DNA from: Neptuniibacter pectenicola
GTDB lineage: Bacteria; Pseudomonadota; Gammaproteobacteria; Pseudomonadales; Balneatricaceae
DNA length: 64,000 nt
Direction of reading: 5' to 3'
Assembly (NCBI RefSeq): GCF_001597735.1
Contig: NZ_LUTS01000001.1
Coordinates: forward strand, 372,001-436,000
Positions 1 through 64,000 of this stretch are shown here, piece after piece (positions within the stretch are counted from its first letter, which is position 1; each line of letters opens with the position of its first letter). The notes under the pieces are model-generated. The model worked only from the letters and a program-made list of their open reading frames with translations. It did no database searches and was not told the DNA's origin. Both the position numbers and the translations under genes were made by a program.

Positions 1-761
1 TTTTTCAGGACCTCCGTCGCGGGTTTGCCATTAAGACTAATGACCCGTCGACCGTCGGATTTTGTCACAACCGCACCTTTATTCGCAGGAATATAAGGAT
101 GCCCCATGGCGGTACCGATTTTTAAACCACTACTAAAGCTGGCCACAGCTGCTGCATCTTGGTAGACCCCGTTACAGATCTGATAACTTTTACTATCCCC
201 TAAGCCCGTGGCAGTTGAGCCACCAATAATTTGCGATACGGTGCCCGTTTCAAGAATAAGGCTACGTAAAAACGCTTCCTCTTGTGCCGATGTACCATCC
301 GGTAACACCATGTTGATGCAAGGCTTGATACGGGATACCTCGTTAGCCCCCTTACTGTCTAGCGCAATCGCCATAAGGGACATAACAGCAGGGTTTGATA
401 ATAAATTTGAGTAAGCGTTTCTAATGGCATCTCTGGCCGCTTGTTCTGGCTGTGCCGTTAAGTTTTCGCCGATCCCTAAGCCCACACTAAAATAGGAGCT
501 TTGCAGGGTAAGAATAACAACTGTATCGGTTTGAGGGCCGTCAACTAAACTCGAAAATTCACCCCACGCACTACCGCCTACGATCGGTGCCTTTTCTCCC
601 ACAACAGCCCTTATGTCAGCATAGGCTTGGTGAATATCTAATGAGAAGTTAACGAAGCAGATCACTAGATCCGGTTTTGGAGTTTTCTCCATTGCTTGAT
701 TAGCAGCGGTTGTCGCCTCAGTCGCGTGACCTAGCCCGACTCTTACAATAGCCATATCCAT
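1..761 (-). CDS. FIST-domain sensory protein (5' part, runs off left edge)
   Basis: The frame is open from ATG at 761 (or an in-frame ATG at 755) to the left edge with no stop, giving about 253 residues. The N-terminal part matches the FIST_N pattern: an early VGLGHATEA segment, then GGSAWGEF near residue 68, IGGSTATGLGDS near residue 176, and a late VTKSDGRRVISLNGKPA segment that leads into FIST_C. FIST domains are found in bacterial signalling proteins and are thought to bind small ligands such as amino acids. There is no signal peptide, so the protein should be cytoplasmic. The C-terminal domain and any attached output domain lie outside the window, so its signalling role cannot be read here. 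Only a weak GGCGAG Shine-Dalgarno is visible. Confidence 0.8.
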   Translation of the reverse strand, partial: MDMAIVRVGLGHATEATTAANQAMEKTPKPDLVICFVNFSLDIHQAYADIRAVVGEKAPIVGGSAWGEFSSLVDGPQTDTVVILTLQSSYFSVGLGIGENLTAQPEQAARDAIRNAYSNLLSNPAVMSLMAIALDSKGANEVSRIKPCINMVLPDGTSAQEEAFLRSLILETGTVSQIIGGSTATGLGDSKSYQICNGVYQDAAAVASFSSGLKIGTAMGHPYIPANKGAVVTKSDGRRVISLNGKPATEVLK

Positions 762-919
762 ATCTCGCCGTTATTATTTTTGTTACTTGATGCTAATCAA
801 GAGCGAGATCTAAGCCAATAGTTTAAGAGGGAAACAGTGCCAAAGGGGGATAAGATAGGAACTATATGTGTAAAACGGTTGTTCGAAGATAGCAAGATAA
901 GTACGACTAAAGATGTAAT

Positions 920-947
920 CTAAGCCAAATTCATCTATTTGGCTTAG
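920..947 (-). terminator. Hairpin at the end of the translation operon
   Basis: A perfect 11-bp inverted repeat (CTAAGCCAAAT / ATTTGGCTTAG) with a 6-base loop overlaps the stop codon of the merR-like gene. The following bases on the minus strand are only weakly T-rich, so this may be an imperfect intrinsic terminator or an RNA-stabilising hairpin. Confidence 0.5.
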
Positions 948-1300
948 GGCCGCTTAGTCGCAGCCAAAATAGCTTCTAACTCGGTAATGGTTTGTCTTAG
1001 CAGTTGTTTGTATTGGCTTTGGTCGTCTTCGTTATTCTCGCCAGACAGGTACTGTTTAGCCCCACTCAATGTATAGCCTTGATCATGCAGTAGGCTTTTA
1101 ATTTGGCGAATTAACAAAACATCCTGACGCTGGTAATAACGTCGATTGTTACGTTTTACAGGCGATATTTGGCTAAACTCTTTCTCCCAGTAACGCAGTA
1201 CATGCGCTTTGAGGTCACAAAGTTTAGCCACTTCACCAATAGTAAAATAACGCTTACCCGGGATAGGGTTAGGGTCGTTACTCTGCTCCATCTCCAGCAT
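944..1300 (-). CDS. MerR-family transcriptional regulator downstream of ihfA
   Basis: A small MerR-type DNA-binding protein of about 118 residues. The winged-helix segment [16 protein letters not shown] is followed by [15 protein letters not shown] and [16 protein letters not shown], typical of MerR N-terminal domains. The C-terminus has a short dimerisation helix and no visible metal-binding cysteines. The same gene follows ihfA in pseudomonads. I chose ATG 1300 because relatives begin with Met-Leu-Glu at this distance from the IPGKRYF motif. GTG 1312 and ATG 1291 are alternatives. All of these starts lie inside the 3' end of ihfA, so the genes are translationally coupled. The target genes are unknown. 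Confidence 0.85.
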
Positions 1301-1583
1301 AAGTTTCGACACGATCCTTCAATTTTTGACCAGGTCGGAAAGTCACTACGCGACGAGCCGCTATAGGTACTTCTTCCCCTGTTTTGGGATTGCGGCCCGG
1401 TCTTTGACGCTTATCGCGCAGATCAAAGTTACCAAAGCCGGACAATTTAACCTGCTCGTTATCAGCCAGACATGCACGGATTTCATCAAAAAACGATTCA
1501 ACCATCTCTTTGGCTTCACGTTTATTTAACCCAAGCTCTTCATTTAGGCGTTCCGCCATTTCAGCTTTTGTTAACGAACTCAT
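1278..1583 (-). CDS. ihfA: Integration host factor subunit alpha
   Basis: A 101-residue HU/IHF-family protein. It has the N-terminal [18 protein letters not shown] helix, the beta-arm segment [19 protein letters not shown] containing the Arg-Pro-Gly-Arg-Asn-Pro tip that inserts into the minor groove, and a C-terminal [14 protein letters not shown] is a heterodimer that bends DNA sharply in recombination, replication and sigma-54 transcription. Length and position directly after pheT match the alpha subunit rather than IhfB or HU. It sits 20 bases after the pheT stop and overlaps the merR-like gene downstream, so it should be read from the pheST transcript. Confidence 0.97.
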
Positions 1584-1603
1584 GATAAATCACCTTTCGC
1601 TGC

Positions 1604-4000
1604 TTACTCTCGCAATGTGGCACTCAACTTAGAAGCCAGTGCTGAAACAACCGCGTCAATTGCGCTGTTTATTTCTTCGTCATTAAGAGTGCGCGAAGGA
1701 TGCTGCCACGTCAAGCCCACAGCAAGACTTTTTCGTCCTGTTTCAATACCTTGGCCCTGATAAACATCGAAAAGCGTGACTTCTTTAATAAATTCACCCG
1801 CTTGTTTCTCAGTAATCTGACGAATTGATTCAAATGCTACAGACTCATCAACAATTAAGGCTAAGTCACGACGGGACTCTGGAAACTTAGAAATTTCCTC
1901 GTAACGGGGTAGTTTGCCTTGGCATAGGGCCGCTTGATTAATCTCAAACAAATAAACCGTGCTATTTAGGCCGAGGTCTTTAATAAGATTCGGATGCAAA
2001 GCACCTACAAAACCAACCGCTTCGCCATTACGTTCGATTCGAGCCGTCTGCCCAGGGTGCAAAGCCACATGACGATCAGCAACAAAGCTGAACTCATCTG
2101 CCGCACCACCAAGAGACAATAAGCTCTCTAAATCGCCTTTAATATCAAAGAAATCAACCGCGTCTTTGCCAGCATTCCAACCTTCAGGATCACGTGGACC
2201 TGTGATCACACCGGCCACTACATTCTCTTGAATAATCTCATCGCCATCTGTAGGTAAAAAGCGTTGGCCGCTTTCAAACATACGCACGCGACTTTGCTGG
2301 CGGTTTTGATTGTGCTGAACCGCTTTAACAAGACCCGGCCAGATGCTGGTACGCATAACCGCCATCTCAGCAGAGATTGGGTTCGCTAACGCGATCGCAT
2401 CATACCTGTCATCAAATTTCTTCTGCAAACCCGCTTCAATAAAGCTGTAGGTAATGGCTTCTTGGTAGCCTAAGGCAGTCAATGCGCGACGTACGTTATG
2501 CAACGTTACCAAGGTTTCATCCTGTGGTTTGATCGGCATCGATGCCATCGGCGTGCGTACAGGTAAGTTGTTATAACCATACACACGGGCTAGCTCTTCG
2601 ATAAGGTCCACTTCAATGGCAATATCGAAACGATAAGAGGGTACAGATACGTTCCACTCGCCTTCTGTCGATGTTTTTTCAACACCTAAACCAAGACGCG
2701 TTAAGATCTCTTCGATCTCAGCAGGCGGCATAGCAAATGCCAGCATACTATTTACTTTGCTTTGGCGTAGAACAACATGACGCTCCGAAGGTAGCGCATC
2801 CTGATCAACCGTTTCGACAACAGGCCCCGCTTCACCACCGACAATCTCGAGTAGTAATGCGGTCGCACGGTTAATCGCTTTGGTTTGTAACTGCCAATCA
2901 ACACCACGCTCAAAACGGTGAGAGGAGTCCGTATGTAAACCATAAGAACGTGCACGTCCCGCGATGGATATCGGGTTAAAAAAGGCACTTTCTAAGAAAA
3001 TATTCTGCGTGTCTGTGCTTACACTGGTCGGCTCGCCCCCCATAATGCCGGCCATAGCAACAGGCCCTTGAGCATCAGAGATCGTTAACGTATCCGCGTT
3101 AAGCTCAACCTCTTGTCCATCCAGCAACACAAGCTTTTCACCCTGCTCTGCACGACGAACAACAATACCGCCCTTCAACTTATCTAAGTCAAACGCATGC
3201 ATCGGTTGACCTAGTTCCAACAAGATGAAGTTAGTGACATCAACCACAGGATCAATGCTACGCACACCGGAACGTTCAAGCTTTTGCTTCATCCACAATG
3301 GCGTTTCGGCCTGTGGGTTAATATTACGGATAACTCGGCCAACATAACGTGGGCAATCAGCGCTGTCTTTTAACTCAACCGTAAATTGATCATCGATGGT
3401 TGCAGCAACGTCAGGCGCGTCGATAAAGGTAACTGGCGCTTTATTAAGCACACCCACTTCACGCGCAAGACCGGTAATACTTAAGCAATCACCTCGGTTA
3501 GGCGTCAGGTCAACATCGATAATGGCATCATCAAGGTTTAAGTACTCACGAATACAGGTACCAACCGGCGCATCCGCAGGTAACTCCATAATGCCGTCAT
3601 GGCCATCAGAAATACCCAGCTCATCTTCCGCACATAACATACCGAACGATTCAACTTGACGAAGCTTCGCTTTTTTAATTTTAAACGTTTTACCGTCAGG
3701 GGTCGGCAGTACAGCGCCCACCGTAGCGAAGGCTGTTTTTAAGCCTGCACGCGCGTTAGGCGCACCGCACACGACTTGAAACTCTTCACTGCCACTTGAG
3801 ACAGTACATACCTGTAGCTTGTCAGCATTAGGATGCTGCTCAGCCGTTAGAATCTCACCGACAACAACACCGCTAAACTCTTTAGCTGCGGCGTCTACTT
3901 CATCTACTTCCAGACCTGCCATTGTGACCTGATCAACAAGCCCTTGCGTATCGATTGCAGGGTTTACCAGTTCACGTAACCACTTTTCACTGAATTTCAT
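1604..4000 (-). CDS. pheT: Phenylalanine-tRNA ligase beta subunit
   Basis: The 798-residue beta subunit of the alpha2-beta2 phenylalanyl-tRNA synthetase. The N-terminal EMAP/tRNA-binding domain carries HPNADKLQVC near residue 57. The B3/B4 editing domain is in the middle, B5 follows around residue 400-480, and the C-terminus from about residue 700 is an anticodon-binding FDX-ACB domain (FPESRRDLALIVDE). The length is normal for gammaproteobacteria. It lies 48 bases downstream of pheS on the same strand and leads into ihfA. No frameshift or missing domain is seen. Confidence 0.98.
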   Translation of the reverse strand: MKFSEKWLRELVNPAIDTQGLVDQVTMAGLEVDEVDAAAKEFSGVVVGEILTAEQHPNADKLQVCTVSSGSEEFQVVCGAPNARAGLKTAFATVGAVLPTPDGKTFKIKKAKLRQVESFGMLCAEDELGISDGHDGIMELPADAPVGTCIREYLNLDDAIIDVDLTPNRGDCLSITGLAREVGVLNKAPVTFIDAPDVAATIDDQFTVELKDSADCPRYVGRVIRNINPQAETPLWMKQKLERSGVRSIDPVVDVTNFILLELGQPMHAFDLDKLKGGIVVRRAEQGEKLVLLDGQEVELNADTLTISDAQGPVAMAGIMGGEPTSVSTDTQNIFLESAFFNPISIAGRARSYGLHTDSSHRFERGVDWQLQTKAINRATALLLEIVGGEAGPVVETVDQDALPSERHVVLRQSKVNSMLAFAMPPAEIEEILTRLGLGVEKTSTEGEWNVSVPSYRFDIAIEVDLIEELARVYGYNNLPVRTPMASMPIKPQDETLVTLHNVRRALTALGYQEAITYSFIEAGLQKKFDDRYDAIALANPISAEMAVMRTSIWPGLVKAVQHNQNRQQSRVRMFESGQRFLPTDGDEIIQENVVAGVITGPRDPEGWNAGKDAVDFFDIKGDLESLLSLGGAADEFSFVADRHVALHPGQTARIERNGEAVGFVGALHPNLIKDLGLNSTVYLFEINQAALCQGKLPRYEEISKFPESRRDLALIVDESVAFESIRQITEKQAGEFIKEVTLFDVYQGQGIETGRKSLAVGLTWQHPSRTLNDEEINSAIDAVVSALASKLSATLRE

Positions 4001-4048
4001 TTTGCTTTCCCGAAAATCCTGTTAATAACCGCTAAACGTTTGCTTTGA

Positions 4049-5071
<1,023 letters not shown>

Positions 5072-5152
5072 TTATCTATATGAGAAAAGTAGGTCCCTAC
5101 ATAAAATCAGTTTCTTTGCGCAAATTTCATCAATAAATCTGTGCAAAAAAAC

Positions 5153-5191
5153 CGAAAAAATAGGGGAAGAGCTTGCACCCTTCCCCTATTT
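5153..5191 (-). terminator. Intrinsic terminator between rplT and pheS
   Basis: On the minus strand a 12-bp stem (AAATAGGGGAAG / CTTCCCCTATTT) encloses a 10-base loop and runs into a T6 tract and then further T-rich sequence. It lies about 35 bases after the rplT stop and should end most thrS-infC-rpmI-rplT transcripts. Confidence 0.85.
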
Positions 5192-5225
5192 CAATCGAGT
5201 CGTTCACACGACACTGGGTGCTTAC

Positions 5226-5582
5226 TTACGCTAGAGAAGCTTTCGCTTTCTCAACGATCGCAGCAAATGCGCCAGCTTCGTGAACAGCTAGATCAGCTAG
5301 AACCTTACGGTCGATTTCAATGTTAGCCTTTTTAAGACCAGCAATGAAACGGCTGTAAGACAAACCATTGATACGTGCACCAGCGTTGATACGTGCAATC
5401 CACAATGCGCGGAATTGACGTTTTCTCTGGCGACGGTCACGGTATGCATACTGACCAGCTTTAATAACAGCCTGTTTAGCAACGCGGAATACACGGCTAC
5501 GAGCACCGTAATAACCTTTTGCTTTTTTCAGGATTTTTTTGTGACGACGACGGGCAACAACACCACGTTTAACGCGAGCCAT
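5226..5582 (-). CDS. rplT: 50S ribosomal protein L20
   Basis: A 118-residue, very basic ribosomal protein. It starts [18 protein letters not shown] and continues with the [18 protein letters not shown] segment typical of L20. L20 binds 23S rRNA early in 50S assembly, and in Escherichia coli it also represses its own operon. The gene follows rpmI by 42 bases and is followed by a strong terminator. Length and sequence are normal. Confidence 0.98.
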
Positions 5583-5624
5583 AACTTTCCTTCCTTTCTA
5601 AATTCTATTAACTAAAAAAATCGT

Positions 5625-5819
5625 TTAAATATAAGGCAACATACGACGAACTAGAGCCTTATCAGCAGCATGAATCTGCATCATCGGGCGTAGCTGACGC
5701 TTACGCTTAGTCGATTTTTTAGTCAGAATATGACTAGTGAAGGATTGCTTGTGCTTGAAGCCGTTAGCGGTTTTCTTAAAACGCTTAGCCGCACCACTAT
5801 TAGATTTCATTTTAGGCAT
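5625..5819 (-). CDS. rpmI: 50S ribosomal protein L35
   Basis: A 64-residue basic protein ([20 protein letters not shown]...) of the exact usual L35 length. An upstream in-frame codon at 5834 would add five residues, but the MPKMK start at 5819 is conserved in the family. It lies between infC and rplT, as in almost all bacteria. L35 is a component of the 50S subunit. Confidence 0.97.
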
Positions 5820-5872
5820 TACTAAAATCTCCACGCATTCGTTAATTTTTTTTCACTCAGAACAAACGACAA

Positions 5873-5910
5873 AACCCGCAGCTAACTTTTTAACGAGTTA
5901 GTCACGGGTT
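5873..5910 (-). promoter_or_regulatory. Hairpin between infC and rpmI
   Basis: On the minus strand AACCCGTGACTAAC pairs with GTTAGCTGCGGGTT across a roughly 10-base A-rich loop, with one internal mismatch, and is followed by only four T residues. It could be a leaky terminator that lowers rpmI-rplT expression, or part of an L20-binding leader as known from Escherichia coli. The sequence shows the hairpin only; its role is inferred. Confidence 0.45.
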
Positions 5911-5925
5911 AAGGTAAGTAACGAG

Positions 5926-6471
5926 TTACTTTTTCTTCTTCGGAGCTAAGACCATGACCAATTGACGGCCTTCCATCTTAGGACGCTGTTCAACTACGGT
6001 TGTCTCTTCCAAATCTTTTTCGATTCGTTGGAGCAACTGCATGCCCAGTTCCTGATGAGCCATCTCACGGCCACGATAACGTAGTGTTATCTTGGCTTTA
6101 TCTCCTGCTTCAAGGAAACGTATCAGGTTGCGTAGTTTTACCTGATAATCACCCTCTTCCGTATTTGGACGGAATTTTACTTCTTTAATCTGAACCTGGT
6201 GCTGTTTCTTCTTGGCTTCATTTTTTTGCTTTTTCAGCTCATATAAATGTTTGCCATAATCCATCACCTTACAGACGATAGGATCCGCTTCAGAAATCTT
6301 CACCAGATCAAGACCCGCTTCTTGAGATGCCTCAATAGCGTCTTTAATCGGTACGACGCCTATCTGCGTTCCGTCTGGACCAATCAACCTGCATTCTTTA
6401 GTTACTTTAAGCAGGTTCTCATTGATCATGGGCTCCTCTCTGCGAGCGCCCCTTTTATTATCACGCCTGAT
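5926..6471 (-). CDS. infC: Translation initiation factor IF-3, probable AUC start
   Basis: IF-3 binds the 30S subunit and checks start-codon pairing. From the first ATG (6429) the protein would be only 167 residues, starting MINENLL, and would lack the family's basic N-terminal leader. In frame upstream, ATC at 6471 lies 8 bases after a perfect AGGAG Shine-Dalgarno and adds 14 residues ([14 protein letters not shown]), giving 181 residues, the usual length. Known infC genes start with rare AUU, AUC or AUA codons, which IF-3 itself discriminates against, giving autoregulation. The C-terminal [20 protein letters not shown] segment and terminal PKKKK are characteristic. It starts 31 bases after the thrS stop. 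Confidence 0.93.
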
Positions 6472-6479
6472 AGCTGTAT

Positions 6480-6484
6480 CTCCT
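6480..6484 (-). promoter_or_regulatory. Shine-Dalgarno deciding the infC start
   Basis: AGGAG on the minus strand, with 8 bases to the ATC at 6471. No comparable site is spaced correctly for the ATG at 6429, which is preceded by GAGGAGCCC with only 3 bases of spacing. This favours the non-AUG start. Confidence 0.75.
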
Positions 6485-6502
6485 GACCATTATTTAGTCT
6501 AA

Positions 6503-8419
6503 TTATTCCTGACGACCTTTCTTGGCGACATCGCTACCAAGAAGGTTTATAAATTCATCTTGAGACATGGAACCAAGGTCTACACCTGTTCTCGTACGTA
6601 CCGCAACGGTACCTGCCTCAACTTCTTTATCGCCTATTACAAGAAGGTAAGGAACCTTCTGTAAAGTACGCTCGCGAATTTTAAAGCCGATCTTCTCATT
6701 TCTCAAGTCCGACTCGGCCCTGAATCCGTTATTTTCAAGATTTTGGACAACTTTTTCACAATATTCTGCTTGTTTGTCCGTAATATTCATCACAACTGCC
6801 TGTACAGGCGATAACCATGTCGGTAATGCACCGGCAAAGTTCTCGATCAGAATACCAATAAATCTTTCAAAAGAGCCCAAAATTGCTCGATGGAGCATGA
6901 CTGGAGTCTCACGTTCGCCCTGCTCATTTACAAATTGAGCACCTAAACGACCGGGCATTGAGAAATCTACTTGAATAGTACCACACTGCCAAACACGACC
7001 AAGACAATCTTTCAAAGAAAATTCAATTTTAGGGCCATAAAAGGCGCCTTCGCCTGGAAGTTCACCCCATTCAAGGCCAGCAGCATCTAATGCATCTGCC
7101 AAAGCCTTCTCGGCTTTATCCCAAACTTCATCTGAACCTACACGCTGTTCTGGGCGTGTAGACAGTTTGTAAATCACTTCGGTAAAACCAAAATCATCAT
7201 ATACTTCATCAAGAAATTCGATAAAGCGTGCAACTTCTTCTTGAATCGAGTCTTCAGCACAAAAAATATGCGCATCATCTTGCACAAAGCCGCGCACACG
7301 CATAATACCGTGTAAGGCACCTGATGGCTCATTACGGTGACAACAGCCAAACTCAGCCAAACGTAAAGGCAGATCTCGGTACGAGCGCAACCCTTGGTTA
7401 AACACTTGAACATGACAAGGGCAGTTCATTGGCTTAATTGCAAAATCGTGGTTTTCAGAGTGTGTTGTAAACATCTCTTCTGAGAACTTATCCCAGTGAC
7501 CTGATTTCTCCCACAAGGAGCGTTCAACCACTTGTGGTGTTTTAATCTCGTTATAACCATGCTGGCGCTGCTTAGTACGCATGTACTGTTCGATCTGCTG
7601 ATAAAGCGTCCAACCATTTGGATGCCAAAACACCATGCCCGGTGCTTCTTCTTGCAGATGGAACATATTAAGCTGTTTACCCAGCTTACGGTGATCACGT
7701 TTTTCAGCTTCTTCTAAGCGGTGCAAGTACGCTTTAAGTGCTTTCTTATCACCCCACGCAGTACCGTAAATGCGCTGTAGCATTTCATTATTGGAGTCGC
7801 CACGCCAGTATGCACCGGCAACCTTCATCAATTTGAATGCTTTAATATGACCCGTAGATGGCACGTGTGGGCCACGACAAAGATCAATAAAATCACCTTG
7901 AGAGTAGAATGAAAGATCTTCAGCATCCGGAACAGCCTGTAGCAGCTCTACTTTGTACTTCTCACCCATCTCATCAAACATTTTAGTCGCTTCATCACGA
8001 CTCATAATTGAACGGGTAACCGGTAGATTCTGCTTTGTTAGCTCAGCCATTTTCTTTTCGATCTTTTCTAGATCTTCTGGCGTAAACGGGCGTTCGTAAG
8101 CAAAGTCGTAATAGAAACCATCTTCAATAACAGGCCCGATGGTTACCTGAACACCTGGAAAAAGTGCTTGAACTGCCATTGCCATCAGATGCGCGCAAGA
8201 GTGACGAATCACTTCTAAACCTTCCTCATCACGGGAGGTAATAATCGCGAGGTCTGCATCATCATCAATGGTAAAAGAAGTATCAACTGGCTGACCATTC
8301 ACTTTACCAGCAAGGGCAGCTTTCGCTAAACCTGCACCAATATCAGCAGCAACTTCGAAAACAGTAACCGGATTAGCAAACTCACGTTTGCTACCGTCAG
8401 GTAGGGTAATTACAGGCAT
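6503..8419 (-). CDS. thrS: Threonine-tRNA ligase
   Basis: A 638-residue class II synthetase that charges tRNA-Thr. Domains in order: N-terminal TGS (residues 1-60), the editing domain with [11 protein letters not shown] near residue 74 and DLCRGPHV near residue 181, the catalytic core with [12 protein letters not shown] near residue 375, and a C-terminal anticodon-binding domain. The length matches the 640-residue norm. The ATG at 8419 is the first gene of the thrS-infC-rpmI-rplT operon. The 242 bases upstream contain no gene and probably hold the promoter and leader. Confidence 0.98.
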
Positions 8420-8661
8420 GTTATTTCCTTAGTTTCAGTGGTGACCCATACGGAAGGCCACATAGAATAATGGTTAAACTCGCATATCATACAAACCAAG
8501 TACGCTGCGGCGCGCCATTATATTCTATTGCAGAGCAGGTAGCTATAACGCACTTAAGAAACACTCGACAAGGCATTGCATTTAAGTTTATTCACGAAAA
8601 ACCCAAACTTATTCGTATTATTTAACAACTTACCCTATATCTATGTCGCCTTAATTATTTC

Positions 8662-9132
8662 CTATGTACTGTATGAAAGTACCTTTCTTTGCTTCACTTC
8701 AGCAACACGTAACATAAATCCATCGATACTCGCCACACCGGCACCATAAACAATAAGCTGAACCAGTAAAATACCCCATATATAGTGAAGATATAGTGCT
8801 GCAGGTGCTATTTCGACCAAACTAATGACAGCCACATAGTTGACAATAAACAAGCCTAACGCCGTAAACCGTGTAAAAAAGCCTAATACCAACAGCACAG
8901 GTAAAACTAATTCACCAACCGTGCCTAAATAAGCGGCAAGTTCAAATGGTATCAACGGCACTTGGTACTCCTCTTCAAAGAGAAACAACGTTGTATCCCA
9001 ATCTTGTACCTTTGTAAGCCCAGCTAAAAAGAAAATCTTTGCTATATATAATCTTGCTAATAGAGCAACCCAGCTATGGGCGGTAACAATCTTATCTACC
9101 TTTGTAAGATAGCCTTGATAAAATTTACTCAT
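8662..9132 (-). CDS. DoxX-family membrane protein of the bufferin operon
   Basis: A membrane protein of about 156 residues with four hydrophobic segments. It contains ARLYIAKIFFLAGLTKV and a LGTVGELVLPVLLVLGFFTR segment typical of DoxX/SURF4-like proteins. I chose ATG 9132; a GTG at 9144 would add four residues. It is the last gene of the operon that encodes the bufferin precursor and MNIO enzyme, where a DoxX gene is a frequent partner. Its function there is not settled; membrane redox chemistry or transport has been proposed for the wider family. Confidence 0.85.
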   Translation of the reverse strand: MSKFYQGYLTKVDKIVTAHSWVALLARLYIAKIFFLAGLTKVQDWDTTLFLFEEEYQVPLIPFELAAYLGTVGELVLPVLLVLGFFTRFTALGLFIVNYVAVISLVEIAPAALYLHYIWGILLVQLIVYGAGVASIDGFMLRVAEVKQRKVLSYST

Positions 9133-9197
9133 GATAATAATCACTCTTAAAATCTTTTAAAAAATCAAATTCACAATGGAAACGGACGAGATCTGTT

Positions 9198-9968
9198 TCA
9201 ACGTAAGCCTTCTAACCACTGTTCTTCAATTGCAACACTTAACCAACCTGATAGATCAAAGGTTACATATTTTTCCAATAACTGGTCTAAACTCAAACCT
9301 GCCAACACGTCTATTAACCAAGCCTGTTCTTGTTCGGTTAATCGCTCTACGCAAGGCACAGCTTCGCGCTGATACATAACAATACGATGCAGTTCTATAG
9401 GTTCCTTTAAAAGCACGGCTAATTCATTAGTGTCAATTTGGCTTTCATCTAATTGATGCAACATCCAAATTTCATCCACTGGATAGTGAAAACTCAGAAC
9501 CTTCAACGTTTTGGATAGTTGAATAAATACACTCTTCAAATTCTGCTCGGATAAGCGAGCCAGTGCATTAACATTGAGTTCGGTCCCTACGCCTCGAGCG
9601 GTTTCATGTAAGCACCACTCAAATGATGCAATTTCTGCTAAATAAGGGTGCTGATCATACAATTCAGTTGTCATAATTAGTGATGAAAGCTGCTCACCCC
9701 AATCAGCCCAATCACCTGAAGCTGGAAGCTCTATATGCAGTAATTTCCGCGTTAAACCGCTTAATGCCTCACGCCCAATCATTTTATCAATTACGGGGTA
9801 TTTTAATGATAAGGCTCGAACTGCGGTCATCAATAAGTTGTTCTGGTAGATTTTTAAGCCTTTGCTCATCTGATCCTCTTCTTTATTTTCGAGCATTGAT
9901 TGTTCGGAAAAGATTAGGGCTATTAAAGCTTCTTGGCGGCGACATAAAATATCGAGTTCAGATTGCAT
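9198..9968 (-). CDS. BufC/DUF2063-type partner protein of the MNIO enzyme
   Basis: A 256-residue soluble protein. The N-terminal third (KIYQNNLLMTAVRALSLKYPVIDKMIG) matches the DUF2063 pattern in proteins that accompany MNIO (DUF692) enzymes, where the partner is thought to recruit the precursor peptide. Its ATG overlaps the MNIO gene stop by 11 bases, indicating translational coupling. The C-terminal part is divergent and acidic with no motif I can name. The assignment rests on the N-terminal pattern and on the neighbours. Confidence 0.8.
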   Translation of the reverse strand: MQSELDILCRRQEALIALIFSEQSMLENKEEDQMSKGLKIYQNNLLMTAVRALSLKYPVIDKMIGREALSGLTRKLLHIELPASGDWADWGEQLSSLIMTTELYDQHPYLAEIASFEWCLHETARGVGTELNVNALARLSEQNLKSVFIQLSKTLKVLSFHYPVDEIWMLHQLDESQIDTNELAVLLKEPIELHRIVMYQREAVPCVERLTEQEQAWLIDVLAGLSLDQLLEKYVTFDLSGWLSVAIEEQWLEGLR

Positions 9969-10887
9969 TTAAAAAGCCCTCTTCACTCATCGGTACGTTT
10001 TTCATAATGGCTATCTCACTCATAATAGAGCGCGCCTTGGTCGCCTGATCTAATAAAACAGGCCAACTTGGCAAGTTATTATCCCATTCAATCAACGTTG
10101 TTACCGCCCCAAGCTGCTTTAGTGCCGTGCGGTATAGCGACCAGCACTCATCAGAAACAGGCTGACTATGATCATCAATAATCAGTTCATTCTCAGCAAC
10201 CGGTGTATAACCTGCTAAATGAATCTCTCCCACTGCACCAGTAGGTAATTGCTGCAACCACTGTGACGCAGTTTGGAGTGAACTCTCATCACTAAAATTA
10301 TGCGCGTTCACAATTAAGTTATTCAGATCCACCAGCAATCCACATCCCGTGCGATTTACAAGTTCAGTTAAAAACTCTGTTTCGCTCATATTTGAAAACC
10401 GAAATTCAACATAAGAAGATAAGTTTTCAACTAGAATTTTACGCCCTAACACTTGCTGAACTTTATCTACATTTTCAGTCATAACTTGCAGGTTTTGCTG
10501 GCTAAACTCTAGAGGCAGAAGATCTCCCGCATGTACAGCATTTCCATTAAGGTTACTCCAAGTGAAGCAGGCATGATCAGAGATCAATATCGGGGTAACT
10601 TTCTGTGATAAGCGCTTTAAACGCTGCAGATAATCTCTGTTTATACCTACAGCCGAGCCTAGCCCCATGGAGGTTGAATGTAAGCTAATGGGATATTGCT
10701 GCGCGATATCATCTAAAATCGCAGGTACAATCCCACCTTCAGCAAAGAAGTTCTCGGCATGCACCTCGACAAAATCAATGGAAGATGACCCAAGCAGCGC
10801 TTCCTTATAATGAGGGTGGCGCAGCCCGACCCCAACCATTGATGAAAGAGTCTCACCTCTAGTATGAGCTGTATTTAAACAGGACAC
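9958..10887 (-). CDS. Multinuclear non-heme iron oxidase (BufB/MNIO, DUF692)
   Basis: A 309-residue TIM-barrel-like enzyme of the DUF692/MNIO family, which modifies cysteines in ribosomally made peptides using oxygen and an iron cluster. Visible signatures are VGLRHPHY near the start, FVEVHAENFF, LHSTSMGLGS, ISDHACFTW, ILVENLSSY, GLLVDLNNLIVNAHNF and GEIHLAGY; the His, Glu, Asp and Asn residues in these are the expected metal ligands. The start is GTG 10887 with AGGAG 7 bases upstream. It lies 40 bases after the bufA1-like gene and overlaps the partner gene. The likely substrate is that Cys-containing precursor; the product is inferred to be a metal-binding heterocycle. Confidence 0.9.
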   Translation of the reverse strand: MSCLNTAHTRGETLSSMVGVGLRHPHYKEALLGSSSIDFVEVHAENFFAEGGIVPAILDDIAQQYPISLHSTSMGLGSAVGINRDYLQRLKRLSQKVTPILISDHACFTWSNLNGNAVHAGDLLPLEFSQQNLQVMTENVDKVQQVLGRKILVENLSSYVEFRFSNMSETEFLTELVNRTGCGLLVDLNNLIVNAHNFSDESSLQTASQWLQQLPTGAVGEIHLAGYTPVAENELIIDDHSQPVSDECWSLYRTALKQLGAVTTLIEWDNNLPSWPVLLDQATKARSIMSEIAIMKNVPMSEEGFLNAI

Positions 10888-10927
10888 CTTCTTTCTCCTA
10901 GTGTTTTACTTTGCAGTAACCGAACAG

Positions 10928-11209
10928 CTATTTCTGCGCTTGATAGCGCTCTTTCGCTTCAGCCTTTAACATGCCACCCATATCTTCACAGGTACCTTTT
11001 GCTACGAGCTTCCATTCACCAGGATCGTTATCTACCTTTGCTTGACCTGCACATGAGTGCGTCCCAGCCAGATTGCCACAATCATTTTGGCCGGCTAATG
11101 CCACGCCGTAACACTTTTCTTTACCTGCGGCATTAGCTGCAGGAAGGGTTGCTACTGATGCCAGCGCTATGGCTAGCGCTGCAGTGGCTATACGTTGTTT
11201 ACTGTCCAT
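10928..11209 (-). CDS. Bufferin precursor, BufA1/DUF2282 type
   Basis: A 93-residue precursor with a Sec signal peptide (residues 1-28, ending PAANAA). The core [15 protein letters not shown] then holds four cysteines (residues 33, 44, 53 and 74) in the KCYG / NDCG / HSCAG / KGTCEDMGG arrangement of DUF2282 bufferins. Described relatives are exported peptides whose cysteines are modified by an MNIO enzyme so that they bind copper. The signal peptide implies a periplasmic product. It lies 14 bases after the thioredoxin gene. The lysine- and glutamate-rich tail after Cys74 matches the usual end of the family. Confidence 0.9.
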
Positions 11210-11223
11210 AACTTTTCTCCACT

Positions 11224-11550
11224 TTATTTAAAGTTAGCTAGATGCTGCTCGGCCATATGGCTAATCTGTTGATAGGCTATAGACCCCATCTGCCGATCCA
11301 GCTCTGCGTCTTTACTTAGAAAAACTAAGGTTGGAACCGCACGAATATTGAACTTATTTGAGAGTTCCGGCTGTTGATCAACATCGACTTTCAATACGCG
11401 AAGTTGACCTGCATATTTTTCAGCAAGCTTTTTCATAATGGGCACCATTTGCTGACAAGGTCCGCACCAATTAGCGCTGAAACAGATCAACGCTAAAGGT
11501 TCAGAGTAGTCGTGCCCAGTCGCTGAAAATGTCAATTCAGACTTAGACAT
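11224..11550 (-). CDS. Cytoplasmic thioredoxin-fold protein
   Basis: A 108-residue thioredoxin with the active site WCGPCQ near residue 30 and the cis-proline motif AVPTLVFL near residue 78. There is no signal peptide, so it acts in the cytoplasm. It starts 7 bases after the YHS gene and ends 14 bases before the bufferin precursor, so all three genes share a transcript. A role in keeping precursor cysteines reduced before modification, or in responding to thiol stress, would fit the context but is inference. Confidence 0.88.
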
Positions 11551-11556
11551 CAGGAA

Positions 11557-12033
11557 TTAATCTTCTGCGTTTGTGACAGCCACTGAAAGATCTTCAATAC
11601 CCGCCCAAATACGATCAGCCGATTTCACATGGCCCGGTACATCTGTTAACCATTTTTTCTGTACATCTTTATTCAAATTAAGATAAAGCTTACCTTCCTG
11701 AATGTAGAACGCCTGAGGATCCACATCTAACTTTTTATTAAGCGCAACACCCATTGCACAATAACCACCAAACTGTGGTGCATATCGATCAGCATCGGCA
11801 TTAAACAGGTCGCGATTTTTAGCACTTGCGAAACGATAAATTGCGCCATCATGTGTAGCCGTATATTTAGCGGAGCCTTCCACAGCTTTATCTTTTGTGA
11901 AATATGCAACAGGATCGTAACCGTGAATCGCTACATCGTTTGTGCCAATATTCACAGAAGCTGAAAAACTCATGCTGCTTAGTAAAAGCGCACCAGCTGC
12001 TGTTGCTAACTTTAGTGTTTTTGAAACTTTCAT
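11557..12033 (-). CDS. Exported YHS-domain protein
   Basis: A 158-residue protein with a Sec signal peptide ending SFSA near residue 24. The mature part has the YHS pattern: HGYDPVAYFTKDKAVEGS, then the FGGYCAMGVA segment with a single cysteine. YHS domains occur in proteins linked to heavy-metal handling. It is the first gene of the leftward metal operon and diverges from an AraC-type regulator 149 bases away. The protein is probably periplasmic. The metal ligand is a guess. Confidence 0.85.
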   Translation of the reverse strand: MKVSKTLKLATAAGALLLSSMSFSASVNIGTNDVAIHGYDPVAYFTKDKAVEGSAKYTATHDGAIYRFASAKNRDLFNADADRYAPQFGGYCAMGVALNKKLDVDPQAFYIQEGKLYLNLNKDVQKKWLTDVPGHVKSADRIWAGIEDLSVAVTNAED

Positions 12034-12182
12034 ACCTTTTTCCTCATTTAATGGTTAAATAAACAAACTAGACAAAAGAAATCTGTCCCGTTGTTGTTGA
12101 GGTATAGATTACGGACAATTAAGAATGGAAAGGCCTCCATTCATCTGTAAAAAAGCGTCAATCGTCCTAAAAAGGGGGGAAC

Positions 12183-13013
12183 ATGGATAAATTAAGTCAT
12201 TTACTGCAAAATTTAGAGATCAATGCGGAAGTTTTTTTTAGTGGCAATTTATGCGGAATTCAACGCTTTGACGATAATAAAGAATCGGGCTTTTTACATT
12301 TAGTACAATCGGGATCATTAACTCTCAAGACTGAACAAGAACATAGCCTTAAGATGCATGCAGGTTCAGTAATCTTTTTCCCTAATGGAATCAGCCACCA
12401 AATCGAAATAGCTAAATCAGAAGATGCTCAGATGATTTGTGCTGCGATTAAGCTGCCCTCCTCCCAACACAAACAGTTGATTAGTCATCTCCCTAAATTT
12501 CTCTATTTTAATAAACTAGAGGAACAAGAAACCACTGACACCGTCGAGAAAATTTTTATGGAAGGCTTTGCTGAAAAACAAGGGCGTAAAATAATGATTG
12601 ATCGCCTGTGCGATATTTTTATGGTCCAAACATTACGCAAGGTTGTTGAACAAGGGACCATAGAGTTAGGCCTTATTGCAGCGCAATCTCACCCTCAACT
12701 TGCCCGTTTGATCGAGGCGATTCAAAAGCAACCTGAACGAGAGTGGAGTCTTGAAGAGATGGCGGAGTCTGCCGCTATGTCTCGCTCAAAGTTTGCCTTA
12801 GTGTTTAAAGAAACCGTCGGGCAAGCACCCATGGGTTATGTAACCAGCTTACGCATGGCTATGGCAAAAGGCTTACTGCAACAAAATAAACCCGTAAGCC
12901 TCATTGCTAACGAAGTAGGCTATGAAAACTCTTCCTCTTTAGCCAAAGTATTTAAAAAACATTTTGGAATTACGCCAAAAAAATGGCTGCAAGAACATCT
13001 AAAGTCGCGCTAA
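12183..13013 (+). CDS. AraC-family regulator divergent from the bufferin operon
   Basis: A 276-residue regulator with an N-terminal cupin-like sensor (KMHAGSVIFFPNGISHQI near residue 60-77) and a C-terminal AraC double helix-turn-helix (MSRSKFALVFKETVGQAP and ANEVGYENSSSLAKVFKKHF, ending GITPKKWLQ). A GGGGG-containing ribosome site lies just before ATG 12183. Its position opposite the YHS-thioredoxin-bufferin operon, sharing a 149-base control region, suggests it regulates that operon. The inducer is unknown. Confidence 0.88.
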   Translation: MDKLSHLLQNLEINAEVFFSGNLCGIQRFDDNKESGFLHLVQSGSLTLKTEQEHSLKMHAGSVIFFPNGISHQIEIAKSEDAQMICAAIKLPSSQHKQLISHLPKFLYFNKLEEQETTDTVEKIFMEGFAEKQGRKIMIDRLCDIFMVQTLRKVVEQGTIELGLIAAQSHPQLARLIEAIQKQPEREWSLEEMAESAAMSRSKFALVFKETVGQAPMGYVTSLRMAMAKGLLQQNKPVSLIANEVGYENSSSLAKVFKKHFGITPKKWLQEHLKSR

Positions 13014-13064
13014 CAGCTTAATAAGGGGCTGGGTTGTAACAGTAAAGTGGAGCCCTGCCTAATA

Positions 13065-13111
13065 AAAAAAGCCCCATTGGCTAGGAAGGGGGGTACCAAC
13101 CAATAGGGCTT
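13065..13111 (-). terminator. Terminator of the porin gene
   Basis: On the minus strand, an 11-bp stem with one mismatch (arms at 13070-13080 and 13100-13110) around a 19-base loop is followed by seven T residues. It lies 15 bases after the porin stop and between convergent genes. Confidence 0.8.
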
Positions 13112-13125
13112 CGATAGATCACGCC

Positions 13126-14292
13126 TTAAAAGGAGTAATCTGCAATTAAGCGAAGTTCGTTAATATCTTCACCACCGGTTTCAACACGTACGCGGGCATA
13201 ACGTGCACGCAGGTTTAACCCTTCGATACCGGAGACCGCGTATTGAGCGTCAATGTTCGTTTCCCGGTGCTCTTGATCAACACCCCCAGCCGTAAACTCA
13301 CCTTCTACATGGCGTGCCATAAGGTTTAAGCCAGCAATCGGCGTTTTATAGTCAACACGGATCTGATATGAGTCTTCATCCTGACGATTAAAGTCAGAGT
13401 ACTGAATAGCATTCCAGGTCATTAGGTAGGAATCGTTCTTGCCACCCCAACCAAAATCATACCCGGTATCACCGCCAACGGTTTGATAAGCTAACGCCAA
13501 TTTAACCGCGTCCGTAATTGGGAATTGAACCACAAGGTTAGTTAACCGAGAGTCAAGGTTTGCTTTACTTGTATGGGCATTGCCATAGTCAGCAACGTAC
13601 TGGTAAAAATCAAGCAACACACCATTATCAAATGTATAGGATGCATTTAAATAAAACTGCTCGCTCACATCATCCGCATCGCCATACTCACCCACCCAGT
13701 TCAAACCATTAATGGAACCGCTTGCGCCCAGTAGGTAGATACCATAGCTATCACCATTAGCATCTTCGTACTTATCAAAATCCGAATCCGTTTTAGACGA
13801 CGCACGATCCGAGTACATACCAAACAGTGTTACACCACCGACCGTACCTTCTAGCTTAATGGCTTGCGTAGAGGGAGGGGTGGCACGGTTATCATTGTCA
13901 TTAAGCAGCGCTTTAGAGGTCACCCAACGTCCTAAACGTAACGTGGTGCCTTCGCTAAAGGCGACATCAGCATATAACTGACCCAACTTGGCGTAGCCAT
14001 TACTACCGCTGGTTAAGGTACCAATACTTTGATCATCACCGCTGCCATCGAGCTTCATGTTAGCGAAGGCAGACGCACCCAATGTGATCATATCCGTTGC
14101 ATTGACCCGCGTATCGATACGCAGCGCTTGCGTCAATGAGGTTCGATCAGTGTTTCCATCTTTGAAATCACGGTCAAAATAGAATGTTCTTAGACTGAGG
14201 TCCGCTTCGGCCGTCACACTTGCAGTTGCGAATGGGCTAATACTTAATAAGGCAGCAGCTAAAGGTAAAACCTTCTTTCCAATATAAGGCAT
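13126..14292 (-). CDS. OprD-like outer-membrane porin
   Basis: A protein of about 388 residues with a signal peptide ending near ATAS, then alternating beta-strand sequence throughout and a C-terminal ELRLIADYSF ending in Phe, the outer-membrane barrel signature. The overall pattern (QALRIDTRVNATDMITLGA, KLGQLYADVAF, LRLGRWVTSKALLNDND) resembles OprD-family channels for small carboxylates or amino acids. The ATG at 14292 is preferred over an in-frame TTG at 14307. It is monocistronic with its own terminator. The proximity to lactate genes invites the idea of carboxylate uptake, but nothing in the sequence proves the substrate. Confidence 0.8.
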   Translation of the reverse strand: MPYIGKKVLPLAAALLSISPFATASVTAEADLSLRTFYFDRDFKDGNTDRTSLTQALRIDTRVNATDMITLGASAFANMKLDGSGDDQSIGTLTSGSNGYAKLGQLYADVAFSEGTTLRLGRWVTSKALLNDNDNRATPPSTQAIKLEGTVGGVTLFGMYSDRASSKTDSDFDKYEDANGDSYGIYLLGASGSINGLNWVGEYGDADDVSEQFYLNASYTFDNGVLLDFYQYVADYGNAHTSKANLDSRLTNLVVQFPITDAVKLALAYQTVGGDTGYDFGWGGKNDSYLMTWNAIQYSDFNRQDEDSYQIRVDYKTPIAGLNLMARHVEGEFTAGGVDQEHRETNIDAQYAVSGIEGLNLRARYARVRVETGGEDINELRLIADYSF

Positions 14293-14446
14293 AGTGTCAG
14301 AATCCAATGTTATTTATTATTAGTGGAATCTCACATTCTATTAAAGAAGCACTGGTTTATTTCACTATATTTCAATAATTTGTAGTGTATTATCCTGAAA
14401 TTTTATTCTTTTTAGAATTTACCTTTGTTTGTTTTTTAAACAATAC

Positions 14447-14563
14447 TCAAGAATTAAAGTAGTGCATATAATCCAGCGCTGCACCAAAAAACACAGGCAC
14501 AACCCGCGTGCCAACAACAAAGATATCCAGACCGAGCGACAAGCCAGCACCAGCATTAGCGCT
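14447..14563 (-). pseudogene. Possible 3' remnant of a membrane-protein gene
   Basis: An open frame ends at a TGA at 14447-14449 and reads as a hydrophobic, protein-like C-terminus (LSLGLDIFVVGTRVVPVFFG followed by AALDYMHYFNS). There is no plausible start or ribosome site, and the fragment begins next to the terminator after the broken lutC copy. I cannot name the parent family. It may be debris from the same rearrangement that left the lut and umu remnants. Confidence 0.3.
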
Positions 14564-14570
14564 TAAACAA

Positions 14571-14598
14571 AAAAAGAGAATCCTTAGATTCTCTTTTT
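14571..14598 (-). terminator. Symmetrical terminator after the lutC remnant
   Basis: AAAAAGAGAAT and its complement ATTCTCTTTTT enclose a short loop, giving T-tracts on both strands, so the hairpin could work in either direction. Confidence 0.7.
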
Positions 14599-14642
14599 AA
14601 TGCGCTAAGCACGGGAAGCTATGTCCAACCTCCTCCTAACAC

Positions 14643-15011
14643 TTACTGATCTTCAACAATAATCATATGCAAAACCTCAGGCCCATGCGCGCCTTGAATA
14701 AGGACGCCCTCAATATCCGTGGTCCCACTCACGCCTGAGATCAGGCACATGTTGCGCGGTGTTTCTCCCCGCTGCGCTATCTCGTTTGCAATAAGTGCAT
14801 AATCGTCCATATAAGGCAGTATTTTTGATCGAGGTACGACCGCAATAAGATAAAGAGGCAGGTAGTTGAGCAGAATCGGCATGCCTGGGCCTGAATGCAC
14901 AACAAACGTACCTGTTTCAGCGATACCATACTCCGCCCAGCAGAGGCCAACAGATTAGGGCGGGTCACGTAAACATTTTTGATTCAGGCTCAATCAAATC
15001 ACGATTACGTG
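14643..15011 (-). pseudogene. Broken third copy of lutC and the end of lutB
   Basis: Bases 14642-14951 match 17222-17531 (3' half of the intact lutC) without gaps and with 8 differences by my count, about 97% identity. The next 17 bases match a lutC segment 229 bases further upstream, joined at the shared hexamer GCCAAC, so an internal deletion is visible. Bases 14970-15011 match the 3' end of lutB (17957-17998) with one difference. The remaining frame encodes only about 85 C-terminal residues and no full enzyme. It is a degraded duplicate of the neighbouring operon. Confidence 0.88.
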
Positions 15012-15014
15012 CCC

Positions 15015-15551
15015 CCCCACACTTCTAAAACTGGTGTTTTCTGTAGAGGACCTTACTGCCAGCACAAATCTGCCAGGTCCACCACCCCTCCGGTTTTGGG
15101 ATAGTGTTTCGCTACATAGTTGGCCAGTTGTGCCAGCGTTTTGGTCGGCGCAATACCGACACCCACTGAAATTCCAGTCCGGTTATACACCTCATTTTTC
15201 AACTGTTGTCCCCGCGCACTCATGCCAGTTACTGCCGCGGCCCCTTCCAAATTAAGGAAAGCCTCATCGATTGAATACACCTCTACCTGAGGTGCCAACA
15301 TCTCCAATACGTTCATGACCCGGGCAGGCAGATCCGCATAAAGCGCATAATTACTGGAAAACACATACTTCCCGAACCTGAAAAAACGGGATCGCCATTT
15401 TAATTCCCTGTGCTTTAGCCCCGGGAGGCCTTGCAACGACACAGCCACCATTGCTGGATAACACAACAACTGGCTTATACTTTAAATCCGGGCGAAATAA
15501 ACGCTCGCAGGAAACATAGAAGCAATTACAGTCAACCAGTGCATAACTCAT
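15015..15551 (-). pseudogene. umuC: Decayed umuC (Y-family DNA polymerase)
   Basis: The ATG at 15551 opens a recognisable UmuC start (MSYALVDCNCFYVSCERLFR, then KPVVVLSSNGGCVVAR). After about 62 residues the frame shifts, and the sequence resumes as VFSSNYALYADLPARVM, VEVYSIDEAFLNLEG and ISVGVGIAPTKTLAQLANYV. A stop follows TGGVVDLADLCWQ, and beyond it LQKTPVLEVWG is still recognisable before the sequence runs into the lutB remnant at a G-tract. The C-terminal 230 or so residues of a normal 420-residue UmuC are absent. It cannot make a working polymerase V. Confidence 0.9.
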
Positions 15552-15559
15552 ACTAATCT

Positions 15560-15941
15560 CTAACGAAAATTATGAATTACATTGATTACGCCCCCAAAGA
15601 GCCCCAGGTCACTCTCCTCTTTGAGAACAATAAGTTTATAACGGAGGTCACGCGGCAACAGCTAGCACACCGGATGTGACATCAACTACTTAACAGTCAG
15701 CTCACCCTGAAAAGCAGCAATCACAATAGCTCCACTATGTACCCCTGCCCCTAACATCGAATCGCCTTCCACTCGCACAAAGTAGGTTACGGAAGGTCTG
15801 ATGATCAGCAGCTCATTCAGATCCAATTTTTTCTACACAGTCCTGCACAGGACTGGGAAACCCCACCGAAACGGTAGAAAGATAAAAGGGGATATTAAGC
15901 ACTGAACAAATTTCATGCTTAACCAGTAATACAGCAGACAT
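15560..15941 (-). pseudogene. umuD: Decayed umuD
   Basis: From ATG 15941 the frame reads LNIPFYLSTVSVGFPSPVQD, the UmuD N-terminus with the Gly-Phe-Pro-Ser-Pro region. An A6 tract then carries a one-base shift, followed by LDLNELLIIRPSVTYFVRVE and GDSMLGAGVHSG with the catalytic Ser. Next comes an internal deletion (HSG joined directly to AIVIAAFQGELTVK), a stop, and finally KEESDLGLFGGVINVIHNFR ending 8 bases before umuC. The gene order and spacing of a umuDC operon are preserved although both genes are broken. Confidence 0.88.
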
Positions 15942-15962
15942 TAAACAGCCTCAAATAAGATA

Positions 15963-15978
15963 CTGATTATTTACACAG
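15963..15978 (-). promoter_or_regulatory. LexA box upstream of umuD remnant
   Basis: On the minus strand CTGTGTAAATAATCAG matches the CTGT-N8-ACAG SOS operator with one mismatch, 21 bases upstream of the umuD start. It supports the reading that this was an SOS-controlled umuDC operon. Confidence 0.65.
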
Positions 15979-16041
15979 AACAATTAACTCACTTCCTTTT
16001 TGCCAAGGGACATGTTGAGGGATAATTAACATAAGTCTTGC

Positions 16042-16061
16042 AACCTACCTACTGGTAGGTT
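16042..16061 (+). promoter_or_regulatory. Palindromic operator upstream of the TetR gene
   Basis: AACCTACC-TACT-GGTAGGTT is a perfect 8-bp inverted repeat ending 11 bases before the tetR start. A near-identical site precedes the cupin gene. The arrangement fits autoregulation by the adjacent TetR protein. Confidence 0.75.
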
Positions 16062-16072
16062 AAATTCAACGT

Positions 16073-16624
16073 ATGAATATGAAAGAAAAAATTTTTGAAA
16101 TTGCTCAGAGGCTCATCCAGCAACGCGGGGTGAACGGCTTCAGTTATGCCGATATAGCTAAAGAAGTCGGTGTTTCTAAACCAAGCTTACACCACCACTT
16201 TGCCACGAAAACCGATCTTATTGCACGATTGATGGAGCGTTATACAGAGCAGTTGACGGAATATTTGGAAAGCCGCACTAATCTATCTGCACAAGAAGCT
16301 CTTAATGCATACTTTAACTTGTACCGGCAAAATATTGAGAACGAGCGTGTGTGTATGGGCGGAATGTTATCGACAGAAGTTCTGACTCTGGATCCCTGCA
16401 TTCACCCCCTGTTATCGCGCTTTTTTAATTATCAACAGGAGTGGCTTACAGCCATACTCAAAAAAGGTCAGTCCGATGGGGAACTAAAGCTCACAAAGAC
16501 AGCCGAACAACAAGCCTGTCTGATTATTGCAGCTTTACAGGGAGCATTGATCATTTCCAGAGCGGCTGGCAACAGTACTTTTTTTAATCAGAGTATTACA
16601 GGCTTATATACAGAATTAACGTAA
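16073..16624 (+). CDS. TetR-family transcriptional repressor
   Basis: A 183-residue regulator. The N-terminal helix-turn-helix GVNGFSYADIAKEVGVSKPS is followed by LHHHFATKTDLIARLMERY, as in TetR/AcrR proteins. The C-terminal ligand domain has a MGGML segment near residue 98 seen in a subgroup of small-molecule-sensing TetR proteins. The gene ends in its own terminator and is followed by a cupin gene under a matching operator, so the likely regulon is itself plus the cupin. The ligand is unknown. Confidence 0.9.
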   Translation: MNMKEKIFEIAQRLIQQRGVNGFSYADIAKEVGVSKPSLHHHFATKTDLIARLMERYTEQLTEYLESRTNLSAQEALNAYFNLYRQNIENERVCMGGMLSTEVLTLDPCIHPLLSRFFNYQQEWLTAILKKGQSDGELKLTKTAEQQACLIIAALQGALIISRAAGNSTFFNQSITGLYTELT

Positions 16625-16644
16625 AACCCGTACGAAAATACAAC

Positions 16645-16670
16645 GCCTCTTATTAAGAGGCTATTTTTTT
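16645..16670 (+). terminator. Terminator of the TetR gene
   Basis: GCCTCTT-ATT-AAGAGGC followed by TATTTTTTT, 20 bases after the tetR stop. It separates tetR from the cupin gene, so the cupin needs its own promoter. Confidence 0.85.
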
Positions 16671-16677
16671 AAACACA

Positions 16678-16697
16678 AACCTACCTACTGATAGGTA
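16678..16697 (+). promoter_or_regulatory. Palindromic operator upstream of the cupin gene
   Basis: The 20 bases match the tetR operator at 16042-16061 at all but two positions and contain the perfect repeat CTACCTA-CTGA-TAGGTAG (16681-16698). The site ends about 11 bases before the cupin ATG, so a bound repressor would block transcription or initiation. Confidence 0.75.
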
Positions 16698-16708
16698 GCG
16701 AGGCAACC

Positions 16709-17155
16709 ATGACTAATAATGAAGTAAAAACAGGTACACATTTCTCAGCGATTGACACCGGATCCTGCCAACAATGGCCCGACTACACAGTAGAACTCCC
16801 GGGTATGGAGATTCCTGGCAAGCTCTTTCTGAAAGATCTTCTGAACCTGAGCGGTTGTGAAATTTCAATTAACTCAATGCCTGCTGGAGGTGGAATGCCG
16901 ATCTATCACAACCATCACCAGAATGAAGAGGTATATATTTTCATTCAGGGACAGGGGCAACTGCAGGTCGACGGAGAAACACTAGAGATAAAAGAAGGCA
17001 GCATTGTCAGAATCAGTCCAGAAGGTGAACGCATCTGGCGCAACAATTCGGATGAACCTCTGGTATACATTATTATCCAGGTCAAACATAACTCTCTGGA
17101 GCAGTACGGCCTTCATGATGCCACCATTCCAGAAAAAGCTGCAAACTGGAGCTAA
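16709..17155 (+). CDS. Cupin-domain protein under TetR control
   Basis: A 148-residue single-domain cupin. The first motif is GGGMPIYHNHHQNEEVYIFI near residue 68, with His and Glu metal ligands, followed by GQGQLQVDGE; the second is IVRISPEGERIWRN near residue 99. It has no signal peptide. Such small cupins may be dioxygenases, isomerases or sensors, and the fold alone does not say which. The shared operator makes it the probable main target of the TetR regulator upstream, perhaps acting on the ligand the regulator senses. Confidence 0.85.
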   Translation: MTNNEVKTGTHFSAIDTGSCQQWPDYTVELPGMEIPGKLFLKDLLNLSGCEISINSMPAGGGMPIYHNHHQNEEVYIFIQGQGQLQVDGETLEIKEGSIVRISPEGERIWRNNSDEPLVYIIIQVKHNSLEQYGLHDATIPEKAANWS

Positions 17156-17175
17156 AGGCTTTCCTACGCCCTTAA

Positions 17176-17208
17176 AAAATGCAGGCTTATAGCCTGCACT
17201 TTTGTTTA
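17176..17208 (+). terminator. Bidirectional terminator between cupin and lutC
   Basis: TGCAGGCT-TAT-AGCCTGCA at 17180-17198 is flanked by CTTTTGTTT on the plus strand and by a T6 tract on the minus strand. It lies between the convergent cupin and lutC genes and can serve both. Confidence 0.85.
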
Positions 17209-17222
17209 CTTAGAATAAAAGC

Positions 17223-17906
17223 TTATTGATCTTCAACAATAATCATATGCAAAACCTCAGGCCCATGCGCGCCTTGAATAAGGACGCCCTCAATATCCGT
17301 GGTCCCACTCACGCCTGAGATCAGGCACATGTTGCGCGGTGTTTCTCCCCGCTGCGCTATCTCGTTTGCGATAAGTGCATAATCGTCCATATAAGGCAGT
17401 ATTTTTGATCGAGGTACGACCGCAATAAGATAGAGAGGTAGATAGTTAAGCAGAATCGGCATATCTGGGCCTGAATGCACAACAAACGTACCTGTTTCAG
17501 CGATACCATACTCCGCCCAGCAGAGGCCAACGGTGTTGTCGTTTTTAATATCGACCTCAGTAGATAGGCTACCCCAGTTCAGTTTTTGTAGCCGCTCTAT
17601 CCTCTGAACCTGCAACGCTTTAGGTAAGGCGTATTTAGCTAAAAACTGATCAACTGCGTTAGGCAGCGCATCCATCGTTGCTATCTGTTCACAGCTGGTG
17701 CCTATCACTAAGCCCGCTTCAATTCGTTGCACCAACGCGTCCGCAGCATCATCTGCCAACAGATCAGGACGTGCAAATTCGCTTTCACGTAAGATATCAG
17801 CCGCTTCTGCCTGAATAGCCTTTACATCCGCAGTGACGGTTGGCGCAGCCGCTCTAATCGCATCAAAAATACGTTCTCGACTTATTTCATTTCGTTGTTT
17901 ATTCAT
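17223..17906 (-). CDS. lutC: Lactate utilization protein LutC (first operon)
   Basis: A 227-residue LutC/YkgG-family protein, third component of the LutABC complex that oxidises L-lactate to pyruvate. The conserved core is WAEYGIAETGTFVVHSGP, then PILLNYLPLYLIAVVP, NMCLISGVSGTTDIEG and the terminal GAHGPEVLHMIIVE. It starts 3 bases after the lutB stop. A 97%-identical but truncated copy of its 3' half lies 2.6 kb away at 14643-14951. Confidence 0.92.
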   Translation of the reverse strand: MNKQRNEISRERIFDAIRAAAPTVTADVKAIQAEAADILRESEFARPDLLADDAADALVQRIEAGLVIGTSCEQIATMDALPNAVDQFLAKYALPKALQVQRIERLQKLNWGSLSTEVDIKNDNTVGLCWAEYGIAETGTFVVHSGPDMPILLNYLPLYLIAVVPRSKILPYMDDYALIANEIAQRGETPRNMCLISGVSGTTDIEGVLIQGAHGPEVLHMIIVEDQ

Positions 17907-17909
17907 TAT

Positions 17910-19334
17910 TTACGCACCATCACTTTTGGCTTTTTTCATTGCTTTATATTGCTGCATAAACGTTTTTGATTCAGGCTCAATCAAATCACGATTACGTGTC
18001 CACCCCCCAGCAAGAGGCATTGATCTGATCCACCCCTTACGACTGCACAGTTTCATGAAGATAACACCGCAGGAAGACACCCATTGAAATAACATCGGTC
18101 TTTTCGCCAAGGCGGCAAAAGCTTTCACAACAAAACGGTTGGTTAGCGGCTCATACTTCTTATCCCAAGACTGAGCACGTAACGAGCGCAAGAGTTTAGG
18201 TAAGGGGATATTAACTGGGCAAACCTCTTCACAGCGCCCATTCAAGGTACAGGCGTGGGTCTGTTTATTTGCCACTTCAAGGCTATTTAAATGCGGCGTT
18301 AACACCGATCCCATCGGCCCTGGATACACTGAACCATAAGCGTGGCCACCAATATGTTTATAAACTACGCAATGGTTCATGCAGGCGCCACATCGGATAC
18401 AGCGCAACATCTCTTCCATACCATCAGCCAGCATTTTGGTACGGCCATTATCAACCAAAACCATATGACACTCTTCCGGCCCGTCCGCATCATTAGGACG
18501 CTTAGCGCCATTATGGAAGGTGATATATTGTGTAATCTCACTACCCGTTGCTGAACGGGTCAGCAAACGCAGTAAAGGTATCGCATGAGCCATCGACGGC
18601 ACTAATTTTTCAATACCCGCCGTCACAATATGGACCTTAGGCGGCGTAATCGTTAGCTCCGCATTACCTTCGTTAGTAACGGTACAAGATGAACCGCTAT
18701 CCGCCAGTAAAAAGTTAGAGCCACTGATACCAATATCTGCGGTTAAAAACTTAGTTCGAAGATCTCGACGCGCGCTGCGCACTAGATCAATAATCTCTTC
18801 AGAATAGGTAGGGTCTTTATGGTATTCGCGGAAGAGTTTAATAACATCTTCCCGACTACGGTGCATAGCAGGCCAGACAATATGCGAAGGGGGGTCACCC
18901 GCCAACTGAATAATATGCTCGGCAAGATCCGTTTCAACTCGCTCGATCCCTGAGTTATCTAATGCATGGGATAAACCGATCTCTTCGCCCAGCATCGATT
19001 TACTACGCGTTACTTTCTTCGCTTCATGCTGGCGGCAAATATCTAAAACAATCTTTGACGCTTCTTCTGCGGTACTAGCCCAATGAATGATAGTCCCTTG
19101 TGCCAACGCATTTTTCTCGAACTCAGCCAAATAGTGATCCATATACTTAATCGTATGGTCTTTGACTTTCTGCCCCTGTTTACGCGCATTTTCAAACCCA
19201 GGGAAGTTAGCAATCGCCTCTGCACGTTTTGCTTCTGCTTTATCGGTCGTACGCCGAATGATCATTTTCAGATCCGGCTGCGCTAACGCGTCTTTAACGT
19301 TTTGGTAAAAATTCTCCGGTTTATTTGCTTGCAT
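17910..19334 (-). CDS. lutB: Lactate utilization iron-sulfur protein LutB (first operon)
   Basis: A 474-residue iron-sulfur protein. The N-terminal LutB domain includes KSMLGEEIGLSHALD and the DIGISGSNFLLADSGS segment. The first cluster motif is CIRCGACMNHC near residue 316. The second is CTLNGRCEEVCP, in which the second cysteine of the usual CxxCxxCxxxCP is Asn; three cysteines remain. The second paralogue in this window (22153-23571) has the complementary loss. It overlaps lutA by 14 bases and is followed by lutC after 3 bases. Confidence 0.93.
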   Translation of the reverse strand: MQANKPENFYQNVKDALAQPDLKMIIRRTTDKAEAKRAEAIANFPGFENARKQGQKVKDHTIKYMDHYLAEFEKNALAQGTIIHWASTAEEASKIVLDICRQHEAKKVTRSKSMLGEEIGLSHALDNSGIERVETDLAEHIIQLAGDPPSHIVWPAMHRSREDVIKLFREYHKDPTYSEEIIDLVRSARRDLRTKFLTADIGISGSNFLLADSGSSCTVTNEGNAELTITPPKVHIVTAGIEKLVPSMAHAIPLLRLLTRSATGSEITQYITFHNGAKRPNDADGPEECHMVLVDNGRTKMLADGMEEMLRCIRCGACMNHCVVYKHIGGHAYGSVYPGPMGSVLTPHLNSLEVANKQTHACTLNGRCEEVCPVNIPLPKLLRSLRAQSWDKKYEPLTNRFVVKAFAALAKRPMLFQWVSSCGVIFMKLCSRKGWIRSMPLAGGWTRNRDLIEPESKTFMQQYKAMKKAKSDGA

Positions 19335-20154
19335 TTTTGCCTCCTAGTATCTGTGGAGCCAAGCCTGCTAACACTTCTGCCGTATGCAGCGCTTCTATCT
19401 CTTTATGCCCTTCTCTGTTGAGCTTACCCGCCATATTCATTAAGCAGCCCATATCACCACCCAGCAGGTAATCCGCTTCAGTCGCAAGTACGTTCTCAGC
19501 CTTCTCCGCCACAATCTCATTGGAGATATCTGAATATTTGACACAAAACGTTCCGCCAAAGCCGCAACATTCCGAATGACCATGTAGAGGGCGATGGTCT
19601 AAACCTTTTACATTGGCGAGCATTTTTCGAGGCTGCTCATAGACATGTAACGAGCGATAACCTGAGCAACTATCATGATAAGTATAAGAGCCTTCAAGCT
19701 CGACACCGCTTGGCTCAAAATCACATACATCCACTAAAAAGGAGAGCAGTTCATGGGTAATACTGGCTAAATGTTCAGCTCGGGCAAGCCACTCAGGCTG
19801 ATCTTTAAGCACCTCAACAAAGTTCTTTTTGATCATCGCAGCACAAGACCCTGACGGCACCACAACATAATCAAACGTTTCAAACTGCTTAATGGTTTGA
19901 TAGGCGATTTGACGTGTCCCTTCGTCATCACCCGAATTGAAGGCTGGTTGACCACAACATGACTGCGACTCAGGCACATCGACTGTACATCCAGCGTCTT
20001 CCAGCAACTTTATTGCGGCAAAACCCACCGAAGGACGCATAGTGTTAACTAAACAGGTAACAAACAAACCTACTTTCTTTTCAGATATATTCAGACACTT
20101 AATCGCATTAGATTGCGCGCCCTTAACATCAGCGTTAATAATTTCTTGAGACAT
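19321..20154 (-). CDS. lutA: Lactate utilization protein LutA (first operon)
   Basis: A 277-residue protein with two cysteine-rich CCG domains: VGLFVTCLVNTMRPSVGF near residue 28, QSCCGQPAFNSGD near residue 64, YHDSCSGYRSLHVYEQPR near residue 159 and ECCGFGGTFCVKY near residue 195. These motifs bind a non-cubane iron-sulfur cluster in heterodisulfide-reductase-like subunits. It is the first gene of the leftward operon. A putative GntR-type operator lies about 200 bases upstream. The N-terminal extension before VGLFVTC is about 28 residues longer than usual, so a later start is possible. Confidence 0.92.
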   Translation of the reverse strand: MSQEIINADVKGAQSNAIKCLNISEKKVGLFVTCLVNTMRPSVGFAAIKLLEDAGCTVDVPESQSCCGQPAFNSGDDEGTRQIAYQTIKQFETFDYVVVPSGSCAAMIKKNFVEVLKDQPEWLARAEHLASITHELLSFLVDVCDFEPSGVELEGSYTYHDSCSGYRSLHVYEQPRKMLANVKGLDHRPLHGHSECCGFGGTFCVKYSDISNEIVAEKAENVLATEADYLLGGDMGCLMNMAGKLNREGHKEIEALHTAEVLAGLAPQILGGKNASK

Positions 20155-20354
20155 TGACCCGCCCTTATCAGTGAAGGTGACGTTCTTTTTATTTTTTTAT
20201 TAATCAACCAATAGCTGCTTCAGGCAATGCTTGGTCAATACAATAGTCGATCTAACTGTACAGAATAGCGTTTAATTGAGCACAGCTAGGCATTAAAGCT
20301 TATGAAAGACACACTAACCCCTATTTCTATCCAAACCTAGATAGATACAACAAC

Positions 20355-20365
20355 TGGTCTGACCA
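20355..20365. promoter_or_regulatory. Putative GntR/LldR operator upstream of lutA (first operon)
   Basis: TGGTCTGACCA is a perfect palindrome around one central base, of the TGGT-N3-ACCA type bound by LldR/PdhR-like FadR-family regulators. It sits inside AACTGGTCTGACCA, which recurs with one change at 21184-21197 in reverse orientation. Confidence 0.6.
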
Positions 20366-20447
20366 AGAAAGTTCTGGCAAAAGATAAAGGTAGGGAGAAA
20401 ATATAATGAGGGATAAAACCAGATAGCCAAAGCGTGATTGAATTAGA

Positions 20448-21164
20448 TCAACCCGCACCTTCCAGCTGGCTACGGGTATAGTTGATATGTTCGGTGGCTA
20501 CTTTTTTTGCTAACACGGCATCTCGATTAATCAGCGCCTGATAAATCTGCGTATGCTGGGCGCTGATGCGGTCGGGATAGCGCCCAAACTTTTTTAATGT
20601 ACGATCAAGCACACCATAAATTGCATTAAAATAACGGTCATAAAAGATCTGACTAAATGACATCACCAAAAGATTATGACTCGCCTCAGCAATCATCATA
20701 TGAAAACGGAGGTCCGCTTTCGCTTTGGCTAACGTGGTTGCACCATTAGAGCGGGCTTGCATCACTTTGTATTCCTGCTCTATTTTTTCAAGCTGTGCAT
20801 CGGTTGCCCTCAACGCAGCATAATATGCAGCCTCCCCTTCTAAAGCCGCCCGCATCTCCATCACCTGAAGCTGAAACGACAAACTTTGCCCAACACCTCC
20901 CAACGGCATATCTACATGGGGTTCAAGCAGATTTAGACAGACCGAACCACCACCGGGATAGGTTTTCACCATCCCTTTGAGTTCAAGGTCTTGTATCGCC
21001 TCTCTAACGGTGGCTCTAGACACTTGATGAGCAGCGGCAAGCCTTCGTTGAGACGTCAGCTTATGACCGGGGCAAACATCACCGTATAGGATCGCTTGCT
21101 GCAGCTTTAAACTTAACTGCTGACTAAGCCCCTTAACATCAGAACCTGTTTTTTTAATAGACAT
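20448..21164 (-). CDS. GntR-family (FadR/FCD) regulator of the lut operons
   Basis: A 238-residue regulator. The N-terminal winged helix contains LTSQRRLAAAHQVSRATVRE followed by AIQDLELKGMVKTYPGGGS, the GntR signature. The C-terminal all-helical FCD domain has LRFHMMIAEASHN near residue 150 and HTQIYQALINRD near residue 203, with the Asp/His residues that bind a metal and ligand. LldR and LutR, which sense lactate, belong to this group. It lies between two divergent lutABC operons and near two matching palindromes, so it probably controls both sets and itself. Confidence 0.88.
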   Translation of the reverse strand: MSIKKTGSDVKGLSQQLSLKLQQAILYGDVCPGHKLTSQRRLAAAHQVSRATVREAIQDLELKGMVKTYPGGGSVCLNLLEPHVDMPLGGVGQSLSFQLQVMEMRAALEGEAAYYAALRATDAQLEKIEQEYKVMQARSNGATTLAKAKADLRFHMMIAEASHNLLVMSFSQIFYDRYFNAIYGVLDRTLKKFGRYPDRISAQHTQIYQALINRDAVLAKKVATEHINYTRSQLEGAG

Positions 21165-21183
21165 AGGTGTATCAATAGCCTTC

Positions 21184-21197
21184 TGGACAGACCAGTT
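21184..21197. promoter_or_regulatory. Putative GntR/LldR operator between regulator and second lutA
   Basis: Read on the minus strand, AACTGGTCTGTCCA differs at one base from the palindrome at 20352-20365. It is 20 bases upstream of the regulator start and about 150 bases upstream of the second lutA, a position suited to autoregulation and to control of the rightward operon. Confidence 0.55.
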
Positions 21198-21348
21198 GCC
21201 AGTTTAACATTTCTTTTAACCCCACTCTTAACTATCTTTCTTTAAAGCAACGTGACCTTTAGCTCTTTTATTAACGGGTCAACCTCTCTTAACAATAATA
21301 ATAGGCGCGACTGTTGACCAATCAGCGCCCAGTAATAGCGACAATGAT

Positions 21349-22137
21349 ATGACTGATAAAAACCAGCGCCCTAACGTCGGTGTATTTGTAACCTGCCTCG
21401 CCGACATGTTCCGCCCCAGCGTAGCCTTTGCTACGATTAAATTACTGGAAACCTCTGGCTGCACTGTATCCGTGCCCGAAAGACAAACCTGCTGTGGCCA
21501 ACCTGCTTATAACTCAGGGGATAAAGCCACCACTGCCGAGATCGCCCGCCAAACGATTGAAGCGTTTGATGGTTATGAATATATCGTCGGGCCATCGGGT
21601 TCATGCATCGGCATGTTGCATTACTATCCAGACCTCTTTGATGATGACGACCCATGGAAAAAACGGGCAGAAGCGCTTAAATCCCGCGCATATGAGATCA
21701 CCCAATTTCTCACAGACATTATCAACGTCGAATTAACCAACACCGCTTTTGACGGCACAATCACCTACCACGATTCATGCTCTGGCCTGAGACAACTCGG
21801 CATTAAGGAGCAGCCACGCAAACTCCTTGCGAACGTAGAAAAGCTCCAGCTACACGAGATGGAAGAGGCAGAAACTTGCTGCGGTTTTGGTGGTACCTTC
21901 TGCGTTAAATACCCAGAGATCTCTAATCGCATGGTCTCTAACAAAACAGACTACATCAGCGCATCAAAAGCGCAGACCTTAGTCGGTGGCGATTTAGGCT
22001 GTTTACTCAATATGGCAGGTAAACTCAAACGCGAGGGGAAAACCGTTGACGTCCGTCACGTCGTCGAAATTCTGGCGGGTATGACCGATACCCCAGCAAT
22101 CGGCGGGGCTGAATATGCGCTCGCTAAATCACTCTAG
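21349..22137 (+). CDS. lutA: Lactate utilization protein LutA (second operon)
   Basis: A 262-residue CCG-domain protein with the same four cysteine motifs as the first LutA (VFVTCLADMFRPSVAF, TCCGQPAYNSGD, YHDSCSGLRQLGIKEQPR, TCCGFGGTFCVKY). It lacks the long N-terminal extension of that paralogue, so its start is clear. It begins a rightward lutA-lutB-lutC operon, with 15 bases to lutB. The two LutA proteins are clearly homologous but well diverged, so this is an old duplication or separate acquisition. Confidence 0.93.
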   Translation: MTDKNQRPNVGVFVTCLADMFRPSVAFATIKLLETSGCTVSVPERQTCCGQPAYNSGDKATTAEIARQTIEAFDGYEYIVGPSGSCIGMLHYYPDLFDDDDPWKKRAEALKSRAYEITQFLTDIINVELTNTAFDGTITYHDSCSGLRQLGIKEQPRKLLANVEKLQLHEMEEAETCCGFGGTFCVKYPEISNRMVSNKTDYISASKAQTLVGGDLGCLLNMAGKLKREGKTVDVRHVVEILAGMTDTPAIGGAEYALAKSL

Positions 22138-22152
22138 GGCGGGAAAAATAAA

Positions 22153-23571
22153 ATGAACATTACCAGTCCAGACTTTAAAGAAAATGCGCGTATCGCCCTA
22201 AAAGATGTGGAACTGCAAGAGGCACTTAGCCAATTCAAATACGGGTTTCCCGTAAACCGAGCCAATGCGATTAAACGACTTCCGGAATTCGATCAACTTC
22301 GCGATTCAGCACGGGATCTGAAAAATCATATTATTGAAAACCTTGATATCTATTTAGAACAGTTTGAAAGCAAAGTGATCGAGAATGGCGGTCATGTACA
22401 CTGGTGCCGCACGGGTGAAGACGCCAATAAAACGATTTTAGATATTTGCCAGCTGGTGAATGCCAAAACGGTGACTAAAGGCAAATCAATGGTCTCGGAA
22501 GAGATCAGCCTTAATGATTATTTAGAAGCTAACGATGTCCAACCCGTAGAAACCGATTTAGGCGAATATATCTTACAACTTAGGGGGGATCACCCTAGCC
22601 ATATTATCGCACCCGCGATCCACCTCAATGTAAATGATGTATCTGAAACCTTCCATGAACACCATAAGCGTCCTAAAACAGACGACCCTCAAGCCTTAAT
22701 GAAGGAAGCCCGGGAGATACTGCGTAAGGAGTTTGTCAGTGCGGACGTGGGCATTACCGGCGCTAACTTTTTAGTCGCCGAAACAGGCTCAACCATTATT
22801 GTGACAAATGAAGGCAATGGAGACCTAACCCAAACCTTACCTAAAACCCACATTGTAATCACCTCGATCGAAAAGGTGGTGCCCACGCTTGAAGATATGA
22901 GTTTATTTTTACGCCTGTTAGCCCGCTCAGCGACAGGTCAGGAGTTTACGGTTTATAACACTTTATCTACGGGCCCTAAACGCGCTGAAGATCAAGATGG
23001 TCCGGAAAACTTTCATGTAGTGCTGCTCGATAATGGACGCAGCGAAATGATTGGCTCCGAGTTTCAAGAGATGTTGCGCTGTATTCGCTGCTCCGCCTGT
23101 ATGAACCATTGCCCAGTTTACGGTGCTGTGGGCGGCCATGCTTATGGCTGGGTCTACCCTGGTCCTATGGGGTCCGTCTTAACACCCAACATGATCGGCA
23201 TTGAACAAGCAGCACATCTACCCAATGCATCCACAGCCTGTGGCAAATGTGAAGAGGTCTGCCCCGTACGCATCCCCTTACCTAAACTGATGCGCCACTG
23301 GCGAGAAAAGGAGTTTGAAAAACATTTAACACCAAGCGCAGTTCGCTTTGGCATCGCAGGTTGGGCATTTTTTGCTAAACGGCCTGCCCTTTATCGATGG
23401 TTAGCCCGTAGTTCAACGTGGTTTATGAAAACAATAGCGGGCAAAAAAGGTCGCATTAAAAAATTACCCCTTGCCGGTGGTTGGACCGACTGGCGTGACA
23501 TGCCCGCCCCGCAAGGAAAAACGTTTATGGACCAGTGGAAAGCCAAACAAAAGGCGGAGGAATCACGATGA
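22153..23571 (+). CDS. lutB: Lactate utilization iron-sulfur protein LutB (second operon)
   Basis: A 472-residue LutB paralogue. It has KGKSMVSEEISLNDYLEAND and DVGITGANFLVAETGSTI, the first cluster motif CIRCSACMNHCPVYG near residue 312, and the second motif STACGKCEEVCPVRIPLPKL near residue 360, where the first cysteine of CxxCxxCxxxCP is Ser. The first-operon LutB lacks a different cysteine of the same motif, so the two belong to different subfamilies. Its TGA overlaps the lutC ATG. Confidence 0.93.
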   Translation: MNITSPDFKENARIALKDVELQEALSQFKYGFPVNRANAIKRLPEFDQLRDSARDLKNHIIENLDIYLEQFESKVIENGGHVHWCRTGEDANKTILDICQLVNAKTVTKGKSMVSEEISLNDYLEANDVQPVETDLGEYILQLRGDHPSHIIAPAIHLNVNDVSETFHEHHKRPKTDDPQALMKEAREILRKEFVSADVGITGANFLVAETGSTIIVTNEGNGDLTQTLPKTHIVITSIEKVVPTLEDMSLFLRLLARSATGQEFTVYNTLSTGPKRAEDQDGPENFHVVLLDNGRSEMIGSEFQEMLRCIRCSACMNHCPVYGAVGGHAYGWVYPGPMGSVLTPNMIGIEQAAHLPNASTACGKCEEVCPVRIPLPKLMRHWREKEFEKHLTPSAVRFGIAGWAFFAKRPALYRWLARSSTWFMKTIAGKKGRIKKLPLAGGWTDWRDMPAPQGKTFMDQWKAKQKAEESR

Positions 23572-24236
23572 GCAGAGCAGAAATTTTAAACCGTATCCGT
23601 CAAGGCTTAGGTCGTGGAGTAGCCACTCAACAGCAGCATGATGCCGTAATGGCGCGGATCAACGCCCATAAAGCAACGATTATTCCCAAGCGCTCGCAAT
23701 TAGCCAAACCCGCTCAAATACAGCTATTTAGAGAGATGGCGCTGAGCGCATCCGCTGAATTAATCGATATTGAACAACTAACCGACCTACCAACAGCCGT
23801 CTCCACTTGGCTACACAAGCATGAGTTCAAAACCTTAGTCAGTGCCAGTGACGCCTGCCTAAATGCACTAGATTGGCAGGCGCTCGGTGAGATAACACGC
23901 GAACAACGTGTCGCAAAATCCGGTGACCTCGCCAGCCTAACCACATCGATGGCTGGCATTGCTGAGACAGGCACACTCATGCTCCACTCACGCCCAGAAA
24001 GCCCAACCACACTTAACTTCTTACCCGACTGCCATTTAGTGTTATTAAAGGAGTCCGATATTGTCGGTAGTTATGAAGACGCGTGGCAGAAAGTACGTGA
24101 ACAAAACCCAAACCAGATGCCGCGCACCGTTAATATGATTACCGGCCCCTCAAGAAGCGCCGACATTGGACAAAAACTACTTATGGGCGCGCACGGCCCC
24201 TGCGTACTGGCCATCTTTATGCTGAAAGACACATAG
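23568..24236 (+). CDS. lutC: Lactate utilization protein LutC (second operon)
   Basis: A LutC-family protein of 222 residues from ATG 23568, which overlaps the lutB stop (ATGA). The conserved segments are MAGIAETGTLMLHSRPESP, TTLNFLPDCHLVLLKESDIV, NMITGPSRSADIGQKL and GAHGPCVLAIFML. It is strongly diverged from the first LutC, which argues against recent copying between the two operons. The operon ends in a strong terminator at 24262-24293. Confidence 0.92.
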   Translation: MSRAEILNRIRQGLGRGVATQQQHDAVMARINAHKATIIPKRSQLAKPAQIQLFREMALSASAELIDIEQLTDLPTAVSTWLHKHEFKTLVSASDACLNALDWQALGEITREQRVAKSGDLASLTTSMAGIAETGTLMLHSRPESPTTLNFLPDCHLVLLKESDIVGSYEDAWQKVREQNPNQMPRTVNMITGPSRSADIGQKLLMGAHGPCVLAIFMLKDT

Positions 24237-24261
24237 CTTTTCTTCAATAGGGTCTTCGCTA

Positions 24262-24293
24262 TAAAAAAGCCACCTTTAAAAAGGTGGCTTTTT
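24262..24293. terminator. Bidirectional terminator between lutC and the SRPBCC gene
   Basis: AAGCCACCTTT-AA-AAAGGTGGCTT with A/T tracts on both sides lies between convergent genes and can serve both. Confidence 0.9.
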
Positions 24294-24313
24294 GAGAACT
24301 CGATCACTAAGGA

Positions 24314-24808
24314 TTAATTATAAAGTTTGCCCAAATTGCTTACACCGGCTTTAAGTACGCCGCGCATCACATTCTCTGCTTCTTTATCCGGAAGACCTGC
24401 TGCATTAAAGCTGGTTTTCCACGTGACCACTGAACCACCTTTACCATTAGACTCCACGGTGATTTTAGCTTCATAATCAGCTACAGGAAGTGGTGAATCT
24501 GTGATCGCATAACGATAAAAGTGATTAACGTTATCTTCTTCTAATAAAATTTCAGTGACTTTACCACCGTCACCTAATGTAAGAACGCGTGTATTGTCTG
24601 TACGTTCACTCGCAACAATACCTGGCAGCCAGCGATTCAAACTATTAAAGTCACCCACTAATGCCCATAAACCTGCAGGCTTAACATTCAGGTTAACCGT
24701 TTCTTCTATATTAATATTACCCGCAGCGAAAGCACTGCTGGACAGCATCCCAGACGCTGCAACCAATCCAATTATAATATTACGAGTAACACTTAATTTC
24801 TTTTTCAT
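24314..24808 (-). CDS. Exported SRPBCC-fold protein
   Basis: A 164-residue protein with a Sec signal peptide ending SAFA near residue 28. The mature part has the START/polyketide-cyclase-like pattern: VNLNVKPAGLWALVGDFNSL, LPGIVASERT, TRVLTLGDGGKVTEIL and a C-terminal helix ENVMRGVLKAGVSNL. Such folds bind hydrophobic ligands or lipids. The signal peptide puts this one in the periplasm, which is a minority case for the family. It is monocistronic. No ligand can be assigned. Confidence 0.82.
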   Translation of the reverse strand: MKKKLSVTRNIIIGLVAASGMLSSSAFAAGNINIEETVNLNVKPAGLWALVGDFNSLNRWLPGIVASERTDNTRVLTLGDGGKVTEILLEEDNVNHFYRYAITDSPLPVADYEAKITVESNGKGGSVVTWKTSFNAAGLPDKEAENVMRGVLKAGVSNLGKLYN

Positions 24809-25116
24809 TATCCCTGACCTTTCTAATTTTAATTTTTAATGATGTGGAATGTCGTATATTCAAAGCCAAAAAAATCAAATTAAGCATGAACGCTAAACGC
24901 TAACTTTTAAATCATTCTTGAGGCTTAGTTCCAAAATAGCGTTTCCTGCCCAAGAAGTCACCTATCACATCTCCAGATCCCTGACCTCTCCATGAAATAA
25001 CACTCAAGTATTTACACTCATAGCCGACAACTAGATCACCTCTTTATAAACATAAAAAGAAAACGCGGCAGGGGTGTAACAACTAAGCCCCGTCATACAA
25101 AAGGCAAAGGTCAGGT
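24809..25116. other. Intergenic region between SRPBCC gene and small CDS
   Basis: About 308 bases with no gene, no strong hairpin and no repeat that I can see. It presumably contains the promoters of the flanking divergent genes. Confidence 0.4.
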
Positions 25117-25326
25117 ATGGAAGTAAATGAGATCAGCGCCAGTGCGTCAATTGCTAACGAGCCTACATTACCAACAAGTCATGCAATCAAATCGGCGGAG
25201 ATGGCTCAACATAAACGTGAGCAAACCGGTGAGCAGGTGATGCAGCTATTGGAAGTAACGGCCCCCGGTAAATTACGGACCGACCCCTTGAGCCCGCTCG
25301 GTTCACTCCTTGATGTCACCGCTTAA
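25117..25326 (+). CDS. Small hypothetical protein
   Basis: A 69-residue protein from ATG 25117, preceded by a possible AAAGGTCAGGT ribosome site. The segment HAIKSAEMAQHKREQTGEQV plus MQLLEV near residues 22-47 looks like an amphipathic helix and faintly resembles the small YjfB-type putative motility proteins. I would not assign that function on sequence alone. It stands alone, convergent with polB and 35 bases from its stop. Confidence 0.5.
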   Translation: MEVNEISASASIANEPTLPTSHAIKSAEMAQHKREQTGEQVMQLLEVTAPGKLRTDPLSPLGSLLDVTA

Positions 25327-25361
25327 ACGCGGCTCGACTATTCGCGCACGACGCAATACGG

Positions 25362-27719
25362 TCAAAACAACTTAATTTGCGGTGCAACTAAGTCATCAAA
25401 ATCCTCACCTAAAAACTGCATTATGGCCTCAGCAACAGGCCTAATCTGCTTTTCAAGATAGTGCTGATAATCCAGTGAAGAGCTTAAAAATTCGATAGGC
25501 TCAGGGCCATTAATAGTAATGGCATATTCGATATAACTCCCCGAACGATAAGGAGTTGGCTGATCCATCTGTTGATAAGCCCGCTCCGCTTTCAAGCCCG
25601 CCTGAACATGAGGGGGTTTATTTTTAACGTACTGATCTAAGCCCTGCCTTATGCGTTTACGGTACACGAGCTTAGTATCTAGCTCTCCGCGCTTAAGTTG
25701 TTCCACCACTGTTTTTAACAACGGTTTCCACGCCTGCCCTTTAAATACACGTTCATACAACTGCTCTTGCAACTCGCGAGCAAGGGGCGTCCAATCGGTA
25801 CGCACATTCTCTAAGCCTTTAAAGACCATGCGTTCAGTACCGTCGGGGAACCGTTTTAATCCAGCGTAGCGCTTCTTTGAACCTTTTTCAGAGTGTCGGA
25901 TGGTTGGCATTAAAAAACGACTATAGTGGGTCTCATACTCTATTTCTAATTGGGTATCGATCTGAAAACGCTGTTGTAAGTTATCTCGCCACCAGCGGTT
26001 TAAAAAACAAGCTAAGGCCTCTCCTTTGGCATTAGCCTCTGCCACAGGAAAATCATCTCCCAGCCATACAAAGACAGAATCGGTGTCACCATAGATCACT
26101 TTAAAGCCAAAATTCTCCTCGATACATTCGCCCGTTTTTGTCAGTATCTCGTGCCCTCTCAATGTAATTGAGCTCGATAACCTCTGATCGTAAAACCGAC
26201 AAACATTGGAGCCAAGCACGCCATAAAAAGAGTTCATGATAATTTTTATCGCTTGGGAGAGTGCCGCGTTATTAACCTGCTTGGCCTGATCCCTTGCCGC
26301 CCATAAGGTTTCAATTAACTCAGGTAAAATGGTCTTACTGCGGGAGAAGATAGCGTGATTAAAGCCGGGCAACAGGTCTTCCGGTTGCGCCCCCTCTTTA
26401 AGCCCTTCGGCCAAACCATAAGGGTCTATTTTAAATGTCCGTATAATGCTGGGGTACAGACTCTTAAAATCCAGTACCAGTACATGGCGATACAAGCCGG
26501 GACGAGACTCCATAACATAACCGCCCGGCGCACCTAATCCCGATACACCGGAGGCATATTCAGGTGCAACATAACCTTTGCGGTGAAGGTGAGGTAGGTA
26601 TTGATTGTCGAAAGCCGCAGCAGAGCCGCCGACTTTATCAAGTGGTAAGCCCGTAAGCCGCGCACGCTCGATAAGGTAATTGATAAGATTGGCTTTCTCA
26701 AAAACATCCCAAACCAGCTTACAATCTTCAAGGTTATAGCGCGCTAAAGCGGCTTTATCATCACGAAAAAGTCGTTGAATCTCATCCCCACGCACATCGA
26801 CATGGTCGATCAGTTTGCCGCGATCGAGCATCTGACGGGATACATTTTCTAGCGAAAAACTTTCAAACTGATAGGTTGCCCCTTTAAGGGTGTCGATACC
26901 ATCAAGCACCATCCGCCCTGCCATACGGACAAACAACTTCCCTTGTCCTGACTCATGCAGCTGCATGGACTGCTTATCACGGCCCAGTCTTAACGAGACA
27001 TGCAAAGCATCCGCTCGCGCTTTTAACACGTTAAAGTCGAACCCCACAACATTCCAGCCGATAAATATATCCGGGTCGTAGTGATCAACCGTATTGATAA
27101 ACGCCAATAAAAGCGCTTTTTCGCTACTGACATATTTTAACTCTGGGCTGTCCTCTCCCTCACCGAGCATCAGCACTAAACGAAAATCATCCGCGTAAAA
27201 GGCAGCAGATAAGATCTTATCTGCACGCATGGTCGTTTCTAAATCAATAGATAAAATTTTAAAACGGGGGGAGACCTCAGCCGGCCTAAGTTTGAATTGA
27301 TCTGCACGTTGCGTAATGGATACACCGCCTTGAATAAAGCGCTCCATCAAAAAGCGATCCGTAAGACGGATATCCTCCTCCATCATCACAATACCTGACA
27401 CCCGTAGCAGGTCGACGATCTGACGCATCACTTTAAGGCTTCGACAATAGAGGCCGTGGACACCCTGATAATTCAGGTCGGTTAATGCCAGTTTAGCTAA
27501 GCGCCAGCCCGAGAAGCGCGCCAAAATACGCTGCAACGTTTCAACCTGTGCATCAAGAACAAAGAAAACCGTTTCTTGGTTGGGGATAGTAATCGGAAAA
27601 ACCTGATCCGCCGCTCTAACCCAATAGGTTAATAGGACCCCCGTTTGGCTATCCTGTTGCTGACGCGTCAAAATAAACCCCGTTGTCGATTTCAACTTGG
27701 GCTGGTCTAGATTAGGCAT
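25362..27719 (-). CDS. polB: DNA polymerase II (family B)
   Basis: A 785-residue family B DNA polymerase of normal Pol II length. The 3'-5' exonuclease domain carries SIDLETTMRADKILSAAFY near residue 153, and the polymerase domain carries DFKSLYPSIIRTFKIDPYG near residue 417 and YGDTDSVFVWLGDD near residue 545, with the two catalytic Asp residues. Pol II is an SOS-induced repair and translesion polymerase in Escherichia coli. Here its ATG lies 3 bases after the mvaD stop, so it is the last gene of the mevalonate operon and may be co-transcribed. I see no LexA box directly in front of it. Confidence 0.97.
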   Translation of the reverse strand: MPNLDQPKLKSTTGFILTRQQQDSQTGVLLTYWVRAADQVFPITIPNQETVFFVLDAQVETLQRILARFSGWRLAKLALTDLNYQGVHGLYCRSLKVMRQIVDLLRVSGIVMMEEDIRLTDRFLMERFIQGGVSITQRADQFKLRPAEVSPRFKILSIDLETTMRADKILSAAFYADDFRLVLMLGEGEDSPELKYVSSEKALLLAFINTVDHYDPDIFIGWNVVGFDFNVLKARADALHVSLRLGRDKQSMQLHESGQGKLFVRMAGRMVLDGIDTLKGATYQFESFSLENVSRQMLDRGKLIDHVDVRGDEIQRLFRDDKAALARYNLEDCKLVWDVFEKANLINYLIERARLTGLPLDKVGGSAAAFDNQYLPHLHRKGYVAPEYASGVSGLGAPGGYVMESRPGLYRHVLVLDFKSLYPSIIRTFKIDPYGLAEGLKEGAQPEDLLPGFNHAIFSRSKTILPELIETLWAARDQAKQVNNAALSQAIKIIMNSFYGVLGSNVCRFYDQRLSSSITLRGHEILTKTGECIEENFGFKVIYGDTDSVFVWLGDDFPVAEANAKGEALACFLNRWWRDNLQQRFQIDTQLEIEYETHYSRFLMPTIRHSEKGSKKRYAGLKRFPDGTERMVFKGLENVRTDWTPLARELQEQLYERVFKGQAWKPLLKTVVEQLKRGELDTKLVYRKRIRQGLDQYVKNKPPHVQAGLKAERAYQQMDQPTPYRSGSYIEYAITINGPEPIEFLSSSLDYQHYLEKQIRPVAEAIMQFLGEDFDDLVAPQIKLF

Positions 27720-27722
27720 CAG

Positions 27723-28727
27723 CTACCCAAACGGCGCAACAATATCGGCATCCACCAACTCAGGGAAAGCATCTCTCACCTGCATCTCATCCGCATGCTG
27801 AAACAGAAGCTTTAAGTTAGGCCCCGCATCCATCGTTAGATAAACAGGAACACCCGATGCCCGAAGCTCCCAAACTCTATGCATCGCCGCAACGGATTCG
27901 GGTTGCCAATACAGCAAAGGAGGCCAAGAAGCGATCATCGTTGCATGCATAGATAATGCGTTCTGTTCCGCGGTTTGACCTAAGCACTCCAGATCCTGCT
28001 GCTGAATAGCGCGCTTAATCGCCACTAAGTCATTCGCCGCTTGCTGCGGCCATGCACTATAAAGTGCCGCCGATTCAACGGTACGTTGCATACCTGAACG
28101 GGAATCAACCTTCTTTTCACCGGTTGCAACTTTGAGCAGACCGATCCTAAATCCAGGCCACTCAAGCGCCAACCGTTCGGCACAACTATCCATGCCATCC
28201 TCTCGGCTACCTTTATGCCATTCAACAAAGCCTTGGTAGAGTGAACGAGATGCACTACCACTTCCCATCCGCGCAAACGCGGAGAGATGGTCCAGCGCTA
28301 AATCAAAGCGATAAAACTTATCAATGGCCAAGGTTAAAGCAGCAAAGCCCGAAGCCGATGAAGCAAGCCCCGCTGCCGTCGGAATATTATTAACCGTACG
28401 CACCTGAACCGGCTGCTTAAGGTCCCGCCGAAAGAGATCAATAAAACCGATGACTTTACGTGCAAAGGGGCTGTCTAATGAGAGTAACTCATTATTTAAA
28501 TACACTTGGTCTTGCCCCCTATCAGATTCACTCAGGGTCGTATGGCTACCTAACTCACCTAACGAAATCGACAGTGATGCATTGATCGGTAAATTCAGCT
28601 CTACATCTCGCTTACCCCAATACTTACATAACGCAATATTACTGGGGGCAAAGGCATCAGCTTTTGTGCCGGGTTCAGTCGTGTTCGGTAGATAGTTTGC
28701 AATCACCTTCTGTTTAGAAATACTCAA
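27723..28727 (-). CDS. mvaD: Diphosphomevalonate decarboxylase
   Basis: A 334-residue GHMP-superfamily enzyme that decarboxylates mevalonate diphosphate to isopentenyl diphosphate. It shows SNIALCKYWGKRD near residue 30, the phosphate-binding NIPTAAGLASSASGFAAL near residue 112, GSGSASRSLYQGFVEW near residue 154 with Ser-Ala-Ser-Arg-Ser, and MDAGPNLKLL near residue 300 with the catalytic Asp. The start is TTG 28727, 6 bases after an AAGGG ribosome site and overlapping the kinase gene upstream by 14 bases. A bacterial decarboxylase rather than the archaeal phosphomevalonate variant is favoured because a likely phosphomevalonate kinase is adjacent. Confidence 0.93.
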   Translation of the reverse strand: MSISKQKVIANYLPNTTEPGTKADAFAPSNIALCKYWGKRDVELNLPINASLSISLGELGSHTTLSESDRGQDQVYLNNELLSLDSPFARKVIGFIDLFRRDLKQPVQVRTVNNIPTAAGLASSASGFAALTLAIDKFYRFDLALDHLSAFARMGSGSASRSLYQGFVEWHKGSREDGMDSCAERLALEWPGFRIGLLKVATGEKKVDSRSGMQRTVESAALYSAWPQQAANDLVAIKRAIQQQDLECLGQTAEQNALSMHATMIASWPPLLYWQPESVAAMHRVWELRASGVPVYLTMDAGPNLKLLFQHADEMQVRDAFPELVDADIVAPFG

Positions 28728-29655
28728 GCGTTACACCCTTTTCTGATACTGCGACAGCTATCTGCTCATATGGAATAGAAAGATCGGGGTCGGTTCCTAA
28801 TGCCAACACACAGTCACCCAACCCTGAACCTGATATTTTAGCACCTTGGATTTTATCACTCGATCTAAGGCGATAAACGATATCGGAGATCGTATGATCA
28901 GAGACACCTAAGGCATCCATCAAACCTTGGTAATGGTTCATCAAACAGCCTAAATTCTGCCAATCATTCTCGACAACAGCCTTTTCCGCTTTTAATGTGA
29001 TCTGCCCCATTAGGTGATAAATCTGCTGATATATCTCTGGGTTAGCATGGCTTAATTGTTCAACCTTACGCAATACATCGGGTGTCTTCGTTTTATAACC
29101 GGCATAAAACAACGCGATGTCAGGTTGACCCAGCAGAGTTTTAACCACACAAGGCTTAACCGAATAAGACACAATAGAGCCATATATACTGGCCACTAAA
29201 TCGGTACCCGAGCCCCGTCCTCCTTGAACCTTATGCACCACAGTCAACGCATTTTCAAAGAGCGATTTATTATCTACATCACGTTCAGCGTACGCCGCCA
29301 ATACTGCCACGACACCCGCCGTTACCGCGGCTGAAGAGCCTAACCCCACCTGATGGGAAAACTCTGATTGAATCGTTAATACAAAGCCACTTGGCAGTTG
29401 GCTGGCAAATAACTCAATCGCAGCCAACACAAAGGTTAAATTTGAGTTAGGTTCAAGCTGATCTAAGGTTGACCGGTAGTGAGCTAACGCAGACTCAATC
29501 ACCACCTGCCGTTCACGTAAAGGCCTAAGTTCAACAACGATATATTTATCTACAGCACAGGCTAAAGCCTTCTCGCCGGAAAGCACTGAGTGCTCGCCCA
29601 TCAACATAATACTACCGGGGACTTTTGCGCGAATATTAACCACGATGCGCTCCAT
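28714..29655 (-). CDS. GHMP kinase, probable phosphomevalonate kinase
   Basis: A 313-residue GHMP kinase with PGSIMLMGEHSVLSGEKALA near residue 13, the ATP loop VGLGSSAAVTAGVVAVL near residue 107, and the C-terminal GAKISGSGLGDCVLAL near residue 277. The Gly-Asp-Cys in that last motif and the GSGTDLVASIYGSIVSY segment resemble phosphomevalonate kinases more than mevalonate kinases. I therefore assign the second phosphorylation step here and the first to the neighbour. The family is certain, but the substrate is inferred. It overlaps both neighbours. Confidence 0.78.
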   Translation of the reverse strand: MERIVVNIRAKVPGSIMLMGEHSVLSGEKALACAVDKYIVVELRPLRERQVVIESALAHYRSTLDQLEPNSNLTFVLAAIELFASQLPSGFVLTIQSEFSHQVGLGSSAAVTAGVVAVLAAYAERDVDNKSLFENALTVVHKVQGGRGSGTDLVASIYGSIVSYSVKPCVVKTLLGQPDIALFYAGYKTKTPDVLRKVEQLSHANPEIYQQIYHLMGQITLKAEKAVVENDWQNLGCLMNHYQGLMDALGVSDHTISDIVYRLRSSDKIQGAKISGSGLGDCVLALGTDPDLSIPYEQIAVAVSEKGVTLEYF

Positions 29656-30634
29656 TTAACTGTTGCTGTAAGGGCGTTAAACAAACACCAAGCTGCGCGC
29701 TTAATGTCTCACTATTTTGTTCGGGAAAGTACACGAGCACCTGCCCCGCTGTCTCACCTTGATGAGCACCCGCACCACAAATTTTAGCCGCGCCGCCCAT
29801 ACTTTCAATCTGCGCAATCAAGGCTGATACCGGTGCTGGCACAACCCCAATCTCTTGTAAGAGCTGATGGTTAGCACGCATAACTGAACCTAGTCTTGAT
29901 GGCTGCTTGATGTTCGCTTCAAAGGCTTGGGTTATCTTGGCAAACTGCTGCCATAGGTCGGTTCGATGGGAAAACTTTGCACGCACAGCTGCAACCGTCT
30001 CACCTGTAGAGCAACAGGGTGTGCCAGTATGGAAATGGTACCAACCGTCCCCTAGCTCAAGCGGTAAAGGCGTAACTTTATCGGCCTGCACTTTAAGCAC
30101 ACCACCGTAGGTCACCGCTGCCGCATCAATTGCACTACCTCGGCCATGCTGTAAGCGCTCACAATATTTTACCTTCTGGAAAAACTCAGGCTTTTTATCG
30201 TCACGTTGTTGTGCACAAGAGGAAGATTGGAAAAGCTGTAGCAATGCTGCAATCACCGCCGCTGATGACCCCATTCCAGCCCCTGTCGGTATATCACTAT
30301 GGATCGTTACAGTACCGCTCGGTAAGCTATCCGACTGCAGCGCAGTATAATAAAGAAGATCATGGGGGGTTTGTAAAACATCTTGAACAGCCAACTCACC
30401 TAATAAAAAACGTTCAAAACGTTGATCTAAGTGTGCAACAAGGTGCTCTAACTGCACCAAGGTGCGACGACTTTGCCCCAATACAGAAGAGGTGATGATC
30501 AATGTATCGGTATCAGAAGGCGAAAAAGTAGCTGTGACATAATGATTCACAGCTACTGCAATGGCAGGCGCCCCGTAAACAACTGAATGTTCACCACTCA
30601 GTATCAGTTTACCCGGGGCTTTAGCAGATAACAT
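29636..30634 (-). CDS. GHMP kinase, probable mevalonate kinase
   Basis: A GHMP kinase of about 332 residues. It begins SAKAPGKLILSGEHSVVYGA, the mevalonate-kinase substrate motif, has the ATP loop IPTGAGMGSSAAVIAALL near residue 125, RGSAIDAAAVTYGGVL near residue 169 and a C-terminal AAKICGAGAHQ. ATG 30634 is preferred; GTG 30652 would add six residues. It overlaps the HMG-CoA synthase stop and the second kinase start, as expected for a tight operon. It would convert mevalonate to phosphomevalonate. Confidence 0.8.
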   Translation of the reverse strand: MLSAKAPGKLILSGEHSVVYGAPAIAVAVNHYVTATFSPSDTDTLIITSSVLGQSRRTLVQLEHLVAHLDQRFERFLLGELAVQDVLQTPHDLLYYTALQSDSLPSGTVTIHSDIPTGAGMGSSAAVIAALLQLFQSSSCAQQRDDKKPEFFQKVKYCERLQHGRGSAIDAAAVTYGGVLKVQADKVTPLPLELGDGWYHFHTGTPCCSTGETVAAVRAKFSHRTDLWQQFAKITQAFEANIKQPSRLGSVMRANHQLLQEIGVVPAPVSALIAQIESMGGAAKICGAGAHQGETAGQVLVYFPEQNSETLSAQLGVCLTPLQQQLNGAHRG

Positions 30635-31787
30635 ATTCTCGTTTATGACCACTAATTGCCGCTAATCGATAACGCCCTGTCGTGGACTCTGGAATATCAT
30701 GGTGCTCACCATCCCGAGGGTCAGGATAATGGTAGAGCGTTAGGTACTCGTCATAGGTCACTTCACGACGTGCATCTAACATGTTTTTGTGTGTCAATGT
30801 ATGTAGGCATTGCTCATAGCCTGGCACAACAGTGCCCGAGAAAAACTCTGCGACACAGCCCGAACCGTAACTAAAAAAGCCAACTTTTTGGCCTGCAAGG
30901 TTATCCTTACAATTTTCTAGCAACGACGTTAAACCAATATACATTGAGGCCGTATAGCTATTACCAATAACCCGATTGTAGTGCAGCGTATCTTCAACCT
31001 GCTGCTCAATTTGATCCAGTGACAAGCCAACTTTATTTACTTTTGCTAAATGCTTATGTGCTTTTTCAGCCATACGACTAAAAGGCAAGTGATAGCAAAA
31101 GTGAGAAAAATCATTAAACGCTAACGAACTCACTTCAACAAAATTTTCCCACGCGTGTTTAAGCGACTTCAGATAAATTTTTGTTGAATATTTCCCGTCA
31201 ACTATCGCCGTTGTTCTGTAATTAGGACGCCAGAAATCCATGACATCTTCAGTGTAATTACCAACTTCGGGATCAATTTCAACTAACCGTGGGTTAGTCG
31301 AAATGAGCATGGCTACAGCACCGCACCCTTGGGTCGCTTCACCTGAAGTATCCAGATCATAACGCGCAACATCAGACGCGATAACAAGGACTTTCTTGTT
31401 AGGCTGACGGGCAACGAGTGCACATGCCATTTGCACAGCGGCTGTTGCGCTATAGCATGCTTGTTTTAGCTCAACTACACGGCAGTTAGAGTTCAGTCCT
31501 AGCAAGCGATGGACATAAACGCCTGCCGCTTTAGACTGATCGATCCCTGTTTCTGTAGCAAACAATAGGGTACCGATCGTATCAGTACCGACACGATCGA
31601 TTAATGGATTAGCTGCATTTGCAGCCATAGTCACAACATCTTCATCTGGGGCGGCCATTGACATTCGTTCTTGCCAAATACCTTGATAATACTTCCCAGA
31701 TTCAATCTTTTGAACGTCTGCAAGAGTTCGCAAGTCTAGGAAATAATTAGATGTATAGAAACTAATTTCGTCAATACCAACTGACAT
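30621..31787 (-). CDS. mvaS: Hydroxymethylglutaryl-CoA synthase
   Basis: A 388-residue thiolase-fold enzyme that condenses acetoacetyl-CoA with acetyl-CoA to HMG-CoA. The catalytic cysteine lies in ELKQACYSATAAVQMACALV near residue 110. FATETGIDQSKAAGVYVHRL precedes it, and FCYHLPFSRMAEKAHKHL near residue 230 holds the conserved His. The C-terminal FFSYGSGCVAEFFSG is typical of MvaS. Its length matches bacterial enzymes. It lies 15 bases after the isomerase gene. No acetoacetyl-CoA thiolase gene is in the operon. Confidence 0.96.
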   Translation of the reverse strand: MSVGIDEISFYTSNYFLDLRTLADVQKIESGKYYQGIWQERMSMAAPDEDVVTMAANAANPLIDRVGTDTIGTLLFATETGIDQSKAAGVYVHRLLGLNSNCRVVELKQACYSATAAVQMACALVARQPNKKVLVIASDVARYDLDTSGEATQGCGAVAMLISTNPRLVEIDPEVGNYTEDVMDFWRPNYRTTAIVDGKYSTKIYLKSLKHAWENFVEVSSLAFNDFSHFCYHLPFSRMAEKAHKHLAKVNKVGLSLDQIEQQVEDTLHYNRVIGNSYTASMYIGLTSLLENCKDNLAGQKVGFFSYGSGCVAEFFSGTVVPGYEQCLHTLTHKNMLDARREVTYDEYLTLYHYPDPRDGEHHDIPESTTGRYRLAAISGHKREYVIC

Positions 31788-31802
31788 TATGGGGTCTCGA
31801 TC

Positions 31803-32831
31803 CTAACGCGCTTCTAGAATATGGGCTGGGTTATTAAATAAAGCGGCAACATCCCGAGCGCCAAGCAGAAACATAGCAGTTCTGAATTCTGTTTTAATTT
31901 TTTCTATTTCTGCGACAACAGCTTCGCTTGATTCCATCGCTGGTTTAAGCAGTGGAGCAGCCATGCCACATATTGAGGCGCCGAGTATAACAGATTTAAC
32001 CATATCAATCCCATCCCTTAAGCCACCACTTGAAACTAATGTGGCACGGCCAAGATAAGGGTTTGCCATTTTAAGTGCTGCGGGGGTAGAAATGCCCCAA
32101 TCTTGGAACGTTAACCCTAGGTCACTGCTATCTTGACGGCGATGATGTTCAATACGACTCCATGAGGTACCGCCACTGCCGGCGACATCAAAGATAGATA
32201 CACCCGCCTGTAAGCCGATCTCTATATCAGCCGGCGATAACCCACTGCCGACCTCTTTTAACAACACAGGCACCTCAAGTGCATTAACTAAGTCAGCAAC
32301 TCGATGGCCTAAGTGACGAAAGTCCGTATCACCTTCAGGCTGGACCGCCTCTTGTAACGGGTTAAGGTGAAGGTAAAGGCCATCCGCTTCTAAACAATCA
32401 ATCGCCTCTTGAATTTGAGCATGAGACATACCGCAATTGAGCTGTACCGCACCTATATTGCCAATTAAAGGAATATCAGGTGCCAAGTGACGCAATTGAA
32501 AACTTTCTCGAGCGCTGGGGGCGGTAAACATCACCCGCTGAGACCCAACGGCCATGGCAACCCCACAGGCCTGCGCCGCCGTTGCCAAATTCTGGTTAAC
32601 CTGCTTAACGACTTGATGATCACCACCGGTCATGGAGGAGATCAACATAGGAAAACTCAACGTCTTTCCTAAAAATTGACAAGAACTATCTACATCCTGC
32701 AGTGCCATTTCAGGAAACGCCCGATGCATTAATTTGATTTGGTCAAAATAATGGCCTGAGCGATCAGTGAGCGGGTCGTTCTCAATGGCTCGAATATGCT
32801 CAAGCTTGCGATCATTGGTTAGATCCGTCAT
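31803..32831 (-). CDS. fni: Type 2 isopentenyl-diphosphate isomerase
   Basis: A 342-residue FMN- and NADPH-dependent TIM-barrel isomerase that interconverts IPP and DMAPP. It contains DRKLEHIRAIENDP at the N-terminus, FPMLISSMTGG near residue 59, VGSQRVMF, LHLNPLQEAVQPEGD near residue 155, VLLKEVGSGLS and the FMN-binding GSGGTSWSRIEHHR near residue 218. This fold is unrelated to the type 1 Idi of Escherichia coli. Its ATG overlaps the HMG-CoA reductase stop by one base (TAATG). Confidence 0.95.
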   Translation of the reverse strand: MTDLTNDRKLEHIRAIENDPLTDRSGHYFDQIKLMHRAFPEMALQDVDSSCQFLGKTLSFPMLISSMTGGDHQVVKQVNQNLATAAQACGVAMAVGSQRVMFTAPSARESFQLRHLAPDIPLIGNIGAVQLNCGMSHAQIQEAIDCLEADGLYLHLNPLQEAVQPEGDTDFRHLGHRVADLVNALEVPVLLKEVGSGLSPADIEIGLQAGVSIFDVAGSGGTSWSRIEHHRRQDSSDLGLTFQDWGISTPAALKMANPYLGRATLVSSGGLRDGIDMVKSVILGASICGMAAPLLKPAMESSEAVVAEIEKIKTEFRTAMFLLGARDVAALFNNPAHILEAR

Positions 32832-33865
32832 TACCGCTCCAATTTAAGATGCGCTTCCATTAATTCACCAGGATTTGTCTGCGCAGCTAATAAAGACAGT
32901 TCACCACACAGCACCGTCGCTGCACAAATAGCGGCTAAACGGCGTGCATTTGCACCCGACTCTCGCTCTTCTTTACAGCCGAGCATAGCAAGGTTTTCTT
33001 CGACAAAATCGATCCCTTTACCATTCCCCACCGATCCCATAATTAAATTAGGTAATGTACATGAGAAATAAAGATCATCGCCCCGCACTTCCGCATGAAC
33101 GATACCTTGAGACCCTTCAATGATATTGGCGGCATCCTGCCCAGTAGCAAGGTAAAAAGCCAACAACATATTAGCAAAATGCGCATTGGCACTGCGTAGA
33201 CCACCCGCGATCATCGTACCAATGAGGTTTTTCTTAATATTAAGATCTACCACTTTCTCCGGCGTCGTTTTTAAGCGACGCTCACAGAGCTCACGCGAGA
33301 TTAAAATTTCGCAAACAACATATTTGCCACGCCCAAGGATACCATTCACCGCTGTCGCTTTTTTATCTGAACAGTAGTTACCCGATATAGAGGAGTAGCG
33401 CAGTTGTGGGTATTCAGTTAATAGCCAAGGAATGATCTTATCCGCAGCGTTCGTCACCATATTGTGACCCGATGCGTCCCCTGTCGTGAACTCTAAACGC
33501 AGGTAGATCATATTTGCTACGATCTGGCTGTTCATATCAATCAATTTGGCAAAGCGACTACTTTTAGCCACTACTGCGTTTATTTCATCCATACGCGCTT
33601 TGATTGAGTTCAGCGCTTGAAGGGCTTCATAGGCATCGTCAGCTTCTAAAAGAATGGAACGACTCATGCGCTCATCGATCACCGTGGTTTTGATCCCTTC
33701 CGTTAATACTGAGATCCTCGCCCCTCGACCCACAGAAGGCCAAAGCGGTGTTTCATAGGTAGCCAAAGGTACCGATATTTTTTCATCCAATACAGATCCA
33801 CAAATTTTAATAGGACCCACAGTACGCATTGGGATTGGAGCTTGGCTTATTTTATGAGCTTTCAT
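32831..33865 (-). CDS. mvaA: Hydroxymethylglutaryl-CoA reductase
   Basis: A 344-residue soluble catalytic domain with no membrane segments. PLATYETPLWPSVGRGARIS near residue 33, TGDASGHNMVTNAAD near residue 128, GKYVVCEILISRE near residue 180 and the nucleotide loop GSVGNGKGIDF near residue 277 correspond to the four conserved HMG-CoA reductase blocks. The GRGKYVVCE form is closer to class I enzymes than to the approximately 430-residue class II enzymes of Gram-positives. It is the first gene of the mevalonate operon. A hairpin with a T-tract lies just 20 bases upstream, within its probable leader. Confidence 0.92.
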   Translation of the reverse strand: MKAHKISQAPIPMRTVGPIKICGSVLDEKISVPLATYETPLWPSVGRGARISVLTEGIKTTVIDERMSRSILLEADDAYEALQALNSIKARMDEINAVVAKSSRFAKLIDMNSQIVANMIYLRLEFTTGDASGHNMVTNAADKIIPWLLTEYPQLRYSSISGNYCSDKKATAVNGILGRGKYVVCEILISRELCERRLKTTPEKVVDLNIKKNLIGTMIAGGLRSANAHFANMLLAFYLATGQDAANIIEGSQGIVHAEVRGDDLYFSCTLPNLIMGSVGNGKGIDFVEENLAMLGCKEERESGANARRLAAICAATVLCGELSLLAAQTNPGELMEAHLKLER

Positions 33866-33885
33866 TTTGGCACTTCACACAAAGA

Positions 33886-33913
33886 AAAAAGGGCTGCCAA
33901 TGGCAACCCTTTT
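33886..33913 (-). terminator. Terminator or attenuator between tolC-like gene and mvaA
   Basis: On the minus strand AAAAGGGTTGCC-ATT-GGCAGCCCTTTTTT forms a stem of about 11 bp with one mismatch and a T6 tract. It ends the tolC-like transcript about 70 bases after the stop. It also lies downstream of a plausible promoter for the mevalonate operon, so transcripts from that promoter would have to pass through it. Confidence 0.8.
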
Positions 33914-33935
33914 CAAATAACAAGGTTGAGGAGGG

Positions 33936-33965
33936 ATTTTAATGAACTTCACCCTCTCTTTTCAA
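33936..33965 (-). promoter_or_regulatory. Possible sigma-70 promoter of the mevalonate operon
   Basis: On the minus strand TTGAAA (33960-33965), 18 bases, then TAAAAT (33936-33941). This is a reasonable promoter match 71 bases upstream of mvaA and ahead of the hairpin at 33886-33913. It was found by eye only. Confidence 0.4.
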
Positions 33966-33981
33966 TGATAGAACAGCTTGA

Positions 33982-35340
33982 TTAGCCATTCTCCATTGAT
34001 TTAGCGTCTGCTAGCTGGTTTTTTTCCTCAACATCGCCCAAATTAGGTTCAGGCAATGAAAGGTTTAAGCTATCCAACAACGTTCCCATCCCATTCACAA
34101 CACGATACTTTGCAATTAACTGATCATGTAATGCATTAGTCAGGTCATTTTTAGCTGAAAAAACCTCATTCTCAGTATCCAGCAAATCTAACAATGAACG
34201 TTGGCCAATATTAAACTGTTTTAGGTATGAGTTGCGAGTCTCTTGGCTCGCAGCCACATGCTGCTCAAGGTAAGGAACCTGACGACTTAAAATAGAGAAT
34301 GCATTCCATGAAAGCTCAACACTCTGCATAACATCGCGGTGTGCATTATTCTGAACCGCTTTCGCTTCCTCAATTTGATATTGAGTTTGGCGTACTTTCG
34401 CTTGATCTACACCGCCGTTATACAAGTTATAACGCATACGGACCATAGCGGTGAGGTCTTCATTCATACCATCAACGCCATCTAAGTCATTATTCCAAGT
34501 ACGGTCTACTTCAAAATCAACGCGGGGGTAATAGTTCCGTTTCGCCGCATTATATTGCGCCACGGCCGCCATCGTATCAGCTTCAGCCACCTGCAAGGTC
34601 GGATGATTGCTCATCGCCACTTCGGTCGCTTCTGTAACGGTTTCAGGAATGCTGATGTTAGTGAGCTCAGGGTAAACAATCTCTTCAGGGGCAGGAACAC
34701 CGGTCACACGTTGGAAGTTAGCTTGGGCATCTAATAAGTTATTTTCAGCGGCCAGCACATTAACTTCGGCCAGCGCTAAACGACCTTCTGCTTGCTGAAT
34801 GGAGGCCAAAGCACCTAAACCAGACTCAGAACGACGCTTGATACGGTCATAGATTTTAACGTGATTATATAGGGTTTCTTTCGCTTGTTGGAAAAGGGCG
34901 TGTCTACGATTCAATTCAATATAGGCGCGCGTTGCATCTAATGCATAAGATTCCGCAGACTCAACAAGACGCTTGTCGGCAGACAAGGCCCGTGCTTTTT
35001 GACGATCAACTTCGTTTGCCGTAGCAAAACCATCAAAAAGCATTTGACGGATACTTAACCCCGCTTCGCCTCTCTTTAATTCAACATCATCTAAACCGTT
35101 AGCGCCGGTTGTTGTGTTGTTTGTCCACTCGTAACCATAACCGGCTGACACATCAACGGTTGGTAGGTAGCCACCCTTAGCTTGCCTAACCTCTTGATAT
35201 ACCGAATTTCTGTAGTTAATCGCTCTCTGCACATTAGGGTTATCTGTTAACCCTTGTGTAACAACCTCTTCAAGCGAGGCCGCATAAGAAAGTGTACTTA
35301 CTGTCCCAATAAGTACACCAGCAATCATTGCCCTTAGCAT
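33982..35340 (-). CDS. TolC-family outer-membrane channel of the T1SS
   Basis: A 452-residue TolC-type protein with a signal peptide ending SYAA near residue 21. It has long alpha-helical heptad-rich stretches and the family signature GLTDNPNVQRAINYRNSVYQ near the N-terminus, plus SLLDLLDTENEVFSAKNDL near residue 382. The protein forms the trimeric exit duct for type I secretion. It lies downstream of the LapC- and LapB-like genes and the LuxR-type gene on the same strand, so it most likely serves that exporter (LapE role). Confidence 0.92.
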   Translation of the reverse strand: MLRAMIAGVLIGTVSTLSYAASLEEVVTQGLTDNPNVQRAINYRNSVYQEVRQAKGGYLPTVDVSAGYGYEWTNNTTTGANGLDDVELKRGEAGLSIRQMLFDGFATANEVDRQKARALSADKRLVESAESYALDATRAYIELNRRHALFQQAKETLYNHVKIYDRIKRRSESGLGALASIQQAEGRLALAEVNVLAAENNLLDAQANFQRVTGVPAPEEIVYPELTNISIPETVTEATEVAMSNHPTLQVAEADTMAAVAQYNAAKRNYYPRVDFEVDRTWNNDLDGVDGMNEDLTAMVRMRYNLYNGGVDQAKVRQTQYQIEEAKAVQNNAHRDVMQSVELSWNAFSILSRQVPYLEQHVAASQETRNSYLKQFNIGQRSLLDLLDTENEVFSAKNDLTNALHDQLIAKYRVVNGMGTLLDSLNLSLPEPNLGDVEEKNQLADAKSMENG

Positions 35341-35393
35341 AACTGTCTTCCGCCTTATAAATAAATAGTTTTGTAGCCACCACCGAATTACTG

Positions 35394-36038
35394 CTAAACC
35401 ACCAATACTGGTGATTTACTGGCCAATAAGACCAGCGAAACTCTGTCTGAAACCCCGGTTTTCTGAAAAATAGAACTCAGATGGGCTTTAACTGTTCGTT
35501 CAGTAATTTCAAGCTCGCGAGCAATCTCCTTATTACTAGCACCCGTCACTAGAACTGACAGCACTTGTTGCTCACGACTACTTAATCCGTCAAAACAATC
35601 TACAGACTCTGCGGTGTCCACTTTACTATTTGATGCAGGCAAATTACTTAAGAGCCGCCGAAGCAACGTCTGTAATAACTCGGGGCCAGCCCAAATATCA
35701 CCACGGAGTACAGTCTTCACCACTTCTAATAGCAGCGAACCTGTTACATACGTGTTTGTATAACCATTCGCACCTAACTGTAAAACCTCAACCCCCTCTT
35801 CCTCATTAGGGACATCGGTACAGACAATCAAAATGCTTTTAGGATTATCCCTTTTATAACTGAATATAAGCTGACTATCCACTTCATTCACTGAACTCAG
35901 GTGCATCAATAGAATGCCCCCGTTCGTCAACTTAGATGCAACTTCACTCACTCCTACCGTCTCTGGATTCCAATCACTTAATAAGTGATTCCAACGCTCC
36001 AGAACTTTCGGTCGGTTACTAATGAAGAATAACTGCAT
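35394..36038 (-). CDS. LuxR-type regulator with degenerate receiver domain
   Basis: About 214 residues from ATG 36038; an upstream in-frame GTG at 36113 would add 25 unlikely residues. The N-terminal half has receiver architecture, but the strand that should carry the phosphorylated Asp reads GGILLMHLSSVNE, with His in place of Asp, and the start lacks the acidic pair. The C-terminal half is a LuxR/FixJ helix-turn-helix (LSSREQQVLSVLVTGASNKE, then ITERTVKAHLSSIFQKTGV). It is probably phosphorylation-independent. Its position between LapC-like and TolC-like genes suggests control of adhesin or biofilm genes, in the manner of CsgD/VpsT-like proteins. Confidence 0.85.
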   Translation of the reverse strand: MQLFFISNRPKVLERWNHLLSDWNPETVGVSEVASKLTNGGILLMHLSSVNEVDSQLIFSYKRDNPKSILIVCTDVPNEEEGVEVLQLGANGYTNTYVTGSLLLEVVKTVLRGDIWAGPELLQTLLRRLLSNLPASNSKVDTAESVDCFDGLSSREQQVLSVLVTGASNKEIARELEITERTVKAHLSSIFQKTGVSDRVSLVLLASKSPVLVV

Positions 36039-36537
36039 AATGCTTAGAATCCACCATTCTATCTTCGATTTTCGGTAAAAATGCAAGCGCACTACAATAA
36101 CAGAAATAACCACACCATTTGTAATGTTATGTAATTATCACCGTTGTAACTGAATAGAGGCTGACTAAATCTATCAATAGAATTGACGTCAGCCAATACC
36201 GCCGCAACACCATCCACCCGAATCACTTAGGCCTCTTAATTACTTAGGTTACTAAGCAACCAAAGACTCTCATTTTTTGATCAACTATCGATAAATAAAC
36301 GATGGCATAGCCACCCATCATTTATCCTATCGATCGTAAGGTTTATCCTAAGTTTTTAAGCGTACAGTACTAAAAGCTATAGTAAAGAACGCAACGCCAT
36401 TGCCCGTTATAACAAAAAAATATGTCCAATGTAATACTTATACACAATTCTTAGCCTGTTACGCATTATATCGTCTCGATATATTGAACATACAGTCAAC
36501 AAAACAGTAACGTCCTGTTTTTATTCATGAAAAAATA
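36039..36537. other. Long intergenic region upstream of the LuxR-type gene
   Basis: About 500 AT-rich bases with no gene that I can support. The right end has a weak inverted repeat AAAACAG / CTGTTTT (36501-36521) just after the LapC-like stop, perhaps a leaky terminator. The palindrome GTACAGTAC lies at 36362-36370. The length suggests a complex promoter for the LuxR-type gene. Confidence 0.4.
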
Positions 36538-37866
36538 CTATCGCTCTGTTAATGCTTTTTCCTTTGCTTTGAGCACAGGTTTTAACAGGTAATCCATTAC
36601 GGTTTTCTTACCTGTCAAGATATCAACACCAACAGTCATACCTGCAATCAACGGAAGTTCGGTTGATGCCGTGCCTATATAGGGCTTCTCTGTTTGTAAG
36701 CGAACAAGGTAGTAACTCTTACCCTCTTCATCAAGGATTGTACTCGGGCTCACAAACACCACGGTTGCATCCACGCCACCATAGATCGAGAAGTCATAAG
36801 CGGTCACTTTGATAACCGCTTTTTGCCCAGTCACTATGTTTGCGATATCCGACGGTCTGATTCTCGCTTCAACCAGCAAAGTATCTTCCCAAGGAATAAT
36901 ATTGAGCAACTCGTCTCCTGGCTGTACAACACCCTCAATGGTATTCACCAACAGCTGCTTAACGGTGCCTTTTACCGGCGATTTCACCTCAGATCGCGCG
37001 ATACGATCATTCATGCCGGTCAGCGCTTGGGTGATACGTGAAATTTCCGCGCCCACCTCATTAAGCTCTTTTTGCGCTTCATTGCGAAACTGAAGCTCAA
37101 ACTCACCCAACTTCTGCTGAGTTTCCCGCAGTGTCGATTCGATACGGGGAATATTCAAACGAACCCCGGAGAGCTCCCCTAGCAAATCATTTAATTGACG
37201 CTTTAGGCGTAAAAATTCGACTTCAGAGATAACCCCTTCTTTTAATAAGGGCCGTGTAATATCCAGTTCGCGCTTGAGTAGACTATAACTTCTCGCCAAC
37301 TGTCCCTCTTGCGACTTGGCCGCTTTGAGTTCTTGTCCACGCTGAGAAAGCTGCTGTTTAAGCCCCTCCATACCCGCTTGCATTTCAGCCTTGCGTGTGG
37401 AAAACAGGTCTCTTTCCTGCGTAATCATGGACTGGTACTGCTCAGGAAAACCTTCTGGGCTCACAAACTCAACATTCTCTGCTTCCGCTTTTAAGCGTGC
37501 AGCTTTAGCAATAAGCTCATACTGGCGTACTAGATTTTCTTGTAACGAGCTAGAGAAACGAACATCGTCAATACGTAAAAGCACTTGGCCCTTTTCAACC
37601 ACATCCCCCTCACGCACAAGAATTTCCGATACAGCCCCACCCTCAAGCGTTTCAATAATTTGTAGCTGACTAGACGGTATAATCTCACCATCGCCCCGTG
37701 TAATTTCATCGAGTTCAGCCCACATCGCCCAAGCGATGGCGATCATGACAAAAAGCACCATCATCCACAGCAGTAAACTTGCTCCCCTAGGCGCCTGCTC
37801 TGCGATAGCTTCACTCACACTCGACATATAAGGCAGGTCTTTTTTATTGTGATTCATAGTACTCAT
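36538..37866 (-). CDS. HlyD-family membrane fusion protein of the T1SS (LapC type)
   Basis: A 442-residue type I secretion adaptor. A single membrane segment (LLLWMMVLFVMIAIAWAMWA near residue 30) is followed by the biotinyl-lipoyl-like GGAVSEILVREGDVVEKGQV near residue 74, a long coiled coil (residues 110-290), and the C-terminal beta domain with VARIRPSDIANIVTGQKAVI-like sequence near residue 333. It bridges the inner-membrane ABC transporter and the TolC-like channel. It overlaps the transporter gene by four bases (ATGA). Confidence 0.93.
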   Translation of the reverse strand: MSTMNHNKKDLPYMSSVSEAIAEQAPRGASLLLWMMVLFVMIAIAWAMWAELDEITRGDGEIIPSSQLQIIETLEGGAVSEILVREGDVVEKGQVLLRIDDVRFSSSLQENLVRQYELIAKAARLKAEAENVEFVSPEGFPEQYQSMITQERDLFSTRKAEMQAGMEGLKQQLSQRGQELKAAKSQEGQLARSYSLLKRELDITRPLLKEGVISEVEFLRLKRQLNDLLGELSGVRLNIPRIESTLRETQQKLGEFELQFRNEAQKELNEVGAEISRITQALTGMNDRIARSEVKSPVKGTVKQLLVNTIEGVVQPGDELLNIIPWEDTLLVEARIRPSDIANIVTGQKAVIKVTAYDFSIYGGVDATVVFVSPSTILDEEGKSYYLVRLQTEKPYIGTASTELPLIAGMTVGVDILTGKKTVMDYLLKPVLKAKEKALTER

Positions 37867-39983
37867 TTCTGCACCTGCAGTCGTCCTTGTTTCAAGGCAT
37901 CCAATACCGCTTCTTTAGGACCATCAGCAACAACTCTGCCCGAATCCATCACAATAATGCGATCGACCAGAGAGAGTAACGACATTTTATGCGTCACGAC
38001 TAACATTGTTTTATCTTTAGCATGTTTTTTCAGCATCATCTTGATATGTTCTTCGGACGCATTATCCATAGAGGCTGTTGGCTCATCCAAGATCAATATA
38101 TTGGGATCATGAATTAAGGACCGGGCCACAGCCACTGATTGGCGTTGGCCTCCAGACAACGACGCACCGCGTTCACCGACCGGCATATCAAAACCTTGCG
38201 GGTGCCGGTTTACCATATCAGACACACCAGACATCTCGGCCACTTCCACTAGCCTTGAATCTTCTGTTTGAGGGGAGCCAATGACAATATTGTCACGCAC
38301 ACTGCCGGCAAATAGCATGATATCCTGCGGCATGTAGCCAACATTTCGGCGTAAATCGACCGGATCAATTTGATTGATATCTAACCCGTCAATACGGACA
38401 GAGCCTTCCGACGCATCGTATAACCCTAGCACCAGCTTTTCGATGGTCGATTTACCTGAGCCGATACGGCCAATCAACGCAACTTTTTCCCCAGCTTTAA
38501 CATTAAATGACACATTATCCAGCGCTTTTTGCTGCTCACCAGGGTAAGCAAAACTGACACCTTTAAACTCAATGGCCCCTTTTAGCGCTTCGCGATAAAC
38601 AAACTGCTGGCCATCTGTACGTTCAGAGGGCATCTCCATGATCTCATTCAACCCTTTTAAGGCGGTCGATGCTTGATGGAACGAGATCACTAAATTAGCC
38701 ACCTGACTCATCGGCGCAATCGCTCGCCCCGACAGCATGACGCAAGCCACTAACGCCCCCATCGTAATTTCCCGCTCACTAATAAGGTATACGCCGGTGA
38801 TGATGATCCCAATAGAGGTCAACTGCTGGGCAAATGATGCAAAGTTAACCACACTGGCTGACAACATCCGTGATTTTAAACTCCACTTGGCGATGTAACC
38901 TACCGCTTGCTCCCAGCCCAACTGCATTGACGAGCTAGCTCGCTGGGTTTTCACCGTTTCCATCGCGGTTAAACTTTCAATTAAGGTGGAGTTCTTTTGC
39001 GAATTGGAAGCGAAGGTTTTCTCTACCGCTTCTTTTAAATGGGGACGAACGATAAACGAAAAGAGAATAATCAGCGGTATCACAACAAGCGGTACAATAA
39101 CGAGGGGGCCACCAATAAAGCCAATAACAATTAAAAACAGCACTGCAAATGGCAGATCAATAAACACCACATTGGTTGTGGAACTTAAAAAGTTTTTAAT
39201 ACTATCGAACTCGCGTAAATTACTGGCAAAAGAACCTACTGATGCCGGTAGCGCGCTATATTTTAACGACAGCACCTTCTCAAAAAGCAGTGCCGACAAA
39301 ATCACATCACCTTTTTTACCCGCCACTTCGATAAAATAGGAACGTAGCATTTTTAAGCCAAAATCAAACAGATAGACAATAAAGACCCCTAAGGCTAAAA
39401 CCCATAAGGTTTCAATCGCGTTATTAGGTACAACGCGATCATAAACATTCATCACAAAGAGGGGGTTGGCTATCACAAAGAGGTTAATCAGGAAGGAAGC
39501 GATAAGCACATCACGGTAGATCGCAGATGAGCGTTTAATTGTCCCCCAAAACCAGTGACCTTTGTGACCCTCTAATAGTTTTGAGACTTGCTCTTGAAAA
39601 CGATACTCCAAGCGCACAAAAATAGCATACCCCAGATAACTATTTCGAAGCTGCTCTAGCTCAACCTTATGCTCGCCACCACTTTCAGGCTGAACAATCA
39701 GTGCTTGCCCAGACGCCTCATCAATCTCCTGCAAAACACAGGCATTATTACCTTCCAATAACAACACCGCAGGTAGCACCAGCGGTGAGATATCATCAAG
39801 GGAGCGCTTTAAGACTTGAGCGGCAAAACCAGCGCGCTTAGCCGCACGAACAAACAGCTTAGGTGTTAGCTTGTTATTTTCTAACGGAAGCCCTTCACAG
39901 AGCACTTCTGGGGATGAAGGCTTATGATTTTGCTTACTTAGATGAACTAGACAACCGAGCAAAGGATCCTGAACAACTTCCAT
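37863..39983 (-). CDS. Type I secretion ABC transporter (LapB type)
   Basis: A 706-residue exporter. The N-terminal 130 residues form a C39-like domain that lacks the catalytic peptidase residues, as in adhesin exporters. The transmembrane domain spans about residues 150-430. The ATPase has Walker A GRIGSGKST near residue 500, signature LSGGQRQSVAVARSL and Walker B ILILDEPTASMD near residue 625. The LapB-LapC-TolC set exports giant RTX adhesins such as LapA. No such adhesin gene is in this window. The gene is divergent from the small conserved gene at 40076. Confidence 0.94.
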   Translation of the reverse strand: MEVVQDPLLGCLVHLSKQNHKPSSPEVLCEGLPLENNKLTPKLFVRAAKRAGFAAQVLKRSLDDISPLVLPAVLLLEGNNACVLQEIDEASGQALIVQPESGGEHKVELEQLRNSYLGYAIFVRLEYRFQEQVSKLLEGHKGHWFWGTIKRSSAIYRDVLIASFLINLFVIANPLFVMNVYDRVVPNNAIETLWVLALGVFIVYLFDFGLKMLRSYFIEVAGKKGDVILSALLFEKVLSLKYSALPASVGSFASNLREFDSIKNFLSSTTNVVFIDLPFAVLFLIVIGFIGGPLVIVPLVVIPLIILFSFIVRPHLKEAVEKTFASNSQKNSTLIESLTAMETVKTQRASSSMQLGWEQAVGYIAKWSLKSRMLSASVVNFASFAQQLTSIGIIITGVYLISEREITMGALVACVMLSGRAIAPMSQVANLVISFHQASTALKGLNEIMEMPSERTDGQQFVYREALKGAIEFKGVSFAYPGEQQKALDNVSFNVKAGEKVALIGRIGSGKSTIEKLVLGLYDASEGSVRIDGLDINQIDPVDLRRNVGYMPQDIMLFAGSVRDNIVIGSPQTEDSRLVEVAEMSGVSDMVNRHPQGFDMPVGERGASLSGGQRQSVAVARSLIHDPNILILDEPTASMDNASEEHIKMMLKKHAKDKTMLVVTHKMSLLSLVDRIIVMDSGRVVADGPKEAVLDALKQGRLQVQK

Positions 39984-40075
39984 TTACCTTGACCTTAACC
40001 TTATATGAGAGAGATACTCAAAAAAAACGCATACTTTAACAACGTTTTAAAACCCAACCAATGTAGCAAATCAAT

Positions 40076-40435
40076 ATGTTATACGCCATACGCAATGAAG
40101 AAGGACGCATTATCAGCCTTTCCGAAACATTTAAACCGGAAGCCGAACGGGTTGATATAAAAAACAAAGAGGTTTTAGAGTTTCTCTCCATCAATGATGA
40201 CGAGTTCTCTGCGGAAGAATTTTTAGAGCAATCCGATGCCGCCGTTTCTCGTATTTTTGAAGATTTAATCGACGTGCTTGTTGGAAAAAATATTATTATG
40301 TTTACCGACCTGCCTGCCATGGCACAGAAAAAACTGTTAAGCAGAAAGCTCGTGCGAAACATACAGAGAAAAGAAGGTGACCCCGCCCCGACCCCATCGA
40401 CCTCATTTTTAATTGAAGATGATGATACGATTTAA
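40076..40435 (+). CDS. Small conserved protein of unknown function
   Basis: A 119-residue acidic protein. It has MLYAIRNEEGRIISLSE at the N-terminus, VLEFLSINDDEFSAEEFLEQ in the middle, and IEDVVDLL-like sequence leading to KNIIMFTDLPAMAQKKLLSR near residue 75. Pseudomonad relatives are often labelled tryptophan synthase beta-like in databases, but the protein is far too short for that enzyme and has no PLP site. It is convergent with the TPR response regulator downstream, with 22 bases between stops. The C-terminus is low-complexity. Confidence 0.75.
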   Translation: MLYAIRNEEGRIISLSETFKPEAERVDIKNKEVLEFLSINDDEFSAEEFLEQSDAAVSRIFEDLIDVLVGKNIIMFTDLPAMAQKKLLSRKLVRNIQRKEGDPAPTPSTSFLIEDDDTI

Positions 40436-40457
40436 GCTGTGCGCTCGCCCACTAGCG

Positions 40458-42074
40458 TTAAAGCTCTTGGCTAAGCGGGTCGTTACCCGATGCATCTACT
40501 GGCGGGCCGACGAGCTGATTATACTGCTCAACAAACCGCGCGCTTAAGACTTGATAACGTTGCTGCTGCTTCAACGGTAATGCCCCAAAGCTGATCGTTG
40601 AAAGCACATCCCGCACCGAGAGCAAAATCCACAACGCGCTCTCCCCCCGTTTCGCTTTTTCAATACCCGCCTGCACTAGGTTTAACGCTATCCCCGTATG
40701 ACTAGGAAGCAGCTCATGGGCGCGACCAAACATCTGAAATGCTTTATCTAAATCGCCGCCCCTAAAGCTTGTCATCGCAGAGTAATTCGCCTTACCCCAC
40801 TCCTTCTCAATCATGCTTCGACTTAACTCTTTACGCCGTTTTTGAACCACATCCTCCAAATCTGTACCTTGGGCCGTATCAACCATGACATCCAGCCATT
40901 TACACTGGCTGTCTACATCCATTCTTAAGAAAAAGTTCCACGTTTGCTGCAACATCTGCTGTAAACGAGAGGTGTCTGATTCCAAACGATAAAAGTCACA
41001 ATTAATCAGTTTGGCTCTAAACATCACCTCTTGATTATCAGGGTGATCCAATACAACATCTTCGAGCACTCTAATAACGTCATCTTCAATCTCCGGTAAA
41101 CGTTGGGCATTGGCCTGAATAAGCGCCCGCACCAAGCCAAAATAATATTTTGGCGATTGAAAAACCGAATAGCGCGCATAACGTACCGCCTGCTGATAAG
41201 CACCTTTCGCTATATCCCACTCCGCTGTCTGACTCGCTAATTCAGCTAACTCACCCTGCAGCGCGGGCACCGTCGGCTGCAACATGACCGCTTTCCGCAT
41301 TAGCGCAACAGCCAACTCAAGCTCACCTCGAACCTGATGGGTACGTGCAAGCCATGTAAATGCCTCGACACAGATATGCTGCTGATTCACCACATGATTC
41401 AGCGAGGTTAGCGCTTGCGAATATTCGCCCAAATTAAAATAGGCGATCCCTTTTCCCACCTCAGCCCAAGGCAGAGCACGCTTTTCCGTTAAGGTAAGGA
41501 ACAGTGTCTTTGCTTGACTAAAGCGTCGCATTCTAATTAAAGCGATGCCAGTAATACGCTGCAGCACAATACTCAAACCAGGGTAATGCTTTATGAGCAC
41601 CTCGCTTTTCTCGATCACCTCATCAAAGTGCTCATCATCCAATAGCTGCTCTATAGGCTTTATTGCATCTTTTATGCGTAAGAGTTTTTCCACACGCTGG
41701 CGGATCTTCGCTTGATCGAAGGGTTTAGAAAGGTAGGTATCCGGCGAATTCTCTAAAGAGCCGAAAAGAAGCTCTGCATCTTTAGGATCAACAACAAGAA
41801 AGTAAGCACTCGACGCGGGAAAGATAAATTCAGCATTAGCTTCATGGAGTAATTGAAGACCGTTTTTCTCGCCTTTGCCCATATCATAAGCAGCAAAGCA
41901 TAGATCATATGAAAACTCTCTCATTAGGCTGAGCGCCATATTGACAGAGGAGGCAACCTGAATCTGCCCCACACCTATACGACCCAGGATTTGTCGTAGC
42001 GTCCCAAGGTCTTCAAGCTTACTGTCTACGATGAGAGCCGACTTTCCTGAGTAATTAATTTCCATAGGCGTCAT
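40458..42074 (-). CDS. Response regulator with TPR output domain
   Basis: A 538-residue protein. The N-terminal receiver (residues 10-130) has ALIVDSKLED, a candidate phospho-acceptor Asp in FAAYDMGKGEKNG near residue 64 and the conserved Lys in YLSKPFDQ near residue 117. The rest is helical repeats of tetratricopeptide type (for example AYFNLGEYSQALTSLNHVV near residue 210 and YSAMTSFRGGDLDKAFQMFG near residue 445), with no DNA-binding or enzymatic output. It should act through protein contacts. The pairing with the small conserved gene is also seen in pseudomonads, but the partner kinase is unknown. Confidence 0.87.
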   Translation of the reverse strand: MTPMEINYSGKSALIVDSKLEDLGTLRQILGRIGVGQIQVASSVNMALSLMREFSYDLCFAAYDMGKGEKNGLQLLHEANAEFIFPASSAYFLVVDPKDAELLFGSLENSPDTYLSKPFDQAKIRQRVEKLLRIKDAIKPIEQLLDDEHFDEVIEKSEVLIKHYPGLSIVLQRITGIALIRMRRFSQAKTLFLTLTEKRALPWAEVGKGIAYFNLGEYSQALTSLNHVVNQQHICVEAFTWLARTHQVRGELELAVALMRKAVMLQPTVPALQGELAELASQTAEWDIAKGAYQQAVRYARYSVFQSPKYYFGLVRALIQANAQRLPEIEDDVIRVLEDVVLDHPDNQEVMFRAKLINCDFYRLESDTSRLQQMLQQTWNFFLRMDVDSQCKWLDVMVDTAQGTDLEDVVQKRRKELSRSMIEKEWGKANYSAMTSFRGGDLDKAFQMFGRAHELLPSHTGIALNLVQAGIEKAKRGESALWILLSVRDVLSTISFGALPLKQQQRYQVLSARFVEQYNQLVGPPVDASGNDPLSQEL

Positions 42075-42144
42075 AAAGATTACGTATCAGCAAAAGTAGC
42101 ATATAAATCAGGCTATTATCAAAGTTTAAGCGAGGCATAGACAA

Positions 42145-42178
42145 TAAAAAACCCCGTAGGGCAAGTACGGGGTTTTTT
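42145..42178 (-). terminator. Terminator of argG
   Basis: AAACCCCGTA and TACGGGGTTT pair around a 7-base loop and are followed by T-tracts on both strands, about 20 bases after the argG stop. Confidence 0.92.
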
Positions 42179-42196
42179 AGAAACACAATTACCAAC

Positions 42197-43423
42197 TTAA
42201 TCTTCTAAAAGATTACGTCCTTTACTTGCTGCAATACGCATACGTAGCGCATTCAACTTAATAAAGCCTGCTGCATCTTTCTGATCGTAAGAACCCGCAT
42301 CATCTTCAAATGTTGCGATACTTTCGTCAAACAGACTATCGTCAGAACGACGGCCGACGACATCAACAGAGCCTTTGTATAACTTAACACGCACATCACC
42401 GTTAACAACACGCTGAGAGTAATCGATAAGCTGCTGCATCATTTTACGCTCTTCTGACCACCAGAAGCCGTTATAAATAGTTTTAGCATACTTAGGCATC
42501 AACTCATCTTTAAGGTGAGCCGCTTCACGGTCTAACGTAATAGACTCAATCGCGCGATGCGCTTTCATCATGATGGTACCGCCCGGTGTTTCGTAACAAC
42601 CGCGCGATTTCATACCCACAAAACGGTTCTCTACGATATCTAAACGCCCAATACCGTTCTCGCCACCCACTTTATTCAGGTATTCAAGAACAGTCGCAGG
42701 ACTCATCGCTTCACCATTGATAGCGACGATATCACCCTTTTCATAAGTCAACTCAAGATACGTAGGCTGATCAGGTGCATTTTCCGGTGCGACCGACCAA
42801 CGCCACATCTCCTCTTCAGCTTCAGCCCAAGGATCTTCTAAAATACCACCTTCATAAGAGATATGAAGAAGGTTAGCATCCATAGAGTAAGGGGACTTTT
42901 TCTTGTTTTTCGCGTAATCAACTTCGATGTTGTGAGTTTCACAATAATTCATCAAGGATTCACGGGAGTTTAGATCCCATTCACGCCAAGGAGCAATCAC
43001 ATGAACACCAGGTTTAAGCGCATAAGCACCTAACTCAAAACGAACCTGATCGTTGCCTTTACCTGTAGCACCATGAGAGATGGCATCGGCGCCTGTTTCA
43101 TTCGCAATTTCAATTAAACGCTTTGCGATTAACGGACGGGCAATAGACGTACCTAATAGGTACTCACCTTCGTAAATTGTATTTGCACGGAACATTGGGA
43201 ATACAAAGTCGCGTACAAACTCTTCACGTAGATCTTCAATATAGATCTCTTTAACACCAAGCGCTTCGGCCTTAGTGCGTGCTGGCTCAACTTCTTCCCC
43301 CTGCCCTAAATCGGCAGTGAAAGTAACAACTTCTGCGTTGTATTCATCTTGCAACCAACGAACAATTACGGACGTGTCTAATCCACCGGAATAGGCCAGA
43401 ACGACCTTTTTGATCTCGGACAT
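42197..43423 (-). CDS. argG: Argininosuccinate synthase
   Basis: A 408-residue enzyme that joins citrulline and aspartate in the penultimate step of arginine synthesis. The ATP-binding loop is [20 protein letters not shown] at the N-terminus, and [17 protein letters not shown] near residue 115 is the second signature. I chose ATG 43423, which follows GGAG at the right distance; an upstream TTG extends the frame but is not needed. Clustered with motY as in Pseudomonas. The argD-argF genes are 3 kb away on the other strand. Confidence 0.97.
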
Positions 43424-43585
43424 TCTCAAGCTCCAACTTGCGAACAGTTTCAGCCGAGAAGTCGACTGAAAGGGATGATTCAAATTTAGCGCGAAAGTAT
43501 AGCAGAAACTATACGGGTAGCGAAACGAATGGATGGACTAGGCTTAAAATTTCACCCGTATTGATCAAAAACAGATTCGGTTCGC

Positions 43586-44443
43586 TTAATCACGCTCCAA
43601 ACGAATGGTTACACGGCGATTTCGATCACGGTTTTTCTTACTATTATTTTCAACCACAGGATAACGTTCACCATGATAACGTGTGGTGATAGACGTGGGG
43701 TCTAGACCTAAGCTGATCAGGTAAGCGGTCACCTCCTCCGCTCGACGTTTAGACATATCTCGGTTCATTAAGCGACGTCCCATACTGTCAGAATGGCCAT
43801 CAACAAAAATCCCTTTAATACTGTCATCATTTTTAACATAGAGCGCAATCAAGTCTAAACGCTCACGGGAAGCATCTGACAAACGCCATTGGGCAGAAGG
43901 AAATAAAATTGCGGTTCGCGCTACCTGACGGTAATTAACAGGGAGTAAACCCGCCGTACAACCAACATAGTCAGAGTAAGCGGATTGAAAGTTAACTGCT
44001 GAGACCGAGACCCGCAGTGACTCATTTGTACCGTACCACTCTTTAGAGGTGAAGGTAGGCATCATCCCTTTATATAGCGCCGCCAACATGTTTTGCGCTT
44101 GCGCCGGTTCTACCTTGATAAACCCCGTTTGCTCCTCAGACTTAAGCGAACCGATAAAGCGAGGCGCGATACCGGGCTGCCATGGCGATGCTTCCGCAAC
44201 TAACTTGGCCCCCTCGGTAAAATGAATATTTTCAGTCGGCTTTAATATGAAACGTACCGTCTCGCCTGCTTCATGCTCAAACACAGCACTACCAAACGAG
44301 GGAATCATCTGGCTCAAACGACAGCTAAATTTAGACGCTTCTAATTCCCATTTAGCATCATCAATCGAGCTACGAAACGTCATAGCCTGTACAGAAGCTG
44401 CCGAAAACAAAATGAGCAATGAGATAATTACACGAACAAGCAC
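43586..44443 (-). CDS. motY: OmpA-family sodium-motor accessory protein MotY
   Basis: A 285-residue exported protein with a signal peptide ending VQA near residue 20. The N-terminal domain is MotY-specific (TFRSSIDDAKWELEASKFSC). The C-terminal OmpA domain binds peptidoglycan (GIFVDGHSDSMGRRLMNRDM, then SKRRAEEV, near residue 212). MotY is part of the periplasmic T-ring that holds stators of polar flagella. The start is GTG 44443. The position next to argG and rnt matches Pseudomonas. No other flagellar gene is in the window. Confidence 0.9.
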   Translation of the reverse strand: MLVRVIISLLILFSAASVQAMTFRSSIDDAKWELEASKFSCRLSQMIPSFGSAVFEHEAGETVRFILKPTENIHFTEGAKLVAEASPWQPGIAPRFIGSLKSEEQTGFIKVEPAQAQNMLAALYKGMMPTFTSKEWYGTNESLRVSVSAVNFQSAYSDYVGCTAGLLPVNYRQVARTAILFPSAQWRLSDASRERLDLIALYVKNDDSIKGIFVDGHSDSMGRRLMNRDMSKRRAEEVTAYLISLGLDPTSITTRYHGERYPVVENNSKKNRDRNRRVTIRLERD

Positions 44444-44599
44444 AGAATAAACCGCCTAGAAAATTCAATAAAGACAATAGTATCTACTTCTTTTCGGCCA
44501 AAACATCATTATCTTGAGAAGGTAATTGGAGTGACTTCAATTACACTGTTAGAATAGCCGCTGATTAAACGGAAACCTATCGCCAAGTAAGGGCAGCAC

Positions 44600-45256
44600 T
44601 TGAATAACCTTCATGACACAAAACATCCCATGGCTAACCGCTTTCGCGGATTTTTGCCCGTAGTAATCGATGTCGAAACGGCTGGTTTTAATTCCCGCAC
44701 CGACGCGCTACTGGAAATAGCCGCAGTAACACTCACAATGGATGAAAATGGCTTCTTAATTATAGATCAAAGCTTTGAAGCGCAAGTAGATCCATTTGAA
44801 GGTGCCAATATTGAGCAATCAGCCCTCGACTTCACGGGTATCGACCCATTTGACCCCGATAGAGAAGCAGTCCCTGAACGTGAAGCACTTGAAGAAATTT
44901 TTAAGGCTGTACGTAAATCAATTAAAGCACATGACTGCAAACGTGCCGTATTAGTCGGCCATAATGCCTCATTTGATCAAGGCTTTGTTAATGCCGCATC
45001 AAACCGTGCAGATATTAAACGTAATCCATTCCATCCGTTCTCCACATTCGACACGGCCACATTAGGCGGCTTAGCGTTTGGTCAAACCGTACTGGCTCGA
45101 GCCTGCCAAGTTGCAGGGATCGACTTTGATGGAAAACAAGCACACTCCGCCCTTTATGACACAACCAAAACTGCTGAGCTTTTTTGTATTATTGTTAATC
45201 GCTGGAAAGAGCTAGGCGGATGGGACATGGTCGACAGTTATGATGATTACGAATAA
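44600..45256 (+). CDS. rnt: Ribonuclease T
   Basis: A DEDD-family 3'-5' exoribonuclease that trims tRNA and 23S rRNA ends. Exo I is [20 protein letters not shown] near residue 21, Exo II is [13 protein letters not shown] near residue 117, and Exo III is [16 protein letters not shown] near residue 180. The terminal NRWKELGGW is typical. TTG 44600 has an AAGGG site and gives 218 residues with a normal N-terminal length; ATG 44630 is the alternative but has no ribosome site. It is divergent from motY. Confidence 0.95.
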
Positions 45257-45297
45257 ATAATCACGGCCCCCATCAATTAACTGTTCGATATGAACAC

Positions 45298-45328
45298 AAA
45301 AAAACCCGCTATTGCGGGTTTTTTTTAT
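45298..45328. terminator. Bidirectional terminator between rnt and peroxiredoxin
   Basis: AAACCCGC-TATT-GCGGGTTT with long A and T runs on both sides, between convergent genes. Confidence 0.93.
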
Positions 45329-45341
45329 TAAGGCAGCTAAA

Positions 45342-45944
45342 TTATAGCTTGTCGCCTTCAGCAGAAAGGTAAGACGCAACACCTTCAGGTGATGCAACCA
45401 TACCTTTATCGCCTTGATTCCAGCCTGCAGGGCAAACTTCACCATGCTCTTGGTGGAACGCAAGCGCATCAACCATACGTAGCATCTCATCAACGTTACG
45501 GCCTAAAGGCAGGTCGTTAACAACTTGATGACGAACTAAACCATCTTCATCGATCAAGAAAGAACCACGGAAAGCAACGCCGCCTTCAGATTCCACATCG
45601 TAAGACTTACAGATACTGTGAGTCATGTCAGCAACCAACGTGTAGTTAACTGCACCGATGCCGCCGTCATTAACAGCAGTGTTACGCCAAGCATTGTGTG
45701 AGAAGTGAGAATCAATAGAAACACCGATCACTTCTACATTACGCTTTTTGAACTCTTCGATACGGTGATCGAAAGCCAATAACTCAGAAGGACAAACAAA
45801 AGTAAAATCAAGAGGATAGAAGAAAACTACCGCTTTTTTACCTTTTGTAGCTTCAGACAGTGTATAGGAATCAACAATCTCACCGTTACCTAATACAGCT
45901 GGTGCAGTGAAATCAGGTGCCTGCTTACCTACAAGTACGCCCAT
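45342..45944 (-). CDS. Typical 2-Cys peroxiredoxin
   Basis: A 200-residue AhpC/Prx1-type peroxidase that reduces hydrogen peroxide and organic peroxides. The peroxidatic cysteine is in DFTFVCPSELLAF near residue 51, and the resolving cysteine is in GEVCPAGWNQGDKGM near residue 172. The YF-type C-terminal tail that marks sensitivity to overoxidation is not evident. It lies 90 bases downstream of grxD on the same strand. I see no OxyR site. Confidence 0.95.
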   Translation of the reverse strand: MGVLVGKQAPDFTAPAVLGNGEIVDSYTLSEATKGKKAVVFFYPLDFTFVCPSELLAFDHRIEEFKKRNVEVIGVSIDSHFSHNAWRNTAVNDGGIGAVNYTLVADMTHSICKSYDVESEGGVAFRGSFLIDEDGLVRHQVVNDLPLGRNVDEMLRMVDALAFHQEHGEVCPAGWNQGDKGMVASPEGVASYLSAEGDKL

Positions 45945-46034
45945 TGTAATAAATCTCCATTAAGTGATATCTAGCGTTTAAGGATATTATGATAGGAGAG
46001 CACCCTTTAAAATCAAGCGCTCTCCTTTAAAAAC

Positions 46035-46373
46035 TTATTCTGCGTCTGTTGCTTCAGAATTCGCTGCGGTTTCTTTGATCAAGGCTTCAAGTTCACCATT
46101 TTCAGCCATTTCACAAATAATGTCACAACCACCGACTAGCTCGCCTTTAACCCACAACTGCGGGAAGGTTGGCCAGTTGGCATATTTTGGCAACTCAGCA
46201 CGAATCTCTTGATTTTCCAAAATATTTACAAAAGCAAAACGCTCACCACAAGCCATTACTGCTTCAGAGGCACGGGAGGAAAAGCCGCACTGAGGGAAGC
46301 GAGGCGTCCCTTTCATGTAAAGCAGAATGTCATTACTCTCAAGCTGCTCTTTGATGGTTTCAATTACACTCAT
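46035..46373 (-). CDS. grxD: Monothiol glutaredoxin
   Basis: A 112-residue Grx4-family protein with the monothiol active site PQCGFSSRA near residue 28, the glutathione-binding WPTFPQLWVKGELVGGCDII near residue 67-86 and a short acidic alanine-rich tail. These proteins bind [2Fe-2S] clusters with glutathione and pass them on during iron-sulfur assembly. It is followed by peroxiredoxin and is divergent from argD. The length is normal. Confidence 0.95.
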   Translation of the reverse strand: MSVIETIKEQLESNDILLYMKGTPRFPQCGFSSRASEAVMACGERFAFVNILENQEIRAELPKYANWPTFPQLWVKGELVGGCDIICEMAENGELEALIKETAANSEATDAE

Positions 46374-46611
46374 TCGTACACCTACTATTTACTAAATTCT
46401 GAGAACATTTCTTATGTATATCGTGGCGAACAATATACCATATATCCGACCATCTTACTCTGATAATGTACATTTGCATTTCTTAATTAGGTCGATAAAT
46501 AAATTCTATCGCTACGCCCTTAGCCGCTCAATCTATCAGACTATTTCCTGACTTTATTTATCCAAGATCTTGCCAAATTGATAAAAGCTGCCTATTATTC
46601 GTCCTTTGATT

Positions 46612-46632
46612 GGCAGCCTTGGCTGCCTTTTT
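46612..46632 (+). promoter_or_regulatory. Terminator-like hairpin in the argD leader
   Basis: GGCAGC-CTTG-GCTGCC followed by TTTTTG lies 22 bases upstream of the argD ATG, and no plus-strand gene precedes it. A GCTGCC at 46588-46593 can pair with the upstream arm GGCAGC and so compete with the hairpin. This is the layout of a transcription attenuator. It is seen in the sequence, but its regulation is inferred. Confidence 0.55.
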
Positions 46633-46653
46633 GCGTTGTAGGGAAATATAAAC

Positions 46654-47889
46654 ATGGCTGTAGAATCTATCATGACTACCTACAACCGGTTGTCCGTAGC
46701 GTTCGAGCGCGGAGAAGGCAGCTGGTTGTTTGATATAAACGGTAATAAATACCTAGATGCATTAAGCGGTATCGCTGTATGTGGCTTAGGCCATGCACAC
46801 CCGGCTGTTACGCATGCCATATCAGAACAAGCAGGCAAGCTTCTTCATACATCAAATTTATATACCATTCCCAATCAGCAGCAACTGGCTGAACGCCTAA
46901 CCCAAATATCGGGTATGGATAATGTCTTTTTTGGCAACTCAGGCGCTGAAGCCAACGAAGCGGCAATAAAAATTGCTCGTCGCTACGGCCATACCGTTCG
47001 CAATATTGATAATCCAGCCATCATCGTTATGGAAAACGCATTCCATGGACGCACCATGGCAACCCTAAGCGCCACCGGTAATCGCTCAGCACAAGCGGGC
47101 TTTGAACCTCTGGTCAGCGGTTTTGTCCGCGCCCCTTATGATGATATTGACGCGATCAAAACCATCGCAACAAACAACCCCAATATTGTTGCTATTTTAG
47201 TCGAGCCGATTCAAGGCGAATCAGGTATTCAGATACCCGCTGACGACTACCTCAATCAAATTCGTGCGATTTGCGATGAAAATAACTGGTTGATGATGCT
47301 CGACGAAGTACAAAGCGGTAATGGTCGCTCAGGAAAATACTTTGCCTACCAACACAACAACATTCTGCCCGATGTCGTAACAACCGCAAAAGGCCTAGGC
47401 AATGGCGTACCTATTGGTGCCTGCCTCGCACGGGGCGTTGCTGCCACGATCTTATCACCAGGCACTCATGGCTCCACATATGGCGGAAACCCGCTTGCAT
47501 GCGCCGCCGCCTTAGCGGTCGTCAATACAATAATGAATGAAAACTTGTGTGAGCGCGCTGAATCTTTAGGCAATAAAATTGCCGATGGTTTCCGCAAAGA
47601 GATTGGCACCGCACCCTATGTAAAAGAGATTCGTAATAAAGGGATGCTCATTGCAATCGAGCTGACCGAAGGGGGTAGCGAACTTGCCGTCTTAGCAAAA
47701 GTTAAGGGTATCCTATTAAATATTACGGGCGGCGGGAAAGTAATAAGAATGCTTCCCCCTCTAACAATGACTGATAATGAAGCTGAACTTTTGGTCAACA
47801 CTCTGTCACAAATAATTAGAGTGTATGCCGCGGATGAACGTAGCACAGCTTTTCCAGAAGCACCCAATAGCGACCGTAGAGTACAATGA
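46654..47889 (+). CDS. argD: Acetylornithine aminotransferase
   Basis: A 411-residue class III PLP aminotransferase of the arginine pathway. The PLP lysine is in [15 protein letters not shown] near residue 250, [20 protein letters not shown] precedes it near residue 215, and [16 protein letters not shown] is near residue 91. The C-terminus carries about 15 extra polar residues beyond the usual end. It starts ATG 46654 with GGGAAA upstream, although ATG 46672 is possible. Its stop overlaps the argF start (ATGA), so the two are coupled. Confidence 0.94.
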
Positions 47890-48791
47890 CGATTAGACAC
47901 TTTTTAACACTTAATGACCTAAGCTCAACTGAACTACGCCGCCTGATCCGACGCGCAAGCGAACTCAAGGCGATTAGGAATCGCGGCGAAGTCTATGAGC
48001 CTCTAAAAAGCAAAGTAATGTCGATGATCTTCGAAAAATCATCGACCCGCACCCGTGTATCTTTCGAAGCAGGTATGGCTCAATTTGGCGGTCACGCCAT
48101 GTTTTTATCGCCTCGTGATACACAACTAGGCCGCGGCGAGCCCATTAGCGACAGTGCTAAAGTCATCTCTAGCATGGTCGATGTGGTGATGATTAGAACC
48201 TTTAGCCATCAACTGGTTGTAGATTTTGCAGCTAATTCATCTGTACCGGTTATAAACGCACTGACCGATGAATATCACCCCTGCCAATTGCTTGCAGATA
48301 TGCAAACCTACTTTGAGCATCGCGGTGAAATTCAAGGTAAAACGGTTACTTGGATTGGTGACGGCAATAATATGTGCCACTCCTATATCAATGCAGCGAA
48401 ACTGTTTGATTTCAAACTCAACATAGCTTGCCCTGAAGGATTTGATCCAAACATGGCGCTGGTTGAAGAGAACAAAGAACGGGTCATGATTACTCGCTCA
48501 CCCCAAGAAGCCGCTACAGGTAGCGATCTTATCGTGACAGATGTATGGGCCTCCATGGGACAGGAAGAGGAACAAAAGGAACGCGAGAAGCAATTCTCAG
48601 GCTTCCAAGTTTCCCCTACCCTAATGGATCTTGCGAATAAAGACGCCCTGTTTATGCACTGCCTTCCCGCTCACCGCGGCGAAGAGATCAGTGTAGATAT
48701 GATGGACGATCCTCGTTCTGTCGTCTTTGATGAAGCAGAAAATAGACTACACGCACAAAAAGCACTATTAGAGTTTTTACTCGTGAAGTAA
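47886..48791 (+). CDS. argF: Ornithine carbamoyltransferase
   Basis: A 301-residue anabolic enzyme that makes citrulline from ornithine and carbamoyl phosphate. The carbamoyl-phosphate motif is [15 protein letters not shown] near residue 49, the second is [12 protein letters not shown] near residue 134, and the ornithine-binding [12 protein letters not shown] is near residue 258. The length and motifs match ArgF rather than the catabolic ArcB. It is co-transcribed with argD; with argG nearby it forms the local arginine set. Confidence 0.96.
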
Positions 48792-48801
48792 AATTAAGGT
48801 A

Positions 48802-48829
48802 ACTCCAGTAATTTACTGGGTTACCTGCT
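48802..48829 (+). terminator. Hairpin after argF
   Basis: GGTAAC-T-CCAGTA-ATT-TACTGG-G-GTTACC gives a long stem with one internal mismatch, followed by TGCTCTTCTT. The T-tract is poor, so it may be a weak terminator. Confidence 0.6.
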
Positions 48830-48897
48830 CTTCTTGCTCCAACGTACTATACTGCGTATATTCCGAGTACAAGATCACCCAATAGAGAGACGAGCAA

Positions 48898-49812
48898 ATG
48901 GTTGAACTTCGACATCTAAAAACACTGTCCGCCTTGCGCGACGCCGGTAGTCTTGTCGAAGCAGCAGAACGAGTTCACCTTACTCAGTCTGCCCTATCCC
49001 ATCAGATTAAAGACCTAGAAGACCGCCTCAACTGCTCTCTATTTATCCGCAAAACAAAACCAATCTGCTTCACCAGCGCAGGCCAGCGCCTATTAACATT
49101 AGCCGATGAAATTCTGCCAATGATTCGCAATACCGAACGCGATATTGCACGCCTTGCAGGCGGTGAAGCCGGTAGACTTAATCTATGTATTGAGTGCCAT
49201 AGCTGCTTCGATTGGCTCATGCCAACCATCGATCATTTCCGTCAGCATTGGCCTGAAATTGAACTCGATCTATCCAGCGGTTTCAGTTTTCAACCTTTAC
49301 CAGCACTTGCCCGCGGCGATTTAGACCTCGTTATCACGTCCGATCCTGAGCCACGTAATGGCATCACCTATATCCCGCTGTTCACCTACGAGTCTCGGCT
49401 AGCGATCAGCAAACAACACCGCTTAATGGCAAGACGCTTTATCCACCCAGAAGACCTAGCGCAAGAAACGCTCATCACCTACCCAGTAGAGCACCAGCGG
49501 TTAGATATATTTAATCACTTCCTGGATGAAGCGGGCGTAGAACCACAAACGATCAGAACCGCTGAGCTGACCATTATGATGCTGCAGCTAGTGGCAAGTG
49601 GTCGCGGTGTAGCAGCCTTACCAAACTGGGCACTGCATGAGTACATTCAACGGGAATACATTGCCTCCAAGCCACTTGGCGAGAAGGGAATATGGTGCAC
49701 CCTTTACGCAGCGATTCGTGATGATCAAAAAGATGCAGAGTTTATGGTCGACTTCCTTAATACAGCAAAAGATATCTCTTTCCGTAATTTAACGGGTATT
49801 AAGACCGCTTAA
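48898..49812 (+). CDS. metR: LysR-family regulator MetR
   Basis: A 304-residue LysR-type regulator. The N-terminal helix-turn-helix reads MVELRHLKTLSALRDAGSLV, then HLTQSALSHQIKDLEDRL. Similarity to Escherichia coli MetR continues through the effector domain (LCIECHSCFDWLMPTIDHF near residue 100 and GDLDLVITSDPEPRNGI near residue 141). MetR uses homocysteine as co-inducer and controls methionine genes. No methionine gene is adjacent, so its target is elsewhere. It has its own promoter region after the argF hairpin. Confidence 0.9.
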   Translation: MVELRHLKTLSALRDAGSLVEAAERVHLTQSALSHQIKDLEDRLNCSLFIRKTKPICFTSAGQRLLTLADEILPMIRNTERDIARLAGGEAGRLNLCIECHSCFDWLMPTIDHFRQHWPEIELDLSSGFSFQPLPALARGDLDLVITSDPEPRNGITYIPLFTYESRLAISKQHRLMARRFIHPEDLAQETLITYPVEHQRLDIFNHFLDEAGVEPQTIRTAELTIMMLQLVASGRGVAALPNWALHEYIQREYIASKPLGEKGIWCTLYAAIRDDQKDAEFMVDFLNTAKDISFRNLTGIKTA

Positions 49813-50069
49813 TAAATGATATAAATAATTAATCGATATTTAACAAGATAAGTAATTCAACGTGAACCGTAGCAATATGAATGCAGACACCCTGCAATCA
49901 AACTACATTACTTGCCCCGCTTTTTTTCTATACTCCTATTTTATTTAGGTCTGTAGGTTTTGTGCTATCTGCACAAAGTTGACAGGCCGCCCCCACTTCG
50001 TTTTTAGACGTTAGCGTCAATCATTATATTTCTCGCTTTAAATTAGAAGAACACCCTAGGATTCAAAAA

Positions 50070-51425
50070 ATGACTACACAAATATGGACACCTGCAAGCT
50101 GGAGAACCAAACCCATCGTTCAACAACCGCACTACTCTGACGCGCGCGCATTAGAACAAGCCGAACAGCGATTAAGTAAAATGCCACCTTTAGTTTTTGC
50201 AGGCGAGATAAACCAGCTAAAAAAAGAGTTGGCTAACGTCGCAAAAGGAAAAGCCTTTCTTCTTCAAGGAGGCGATTGTGCAGAAAGTTTCAGTGAGTTC
50301 AGCGCCGATAAAATTCGCGATACATTTAAAGTACTCATGCAGATGGCCATCGTAATGACCTTCTCCGCGAGCAGCCCCATCGTAAAGGTGGGTCGAATTG
50401 CAGGCCAGTATGCGAAACCCCGCTCCAGCGACATGGAAAGCAACCAAGGCGTGGAATTACCCAGTTACCGTGGTGATATCATTAATGGCATTGAATTCAC
50501 GGACAGCGCCCGACAGCCAGACCCAGAGCGCTTAGTAACCGCTTACCACCAGGCCGCATCGACGCTTAACCTGCTAAGAGCTTTTTCTAGTGGCGGCTTT
50601 GCCGATCTCCATCAAGTACATGCATGGAACCAAAGCTTTATTAGTAACAGCCCGCTGGCAGATAAATATCAAAATCTAGCGGATCAAATTGATCAATCTA
50701 TTCGTTTTATGGAAGCTTGTGGTATCAATTCATCCAACACACCCCAGCTCCATGAAACGGCACTTTATACCTCTCACGAAGCACTGCTACTGAGTTATGA
50801 GCAAGCTTTAACTAGAACCGACAGCCTATCAGGTGATTGGTATGACTGCTCAGCACATATGCTTTGGATTGGCGACAGAACACGTCAACCCGATCACGCC
50901 CATGTGGAGTTTTTACGAGGCGTCAAAAATCCCATTGGTATTAAAGTAGGGCCAAGTACAAAAGTTGACGACTTAGAGCAGCTGTTAAATATTTTAAATC
51001 CGGAAAACGAAGCAGGACGTATTACACTAATTGCTCGAATGGGAGCCGATAAAATCACTGAGCACCTGCCTAGACTTGTTCGCGCCGTCAAACAGAGCGG
51101 TCATCAAGTGATATGGAGTTCAGATCCTATGCATGGCAATACGATCAAAGCCTCCAGTGGTTATAAAACACGTAGTGTTGACGCGATCCTTAAAGAGGTT
51201 AAAGGCTTCTTTGAAGTTCACAAAGCGGAAGGCACCCATGCGGGCGGCGTTCATTTCGAAATGACAGGGCAAAATGTAACAGAATGCATAGGTGGCGCTT
51301 ACATGATTAGCGAACAGGGCCTCGCTGATCGCTACCATACCCATTGCGATCCCCGTCTTAATGGAGAACAAGCTTTAGAACTTGCTTATCTAATTGCCGA
51401 CACACTAAAAGCCGCACGACGGTAA
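50070..51425 (+). CDS. Class II 3-deoxy-7-phosphoheptulonate synthase
   Basis: A 451-residue class II DAHP synthase, the first step of aromatic amino-acid synthesis, unrelated in length to the 350-residue class I AroF/G/H. Motifs are [15 protein letters not shown] near residue 69, [17 protein letters not shown] near residue 108, [15 protein letters not shown] near residue 285, [16 protein letters not shown] and [18 protein letters not shown] near residue 393. The 257 bases upstream contain no second gene. A strong terminator follows. The gene stands alone. Confidence 0.95.
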
Positions 51426-51445
51426 GCAGCCCATTACTCTAAATT

Positions 51446-51474
51446 AAAAAGCCTGCTCATGCAGGCTTTTCTAT
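51446..51474. terminator. Bidirectional terminator after the DAHP synthase
   Basis: AAAGCCTGC-TCAT-GCAGGCTTTT between the convergent DAHP synthase and CBS-protein genes, with A/T runs on both sides. Confidence 0.9.
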
Positions 51475-51493
51475 GTAAAACAATCGACTGTAT

Positions 51494-51898
51494 TTAAACG
51501 CCCAACACACCCTTTAAAACAATACCGCTATAACTCACAACACCTAAGACCTTACCATCCTTAATAACAGGCGCATGCGCCAAACCAAAGTTCTCAAACA
51601 AACGTGAGCAATAGCGAATATCCATTTCGGGATCCACGGAAACGACCGGCTTCGCCATTACTTCATAGACGTTGACTCGCTCTGGTGCACGATCTTTAGC
51701 TACAACGTTCTTGGCCACATCAGATAAAAGTAACAGTCCATATTCATCATCAGGGTTTCGCTTATTAATGATAAGCACTTCAGAATTTTGTTGCTGAAAT
51801 ACAATCAAAGCATCCTGCACAGTAATTAAACCATCAATAATAGCAAACTCATCCGTCATTACATCGCGGACACGGACTACTTTCTTTTCTACTTTCAT
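51494..51898 (-). CDS. CBS-pair protein of the DUF1538 operon
   Basis: A 134-residue protein made of two CBS motifs: VRDVMTDEFAIIDGLITVQD near the start and VYEVMAKPVVSVDPEMDIRY with FGLAHAPVIKDGKVLGVVSY in the second half. CBS pairs bind adenine nucleotides and regulate transporters and enzymes. There is no attached catalytic or membrane domain. Its start overlaps the PII-like gene stop by 4 bases, making it the last gene of a four-gene operon. A regulatory role on the DUF1538 membrane pair is a reasonable inference. Confidence 0.85.
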   Translation of the reverse strand: MKVEKKVVRVRDVMTDEFAIIDGLITVQDALIVFQQQNSEVLIINKRNPDDEYGLLLLSDVAKNVVAKDRAPERVNVYEVMAKPVVSVDPEMDIRYCSRLFENFGLAHAPVIKDGKVLGVVSYSGIVLKGVLGV

Positions 51899-52245
51899 AG
51901 CTCATCCTCAACGATATTCGATAGCTCTTTCACTTGATGAGCAATCCCTACTGCATCCTCTATATCAACTTGTATCGCTATTCCACGACCAGGATGCTCT
52001 TCAAACTCCGCAACGTTAGAAATTGTTTCTAGAATCTTCCGACTTAAATGCTCTTCAACAATAAAGAGCACAACATCACGCTGAGATACAAGCGTTAATC
52101 CTAAAAACGTTTTAGGCTGATTTACACCTTCTCCGCGAGCATTATTAATGACAGTAGCGCCTGTAGCACCCGCTTCGCGCGCAGCTTCCATGACCGCCTC
52201 AGTTTTTGAATCTTCTACAAAAACCACTAATAACTTGAAATGCAT
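51895..52245 (-). CDS. PII-like signalling protein of the DUF1538 operon
   Basis: A 116-residue protein with a PII-type ferredoxin-like fold: FKLLVVFVEDSKTEAVMEAA, the ligand-loop region GATGATVINNARGEG, and VVLFIVEEHLSRKILETISN in the second repeat. The loop lacks the uridylylated tyrosine context of GlnB/GlnK, so this is a PII-like protein and not a nitrogen regulator proper. It is followed by the CBS gene and preceded, after 20 bases, by a DUF1538 gene. PII-like proteins commonly gate neighbouring membrane transporters. Confidence 0.82.
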   Translation of the reverse strand: MHFKLLVVFVEDSKTEAVMEAAREAGATGATVINNARGEGVNQPKTFLGLTLVSQRDVVLFIVEEHLSRKILETISNVAEFEEHPGRGIAIQVDIEDAVGIAHQVKELSNIVEDEL

Positions 52246-52265
52246 AACCGCCCCTTCGACTACTA

Positions 52266-53045
52266 TTAGTCCGTTATCTTGCTACGTTTAGTACGTAATT
52301 CTGCAATTTGCGCATATGCCATAACCGTTATTATCGGAAACAAACTAGCAAATGCAATCAAGCCAAAACCATCTATTAAAGCGCTACGTCCCGGCACGGT
52401 TTCAGCTAACCCTAAGCCTAATGCTGCAACTAAAGGAACCGTGACCGTTGATGTTGTAACCCCACCAGAATCATATGCTAACGGCACGATCATTTTAGGG
52501 GCAAAAAATGTTTGAATAACAACAATGATATAACCAGCAATAATAAACCAGTAAATCGGGTACCCTGTAACTATACGCCAAGCACCTAAAGAGATCCCTA
52601 TAGCAACCCCTATAGCAACCGCAATCCGAAGTCCCCAAACACCTATAGAGCCCCCCGAAACCTCATTCGCCTTCATAGCTACAGCAATAAGAGAGGGTTC
52701 GGCAATTGTTGTGCTGGCACCTATAGCAAAGGCAAAGATATACACCCAAAAATAATCATACCAACGAAGGCCCATATCGGAAGGGCCACTCCAAGCACGA
52801 ATAAAATCAGGATCTGTTAACTGCTCAGCCATTAAACGGCCAATAGGGAACAACGCTTTTTCTAGTCCTAACAAAAATAGTGCAAGACCAAGCACTACAT
52901 AAACAAAACCAACTAACACCTTTCGAAGGTTGGCTATACGCCGTCTGATCACACCAAACTGAAAACCAAAAAGAATAACCACAATAGGTATTACATCTTT
53001 TATGGTAGCAAGTGTAATATCAGCAAATTGCTCCCAAAATCCCAT
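52266..53045 (-). CDS. DUF1538 integral membrane protein, second of pair
   Basis: A 259-residue polytopic membrane protein with about seven hydrophobic segments. It carries the DUF1538 signatures AIGASTTIAEPSLIAVAMKA near residue 110 and [20 protein letters not shown] near residue 188, followed by ALGLGLAETVPGRSALIDGF. The paired Thr-Glu-Pro-Ser and Asp-Ser-Gly-Gly-Val-Thr-Thr-Ser repeats suggest a transporter-like core. The substrate is unknown. Its ATG overlaps the stop of the first DUF1538 gene (TAATG), so the two are probably made in equal amounts. Confidence 0.85.
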   Translation of the reverse strand: MGFWEQFADITLATIKDVIPIVVILFGFQFGVIRRRIANLRKVLVGFVYVVLGLALFLLGLEKALFPIGRLMAEQLTDPDFIRAWSGPSDMGLRWYDYFWVYIFAFAIGASTTIAEPSLIAVAMKANEVSGGSIGVWGLRIAVAIGVAIGISLGAWRIVTGYPIYWFIIAGYIIVVIQTFFAPKMIVPLAYDSGGVTTSTVTVPLVAALGLGLAETVPGRSALIDGFGLIAFASLFPIITVMAYAQIAELRTKRSKITD

Positions 53046-53788
53046 TACATCAACATTCCATAGGCCATTACAAAAATCATAGGAGAAAGTGAAGCGAAGG
53101 CAATCAACCCAAAGCCATCAATCATCGGATTACGCCCCTTAATAGAAGAAGCCAACCCAACCCCCAGAGCAGTCACTAAAGGCACTGTAATAGTCGAGGT
53201 GGTGACGCCACCCGAATCATACGCTATTCCAATTATTTCTTTAGGCGCAAAAAAAGTCATAATAACCACTAAAAGATAACCACCAATAATCATATATTGA
53301 ATTGGCCACCCTTTAAGAATACGAAGCACCCCCAAAACAATTGCAAAGCCAACAGAAAAAGCGACGGTGTATCTAAGGCCGGACGCATATTCAAGTTGAG
53401 CTTGAGGCTCCATAGCGATCATACCACCAGCTGCAGCCACCTGAGCCGCTTCAGCCGCGACCGCAATTAATGCAGGCTCGGCTACAGTCGTTCCCACACC
53501 TAGAGCAAACGCAAAAAGTAATAACCAAAAAAGACTTCCTTTTCTCGCAAACTCATACGCCATACTCCCACCAATGGGAAACAACCCCATTTCTAAGCCA
53601 TAAATAAAAAAAGTAAGGCCGGCAACGACACACAAAAAGCCAACAAGAAGGTTAAAAAAATCAGGAATCGGCTGCTGTAAAACAACAAGCTGAAAAAATG
53701 CAATAACGAGCACAATAGGCGCTAAATCACGTAAGCTACCGAGCATCGATTGACTTAATGCTAATAATCCTACTCTCAAGACAGTCAA
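53045..53788 (-). CDS. DUF1538 integral membrane protein, first of pair
   Basis: A paralogue of the next gene, 247 residues from a TTG at 53788; ATG 53746 would give 233. The same signatures occur: [20 protein letters not shown] near residue 95 and [20 protein letters not shown] near residue 190, then [20 protein letters not shown]. The two proteins share fold and motifs but are diverged, as expected for subunits of a heteromer. This is the first gene of the operon. No ribosome site is convincing for either start. Confidence 0.83.
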
Positions 53789-53857
53789 CTCTTTACAAAT
53801 TAGGTAGTCATAACAGAAAAATAATAACTTTAACTCTTCCTACAAAAATTTCAGAAA

Positions 53858-53888
53858 AAAAAACCAAGGCAACTGCCTTGGTTTTTTA
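53858..53888 (-). terminator. Terminator of the first Slam-cargo-like gene
   Basis: AAACCAAGGC-AACT-GCCTTGGTTT with long flanking A and T runs, about 25 bases after the stop of the secreted-protein gene. Confidence 0.92.
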
Positions 53889-53907
53889 TACTAAAAAGAT
53901 ACAGAGC

Positions 53908-55077
53908 CTAGCGAGGCACAGGAGAAGTAATCGCGTCATTAACACCCGCAAACAGCGTCTCATGCTGTAAGTCAGTGTATTCATTTGTAGACTTAACAAT
54001 ATCAACCATACCGACTACAGATTGAGCATTACCACCAAAAATGGCACCGTTAACCGAACCCGTTACCACGCCATCAACAGCACTCAAGTTACCTGAATTT
54101 GCCATAAAGTTAATGCCATCAACCGTACCATTAGTAACAGCAAAAGCAACCTGACCTACAACATTAGTAGCTGTTGTACGAACAAAGCCATCACCTTGAA
54201 CATCGCCATTATTCCAAGCACCATTCCATGTATTATTGCCAAAATCGATGGATGCCGCGAACGTACCTCCATGCATGGTAATACCGCTATAAGAAGCGAT
54301 GACACCATTAGAACCAGTATAATCATTTAACTGATCCAAAGAGGTTGTAATACCCGCCCAAACAGCGCCATTAGCATTATCAAAACCAGAACGAGACAAC
54401 GTACTATCGGACCACGTACCCTCAGCCACACCTAATAGAGGGAAGACGTTATCAAAGAAGGCTCGAGAATAAGTACTCCCTTCCTGTTTAGCTAAGCCAC
54501 CCCAGCCATAACCAAAAGTACCTATAGCATCCTCAACCGTTAGCTCATACCCCTCATTACCCTGAACAGTAAACGAACCTCCTATATGAGGAAACAGAAC
54601 CCGTCTCCAATTAGGGCGATCGGTATCCACTTCATGCACCTCTGCGGTAAAAGTACCTACATCAACAACAGCAAATCTTGTCGGTACTGGAAGTCTACTT
54701 TGTTCGCTTTGAGACGCTGGAGCCGAGCTTTGAGAATAGTTAGATTCTCGAATGGTAACAAACCCACAGATTGCACCGGCTTCGCATAATGCAATATCGG
54801 CAGCACCTGGATCTAGTGGATCTACTGGTACACCAAACCCAGGTTCATTTTGTCCATTACGACCCGTCTCACCTTGACCTACACCAGCAAATGCTAATCC
54901 TAAGGCTGCTGTGTTAACTTCACCACCCGCTGCAGTCGCAAAGTTTTGCGCCCACTGACCCCAAGATTGTACAGAGTCTTCATCATCCGAAGACCCTGTA
55001 TTAGCCGAAGCCACTAAAGGTGCAACTAAAAGAATCGAAGCTATAGATACAGAAACTAGATTTCGCTTAAACATCAT
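53908..55077 (-). CDS. Secreted protein, probable Slam/T11SS cargo A
   Basis: A 389-residue protein with a Sec signal peptide ending ASAN near residue 26 and no lipobox cysteine. Just after cleavage comes DDEDSVQSWGQWA, almost repeated in the second cargo-like protein (57072-58367). The C-terminal third (WNGAWNNGDVQG, VVGQVAFAVTNGTVDGINFM, LSAVDGVVTGSVNGAIFGGN) resembles the small beta-barrel domain of TbpB-like Slam substrates. Its gene lies next to the Slam-like gene. I do not recognise the N-terminal half. A role in binding a ligand at the cell surface or in the medium is inference. Confidence 0.75.
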   Translation of the reverse strand: MMFKRNLVSVSIASILLVAPLVASANTGSSDDEDSVQSWGQWAQNFATAAGGEVNTAALGLAFAGVGQGETGRNGQNEPGFGVPVDPLDPGAADIALCEAGAICGFVTIRESNYSQSSAPASQSEQSRLPVPTRFAVVDVGTFTAEVHEVDTDRPNWRRVLFPHIGGSFTVQGNEGYELTVEDAIGTFGYGWGGLAKQEGSTYSRAFFDNVFPLLGVAEGTWSDSTLSRSGFDNANGAVWAGITTSLDQLNDYTGSNGVIASYSGITMHGGTFAASIDFGNNTWNGAWNNGDVQGDGFVRTTATNVVGQVAFAVTNGTVDGINFMANSGNLSAVDGVVTGSVNGAIFGGNAQSVVGMVDIVKSTNEYTDLQHETLFAGVNDAITSPVPR

Positions 55078-55181
55078 TATATCCCTTATCTTAATGAGCG
55101 ACCCAGCTCCTAGTGTTTAAACATAGGCGGGTAATAATTAGTATATGTTTATATTTTATACATATAAGTCATGTTTGTAAT

Positions 55182-55195
55182 TGTACCAAGGTACA
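55182..55195. promoter_or_regulatory. Palindrome upstream of cargo A
   Basis: TGTACCAAGGTACA is a perfect 14-base palindrome 105 bases upstream of the cargo A start. A related sequence, GTACCAATAGTAC on the minus strand, lies at 58517-58529 upstream of cargo B. It may be a shared operator; the binding protein is unknown. Confidence 0.4.
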
Positions 55196-55595
55196 GGTAA
55201 GTATTTTTTATTTAACTATAAAAAAACAATTACCGCTCACCACTTTCAAACAAGAAATACGTATAACACACGTTGTTTTTCCTACAAAAATAAACAACAA
55301 CATCAACGATATTGCCAATAGTTAAGAGGGTAGTAGCTCATTTTCATACCTAAGCACGTACAAGCCTATTCAAACAGCAGCAAACTGATAAAAATTTAAC
55401 TACTTAGTAAACAAATAGATAGCTACTCCCATTCATCCATCAAGCACCAAACACAAAAGGGTGTCCCCCTAGCCTTTCGAAAAGCATCTTAACTTATATA
55501 AATTATAGTTTAGCGATGGTATATCACCAGTATTTTTCGTCTAGCAGAGCTAAATAATGACGAGAAGATGAAGGCTAGGCCAAAAAAATAATGAA

Positions 55596-55626
55596 AAAAA
55601 GGCCCCTAAAAAGGGGCCTTTCAAAA
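55596..55626 (-). terminator. Terminator of the Slam-like gene
   Basis: AAAGGCCCCT-AAAA-AGGGGCCTTT with a T7 tract on the minus strand, about 20 bases after the Slam-like stop. Confidence 0.92.
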
Positions 55627-55642
55627 AAATCACGTGCGGACG

Positions 55643-56917
55643 TTAGAACTTTTTAGCCAAATTGATTGATAGCTGATTACGATCGTACTGATACAACTCA
55701 ACATTCGAATCAGCCTCAGATCTCATCCATACCGCAGACAACTCTAGCTCATTAGCAAAGGTGTGCTTACCACCAATAATAAGCTGAATCTGCTCATCAT
55801 CTCTAACTTTACCCACCCCTGTAACTACACCTTTGAAATCGGATTCATTATAGGATAAACGGCTAAACAAACTCGTAGTCGGCTTAACTTGCCAATTTAC
55901 ACCAGCAAACACTTCCCAACCATTATTAGAAAACTCCGCCTCATTCGCATCGTTTTCAAAACCTTCAATACCCGCTTGAACACCCACTGTGTTATTTCTA
56001 TAACCTTTACCAAGCGCTATACCAACGGAGTAATAATCAGAATCACGCCCCTGATCCGTTGCTTCTTGGAAGTTACGGTCAGTAAACTCAGCATCAACTG
56101 TTAATTCAGTACTCCCATCAAATGACCAAGTCATCGATGGCTGAAGACCAATATAGTTAGCTAAATCATTACCGCCTAAACGGATATGATCCACTTGCAA
56201 AGCGATGTTACCACGCCATTTTTTGTTAGTAATAACCGCAGGCCCTGTACGCAATGACAAAACATCTAGGTTAAAATCATCTTCCGTATCATAACCACGA
56301 TGATAAACCGACGCGCCACTCTGCCAGAACAACATACCTGTACTCTGCCCTAAACGAAGTGTCTTACCTGTACGATAGCTATGATCATAACTACCACTAA
56401 CCACCAGTGCATTATCACTGACCGGGGAACCACCCGTAATGGTAAAAGGAGTGCCGTTAACATTCACAACAGAGCTTGATGGCCCTACGTTTACATTGCT
56501 ATCGAATAAGACTCCAGCGGAAAGGTTAAACTTATGATCATGCTGCGGCGTTAGCTGCTCTTCATCTCTTTTCAACTGCGCTAAAAATGCCAATATAGAT
56601 ACACGTACACTTGCAGGAGTTTGAGGGTCATCTAGCACCGTTTGTGCTTGCGCTTCAGCTTCTTGATATTGCAGCGTCTGCATATAAGCAACAGCCAATT
56701 CAAGTCGCGCACGGTGAAGTGAGGGCTGGTTACTTAGAATCGTTTGGAATGATTCAATTGCACTATAAGGAGAACCTTTTTCACGTGCCTCCATGCCCTG
56801 TTTGAAAAACTGCTCCGGATCAAACTGCTCTGCTGTGTTTTCCTCTGCCATACCTGACGTCGCCACCATTGACAGTAAAACACCTGACAGCACAGAAACC
56901 CCGCTGTAATTTTTCAT
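55643..56917 (-). CDS. Slam-like outer-membrane protein (type XI secretion)
   Basis: A 424-residue protein with a signal peptide ending GMAE near residue 25. Residues 33-130 are a periplasmic TPR-type helical domain (FFKQGMEAREKGSPYSAIES, then RARLELAVAYMQTLQYQEAE). From about residue 135 a 14-strand-like beta barrel begins (FNLSAGVLFDSNVNVGPSSS) and ends QLSINLAKKF with terminal Phe. This TPR plus DUF560-type barrel is the Slam architecture, which moves TbpB-like proteins across the outer membrane. It is flanked by two candidate cargo genes on the same strand. Confidence 0.83.
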   Translation of the reverse strand: MKNYSGVSVLSGVLLSMVATSGMAEENTAEQFDPEQFFKQGMEAREKGSPYSAIESFQTILSNQPSLHRARLELAVAYMQTLQYQEAEAQAQTVLDDPQTPASVRVSILAFLAQLKRDEEQLTPQHDHKFNLSAGVLFDSNVNVGPSSSVVNVNGTPFTITGGSPVSDNALVVSGSYDHSYRTGKTLRLGQSTGMLFWQSGASVYHRGYDTEDDFNLDVLSLRTGPAVITNKKWRGNIALQVDHIRLGGNDLANYIGLQPSMTWSFDGSTELTVDAEFTDRNFQEATDQGRDSDYYSVGIALGKGYRNNTVGVQAGIEGFENDANEAEFSNNGWEVFAGVNWQVKPTTSLFSRLSYNESDFKGVVTGVGKVRDDEQIQLIIGGKHTFANELELSAVWMRSEADSNVELYQYDRNQLSINLAKKF

Positions 56918-57005
56918 ACTCTAAATCCCCTTTTCGTATGTACGCTATTGATAATGACCAGCGTTTATTGAAAGGGAGTATAACTACTGAGTATATTTCA
57001 CACAA

Positions 57006-57037
57006 CCAAAAAGGCACCTTTTAAAAGTGCCTTTTAG
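57006..57037 (-). terminator. Terminator of cargo B
   Basis: AAAAGGCAC and GTGCCTTTT pair around a TTTTAAAA centre, with a T5 tract on the minus strand, 35 bases after the cargo B stop. The Slam-like gene therefore likely has its own promoter or depends on readthrough. Confidence 0.8.
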
Positions 57038-57071
57038 TCGAATAACACCCTCTAATAAAGACGAACACCCG

Positions 57072-58367
57072 TTAGATACCGTTCGCTTGCGGTGATATTT
57101 GACGACTCGTATTAAACGTTGTTACGTGAACCGCATCAGTATAACCTTCGACATTCACTGAAGGTACATTGGGTTGGGTACCTGCCTGCGTTTTAACTAT
57201 ATCGGCCACACCCGCAATCTCGCCCCCTTTCTCACCGAAAAAAGAAGCATTAACAGTGCCTGAAACAGCGCCATCAAAGGCACTGAGCGCATTCGAGTCG
57301 GCACTCAAATTAATACCATTAATTGTACCACCCTGAATATTAAAACCGACCTGCCCAACAACTGTCGTTCCATTTTCGCTCGCATAGGTCATCACCTGCC
57401 CATCATACCCCCCATTAAAAGAACCTCCCCACGTTTGATTTGAGAAGTTAACACTCAACTGCACAGGCGCCCCCCATGCACTATGTCCTTTATATTGAGC
57501 AATGAGATCACCACTCAGCTCAGCAAAACTATTCATAGCACTCAACTCATCTTGCAGCGCTGTTAGATCATCCAAGGTAGAGCTCACGCCAAAGATAAAA
57601 CTACCCAAATAAGCCTGCGCGTATTGTTCGTCGCGATTTAGCGCACTAGAGAACCAAAGCCCATGAGATACGTTTCGTCCGTCTAAACCACCTAAGCGGC
57701 CATGATCAAGTCTCATATACGGCGCAAAAGGCCCACGACAGTTACCCAAGCAACGAATAGACGTATCCGTCAAACCATCTAAACGTAGATTGTCTTCATC
57801 ATAACCATAATGCGTTAACATTGAATTTAAGCGCATTCGCTCATCTAGTGTTAGAGACTCGATATTAATATAGCGGGGATCATCCCCATTAGGCGTCACA
57901 GAAAAACCTAGTGCATCGTAACGCCTAATGCTCTGACTTTCAGATTCATAGCCTTCCATAGAAAACCCAGCGACAACAGGCGTCAAACTAGACACCCCCA
58001 TTCGCACCAACAACCCATTGGGTGAGCGTCTTTGCAGTGATTGACGCTCACTTTCAGAAAAATCATGTACGAGCGGATAATAAGTAGCATAACCACAAGC
58101 GGCACCTGGCAAACAGCCTCCAGAAACCTCGCTATCAGGATTACCTGAAATATCAGGGTCAAAAAAAACATATTCAGGCCCCCCGCCTCCCGCAAGTAAA
58201 AGGGGATTAACAGCCGCTTCAGGCCCTGCAGCGGTCGTGACCGGCATCGCCCAAGGCCCCCACTCACGAACCGAATCTTGCTCATCATCTTCTTGCTGAT
58301 TTGCAAAAACCGATGATGCTAACAACGAAGAGACTAACGCCGTTACAATACCTATTTTTAAGTTCAT
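57072..58367 (-). CDS. Secreted protein, probable Slam/T11SS cargo B
   Basis: A 431-residue protein from ATG 58367, which follows a GAGGGG ribosome site; a longer frame to 58499 is unlikely. The signal peptide ends SVFA near residue 21, without a lipobox. DDEQDSVREWGPWA follows, matching cargo A. The middle part has two cysteines in SIRCLGNCRGPF and two in GGCLPGAACGY. The C-terminus (VVGQVGFNIQGGTINGINLS, LSAFDGAVSGTVNASFFGEK, GGEIAGVADIVK) is homologous to cargo A and resembles the TbpB-type small barrel. The paired cargo proteins differ mainly in their N-terminal regions, which suggests different ligands. Confidence 0.77.
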   Translation of the reverse strand: MNLKIGIVTALVSSLLASSVFANQQEDDEQDSVREWGPWAMPVTTAAGPEAAVNPLLLAGGGGPEYVFFDPDISGNPDSEVSGGCLPGAACGYATYYPLVHDFSESERQSLQRRSPNGLLVRMGVSSLTPVVAGFSMEGYESESQSIRRYDALGFSVTPNGDDPRYINIESLTLDERMRLNSMLTHYGYDEDNLRLDGLTDTSIRCLGNCRGPFAPYMRLDHGRLGGLDGRNVSHGLWFSSALNRDEQYAQAYLGSFIFGVSSTLDDLTALQDELSAMNSFAELSGDLIAQYKGHSAWGAPVQLSVNFSNQTWGGSFNGGYDGQVMTYASENGTTVVGQVGFNIQGGTINGINLSADSNALSAFDGAVSGTVNASFFGEKGGEIAGVADIVKTQAGTQPNVPSVNVEGYTDAVHVTTFNTSRQISPQANGI

Positions 58368-58670
58368 CACACACCCCCTCAAAAGCTGCGCCCTACAGCT
58401 TTTGAATTTATCATCTACGTTCTTACTTACCCTAAGAATAGCCCCTATCGTAAAAAACAGTACAAAAAACAACCAAACATCCACTGTATTTTTTTTCATT
58501 CAAATGAGATATTTCAGTACTATTGGTACGGCTCAGCCATAATGCGCATCAACATTAACCGCCACGGGCACGCTAATTGTCTGAAATAAGCTTTAAACGG
58601 CTTGAGCAGTAGTATTTTTAGCTTAGTTAGATATGCTTACATGATCAGGGACATATTGAGATAATTGCTA

Positions 58671-59303
58671 ATGAGAGCACGCTGTTCACTCCTCATATTC
58701 GGAGTCATGTTATTTTTCCCTTTGACATGGGCACCTCAAACCCATGCGGGGCTCTTTGGCTCACAAGAATTACCCCAGCGCACACTGAGTGAACTGCCTG
58801 ATTGGCTTAGCTACATGGAGCGTCATTTAAGAGAAGACACACCTGAAGAGATATGTCGCCAATCCGGCCTATGCAATTTGAAGCCCTGGTATAGTTTTCT
58901 TGAGAGCATCAGAGGTCTACCAAAACGCCAGCAACTTGAGCGCGTCAACCAATATGCAAACCGCCAACCTTACATCCAAGATATAGACAATTACGGAAAA
59001 GCGGATTACTGGGCCGTAGTGAAAGAATTTTTATCACGAAGCGGGGATTGTGAGGACTACTCCCTCACGAAATTTTTCTCATTACGTTTACTCGGTTTCA
59101 GTAACGATGAGTTACGCATTGTTGTATTGCAAGACACAAACTTACGTATTGGCCACGCGGTACTCGCCGTCAAGTACGGAGGGGATGAACTCATTCTTGA
59201 TAATCAAAGTCGGCAGGTCATATCCCATCGCAACATTAAACACTACACCCCTCTGTACACCGTTAATGAAAAACGCTGGTGGTTACATATGCCGGTTTAC
59301 TAA
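58671..59303 (+). CDS. lapG: LapG-type periplasmic cysteine protease
   Basis: A protein of about 210 residues with a signal peptide ending THAG near residue 27. It belongs to the bacterial transglutaminase-like cysteine proteinases. The catalytic Cys is in SGDCEDYSLTKFFSLRLLG near residue 126, the His in IGHAVLAVKYGG near residue 162 and the Asp in ILDNQSRQV near residue 177. LapG cuts the N-terminus of LapA-type adhesins to release them from the cell surface when c-di-GMP is low. The in-frame TTG at 58665 adds two residues. The LapB/LapC/TolC exporter is 19 kb away; the adhesin is not in the window. Confidence 0.9.
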   Translation: MRARCSLLIFGVMLFFPLTWAPQTHAGLFGSQELPQRTLSELPDWLSYMERHLREDTPEEICRQSGLCNLKPWYSFLESIRGLPKRQQLERVNQYANRQPYIQDIDNYGKADYWAVVKEFLSRSGDCEDYSLTKFFSLRLLGFSNDELRIVVLQDTNLRIGHAVLAVKYGGDELILDNQSRQVISHRNIKHYTPLYTVNEKRWWLHMPVY

Positions 59304-59366
59304 GATTACTGCTAGTATCAAGCTATCTGTAATTCATAACTTACTTACACATATCGGGCCTTAACA

Positions 59367-61394
59367 ATGAAGCGCATATTAACTACTGGAGTTATCAGCC
59401 TCACACTTATCTTTTTGATATGTATGTTGTTAATTAACCGTTTCACTGAAAACCAACAAGCGCAAAGTGTACAGCATTGGCAAACCACACTATCAGCCCT
59501 GGCCGACAATCAAAGCCTAAGCGTTACACGGTGGATGTTTGCAACAGAAGCACCGCTGAAAGAGATCACCGATAACAACTCCGTTCGCTTATACCTTCAA
59601 CGCTTAAATGGAAAGTCGTCCGCTGAACAAGAGAAAACCGCGCAAATTGATTATCTGCGCAACCTAATTATTGCTGCCGCTAACCGTGAAGGCTATACCG
59701 ATAAAGCGCGAAGCAGCATTAATGCAAATTTAAGAATTATCGCTAACACCTCACTTGCGCTCTATGACGCCGACTTAAAACTGGTCGCAGGCACACCTGG
59801 CTTAGCTCCCATCAGCCAAGCAATTAAAGACACACTGCAATCAAACCTAACAATCGGCAGCGTTTCTCCCACCCATATATGGAAAAATGAAAACCAAGTC
59901 GGGCAAATTGCATTCGTTAGCGCAATAACAGGTTTACCTCAATTTGGCGCCGAAGATGAGATAATAGGCTACCTTATCGGTATTAAAAACGCCGAGAATG
60001 AGCTCTATAGTTTACTGCGCAACTTTAGTGTCGAATTACAGTCGTTAGAATCAGCCCTGTTACAGAAAAAGGATGACGGCCTCGTATATGCAAGCCCTTT
60101 ACGCCAAGATAGAGACTCAACCCTTAACAAGCTCATCCCCACGAACGGACAAACCGCAGCAGCGCAGGCCTTTAATACACCCGGCCAATTCATTCAGGCA
60201 ATAGATTACCGTAACATTGAGGTGCTCGCCGTTAGCCGTGATATTGCCAGCACCGACCTTAAGCTCATCATTAAAGTCGACAGAAGGGATGCCCTCGGAC
60301 AAAGTTTAGACGAACAAGCTGATCTGCAAATGATGCTGATACTTGGCACTCTGGCGTTACTGGCAATGCTAGTTGCTGCCGGCTGGTATGGCCACCTACT
60401 GAAAGAACAGAAGTCAAATGAAGTACTACGCGCCACCACCCTTGCACTAAAAGAGAAGACCAGCCTACTTGATGCGATCAATAACAATGTAACCGATATG
60501 GTTATGATCGTTGACCAAAACATCAACCTTGCCTTTATTAACCACGCCCTAGCCAGCCAAGTTGCAATAGATCCAGAAGATAGCGAAGGGAAAAACCTAA
60601 ACTCAGTACTCGGAAGCCATTATGCTGAGCAGCTGTCCCCTCTCATTAAAGCGTGCTTTGCAAATCAAAAAGAGAGTACATCTAAAAAGTCACTAGAACT
60701 CAAAGGAAAGGTCAGTACATTTGTTATCAATTTAGTCCCCATGCTCTATGGCGAAACATCAGCGGTGATGCTGCATTTCCATGACATTACGTTGATTGAG
60801 GAACACCAGAAACAACAAACCCAACTGCTTCGACAAATCATGCAATCACTCATGAATGCGATCGATCTACACGACCCTTACTCAGCGAACCATTCGCAAA
60901 AAACAGCCAAAATAGCGGTCGCAGTCGCCGACGCAATGGCATTCAAAGAGAGTGATCGTGATGCGCTTGAGATTGCAGCAAACCTTTGTAACTTAGGAAA
61001 GTTATCCATTCCACAAGCGTTACTCACAAAAACGGAGCCGCTTACAGCAGAAGAGCGTGCAGTGGTCAAAAACGAAGTACAACACACACGGGAAATACTA
61101 CAAAATATTGAGTTTGACGGCCCCGTACTAGAAACCATCTTGCAAAAACATGAGTACTTGGATGGCTCAGGCTCTCAAGGCATATCCGGTGATGCACTGT
61201 TACTCAACGCTCGAATACTGACAGCCGTTAACGATTTTGTTGCCATGATTAGCCCAAGGGCATACAGAGAGAGCTTACCGGTCGAAACAGCATTAGCGAC
61301 CCTTCTAAAAGATGCCGGCAAGCGTTATGACCGCCAAGTAGTGGCATCACTATTTCATGTGGCGGAAAACAAGATTAATTTCGACACCCTTTAA
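59367..61394 (+). CDS. Membrane sensor with PAS and degenerate HD-GYP domain
   Basis: A 675-residue protein: membrane segment (residues 5-25), periplasmic sensor of about 290 residues, second membrane segment (LMLILGTLALLAMLVAAGWY-like, near residue 325), PAS domain (residues 370-480) and HD-GYP domain. In the last, the HD dyad reads LCNLGKLSIP near residue 537 (Cys-Asn instead of His-Asp) and GYP reads DGSGSQGISG near residue 598, so metal binding and c-di-GMP hydrolysis are probably lost. It lies 63 bases after lapG in the same direction and takes the place usually held by the c-di-GMP receptor LapD. A receptor role is inference. Confidence 0.85.
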   Translation: MKRILTTGVISLTLIFLICMLLINRFTENQQAQSVQHWQTTLSALADNQSLSVTRWMFATEAPLKEITDNNSVRLYLQRLNGKSSAEQEKTAQIDYLRNLIIAAANREGYTDKARSSINANLRIIANTSLALYDADLKLVAGTPGLAPISQAIKDTLQSNLTIGSVSPTHIWKNENQVGQIAFVSAITGLPQFGAEDEIIGYLIGIKNAENELYSLLRNFSVELQSLESALLQKKDDGLVYASPLRQDRDSTLNKLIPTNGQTAAAQAFNTPGQFIQAIDYRNIEVLAVSRDIASTDLKLIIKVDRRDALGQSLDEQADLQMMLILGTLALLAMLVAAGWYGHLLKEQKSNEVLRATTLALKEKTSLLDAINNNVTDMVMIVDQNINLAFINHALASQVAIDPEDSEGKNLNSVLGSHYAEQLSPLIKACFANQKESTSKKSLELKGKVSTFVINLVPMLYGETSAVMLHFHDITLIEEHQKQQTQLLRQIMQSLMNAIDLHDPYSANHSQKTAKIAVAVADAMAFKESDRDALEIAANLCNLGKLSIPQALLTKTEPLTAEERAVVKNEVQHTREILQNIEFDGPVLETILQKHEYLDGSGSQGISGDALLLNARILTAVNDFVAMISPRAYRESLPVETALATLLKDAGKRYDRQVVASLFHVAENKINFDTL

Positions 61395-61403
61395 CAGGTT
61401 TAG

Positions 61404-62210
61404 CTAGTGGATAGTTGGCGGGGCTTTTGGCAGATCGGGCACAATAATGTGACCGCTACTATCCAGCACCAATACGCCCTGCTCCACACCTAATTCAAGC
61501 ATGTGCTGGAGCATCATATGGGTCAAATGGGCGCTAATGATTAAACCCGCAGGCGGGTCACCGTCAAACAGGTCCTCGTCCATCATATCTTCAGGCCTCA
61601 GACCTAACAGTAACGGGTTTTCGGCAACAAGTGGTGAGATCTCTTCCGGCGCAAAAACAGCATGGCTTGACGAAATATCCAAAGCGCGCTGATAAGCGTC
61701 CACATCACGCGTACTTTGCTGTAATGAATCAAGATAATCTGATTCTGCAGCAGCGAATAGTTGAGATAGTTTACTAACACCCCCCTGACTAATATTTCGC
61801 TTTGCCGTTTCTGAGCGGCTGTAATCGATACTAATAGGGTACTGACTATCTCTCAGCAGCTCCTCATCATCAACTAAAATACGTCCATCATCATCGACCT
61901 CTAACCACGCTCGATCAACTGCCACAGCCAACAGCCCTTCTAACGCAGCCGCTAATATATTGCTACAGACGATAATTCCAACCGAAGGGTTCTCGCTTTC
62001 TTGGCGATTCATAATTAAATCGCCTGCACGTGCAGCCAGCAGGGTTGGGTCCTGCTCTATTATCTCAGCCAACAGATCAGCTTCAAGGAACAACCGCTCA
62101 TGACATAAACGCTCAGCGGTTAAATAAGGTTCATTGCACCCACTGGCCTGCATCCGCGAAACATATTCAATACGGATCTCTTCGAGTAACGCTGTTAGCA
62201 ATCCACTCAT
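61404..62210 (-). CDS. Hypothetical protein
   Basis: A 268-residue acidic soluble protein without signal peptide or membrane segments. Visible features are SGCNEPYLTAERLCHERLFL near residue 23, VDDDGRILVDDEELLRD near residue 103 and a related VLDSSGHIIVPDLPKAPPTI at the C-terminus, suggesting two repeats of a similar unit. I do not recognise the family. It is convergent with the HD-GYP gene, with 9 bases between stops. Confidence 0.7.
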   Translation of the reverse strand: MSGLLTALLEEIRIEYVSRMQASGCNEPYLTAERLCHERLFLEADLLAEIIEQDPTLLAARAGDLIMNRQESENPSVGIIVCSNILAAALEGLLAVAVDRAWLEVDDDGRILVDDEELLRDSQYPISIDYSRSETAKRNISQGGVSKLSQLFAAAESDYLDSLQQSTRDVDAYQRALDISSSHAVFAPEEISPLVAENPLLLGLRPEDMMDEDLFDGDPPAGLIISAHLTHMMLQHMLELGVEQGVLVLDSSGHIIVPDLPKAPPTIH

Positions 62211-62324
62211 AAAACGCCTAATTCCTAGCCAAATAATGAAAAATGCAATGTAAACGCTAAGGTTAATAAAACAATGGTCGATTGTTACTTAGGAAGCAAC
62301 TAAAAAACACAAGGAAGGGGAAAA

Positions 62325-62402
62325 ATGCGTATTTTATTTCAAGCAGGTGAAAAACAAACCGAAGATGAAGAAGGCAGCGTTTATATTCTCTCAGACAACT
62401 GA
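62325..62402 (+). CDS. Possible 25-residue small protein
   Basis: A short ORF starts at ATG 62325, 5 bases after a strong AAGGAAGGGG ribosome site, and reads MRILFQAGEKQTEDEEGSVY followed by ILSDN before TGA. The excellent ribosome site in an otherwise empty 275-base gap is the main support. An imperfect inverted repeat (CAGCA-C-TTTTAG / CTAAAA-A-TGCTG, about 62435-62476) follows. It has no recognisable domain and is too short to judge by composition. Confidence 0.4.
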   Translation: MRILFQAGEKQTEDEEGSVYILSDN

Positions 62403-62485
62403 GCAATGAATAGACTCGTTTATATAGCCTCGACTGCGTTCAGCACTTTTAGTCTACGATATAGCTAAAAATGCTGAGTGCAGAA

Positions 62486-63130
62486 CTAATGCAACGTGAT
62501 CCCTATCGGCGATGCGCCCTGTTTAATTTCGTCAAAATAATCACGTAAATCAACCAATCTGATTAAGCCATAATCCTCTGGCGAAGCAGGTATCTCAAAC
62601 CAATCTAATGCCCATACTCGGGTCATCAGCTCATACTCACCAATAAGCGCGTCTAGATAGATCATAACAGCCTCAACACGTGGATCCATATCGAGCACTT
62701 TAGGTGCATTCTCTAAATAGATCTCTAAATGCATACGATCATTTACAACACTTACACGGCACCAAAAGTCATCTATCTCACAAAACTCATCGCCAATATT
62801 GACGGATAGAGGAATCGGGTCATAACGATTATTAAATGCTTTAAACTCAATACCCGACAGTTCAGGAGCAGCGCCAATCACACTTAAAACTGAATGGATG
62901 GATTCAGGAAAGCCGTCACAGCCAAAAACCATCTCTAAAGCCCCCTCTTCATCTTCATCACTCTGAAAATGAAATGTCAGGTTGCTATCAATTTTTTGTA
63001 ATTGTTCACGGTATTGCTTGAGCAACGGCTCCGCCTCGAAACGATCGTCACTTCTACTGGATAGAAGCTGTTCAATGGTTTCTTGGAGCTGATCCCAAAA
63101 TAGACTAATTTTTTCGTGCTTTAAAATCAT
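62486..63130 (-). CDS. Hypothetical protein
   Basis: A 214-residue acidic protein without signal peptide. The N-terminal half has a helical region (SLFWDQLQETIEQLLSSRSD), and the middle looks like alternating beta strands (LEMVFGCDGFPESIHSVLSV; FWCRVSVVNDRMHLEIYLEN). The C-terminus is FDEIKQGASPIGITLH. I cannot assign a family. It lies 18 bases downstream of dcd on the same strand and may be co-transcribed with it. Confidence 0.7.
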   Translation of the reverse strand: MILKHEKISLFWDQLQETIEQLLSSRSDDRFEAEPLLKQYREQLQKIDSNLTFHFQSDEDEEGALEMVFGCDGFPESIHSVLSVIGAAPELSGIEFKAFNNRYDPIPLSVNIGDEFCEIDDFWCRVSVVNDRMHLEIYLENAPKVLDMDPRVEAVMIYLDALIGEYELMTRVWALDWFEIPASPEDYGLIRLVDLRDYFDEIKQGASPIGITLH

Positions 63131-63148
63131 TTATAGATACAGTCAAAC

Positions 63149-63715
63149 TTAAGTACGAGGAACCACAACACCGGTCTGCCCCTGATACTTACCATCACGA
63201 TCTTTATATGAGGTTTCACATACCTCACTCCCTTGAAGGAAAAGCATTTGAGCAACCCCTTCATTGGCATAAATTTTAGCGGGCAATGGCGTAGTGTTAG
63301 AAAATTCTAACGTAACGTGACCTTCCCACTCAGGCTCTAAAGGTGTGACATTGACAATAATACCGCAACGAGCGTATGTACTTTTGCCTAAACAGATAGT
63401 TAGCACATCCCGAGGGATTTTAAAGTACTCAACGGTACGCGCTAACGCAAACGAGTTTGGAGGAATGATGCAAACATCTGATTGAACATCGACAAAACTG
63501 CCGTCATCAAAATCTTTGGGATCAACAATGGATGAGTTGATGTTGGTGAATATTTTAAACTCATTCGCACAACGCACATCGTAGCCGTAACTCGATGTTC
63601 CATAAGAGACGATACGTGATCCAGCAACCTCACGAACCTGACCCGGCTCAAAGGGTGAAATCATATCTTTCTCTTCCGCCATACGACGAATCCAACGATC
63701 AGCTTTAATGCCCAT
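63149..63715 (-). CDS. dcd: dCTP deaminase
   Basis: A 188-residue enzyme that converts dCTP to dUTP, the precursor for dTMP synthesis. It shows [20 protein letters not shown] near residue 37, [20 protein letters not shown] near residue 107 with the catalytic Glu soon after in [20 protein letters not shown], and a C-terminal [13 protein letters not shown]. The trimeric beta-barrel family and length are normal. It probably forms a short operon with the unknown gene at 62486. Confidence 0.97.
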
Positions 63716-63805
63716 ATTGGCCTATCCAGTAGTTAATAATTTGCTAGCCGCGTATTGTACCTTTTTTCATAGAGATGAACAAAGATCAATCACACTCAAC
63801 ACATA

Positions 63806-63830
63806 TAAAAAACGACCCACTAAGGGCCGT
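63806..63830 (-). terminator. Terminator of the gene entering from the right
   Basis: On the minus strand ACGGCCC-TTAGT-GGGTCGT with one G-T pair, followed by T6, about 40 bases after the stop of the partial gene. Confidence 0.8.
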
Positions 63831-63866
63831 TTATGTTATTTATTAACAATACCTCATAAAACCAGA

Positions 63867-64000
63867 TTAATTAAGCAGGTTAGCTGTTTTCTCATATTGC
63901 TCAGCAAGCCAGAACTCTGCTGCGGTATTACCTTCATCTCTTAAGCAATCATCTTGTTTACGAAGCTCCCTTGCCATATCGCTACGGGAAGGCGTTGAAG
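63867..64000 (-). CDS. 3' end of a gene entering from the right edge
   Basis: An open minus-strand frame enters at the right edge and stops at TAA 63867-63869. The visible 43 C-terminal residues include MARELRKQDDCLRDEGNTAA and EFWLAEQYEKTANLLN. They look helical and polar, but they are too few to assign a family. The good terminator just after supports a real gene end. Confidence 0.65.
   Translation of the reverse strand, partial: STPSRSDMARELRKQDDCLRDEGNTAAEFWLAEQYEKTANLLN

Follow-up and report, generated by a model that had tools for sequence, protein, structure and literature searches.

A Slam-type secretion locus of Neptuniibacter pectenicola with tagged cargo proteins, a LapG-family protease and a DvhD-like receptor: a possible case of c-di-GMP-gated cargo release

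The window that we analysed is a stretch of 64,000 nucleotides of Neptuniibacter pectenicola DNA (positions 372,001 to 436,000 of contig NZ_LUTS01000001.1). Read for its open reading frames, the interval 53908-58367 consists of three minus-strand genes, which encode cargo A, a Slam-type outer-membrane protein (OMP) and cargo B (Table 1). This agrees with a preliminary description of the locus, in which a Slam-like gene was said to be flanked by two genes for exported proteins. Just outside this interval, and divergent from cargo B, lies the gene for a LapG-family protease, followed by that for a PAS/HD-GYP receptor. The preliminary description had missed these two genes, as well as the TAAG sequence behind the motif that it reported in both cargo proteins. 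The preferred start of cargo B, judged by eye, is 58367, since it opens a signal peptide and has AGGGGG upstream; the mechanical start of the open reading frame at 58499 was set aside in its favour.

Table 1. Positions of genes and sequence features at the locus, numbered within the window
Feature	Position	Strand	Basis
Cargo A, 389 aa: signal peptide, then the tag with TAAG and a linker; C-terminal domain a homologue of cargo B's	53908..55077	-	
TAAG of cargo A, residues 48-51, LapG consensus	54925..54936	-	
Tag DSVQSWGQW of cargo A, residues 34-42	54952..54978	-	
Terminator-like hairpin behind the Slam-type gene	55597..55622	-	weak: region has 12 such sites, 7.6 expected
T11SS/Slam-type OMP, 424 aa: TPR and putative barrel	55643..56917	-	Pfam match, family alignment
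Cargo B, 431 aa: signal peptide, tag, TAAG, CxxGxxCG loop, probably TbpB-like C-terminal domain	57072..58367	-	
TAAG of cargo B, residues 45-48, LapG consensus	58224..58235	-	
Tag DSVREWGPW of cargo B, residues 31-39	58251..58277	-	
LapG-family periplasmic cysteine protease (Peptidase_C93)	58665..59303	+	Pfam, PDB matches, active-site residues
Receptor: N-terminal (probably periplasmic) domain, PAS, degenerate HD-GYP	59367..61394	+	Pfam PAS and HD_5; PDB

At 35.5 bits (E 1.5e-8), the OMP exceeds the cut-off of 35.2 for TPR_Slam (PF24575); its match to the barrel family SlipAM reaches E 0.15 only, below that family's cut-off. In an alignment of 18 OMP relatives that includes the window copy, TPR_Slam is found in all 18 and SlipAM in 10 at E<=0.01. 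AlphaFold models of the OMP (mean pLDDT 29.9) and of cargo A (26.6) were uninformative, the alignments being too shallow.

Cargo A and cargo B are indeed homologous, as had been claimed, with C-terminal parts that are 39% identical over residues 274-394 of cargo B (E 7e-18), and a cargo profile finds these two proteins only in the N. pectenicola genome. The preliminary description also held that neither has a lipobox; read from the sequence, the signal-peptide region of both contains no cysteine at all, and lipid anchoring was rejected on this ground. The absence of lipidation had been set against classic Slam lipoproteins, but it is no novelty, as non-lipidated T11SS cargo is already established in the available parts of PMC8406197. 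The proposal of a TbpB-like C-terminal barrel in both proteins stands in part: PF01298 (TbpB_B_D) matches cargo B at E 6.7e-5 (23.8 bits, below the cut-off of 26), but cargo A has no Pfam match. Among 16 aligned cargo, PF01298 matches four at E<=0.01 and NF041636 matches seven at E<=0.05. Searches of the PDB returned UipA as the sole, not meaningful match of the cargo profile (E 0.17), nothing for cargo A and only phage baseplate proteins for cargo B (E 0.13-0.18). Judged by the family matches, a TbpB-type barrel at the C terminus of the cargo is likely. In many cargo, the part that joins the TAAG site to the C-terminal domain abounds in Pro, Gly or Asp, a composition that would suit the spanning of a pore.

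The motif of the two proteins had been given correctly in its common form DSVxxWGxWA; it reads DSVQSWGQWA in cargo A and DSVREWGPWA in cargo B. In both, TAAG starts at the sixth residue past the last tryptophan of the tag and fits [T/A/P]AAG, the consensus between whose alanines LapG proteases cut, according to the available parts of PMC13090378, PMC6890996 and PMC11264772. We aligned 16 barrel-type cargo from six families, 15 of which are 23-58% identical to cargo B. Tag and site are more than chance, as five of the 11 invariant columns of this alignment are theirs (S, W, G and W of the tag and G of the site); the V of the tag and both site alanines are nearly invariant. Among the 38 tagged proteins, which are all those found in the fetched loci, [T/A/P]AAG stands 5 or 6 residues past the tag in 33 and at +22 in one more, counts that are not independent, since many of the proteins are close kin, and that are circular for nine of them, which came from a cargo profile that itself contains tag and site. 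The consensus is absent from four of the 38, which have PASG, PLAG, PAGG or PEAG instead. As background, it occurs 64 times in 285438 positions of other long open reading frames and twice in 9344 positions of the rest of the tagged proteins. Nine short tagged proteins, judged by eye to be too short for a barrel, may fall outside what is usually meant by T11SS cargo.

The protease exceeds the cut-off of PF06035 (Peptidase_C93) by a wide margin (68.4 bits, cut-off 27), has the residues of the C-H-D triad and, next to the cysteine, the acids of the Ca site (GDCED, GHAVL, ILDN), and carries a signal peptide seen by eye. The nearest PDB entries are the LapG proteins of P. fluorescens (4U65, E 1.8e-16) and L. 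pneumophila (4FGO, E 3.9e-16). Its likely substrate is the adjacent cargo, which it would cut at the Ala-Ala bond of TAAG. In a tree of 29 proteases, a 100/100 branch parts 25 dedicated proteases from four LapD-linked ones, with the L046 protease classed as LapD-linked by eye and with long branches for L051, L046, L076 and L050. The same genome encodes a second, canonical LapG (a C93 protease) beside a LapD-type (LapD_MoxY_N) protein.

The nearest solved structure of the receptor is DvhD (9RC0, E 1.8e-50; 9RBZ, E 7.7e-39). The available parts of PMC13090378 describe DvhD as a receptor without catalytic activity that binds c-di-GMP, governs DvhG, a protease of the LapG type, and has likewise lost the HD motif. 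In the window receptor, CN stands in place of HD, and 19 of the 20 receptors have lost HD, the remaining one not having been read. GYP is also lost in the receptors of the window genus and is kept by most relatives outside the window family. No dCache domain matches the window receptor at E<=0.1, and dCache_1 appears below the cut-off in two of the three receptor relatives scanned. The kinship to DvhD points to c-di-GMP as the signal that may control the window system. Two loci, L091 and L094, have a canonical LapG with LapD itself (PF16448, GGDEF, EAL) in place of the HD-GYP receptor.

The search for relatives of the OMP covered 96 relatives, 390 genomes of the order, 369 of the class, 398 of the phylum and 11 of one further order, samples that overlap. 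A scan of genome contigs yielded two loci only, both from Neptuniibacter. We read the flanks of 73 loci, which comprise a close branch of 29 (model E<=2e-89; one locus per genome, 10 families) and 44 more distant loci. The two groups are separated by a gap in E from 2e-89 to 2e-61, although the model was built from 18 of the 29, whose high scores are therefore partly by construction. Two loci (L035, L036) were dropped as duplicates of L067 and L068, and wide flanks were lacking for five of 41 places (E 4e-5 or worse) and for two of 15 places (second copies). In the close branch, a LapG-family gene (E<1e-15, model of eight sequences of these loci) is present in 25 of the 29 loci, a tagged protein in 25 and an HD-GYP receptor (E<1e-50, model of five sequences) in 20, and tag and LapG occur together in at least one locus of nine of the 10 families. 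The 44 distant loci, of which 35 have at least 3 kb on both sides and one (L108) probably belongs to a close relative and is only a piece of a contig, contain a LapG gene once (L046) and the full tag not at all. With kinship ignored, the difference between close and distant loci has a Fisher p of 2e-14. The expectation that the motif would recur near Slam genes in other genomes thus holds for close relatives of the OMP and fails for distant Slam-like loci. Two extreme readings of the tag can be set aside: it recurs too widely to be unique to the two window proteins, and its absence from the 44 distant loci means that it does not mark Slam cargo in general.

The exceptions within the close branch are of several kinds. 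Loci L086 and L103 (genomes G553 and G1147) are without LapG, and in both genomes genes for tagged cargo, a LapG-type protease and a receptor lie together elsewhere (L128, L129). In L104, which has the tag and no LapG, the contig runs out beside the OMP gene. The contig of L097 likewise stops at the OMP gene; this locus has LapG and a receptor, and a tagged protein lies on another contig of the genome (L130). L093 (genome G465) lacks a tagged protein at the locus, and a C93 protease is absent from the whole genome at E<=0.001. A cargo-profile hit is also absent from G465, which is weak evidence against a tag, because the short tagged proteins of G521 and G590 also escaped this profile.

We consider it probable that the locus represents a branch of the T11SS in which an N-terminal tag holds the cargo and proteolysis of the LapG type, gated by c-di-GMP, releases it. 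Cargo A and cargo B would be exported first by Sec and then by the Slam-type OMP. The DSVxxWGxW tag would remain in the periplasm and hold the chain, perhaps on the TPR part of the OMP, while a flexible linker would span the pore and the C-terminal domain would lie on the outside. At low c-di-GMP, the LapG-like protease would cut between TA and AG, just past the tag, and free the cargo; at high c-di-GMP, the PAS/HD-GYP receptor would restrain the protease. The preliminary description had guessed that the motif is a targeting or anchoring tag, and this guess fits the recurrence of the tag beside close OMP relatives; the TAAG site, together with the genes for a LapG-type protease and a DvhD-type receptor, gives the tag its most likely meaning.

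The idea of a threaded, retained cargo draws on two published cases. In the available parts of PMC11264772, a Lap-type adhesin of Legionella is proposed to be threaded C terminus first and to stall with a cleavable N-terminal part in the periplasm, from which LapG frees it, and in those of PMC9090332, Slam1 (T11SS) translocates unfolded TbpB in proteoliposomes. A bolder version, which we put forward tentatively and hold to be possible, has the cargo displayed as a plugged, threaded chain that is held by WGxW and shed by c-di-GMP-gated cleavage of the LapG type, with WGxW serving Slam-like OMPs more widely, distant ones without LapG included, as a signal for recognition or as a boundary mark.

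Instead of being an element of retention or of the T11SS, DSVxxWGxW could be a docking sequence for the LapG-like protease that replaces the targeting helix, with retention achieved by other means. The layout of LapG substrates in the available parts of PMC13090378, a targeting or docking helix with DP followed by the site, lends this some appeal, since the tag lies just ahead of the scissile site, where those substrates have their docking helix. In window-type cargo, no such targeting helix with DP was seen (helices by eye), which counts against the favoured reading, and a reading of the sequences finds no DP between tag and site of cargo A or B. The full tag is also absent from the 44 distant loci, 43 of which have no LapG in the fetched stretch. 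However, in the tagged proteins of L091 and L094 the tag is followed by a DP-containing stretch that looks helical by eye, and in L091 TAAG comes next, as in the published layout. Tag and protease docking can therefore be separate elements, an arrangement that speaks for a role of the tag in retention or in recognition by the OMP. WGxW alone, moreover, occurs in 27 of the 62 same-strand genes adjacent to the more distant Slam-like genes, against three matches in 104292 residues of non-adjacent open reading frames. On balance, we regard a docking role as doubtful.

It is somewhat less likely still that the protease acts constitutively, so that the tag targets the cargo to the T11SS OMP and every molecule is trimmed during or after export, in a step of maturation and not of regulated release. 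Such trimming would suit the position of tag and site close behind the signal peptide in most cargo and the short stretch ahead of the putative cut, which is only about 25 residues in mature cargo A and B; the retention module of LapA is much longer, which counts against the favoured reading. At three loci with tag and protease, the sequence that was fetched shows no receptor (L051, L076 and L101, the last at a contig end), and the first two of these would also agree with trimming. Yet a DvhD-type receptor with degenerate HD-GYP in 20 of the 29 loci, together with LapD in two more, argues for regulation. That this is an ordinary T11SS locus with soluble, hemophilin-like cargo, with LapG and receptor as bystanders that serve other adhesins and with AAG simply reflecting N termini made of small residues, is highly improbable: soluble T11SS cargo is known (available parts of PMC8406197) and the genome has its other, canonical LapG, but co-occurrence across nine families, the grouping of tagged cargo, protease and receptor away from the OMP gene in two genomes and the consensus at near-fixed spacing in 33 of the 38 tagged proteins speak against it.

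Release of tagged cargo by regulated proteolysis would combine features of several known systems, described here from the available parts of the papers cited. TXISS-1B (HrpB/HrpC, hemophilin; PMC8406197) has an OMP of TPR-barrel type and, next to it, a non-lipidated protein exported by Sec with one TbpB-type C-terminal domain, a plan that the window locus probably shares; by contrast, the window OMP is divergent (SlipAM E 0.15), and PMC8406197 never mentions LapG. The Lap system (LapA/LapG/LapD; PMC13090378, PMC11264772, PMC6890996) shares the LapG-family protease, [T/A/P]AAG behind an N-terminal periplasmic part and a receptor, here a putative one, for c-di-GMP, which in L091 and L094 is LapD itself; its substrates, however, are large type 1-secreted adhesins, whereas here small proteins would pass through a T11SS OMP. 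The Dvh system of Desulfovibrio (DvhG/DvhD; PMC13090378) shares the LapG-family protease and a receptor with PAS, degenerate HD-GYP and, in the window protein putatively, a periplasmic domain, but it serves type 1-secreted adhesins, and the window system is gammaproteobacterial and tied to the T11SS. CdrA of P. aeruginosa (PMC4694147) is a precedent for a LapG target that is not homologous to LapA, although this large adhesin has its site, a speculative one, at the C terminus, in contrast to the conserved N-terminal site found here.

In the literature searched, outside which most subscription papers lie, we found no paper on LapG with DUF560 or on LapG with TbpB, and a 2025 survey of T11SS neighbourhoods (PMC12282271) contains no occurrence of LapG. 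Among the matches listed, no paper links the T11SS to LapG or to c-di-GMP: in their available parts, the review PMC10778856 treats LapG and the T11SS apart and leaves the latter out, and neither it nor PMC13243786 connects c-di-GMP with the T11SS. According to the available text of PMC8406197, the majority of T11SS clusters found in water and soil do not contain a single protein that has been characterised. If the proposed mechanism is true, it joins T11SS cargo display to c-di-GMP control of surface attachment, which stand apart in searchable papers, gives one T11SS branch a directly testable mechanism, with a single protease, bond and tag, by which soluble cargo stays on or leaves the cell, and, in the bolder version, would constitute a T11SS counterpart of the Lap adhesin system.

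Two further groups of proteins were compared with the tagged cargo. The WGDW proteins of L052-L054 gave no convincing alignment with cargo and were left out of the cargo set. FecR-type C-terminal domains have no TbpB match in Pfam and gave no evidence of homology with the tagged cargo, as hhalign aligned six residues only (SWGRWA) at a probability of 5%. The N. pectenicola genome also contains a second Slam-like gene, which adjoins the gene for a FecR-domain protein.

Beside the 44 more distant Slam-like loci, that is, those outside the close branch of 29 relatives of the outer membrane protein (OMP), WGxW occurs in 27 of the 62 adjacent genes on the same strand, against a background of 3 matches in a total of 104292 residues from non-adjacent ORFs. 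A copy lies 150 to 217 residues from the C terminus in 26 of these 27 genes, and several of the WGxW proteins adjoining distant Slam-like genes have a FecR-like start (confirmed by Pfam for one). WGxW is possibly a general cargo element of type XI secretion. One protein of locus L041 carries six copies. Acidic exported proteins encoded immediately before a distant Slam-like gene at L053 and L054 have DWGDW behind the signal peptide.

The DSVxxWGxWA-type tag also follows a signal peptide in nine short, mostly proline-rich proteins, in which, judged by eye, a barrel would not fit. Eight of the nine contain PAAG or TAAG, matches to the LapG cleavage consensus. A second exported protein is encoded close to several of them; one of the two scanned gave a PEP-CTERM match, under the cut-off. 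At L046, a very distant Slam-like gene has in its vicinity a LapG-family gene and a LapD-like gene (assigned by eye), and a small exported protein of this locus bears WQGW.

Cargo is not confined to the neighborhood of the OMP gene: two relatives, G010 and G001, have additional cargo genes dispersed through the genome, and the tag and TAAG are both present in six of these seven proteins, the seventh (L135) having been seen without its N-terminal part. Counterparts of the run of genes next to cargo A in the window are found near cargo genes in several relatives. In two close relatives, a frame change or stop codons disrupt the start of cargo B in the signal-peptide and tag region; the remainder of the frame is open, and cargo A is intact in both. 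The OMP gene of L098 reads as a pair of overlapping ORFs.

Loci and coordinates of the features discussed
Feature	Locus	Coordinates
WGxW protein beside more distant Slam-like gene (own genome, C112)	L037	7669-9231
Acidic exported DWGDW protein	L053	3859-4680
Acidic exported DWGDW protein	L054	5378-6187
Short tagged proteins	L089, L091, L094, L095, L096, L105, L106, L107, L130	
LapG-family gene near Slam-like gene	L046	1699-7768
Dispersed cargo, G010	L132, L133, L134	
Dispersed cargo, G001	L131, L135, L136	
Two similar membrane proteins, small PII-like protein (by eye), CBS-domain protein	window	51494-53788
Disrupted cargo B	L035	2300-2760
Disrupted cargo B	L036	2500-2930
OMP gene as two ORFs	L098	6661-7967
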